Source: Jimgerdemannia flammicorona
Lineage: Eukaryota > Mucoromycota > Endogonomycetes > Endogonales > Endogonaceae
Length of the DNA stretch: 13,379 nucleotides
Assembly (NCBI GenBank): GCA_003990745.1
Contig: RBNI01004848.1
Location: 1 to 13,379, forward strand
Direction of reading: 5' to 3'
The notes beneath the pieces were generated by a model. That model worked only from the letters and a program-made list of their open reading frames with translations. It was not told the origin of the DNA and ran no database searches. Position 1 is the stretch's first letter. Each line of letters opens with the position of its first letter. The position numbers were made by a program, and so were the translations under genes. Below are positions 1 through 13,379 of the stretch, piece by piece.

Positions 1-105
1 TTTTTTTCGCACTCTGAAATCTCTCATTCCCGGGTACGGTGCGATCGGCCCAGGCTACAGAGCAAACCTGATACCCATTTCCATTTTATCGACTACTGCT
101 TACAG

Positions 106-2653
106 GGATCGGTAATATCCCGACGACCACGACCCCCTCTGCTCTCCACAATCTCTTCTCTCCCTACGGCGCCATCGAATCCGCTCGCGTTCTTACCCAC
201 AAAAACTGCGGCTTCGTCAACTTCGAACGCCTCGAGGATGCCACCCGTGCGAAGAAGGCCCTGCAAAACAAGGAAGCTCTCGGTCCAGGCACGGGCGCTG
301 TTCGCATTGGGTTCGCCAAGGTCCCCCCGAAACCCACTCCTAGCCCATCGCCGAGCATGACCACAGAGTCCTCATCTCTCCTGGAACCCCTGGGCGGTCG
401 CAAGAGGTTCCCGGCGCCTACGCCTACGCCTGCGAACATCCCCGTCGACGCCAACTCCGCAGCAGCTGCTGCCTACCATACTAACATGATGATGATGATG
501 ATGGTTGGAATGGGTGGTGGTGGCACGGGGATGTCGGAGAGGCAGATGATGATGCAAGAGTTTGGGGCAGATCCTGATGATGGTGTGATTATCGATGGTA
601 TGTGTTTTCGCCTATTATTTGTAAGCGTGATTTCCCGGTAAAAAGAGGCCGTGCTGTGGGGTTGGATGTTAAGCGCATAGCCAGATCAGATATCGAACTC
701 TCTTACAATTATCATACCCATTGTCTTCCAATTATCCAGAAACCCGGTCACCTATCAGCTATTATGCCTCAATCCCGCCCATTCCAGAGCCAAACCCTAA
801 TCGTCGGTTGGACGCGTCGCGGCTGCGCGAAATTCGCAAGCGCTTGGATAGCGGGCATGCTACCACCAAGGAAGTCGAGGGGATTGCGACTGAGTGTATG
901 GATGAATGCGTGGAGTTGTGTAGTGGTGAGTTGATTTTTAATTATTTTATTTTCTATTCCTGATACATGTATCGTTGATCTTGTTTCTAGGTATGCGAGG
1001 CTAAGCGAAGATGGTTACTCATTCTAATCAAAGTTTTTCTACCATATGTGTCTTCGCCAATCGTCTTCTAGATTACATTGGCAACACAGTCATTCAAAAG
1101 CTCTTCGAACGCTGTAATGAAAACACCAAAGTCCGCATGCTCGAGAAGATCGCGCCCTATCTCGCCGCCATCGGTGTGCACAAGAATGGCACCTGGGCCG
1201 CACAGAAGATTATCGATTGCGCGAAGACCCCAACTCAAATTCACCTGATCACCACCCACCTCAAGCCTTACATCCCCCCACTGCTCTTGGACCAGTTTGG
1301 CAACTACGTGGTCCAGTGCTGCTTGCGTCTTGGCGCCAGCCGCAATCAATTCATCTTCGATGCGATGGTTGATCGGTGCTGGGATGTCGCCCAGGGCAGG
1401 TTTGGAGCCAGGGCGATGAGGGCAAGTTTGGAGAGTCAATATGTTACAAAGAGGCAGCAGGTGTGATTTCTCTCCTATTCTTTATTATTATTATTTTGGG
1501 AGTTTGGAGAGAGAGCGATGGGGGGGGGGGGTTTCTTTGGTATTTTCTCTGTTAAAACAATGGATCGGAAGCTAAATGTTCGTTTTGTGCATTACAGAAA
1601 TACGTCGCAGTGGCGATCGTACAGAACGCGTTGCTCCTGTCAACGAATCCGAACGGTGCTCTCTTGCTGACATGGCTTTTGGACACCTCGGCACTAGCTG
1701 GTCGATATCGTGTGCTCGCTCCTCGTGTTTCCCCTCACTTGGCGCACCTCTGCACCCATAAATTGGCATCGCTCACGATTCTCAAGATTATTAATCAACG
1801 GCAAGAGCCCAACGCTCGCGATTTGATTCTCAGTGCGTTGTTCTATTCGACCAACGATCAGGTTCTGGAAGAGGTGCTTATGGATCAGGTACACGGAGTC
1901 GGTGTCGTGCAAAAGGTCCTTGTGAGTCCCTACGTTGAGACGTACGAGAAGCAACGCATCGCCGAGCGTGTCAAGAGCGTCCTCACGAAGCTCAAGGTGC
2001 AACAGGTTCAAGGATATAAGAGGTTGTTGGAGGAGCTGTCTGCCGTTCTTGGCGATAGTACCTCAGCGACACTCGCGCAGACCAGTCAAGTTCCGCAAGG
2101 GCTGCAGCCTTCGTTCACTGGAGTCATTCATCAGGACTACGCAAGCACCGCCCTCCATCCTGGTTACTACGCCACCCACCAGCCGTCGATAAACAACGGT
2201 GCATCGGAAGCCACCAACGGACTAACCGAACAGCAGAACGACGTGACGGCTGGAGGTACTTCACCCTCAACGACGACATCTACTTCTGCGACAAGTCAAG
2301 CCCCTCAACACTACTATCCTCACCCGACCCATGCTTACCCTTACCCTGCAGGTGTTCCTGGCAGCCCCTTCCAACCACACCTCATGATGCACCCACAAGC
2401 ACTTGCTGCCGCCGCCGCCATGGCGAACATGTATGCTACTCATCCCATGTTCAATCCGGCTGGCTATCCTTATTTCCCGGTCGTCAATGGGAACCCCAAC
2501 CCTCAGCTCGCAGCTGCGCTGATCGGTCAGTCACAACAGGTCAACCAGCCTGCCACAAATCAGCCGCAACCACCAAGGCAACCATCACCGTTGCCGCAAC
2601 AGCAGACGGAAACGGATACAGAAGCTCCTGTGTCTGCCAATGCTGAGCAGTAG
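106..2653 (+). CDS. RRM-PUF (Pumilio-family) RNA-binding protein, 5'-partial
   Basis: Probable post-transcriptional regulator that binds mRNA through an RRM and a Pumilio homology domain, the layout of yeast Jsn1/Puf2-type proteins. Exons read as 106-597, 740-925, 1072-1460 and 1598-2653. All junctions are GT-AG and phases fit: Glu is split at 597/740, Asp at 925/1072, and 1460/1598 is phase 0. The first readable exon opens with an RRM RNP2 (IGNIP) and has RNP1 (KNCGFVNF) about 40 residues later. Then come Ala/Met-rich low complexity with a run of six Met and a helical linker. PUF repeats include DYIGNTVIQKLFERC, KNGTWAAQKIID and DQFGNYVVQCCL, and continue in the last exon (GVGVVQKVL). The C-terminal ~200 residues are rich in Gln, Pro, Ser and Thr and end at TAG. 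The N-terminal exon and start codon are not identifiable in bases 1-105, which appear to include intron. About 706 codons are visible. Family assignment is secure; the exact orthologue is not. Confidence 0.9.
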
Positions 2654-2763
2654 TAGATTTGTTCGTAGCATTTGTGATCTTTTTTACGCTTAGCGGCATC
2701 TATTCACTCTTTTTCTTTTTCTTTTCTTTTACCCCGTCAATTTTAGTACATAGATTTCTTTTA

Positions 2764-2830
<67 letters not shown>

Positions 2831-3728
2831 ATTACTTTCTTTTTTCAAACATTTGAGCAAGCGGACTGGTCGCCGCGGGGGGGAAAAAAAAAATGGCACA
2901 TATTGTGCGCGTTGCGTTTGTTGTGTACAGCTAAGCATCTGCGGGTATCGACTTCCAGCGCGCTAACACTGTTCGCCGCAACGGTGTCACGCGAGGTTGT
3001 GGATTACTTTGCAGTATGACATATGTCAGTTGTAACTTTTGTTTACCCTATTTTCTCTCCATCACCCCCGTTTCCTTTCCGCGTACGCACCACTCCTTGA
3101 CTGAGCTTTATAGAGAATGACATCCCTGTCAATTTCATTTTTTATTGTCTATTGTATTCGCATGCAATTTATTGATACTTTTTAAACTTAGTACATGGTT
3201 TATTTTGATACTTTTCTAGTGTAATTCTTGGTTTATTCAACCAACTTCTCTTTTTTACTGCCCTACTTAAGTGCGATTCGTCCTTTTTTTCTTTCTTTTT
3301 TTTCTTTTTCTTGTATTTTTGGTTGGTCGATTCAGGGTTGCGGCGCGGGCGTCCGAGCCGAGAATTTGAAGTTGTTTGTGTCGTTGTTGTGGACGATATA
3401 AAAGCCAGAATGAATGTGTATGGTGGCGGTGTAAGGGGCGCACGGATTGCTGTTCTACCATCGATCGTCCAAGTATCTCCAGCATTTGATTATTATTTAC
3501 AGGTCGCTGAGAAAACAAACCCAAAAAAAAAAAAAGTGAATCCCTGGAACAAAATTGTGGTAATGAGATGTATGGAACGAAATGTGTTTTACTTGGGCTG
3601 TGATGAATGCTAATGTATACGTCATGCATGTCGAAGTGGAATGCTATGCTAAAAGGCTAAAAACTTCAAGTGGAGAAGACAAACTACAGGTCCTAATGCC
3701 ACCAATCTTGCACATCTGCTTTCTAATC
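2654..3728. other. Non-coding interval between convergent genes
   Basis: This lies between the stop codons of the RRM-PUF gene and the convergent hydrolase-like gene. It holds the long T tract, several shorter T/C-rich tracts (around 3240-3310) and a short A tract near 3522. Small open frames (for example 3311-3613) have low-complexity translations, no recognisable motif and no plausible splice partners. I see no tRNA cloverleaf. The sequence probably supplies the 3' UTRs of both genes, but I found no AATAAA that clearly belongs to either. Confidence 0.6.
2766..2828. repeat. Poly(T) tract, 63 bases
   Basis: An uninterrupted run of T directly downstream of the RRM-PUF stop codon. Its exact length is unreliable in most sequencing data. 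It could be a homopolymer expansion or the remnant tail of a retroposed sequence in minus orientation; no flanking duplication was recognised. Confidence 0.95.
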
Positions 3729-5936
3729 TTACTCGTCCTGATCCTCAACACCGACGGTTTGCGCGAGAAAATCCACAATCGCCGCCACCGTTTCAGAAGG
3801 CTGATCCTCGAGAAGGTAGCGGCCTGATAAGAGAGATGTGAGAGCAAGGTTAGTAAGCGTGGTATCATCAGAAATGCAAAAAGCAGAGAAGTTTTATCTG
3901 CAAACGGAAAAAAAAATCGAGTCATAGGGCCAAAATTTTACCAGCTCCCGCTACAGATCGAACCTCTCTCTCGGTACTCATCTGTATCTGCAGGACGCCA
4001 TCCCGATCATCCCTCCCCAGTATTAAAAAACACCTCCTGGGTCTTCTTCGCATTCTTGACTTCCCCTTTCTCAAACTCCTACTCCTCATATCGTCGGAAT
4101 CATCGTGATCCCCCGAATGCCCCTCGCCTCCCTCAGCATCTGCATCCGCCACCCATGACCGGGATCGCACGTCCGTCGCCTCGGCATCCTCCTCCGTTTC
4201 ACAGTGCCCCGCGCTTAGCCACGCCCTCAGAGCCTCTGATGCCCTCCTTGTCGCCCGCCTAGCCTCGTCGCCGTGCGCGACGATCGCGCCAAGGAAGGGG
4301 ACCCATCGCGGCCATGGTGCGGATTCCAGATCCTCGAGACCCGGGACGGGCGCGGTTCTGGCCCAGGCGAGCGGGCCAAAGATATAGTCTGGGGTGGGAA
4401 AGGGTATGTCATAGGCCTTGAGGGAGATTGAGGCGCGTTGGGCGACGAGCGAAGAGCGGAGGAGAGTGGAGACGTGGGGGAAGTGGGTGGCGGGGAAGGC
4501 GTGCAGGAAGGTGGAGTAGAGGAGGCGGCGAAGGAGGTGGGTTGTTGTGGGGGGTGTAGTTGTGGCCTGCGGTGTGATGGACCTAGTGGGATGGAGAAGG
4601 ATGATGTTGTGAATCCGAGGAGCGAATTCGGGGAGGACGAGTCTGATATGTGGATAAAAGTGAGGATTAGCGATATATTTGAGAGACTATAGTCCGAAAC
4701 ATTAGGTGTTTTCTTTTTTGTTTTTTGTTTTTTTCCTATTGATTAATAATAATAATATTAATATGAATATGTATGAAGATTACGTACTCGGCCACCACAC
4801 CCGCTTCGCCTTGCGCCAAGATTGTGGCATCTTCCACAGAAGGCATCACCTCGGAGAGGAACCATCGCAAGGTGGCGCAGTGAAGTTCCCATGCTGCGCC
4901 ATAGTCGTTCTCGCTCGACGGCTTGTCCGAGCGGCCCGATCCAGGGAAATCGAGGCACAGAACGCGATACTGGTTGGCCAAGAGGATCGGGATCAAATGG
5001 CGGTAGTAATAAGACCACTAAATTACGCAAACGGAAGGAGTCGAAATTTTTATTATTATCTCATTGCAGGATCGGGGAACCAGGAAACGCAAGAAAGGCA
5101 CCAACCGTGAGAGAATCATGCAAGCACAGCACCGTCCCTTTGGTGGAGCCGGGACTGGCAGAATCGTTCGCCGGGCCATCATGATGATGGCTCCTCCTCC
5201 TTGGTCGCTCATCCACGTAATGAACTCTGATTCCGTTCGGCATCTCGAAATAGCGCGGTTTATATCGCCACCCGGGACATGCTGACTCATCAAACCGTGC
5301 TGCGTTTGTCCGCAGGGCGGAGAAGAGGGGCACAATGGGCACGGAAAGTGAGGAGGAGGGGTGTGAGAAGGAGGATTCGGGGGAACCGATGCATGACGTA
5401 GCCGAAGAGGCGGAGGGCGAGTTCGGGTCGGTAGACGAGTGCCGGTGGTGGTGAGTGTGAGTGTGGTGAGTGTGGTGAGTGTGGTGAGTGTGGTGAGTGT
5501 GGTGAGTAAACTCGGAGAGCGGTACTCCGAAAGGCGAGAGCTCAGTTGGATCTACTTCGAAATCAAAGTCGGCGTCGAAGCAATAGTTTTCATGATATGC
5601 GGATGTGAGCATCGACTCATCTACAGAGTGGCCTTGGTATTTTGGCGGTGCCATCGTGTTATCGTCTTCGTAGAATCTTCCTAGCCAGGTCTCCAGTGTG
5701 AAGTAAGATACTATATAGGCTGATCCATAGTCGAGCACCTCCTTGGCGTTGTTGAGCTTCTCACGGTAGGTGAGAATGATATGGCGCACAGCCAATAAGG
5801 GTAATAGGCAAACGAAGAGTGTGTACAGCTGTATAACGGTGAGATCAAGGATGAAAAAGAAAAGGATGTGGATCTGCACGAGCAAGTAATGGAGTATCAG
5901 GCGTTTTGAGAGCCTCCTGTGGGAGGTGTTGACCAT
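3729..5936 (-). CDS. Membrane-anchored alpha/beta-hydrolase-fold protein (haloalkane dehalogenase-like), probably non-catalytic
   Basis: Exons on the minus strand are 5936-5106, 5017-4784, 4686-3942 and 3823-3729, all GT-AG with fitting phases, giving 634 residues. I chose the ATG at 5936 because its context (AAAATGG) is strong; an in-frame ATG at 6002 would add 22 residues. Order: one or two hydrophobic segments (about 10-55), acidic and His/Thr-rich low complexity (about 110-185), then the hydrolase fold. Fold signs are PRYFEMPNGIRVHYVDE, TVLCLHD, WSYYYRHLIPILL, RVLCLDFPGSGRSDKP, a cap-like AYDIPFPTPDYIFG, FLILGRDD and a C-terminal GRYLLEDQPSE helix. Family landmarks differ: the oxyanion HG is HD (273-274), the nucleophile elbow reads AQGEAG (345-350) where dehalogenases have VQDWGG, and the expected catalytic His of GHxLQED is Arg605. 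An Arg- and Asp-rich insertion precedes FLILGRDD. It could be a scaffold or sensor; no substrate can be inferred. Family members are usually near 300 residues, so the N-terminal half is an extension. Confidence 0.85.
5463..5507. repeat. Five tandem copies of a 9-bp unit inside the hydrolase-like gene
   Basis: The plus-strand unit GTGGTGAGT occurs five times in a row, with imperfect copies on the left side (about 5447-5462). On the coding (minus) strand it encodes repeated Thr-His-His, making a His-rich stretch in the low-complexity region before the hydrolase fold. The multiple-of-three unit keeps frame, so copy number can vary without breaking the gene. Confidence 0.9.
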
Positions 5937-6378
5937 TTTGGTTTGTTGGAAGAGAGGGAATGTGGGCAAGCGTTGTGTAATTTGGACAATTCCAAGCCAC
6001 ATGATCGGGTACCTGAAACTTCTGATCCGCAGTCACTCCGTTCAGGCACACCGTTGGCATGGCGAGGTGATAACCATCTAACTGCACTCAGTCTACATCC
6101 AACTTTCCTGCTCACATCCAACTTTCCTGCTCACCAGCCACTGATAATTTCGCAACCATGGACCGTGTCATCTCCGGGCCTTCATCCTAAAAAAGCACTG
6201 CTCGACAGTCACAAAATATCCTGACTAAAGTAAACGCTTGCTGATAGGCACTCGCTATTTCTGGCGTTAAAGTACCCCCTTTCGTCCAATTCTGCCAAAT
6301 GAGACAAGATTTTTTTTTTTTTTTTTTTTTTGATTGCCCCTTTTACAATCTCCTGTTTTGTGAGGGCGTACCAGTATA
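5937..6378. other. Non-coding interval upstream of the hydrolase-like gene
   Basis: This should contain the promoter and 5' UTR of the minus-strand hydrolase-like gene, but I cannot point to a convincing TATA or other core element. It also holds the 19-bp tandem duplication and a 22-base T run at 6310-6331. Short frames here show no family features. Confidence 0.5.
6095..6132. repeat. Perfect tandem duplication of a 19-bp unit
   Basis: Two identical head-to-tail copies occupy 6095-6113 and 6114-6132 (unit begins ACATCCAAC and ends CTGCTC). They lie upstream of the hydrolase-like start codon and about 250 bp outside the left inverted repeat. Either a simple slippage duplication or a duplicated regulatory site is possible. 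Confidence 0.95.
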
Positions 6379-6419
6379 ATATGGGGCGTGCTGTAACAAA
6401 ACCAGACAAAGTGAACATT
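6379..6419. repeat. Left arm of a perfect 41-bp inverted repeat
   Basis: This segment, which contains GGGGCGTGCTG, is the exact reverse complement of 12629-12669. Just outside, weaker similarity continues to a shared CCAG about 8-14 bp further out, with small insertions. It marks the change from fungus-like sequence into the AT-rich island and may be a transposon terminal inverted repeat. No clear target-site duplication was found beside it. Confidence 0.9.
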
Positions 6420-6559
6420 TGATGTCATTCAGGCTTAGGATTTTATTTTTGTCAGTCTTTTAATCATTCAATATGATAATTGCGGTAAGCCACAATTCTT
6501 TGCTTTCTCTTCTTTATTATTATCTCTTTCTGCTTTTTTTTTTAGTAAAAAAAATTATC

Positions 6560-8164
6560 ATGAAAAAAGAATGTTTTAATTGTAATAACAATAAAGAAGG
6601 ATTAACTATTAATTGATGAGATGAAGAAGAAAGAGAGGTTATTAAGTTTTGTTGTTGAGGATGTGCAGAAACACTTATGTAACAAGAATTAGGTAAAAAT
6701 AAAGAAAAGTTTGATTGGCCTTTTAAAGTAAAATACATTAATCAAAAAGATAGTAGCAGATGAAATAGAATAACTATCTGGTGTCCTCAATGCTGAATCA
6801 TGTTGGATTGAGATATCACCACTTATGAAGATAGTCAAGGACATAAATGTTCTTAATGTCATAATTACCACAAACAAATTAAATCCAGAGAACAAAACAA
6901 TCACTTTATCTGAAAACTAGATAACACTCCCAGTTATATTTGTCTCAAAAGTACTGAAGGGAGTGAAATAGTTTATCATATGTGTGACAAAATGGAAATA
7001 CTTAAAAAAGGAATGCTTAAGAGTCAAATCTCTGATTTAGGAAAAAGTATAACTACTGGTGCAGTTTTAAGACAAAACTCCAAAGGTCATATAGTATTAT
7101 GTACCAAAAGACATACTGAAAATTTTAAAGAAATAACTAGGCAAGAATGATCTGATATTCTTCCTATACTGAAAGATACAATTAATAAAATTGATAAAGT
7201 ATATAATCCAATAGACTACAGATTAAGTGTACCAGTAGGACCAATTGGTACCTAAAATTTACCCCATTTCTATATGTAAATAGTTTCTAAATATAAGAAA
7301 GAGAAAGGAAGCATATAAATCTCTGATAATATAGAGAGTAAAGCAGTTTCTCCAGAAGCAATTGAAGAAATAAATAAACTCTTCCAAGTAACCAATAACA
7401 ATAATATCATTATAGAAAAGAGTAAAATTGTTACTAGATCATATATTGAATTAGGAAATATAACTATTTCTACTAAAAATCACTTACCTAATGATATCAA
7501 TATGATGGACTAAGAAATCTGAGACCAAATTGAGAAATCTGTCAAGAACTCATCTAAAAAATGGAATCTGCAACATTAGCTAGTGGTTTTACTATCAAAT
7601 GTAAACTTAGAGAAGAAGCTACAAAAATTCTGAGAAAAGAAGAAGAACTTCCTCCAAGTTATAGTAAAACTTATCTCACCTCTGAATTTTTGATACTACT
7701 TTTTCCTAGATTTATTAAGAAAAAATGATGAAGGCAATTTAGACCAATTAAAGGAGGTCAATTTTGAGACATAATGGAAGATGAACAAGTGGCTGAAAAA
7801 ATAAGAGATCCCAAAACTTTATTATGTAATCTGAAAAGATGATAAAGATTATCTAAAGTATAAAGAAGAAGAAACTCATCTTCCTTCACTTATTTTAGAA
7901 AAAGAGCTGAAAAGAAGAAATAAGATTACAGAAGTATGAATTCAAATTAAAAATTTGAAAAAATAAACTAATTGAACTGCTAAACAAGAATAAGAATTAT
8001 AAACTAAAAGAGCTGAATTAATGAGATTAGAACTTAACTAAACTAATGAGCAAAAATCTAATGAATTTCCTTAAATTGGATTAGGAGTGGTTTTTATAAT
8101 TATTATTTCATTAACTACTTATTTACTTGTCATTGAGAAATTAAAGAAGAGAAATAAAAGTTAA
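6560..8164 (+). CDS. Unrecognised zinc-ribbon/HIT-like/coiled-coil membrane protein readable only with reassigned stop codons
   Basis: Read with UGA as Trp and UAA/UAG as Gln, one frame of 534 codons runs from ATG to a TAA at 8162-8164 with no frameshift. By hand count, Trp is about 14 TGA to 5 TGG; Gln is about 18 CAA, 13 TAA and 1 TAG. Two zinc-ribbon-like clusters are intact: C5-C8 with C32-C35, and C75-C78 with C97-C100. A HIT-like stretch follows (about 150-250), including VLCTKRHTENFKEIT, YRLSVPVGPIG and LPHFYM ending in a TAA-coded Gln. It resembles the HxHxQ motif with Tyr238 as the middle residue. The C-terminal third is a charged coiled coil, then a hydrophobic segment at about 511-526 and a basic tail. 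A T-rich tract ending in TTTAG lies just upstream (about 6531-6544) and could be a 3' splice site. The gene converges on the transposase-like gene with 22 bp between their first terminal TAAs. Function unknown; a nucleotide-binding or hydrolysing role is only suggested by the HIT-like part. Under the standard code it would be a pseudogene. Confidence 0.5.
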
Positions 8165-8186
8165 TTATATATTATCTAATTACTTT

Positions 8187-10384
8187 TTATACTGGCTTTA
8201 GACAAGTAATATCTTTAAATTCATCTCAGACAAAGGAGCAAATATTGTGATAAAGGTACTTCTGGTGTTTCAATTCTATAGAAAGAGGTTTAAGCACTGG
8301 AAATAACAAAGCTTTGATTTTTTCTATGGCTTTTGAAGCCTCAAATCTACTTGTCTTTAATAACTTAAATTCTTGGAAAGGACCATTAGTGACTTCTTGG
8401 GCTTTGATCACTCTAGGATTAGTATTGATGAAAAGAAAATGTTGAAACTTTTGCAGGCCAGGTAATTTTTTAAAATAAGTTTCTAGGCTGCTTATGATGT
8501 CATAATAATGAAAACTTTTACTATCATTATAACATTGAGCTTTATTTAGTCCAGCAGTGCTAGACCTTTTTATCACATCTGTAATGTGATCTACACAGTC
8601 TACCATAGTCTTGCAATAAAGCCTTTTGATTAGTCTGAAGCTACTATCACATTTGAATTTAGTATGACCCAGAATTATGAAGTTTAATTCAATAATTTCA
8701 TAATAACTGGTAATTACCAGATACAGATAAAACTAAAGAGTGATATTATTTTTGTTTTGTCTACCTGCATTATCACAAGTAATTTTTAAGTACTTTTCAC
8801 CTTTATTCAATTGCTTAATTCCATCAAAGACTAGGCTAAGGGTACCATTTGGACCTTTTCTAAAAAGTTTGTTCTTATCTAGCATATAATTGATTTGCTC
8901 ATAGATTACTTCATCTTAGATATTAAACAAGTGTACCTTGTAAGTACTAAGATAATAGACTTTACCGATCTGTTGATCTGAATGAGGTACATGGATATTT
9001 TACACTCAATTATAGCTGTAATGGGCCACCACATCAATGCTGTAATATGATACCTTGTCTTTAGCCAGCAAATAATTTTGTTTGATGAGCTTTCTATATT
9101 CTTTAGCTAATTTGGTATTTTTGTTATAATAGTTTCACTCTAACTTGACTTTAGATAGATACTCTTTATATTTCTTTAATAGGTCTTAGGCCTCTTCTTC
9201 TTTACAGACTTTAAATTGCAAGTCATTCCACAATTGTTGACAGGTATTACACAAGTCAGTTTGAGGACTCATGATTTAAATATATGGGGTAAGCTGGTGT
9301 CATAATTTGTGAAATATATTATACTTAAGGACATATAATTTACTATCTTCTTCTAAACTAGTTAAAAGTCATAGTGAACAGATTTATAACTCATTTCTGC
9401 TGGTAAAAAGATAATTGATTAGGTAACACAATTAACATTTCTGACTGAGCTAGGTAAGTCATGAACTTCAGCATAATTTAGCAGGAAATTCCTAACCATA
9501 GTAGCCATATCAATATTGATGATCATTTTGGTTTTTTACTGTGACATTCTTTTTATATTACCATGGATTCATAGTAGAAGACTATTCTTTAGCAGATGAT
9601 TTCAGATATTTTCAAAATAATTACAACCAATGCCAAGCATATTAAGGTAGGTTTTTTGACAAATAAGAGTATTATGATTCCAGCAATAGATTGTTCTCTT
9701 GTTGATTCAAGCCTTGTTCTTGAGACATTGACTAGTACTTGTCACTCCCCCATCCATGGATCTGAGTTGAGCCATTAAGAAAATATCTTGTTTGGGTTTT
9801 GTTAGCACTTGGAAGTCTTCTCACAATTTAGCAAATTCTTTTCTAAGCATCTTGGCTGAGTAACTGCAACCATACTCCACTTCCAGGAAATAGAGAACTT
9901 TCTCATATTCATTCATAATTGTGTCATCTACTATATATATATATTATATATATATATTATGCACAGTTTGTTTAGTTTTGTAAAATTTCTTCCACAAAGT
10001 GTATTAAAGAATACATATAGGAATACCCCTATATATGATATCTATAATATTCTACTCTTCAGAGAGTTTTCTTTTTTTCCTAGGCTCTTAGGATATTTCT
10101 GGTAATTCTTGCTTTTTAGAATTCAATTCTTATTGGCTTCATCCAGAAATATCTTCTTGGTAAATGGTATTTATACTTTTATTAGAATTATTAGAATTGA
10201 CATATAGTTGTTGATAAATTTCATAGGTAATTCTCTCTTTATCTAAGTATTCTTGAATAACTTTGGTGTTAGATAATTTGAAAACATACAGTGCAATTTT
10301 TTCACCCTGCTCTTTTTTCAAAATGCTTCTGATGGTACTATAGTTTTTCGATTCCATAGTGGATCTGATGTATATTAATTTCAT
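8187..10384 (-). pseudogene. Transposase-like protein (eukaryotic family with DN-x-GQNKNN-type motif) with reassigned stops and one frameshift
   Basis: Minus-strand frame from ATG 10384 to TAA 8189-8187, about 730 residues, read with UGA=Trp and UAA/UAG=Gln. Early features include PRKKRKLSEE, a nuclear-localisation-like cluster. Family landmarks in order: IHGNIKR (about 9550-9570), NYAEVHDLP, FLPAEMSY, LTPYI, TDLCNTC (about 9241-9261), HYSYNW followed by a TAA-coded Gln (9002-9000), DNAGRQNKNN (about 8744-8775), a TAG at 8735-8733, GHTKF (about 8656-8670), DCVDHI, and a C-terminal PGLQKFQHF block. These match, from memory, a transposase-derived family common in arbuscular mycorrhizal fungi and animals (DUF7869-like). 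The recoded Gln after HYSYNW and the TAG both sit where I recall Gln in relatives. The frame slips by one base at the T4 run 9364-9367: motifs upstream are in one frame and downstream motifs in another. Most relatives read NCAGQ or NAGGQ where this has NAGRQ. A TA microsatellite at about 9932-9959 lies within the frame. Decayed copy, sequencing slip, or foreign-code gene are all possible. Confidence 0.6.
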
Positions 10385-10630
10385 ATTTTTTTATAGGGAT
10401 AGTTTTATGTATCAAAGTTGTGTGACTTACATGTCAAGCGTATGAAGTTCTGTTCAATTGCGCACAATCCTTATTATCAATAGATTTTGAATAGCACCCA
10501 AGTAAATTCTACAATGCAGCATTAATTTGAATGTAACACATAAACCTGGCACTTCTTATACTACACTCACTCATGTGATAATGTAAATTCGTCTCTTAAG
10601 ATTTAAGTTGCCGATTTCTGGTAAGATTAT

Positions 10631-12337
10631 TCACTCATATTTTCCCTTTTTTGCGACACGTCCACTCACCCTCAACTCAGATTCCATGACGCGTCCTGAT
10701 TCTGCGTCCTTCTCTATGGCCTCCTCTTCTGCGTCCTCCCCTATGACCACCTCTAATTCAGGTTCAGGTCCCACAGCTGTAATCGCTGACAAAAGAATTC
10801 GAATGATGTGACAAAGGATCGATTTTGAGTTTTCAATTGCGCCAGTAAAGTCTCCGCAGCTGTAATCCTTGGAAATCTCGATAATTGGCTCCTTAAGTGA
10901 GCCAGTCCAGCGAAGGAAAATCCAATTTTTAGCAGTAGTGACAATTCCATACATTGCAAAGGGGGCGCCAGCATGATCGATCTTGCGTTTTTTGTTCAAT
11001 CTCTGAAAAGATATACAGGATATAGATCAATTATCCGCAGATTAATAATAAAAGTTAAATGCGTCCCAAGTTTCATACCTCAAGCGCACTATGCATCTGA
11101 ACAATATTTTGGGCTGCTCCCTGATCGAAATCCTGGCGCTTAGCTTCATTGAGCATGACCACAAGCTGCAGATATTTGACAAGGTAGTCCACGGGGCCAT
11201 AGCCACGACTGCCACTGAGAAATTCTTCTACAAACAGCTGCAAATTTTCAGGAAATTTCAAATGATGGTTCTGAATCAAAAGAATAGTGGTTGTCATGAA
11301 GACAGAGATGAATTCGCGGGCTGTTGTTTCGTTTAGGATTTTCCCGGCAAAGACTTGATTTTTATCTCGGAGTTGTTGAACAAAATATTCGAACTCTTCA
11401 TCTGTAGGCGTAAACGATGATGCTGGGAGAGTCTCTAAAGATGCACACAAGTGAAGGTTACTAGTCATGATGACGAAAACGGAGACACCAAGCATAGCTA
11501 AAACCTTGTATGTTACCTATATTAAATTTGGGTGCGTTTCCGATACTGTTCCACTCCTCCTTCACGAAAAGCCTGGAGACCTCTTTAATTGTGTAATCCC
11601 CGTAAGCCTTCCTCCCTGTCAAAAAAAAAGGGGTAAGTAAGTATTCATGCTGCCACAGCTGCATCCAACTTTTAGTCTTAAACCAACCTTCAATCTTGAT
11701 ATCTAAGCTAATTTCGCGTTTTTTCGCCTTCGTAGGCGTATCTTCCACTATTGCGTTCAACTGAAACTCATCCTTAATGTTGTCTCCGTCCCTTCCGTCC
11801 AAATGCTGGACAAAGTAAAATTCTGGGTCACCTTCTCTTAACGCCTGAAATGTTTGGTAAACCTCTTGCCGAAGTTTATAATACAATCCAGTGGAATGCG
11901 GGAGCGTAACCGAACCCTTGGAGGTCGAGAGATTGTATTGAATATGCACTAAAAGGCAACAGCCCCACGAGTAAATGGAAGGTGAATTGAACAGAGCTTG
12001 GGAAACTTTTACATTCCAATTTACCTCTAACATTGGAGAGCGGGTAACGGACGATGAGAGGGGCCAGAGCGGAGGTTTTCAGATGTTTGAGTTGAATGTC
12101 GCTGCGAAGAGGTCTGTCATTTTCATCTTCAGTTTCACCACTTTCATCACTTTCATCTTCATATTCGGTTTCGTCGTAATCACCATAAAATTCGAGGTCT
12201 TCCGGGTCAATATTTTTGAGTTTCTTTTCACAGATTTCTGTCGCAAGGTCATCCAAATTTTGATTCACATCAGCCACAGTGTGTTGGTAGGGACGCTTCT
12301 TATTCTCAAGCTGGATCCACAATACTTTATGGGCCAT
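10631..12337 (-). CDS. Crinkler (CRN)-family protein with PD-(D/E)XK nuclease-like domain
   Basis: Five exons on the minus strand: 12337-12025, 11948-11688, 11615-11517, 11434-11079 and 11002-10631. Introns are 72-82 nt, GT-AG, and total coding length is 1401 nt (466 residues). The fourth exon start uses the acceptor at 11436-11435; an acceptor at 11462-11461 breaks the frame. The N-terminus (MAHKVLWIQLENKK, then an LDDLATEICEKKL helix) fits the ubiquitin-like CRN header. An acidic Glu/Asp stretch and APLIVRYPLSN follow. The central LPHSTGL and linker regions are typical of fungal CRN proteins. The C-terminal half has a restriction-endonuclease-like core: GPVDY with Asp307, then NEAKR with Glu321 and Lys323, and a Gln-rich helix (QGAAQN) after it. 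These metal-binding and catalytic positions look intact. The tail is acidic. CRN proteins act as host-directed or inter-organism effectors, often in the nucleus; the target here is unknown. No signal peptide is evident. Confidence 0.85.
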
Positions 12338-12628
12338 GTTTCTACATGAATGGGGGTGAATTAGCAAAATAATTCGCAAAGTCTTTGTTTTGAAGGGAAA
12401 AAAAAGCGACGTCTTTTTTGATCAAAGCCACTTCTGACGTCACAAACAGAACACGGGGAGTTCCTCCTCCCATGGCCTATGTCATGATGAATGGAAAGAG
12501 ATCCCGCTCCCGACGACTGGCTAAGTTCACATCTCATAATGGAAGCAAATGTCTTGGAGCAGGAGACGATTTAGAGACTCTACTGTTGCATTGCATTGAA
12601 GACAAGTAATAATGGCGCACTGCTTTTC
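12338..12628. other. Upstream region of the CRN gene
   Basis: This interval between the CRN start codon and the right inverted repeat presumably carries the CRN promoter. I see no strong core-promoter motif. A plus-strand frame (12418-12609) starts with plausible residues but has no family features and no splice partner. Confidence 0.5.
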
Positions 12629-12669
12629 AATGTTCACTTTGTCTGGTTTTGTTACAGCACGCCCCATAT
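12629..12669. repeat. Right arm of a perfect 41-bp inverted repeat
   Basis: Exact reverse complement of 6379-6419. It lies about 290 bp upstream of the CRN start codon. The flanking sequence is TA-rich on both sides, which would obscure a short target-site duplication. Confidence 0.9.
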
Positions 12670-13379
12670 AATATATACCTGGATCACTATATATGACAGT
12701 ATGGAACTTGCACAGCCGAGACGTAATCAATTCCTGCTTTCCCCACTACACCAGCGCGTCCTCGCTTTAACCGCCTCTTCGACAGGAGGTAAATGGAGTT
12801 AACGATAATGATCGTGTTATCGAGGAAGGAACCGGCTAAATGAATTGCTTGGGACGGATTTCGCCAGCTCCAACAGACGGTACCACACATGCGCCTCGTA
12901 TCGTGGCTATGCCGATGAATCGGTTAAAGGGAATTAATCCCTGATTCATTTGCGTGATCGCATGAGAGAAAAAGAATTTTTTTTTTTTTTTTTTTTTCAT
13001 TGAACTCCTCATACCCCTGCATTTGTGCTGAAGAATAAGTAAATACGAAATACAAGAGGCAAGCTCCACACGGAAACATTTTCATGATCTAACGCCATGT
13101 CGGCAAGTGATTACCATGATTGACAATATGTCCAGTGCTGGAGTTTGTATTAGCTAGAGGCCAAACCTTTTGTTGAGCCGGGAAAACAAGCCCAATAATC
13201 TAATTTCTTCATATATTGTTTTATAATGGAATTTAGTTATTAATTTCGACAAAAATCAACAAAACAATGGCTATTTATAATATCGGGCGCAAGTGCTGTA
13301 TGTGGCTTCGCGCGTGACATCAAGACCAAAATCGACCCTTGCCATCCACAAAAGCCAGCCCAGTCTTTTTTTTTTTGGG
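12670..13379. other. No gene recognised
   Basis: Open frames here are short and lack motifs, good start contexts or splice partners. A 21-base T run occupies 12977-12997 and another T run closes the window. An ATG in good context near 13267 opens only a frame of about 16 codons. I see no RNA gene. Confidence 0.5.

Follow-up and report, generated by a model that had tools for sequence, protein, structure and literature searches.

Endogenous mitoviruses and nuclear mitochondrial DNA are sequences in the code of another compartment that decay in the nucleus, and in this they resemble the element described here. Unlike them, however, the element is a multi-copy inverted-repeat transposon under selection. 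Such sequences are the subject of PMC4393810. Among fungi, the DUF7869 (PF25273) proteins of Ambispora leptoticha and other Glomeromycotina belong to the same family as one of the element's products (named Ambispora proteins reach 63% identity), though their records come from standard-code annotation and their TGA codons are inferred, unlike those read here. Mollicutes and Mollicutes-related endobacteria read UGA as Trp (NCBI table 4), with UAA and UAG as stops and AT-rich genes, all as in the element. In contrast, the element is located in fungal DNA, the named matches of its transposase family are fungal, and no endobacterial copy was found. Such endobacteria live in Mucoromycota, according to PMC11423566 and PMC10507103, and neither "transpos" nor "UGA" occurs in the passages of PMC10507103 consulted.

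Here, we analysed a 13,379-nucleotide stretch of Jimgerdemannia flammicorona (contig RBNI01004848.1, positions 1 to 13,379; hereafter the window). Very probably, it holds native genes of a repeated DNA transposon family of fungal chromosomes, in which UGA means Trp and UAA and UAG are real stops, and this particular copy has since decayed. To our knowledge, no chromosomal transposon family coded unlike its own genome is known, and searches among open-licence papers of PubMed Central revealed none. If true, then either a eukaryotic cytosol decodes many UGA codons as Trp in messages under selection, or the proteins of a resident with another code move host nuclear DNA, and either option would be a new route for symbiont-host gene traffic.

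Architecture of the element

The AT-rich island of the first-pass annotation, which covered 6560..10384, is the gene-bearing part of a longer inverted-repeat element at 6375-12673 (Table 1). Its AT-richness is borne out by a GC content of 0.27-0.30, against 0.32-0.36 in the adjoining few hundred bases and 0.42-0.53 in the flanking genes. The variant GCTGTAAC is common to both window repeats, and GCTGCAAC is found in most of the other loci listed. While the left-repeat sequence was matched at E <= 1e-3 in 17 of 20 other loci, with the end-like repeat next to the HIT gene rather than at the far end in those checked, a second inverted copy able to close the element was seen in L013 only (29 bases). 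At both ends in the window, ATAT lies beside GGGGCG; a target-site duplication here would be TA or ATAT, unless these letters belong to the repeat itself. HIT-family matches occur at 91 places in the same 135-Mb genome, and the transposase aligned beside the HIT gene in 19 of 21 loci. The host-type gene inside the repeats has no Pfam match. By tblastx, short parts of it match the end of L015, and its several overlapping frames suggest introns.

Table 1. Features of the element and their positions in the window.
Feature	Position	Strand	Remarks
Left terminal inverted repeat	6375..6419	+	TATAATATGGGGCGTGCTGTAACAAAACCAGACAAAGTGAACATT; 44/45 identical to inverted copy 12673-12629
HIT-family gene	6560..8164	+	UGA as Trp; terminal TAA at 8162-8164
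DUF7869 (PF25273) transposase-like gene	8175..9916	-	Stops and a single frame shift (near 9365) disrupt it
Small ORF	10052..10384	-	MKLIYIRSTMESKNYS...; ends at TAG common to other copies
Host-type gene inside inverted repeats	10628..12337	-	CpG o/e about 0.88
Right terminal inverted repeat	12629..12673	-	

Both convergent long frames are, as first described, interrupted many times under the standard code. That they represent two coherent genes with a HIT-like region and transposase-family motifs agrees with Pfam matches to HIT (PF01230, E 5.3e-5) on the plus strand and DUF7869 (E 4.2e-17) on the minus strand. However, they do not stay open when all stops are read as sense, given that frame shifts break both.

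The HIT protein comprises a Cys-rich N-terminal part, a HIT domain, a probable second HIT-like domain, a coiled coil and a membrane segment. While its Pfam HIT match is common to HIT and GalT-like proteins, the Cys-rich part, coiled coil and membrane segment are extra. The HxHxH triad of the superfamily is replaced by H-F-Y-x-[R/Q/W] in all nine aligned rows, including P0019, which makes the usual HIT catalysis doubtful. A Foldseek search with a low-confidence predicted model pointed to GalT-like double-HIT proteins (1hxp, E 2.7e-4). At the sequence level, a search of 5.8 billion proteins, with a query built with most TGA as Arg (an initial reading that was dropped), gave one relative, which fits the loss of such genes from standard annotation because they are written with UGA as Trp. 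In the window, TAA codons disrupt the gene, as do two shifts of frame, one near 7530 (from the alignment to P0019) and one near 7705 (by eye). The Trp codons of this gene had been described as mostly TGA (about 14 of 19); the preponderance stands, though the joined frames hold 12 TGA and 4 TGG, together with 13 TAA and no TAG. The accompanying argument, that decay of TGG yields TAG as often as TGA, is right for this gene.

The closest relative of the DUF7869 protein is P0007, a metagenome protein with 73% identity. The element's own protein matches DUF7869 only, and its AlphaFold model (mean pLDDT 36.4) is too poor to judge a DDE-type catalytic site. We infer that this DUF7869 protein would move the element, with the HIT-family membrane protein as a probable accessory. 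The small ORF has a basic stretch, PRKKRK, near its C-terminus, and its window copy is interrupted in frame by a single TGA and by two TAA. Inspected by eye, none of the three starts has a Shine-Dalgarno sequence before it. Together with the host-type gene inside the repeats, the basic stretch and the lack of Shine-Dalgarno sequences are eukaryote-like and count against an endobacterial home.

UGA at conserved tryptophan columns

At the level of sequence, the reading of UGA as Trp is demonstrated only by the comparison of 21 copies, not by the window. Besides the window, they comprise the 20 places with the highest scores among the other matches of the 91, and three further small places were examined as well. 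L022 and others entered as several aligned pieces, L017 and L022 gave no transposase row, and the CpG and stop table for the transposase holds 17 of 19 rows (coverage over 75%). Codon columns were taken from tblastn alignments under code 4 (seeds L018 for HIT and L026 for the transposase), with a scoring that favours Trp at TGA; in 17 columns of the HIT gene, TGA fills 291 of 340 cells, the others being TAA (29), TGG (7), TAG (4) and nine codons two or more steps from TGA. Three transposase columns gave TGA 39, TAA 8 and TGG 4 of 51 cells. No one-step Arg, Gly, Ser, Leu or Cys codon was found at these 20 columns in the copies read. UGA as Trp, as first proposed, thus looks ancestral, since TGA dominates the 20 columns of the two genes and the one-step departures are only TAA and TGG, plus the four TAG.

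In fact, HIT columns 20, 21, 91 and 107 are TGA in 19/19, 19/19, 21/21 and 21/21 copies, with no CGA, CAA or TGG, and these include copies that keep CpG (o/e 0.2-0.3). True Arg columns differ, in that they show AGA or AGG with scattered CGA, TGA and CAA. TGA away from Trp, named in the first-pass annotation as evidence against its code, does occur at Arg columns (13 HIT and 6 transposase cells), though those columns, with their mixture of codons, are not the ones at which TGA is fixed. Intact standard-code copies, the other adverse outcome named there, were absent among the 21 copies read.

At transposase column 127, the copies have 11 TGA, 5 TAA and no TGG, while P0011 and P0016, both Ambispora proteins from ordinary annotation, have Trp. 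On these alignments, TGG at the fixed TGA columns and the Ambispora Trp at column 127 are an independent sign of Trp; the same does not hold for the Trp of P0019 and P0007 if table 4 was used to translate the source of these two proteins. Moreover, all five aligned Ambispora models lack the SYDWAQ stretch and all three spanning models lack the YCW stretch, as if gene prediction may have skipped an in-frame TGA at each.

Host code and the site of translation

Similar recoded genes, which the first-pass annotation advised looking for on other contigs of the assembly, are indeed present, as 84 of the 91 HIT-family places have in-frame TGA, against 1 of 99 WD40 places. Host genes look standard-code, and UGA as Trp is not seen in them; the element proteins would thus probably come, now or once, from another translation system. 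The one complete host tRNA-Trp found has a CCA anticodon and a 5-bp anticodon stem (by eye), and the only other match to it is likewise CCA. No tRNA was found in the window or the 20 loci, nor a UCA tRNA-Trp in the search with the host tRNA. Because host genes look standard and this tRNA-Trp ordinary, working proteins may, with less certainty, come from a UGA=Trp compartment inside the fungus, the chromosomal copies then being invaders from it. For this compartment, Mollicutes-related endobacteria are tentatively favoured, at somewhat less than even confidence, and mitochondria are improbable. A cross-compartment transposon, with its transposase and membrane protein encoded for the ribosomes of a fungal endosymbiont (or an organelle) that read UGA as Trp, is possible but doubtful; such an element would act on and spread in host chromosomes, carry host-type genes between its inverted repeats and occur in several lineages of symbiotic fungi.

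Nothing found in the searches places the element in an endobacterium. In the assembly, no endobacterial SSU match exceeded the cut-off among the 5 candidates scored out of 1471, nor was DnaA found. No relative of the element was detected in IMG/VR viral contigs, or in 84,980 prokaryote genomes by exact 8-residue patterns (53 pattern matches with P0007). A Mollicutes marker gave three weak matches among 398 genomes of one class, in genomes of 2.4-2.5 Mb, while a tRNA pattern aimed at Mollicutes matched other bacteria, and no Mollicutes genome was reached.

Alternatively, the chromosomes could be the true home, with translation in the fungal cytosol through UGA suppression or a stage-specific tRNA. 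The inverted-repeat insertions in host DNA with a host-type gene inside, the basic NLS-like stretch, the missing Shine-Dalgarno sequences, the restriction of named DUF7869 relatives to Glomeromycotina and the youth of some copies (CpG o/e 0.2-0.6) all agree with this. However, a single HIT gene with about 17 UGA codons would require efficient decoding, and 98 of 99 WD40 places without TGA and the CCA anticodons speak against it, so that we regard cytosolic translation as unlikely, albeit the strongest of the rivals. Rather less likely is repeated horizontal transfer from a eukaryote with nuclear UGA=Trp, followed by decay in the fungus. Colpodean ciliates with UGA as Trp are known, and a soil ciliate, for example, would account jointly for the eukaryote-like features and the code. 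Yet no such relative is among the protein-search matches, and the diversity of the copies (HIT translations 51-83% identical to L018) would demand many transfers.

Decay and selection

After insertion, the window copy lost nearly all CpG and gained UAA, UAG and more UGA through C-to-T/G-to-A change, besides three frame shifts. With these acquired stops and frame shifts, it is now unable to make its proteins. In fact, the window HIT gene has no CpG in 1605 bases, and CpG o/e is 0.00 and 0.04 in the island against 0.87-0.94 in the surrounding genes. Across copies, divergence at codon positions 1, 2 and 3 is.173,.116 and.284 (transposase) and.291,.224 and.342 (HIT), which indicates selection on both proteins. 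Median pN/pS in the coding frame is 0.29 (transposase) and 0.53 (HIT), compared with 0.81 and 1.06 (transposase) and 0.80 and 1.01 (HIT) in the other two forward frames, though not every wrong-frame control comes close to 1 (in reverse frame 1, 0.65 for HIT and 0.38 for the transposase) and pN<pS holds also in frame +1 for 209 of 210 HIT pairs. Descent of all copies from one already dead ancestor was rejected, as the 20 fixed TGA columns are never AGA, CGA, GGA, TCA, TTA, TGC or TGT and pN/pS is low too.

Taken by itself, the window transposase looks like decay. Of its 15 stop codons aligned to P0007, six TGA are at Arg, five TAA at Gln and the other four (2 TGA, 1 TAA and 1 TAG) at Trp columns; among them, the UAA at 9002-9000 and the UGA before HQLTPYI (9302) lie on Gln and Trp columns, respectively, as first claimed. 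An ordinary standard-code transposon with all in-frame stops from C-to-T/G-to-A decay (CGA to TGA, CAA to TAA, TGG to TAG or TGA) would suit its Arg columns, which hold six of eight TGA, its Trp columns, split among TGA, TAA, TAG and TGG, the loss of CpG and transposase column 206 (TGG 10, TGA 4, TAG 4, TAA 1). Such decay is, however, unable to fix TGA at HIT columns 20, 21, 91 and 107, even in CpG-keeping copies, or to explain why pN/pS is low in a family with genes that could not be read, and we rejected it as highly unlikely.

UAA and UAG

The least likely reading is the code first proposed, with UAA and UAG as Gln and all stops native, for although Gln is the commonest consensus at TAA/TAG cells (HIT, 44 TAA; transposase, 40 TAA and 17 TAG), these codons are the majority at no column of either gene in 21 copies and never fixed at Gln columns, occupy Trp-column cells too (30+6 in HIT and 10+6 in the transposase) besides Lys, Arg, Ile, Glu, Ser and Leu columns, and number only 0 or 1 in the aligned frame of some copies (HIT, L010, L018 and L026; transposase, L011, L026, L010, L023 and L028). 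With TAA and TAG scattered over residues and UAA and UAG ending the element's own genes, the karyorelict/Condylostoma code (tables 27 and 28) was rejected. These codons fit C-to-T/G-to-A decay instead, and, as far as the aligned codons tell, the pattern matches NCBI table 4: UGA occupies conserved Trp columns, and UAA and UAG serve as stops. UAA terminates the HIT gene in the six copies read for it and closes the transposase gene in three, while UAG terminates the small ORF in six of seven copies translated, the exception being L016, in which the ORF is inverted. Moreover, contig C5448 has a HIT-type frame that runs for 388 codons, 8 of them TGA, until UAG closes it.

Stop codons in the two main genes

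The first-pass annotation had proposed a HIT-like gene and a transposase-family gene, and our profile searches bore this out, identifying a HIT-family protein in the plus-strand frame and a DUF7869 protein (the transposase) in the minus-strand frame. The latter is 73% identical to P0007, a metagenome protein, and its named relatives are from Glomeromycotina (Ambispora, Diversispora, and Geosiphon). Of the coherence claimed for these long frames, the recognisable families stood, though neither frame is intact, with stops and with frame shifts near 7530, 7705, and 9365. Aligned with P0007, the window transposase has stops at Arg (six TGA), Gln (five TAA), and Trp (two TGA, one TAA, one TAG), and no CGN codon remains at its 33 Arg columns. 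In the window HIT gene, aligned with its relative P0019, TGA falls on Trp in four of four cases, and TAA on Gln (three), Arg (one), and Gly (one). Taken alone, the window would point to decay.

A search of the same genome with P0019 gave 91 matching places, 84 with in-frame TGA as counted from the table, and we analysed the window with the 20 best-scoring others, calling a TGA column fixed when at least 60% of copies have TGA. The HIT gene has 17 such columns (340 cells: 291 TGA, 29 TAA, 7 TGG, 4 TAG, 9 other), in which TAA and TGG are the sole one-step neighbours of TGA present, out of nine possible codons; four columns are invariant in all aligned copies (19, 19, 21, and 21). Moreover, the transposase has three fixed columns (51 cells: 39 TGA, 8 TAA, 4 TGG) and two further columns of mixed TGG and TGA. 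Arg columns look different, with mostly AGA or AGG and scattered CGA, TGA, and CAA. From these two patterns we infer that UGA=Trp, as first suggested, is ancestral in the element family, and that the sporadic UGA on Arg columns is decay.

The companion reading of UAA and UAG as Gln is rejected, since neither gene has a TAA/TAG-majority column among the 21 copies, and these codons lie not only on Gln columns (44 cells in the HIT gene, 57 in the transposase) but also on Trp columns (36 and 16) and others, and serve as terminators. Six copies of the HIT gene and three of the transposase terminate in UAA, and six of the seven translated copies of the small ORF in UAG. On contig C5448, a HIT-type frame of 388 codons (eight TGA, two TGG) is open under code 4 and ends in TAG. 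This frame is shorter, with only a short transposase remnant beside it and host-type DNA around.

Selection and the HIT protein

At codon positions 1, 2, and 3, the transposase diverges by.173,.116, and.284, and the HIT gene by.291,.224, and.342. Median pN/pS in the coding frame is 0.29 and 0.53, respectively. As controls, the two remaining forward frames give 0.81 and 1.06 for the transposase and 0.80 and 1.01 for the HIT gene, and the reverse frames give 0.71, 0.38, and 1.20 (transposase) and 0.84, 0.65, and 1.08 (HIT); we read the low values of reverse frame 1 (0.38 and 0.65) as an echo of shared third positions. A bare count of pN<pS is weak evidence, because HIT frame +1 gives 209/210. 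Both proteins evolved under selection.

The HIT protein resembles GalT-like double-HIT proteins, which rank first (six chains, E 2.7e-4 to 9e-4) in a Foldseek search made with a poor structure model (mean pLDDT 43.8). As the triad is H-F-Y in all nine aligned rows, hydrolysis seems doubtful; our guess would be a nucleotide-binding, membrane-anchored accessory of transposition.

Possible homes of the UGA=Trp code

Mollicutes-related endobacteria decode UGA as Trp. Because of this code and their residence in Mucoromycota, they are our preferred home for the element. The residence is described in PMC11423566 and PMC10507103, the latter also noting contamination of Glomeromycotina assemblies by them. 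Against this home, no bacterial SSU in the assembly exceeded the cut-off (5 of 1471 candidates scored), no DnaA was found in it (search positive in 13 of 14 controls), limited tests found no prokaryote relative of the element, and the basic stretch, the host-type gene within the repeats, and the lack, by eye, of a Shine-Dalgarno sequence look eukaryote-like; we therefore hold the endobacteria somewhat short of an even chance and leave the remainder to other homes. L029 and L030 are weak bacterial SSU-like matches that fell short of the cut-off (49.5 and 40.6 bits) and could be organellar or host rRNA.

The host cytosol is a distinctly less probable home. A WD40 search of the genome (150 of 188 candidates scored) gave 99 places, of which 96 are stop-free, two have TAG, and one has TGA. 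The complete host tRNA-Trp (contig C1799) has anticodon CCA and an anticodon stem of 5 bp as judged by eye, with the cloverleaf absent from its thermodynamic fold; its sole other match, a 5' half on C630, likewise has CCA. The window and the 20 loci yielded no tRNA. Another eukaryote is unlikely, and mitochondria are less likely still.

Element structure, surroundings, and cargo

The window is an entire 13.4-kb contig of an assembly of 134.8 Mb (7754 contigs), with a Pumilio-type RNA-binding gene (PUF and RRM domains) left of the island, whose reported AT-richness was confirmed. The Pumilio-type gene and the transposase relatives lead us to regard the host as fungal. CpG is absent from the HIT gene (1605 bases) and occurs twice in the following 2226 bases, so that observed/expected is zero or near zero inside versus 0.87-0.94 in the neighbouring genes.

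The element is bounded by an inverted repeat of 45 bases, 44 of them identical, and the host-type gene hence lies inside it. The same repeat is present in 17 of the 20 other loci (E <= 1e-3), while a second one was seen, among these loci and the window, only in the window and, weakly, in L013. The small ORF, which contains a basic PRKKRK stretch, lies ahead of the transposase. Upstream of the transposase start, CAAAACCAGACAAACTGTGCAT, as read in aligned copies, resembles the inverted-repeat core CAAAACCAGACAAAGTGAACAT and is possibly a binding site.

Features of the element and of related places in the same genome
Feature	Place	Coordinates	Remark
Inverted-repeat-bounded element	window	6375-12673	
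AT-rich island	window	about 6540-10390	GC 0.27-0.30
HIT gene	window	6560-8164 (+)	
Transposase	window	8175-9916 (-)	
CAAAACCAGACAAACTGTGCAT	window	about 9955-10000	
Small ORF	window	10052-10384 (-)	
Host-type gene	window	10628-12337	no Pfam match
HIT-type frame	C5448	9352-10518	
Crinkler-type gene	L016	4666-8000	PF20147 N-terminal domain, E 2.2e-19
Small ORF	L016	4285-4608	strand opposite to transposase
Uma2-type endonuclease gene	L018	74-1099	PF05685, E 5.7e-18
Partial inverted-repeat match	L018	1031-1064	
Partial transposase	L010	4-978	
Partial transposase	L015	1002-2231	

In L016, the Crinkler-type gene comes next after the transposase, with no closing repeat seen in this locus and an AAA-like match, below cut-off, in the frame that follows; the small ORF arrangement differs in L026. 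The Uma2-type gene of L018 lies left of the element, close to the partial repeat match. The additional partial transposases in L010 and L015 lie close to the first ones, and we read them as probable nested or neighbouring elements. Among the 20 loci, the HIT-gene and transposase trees disagree (L016, for instance, groups with L014 in one tree but with L023/L026 in the second), a pattern suggestive of exchange of the two genes between elements.
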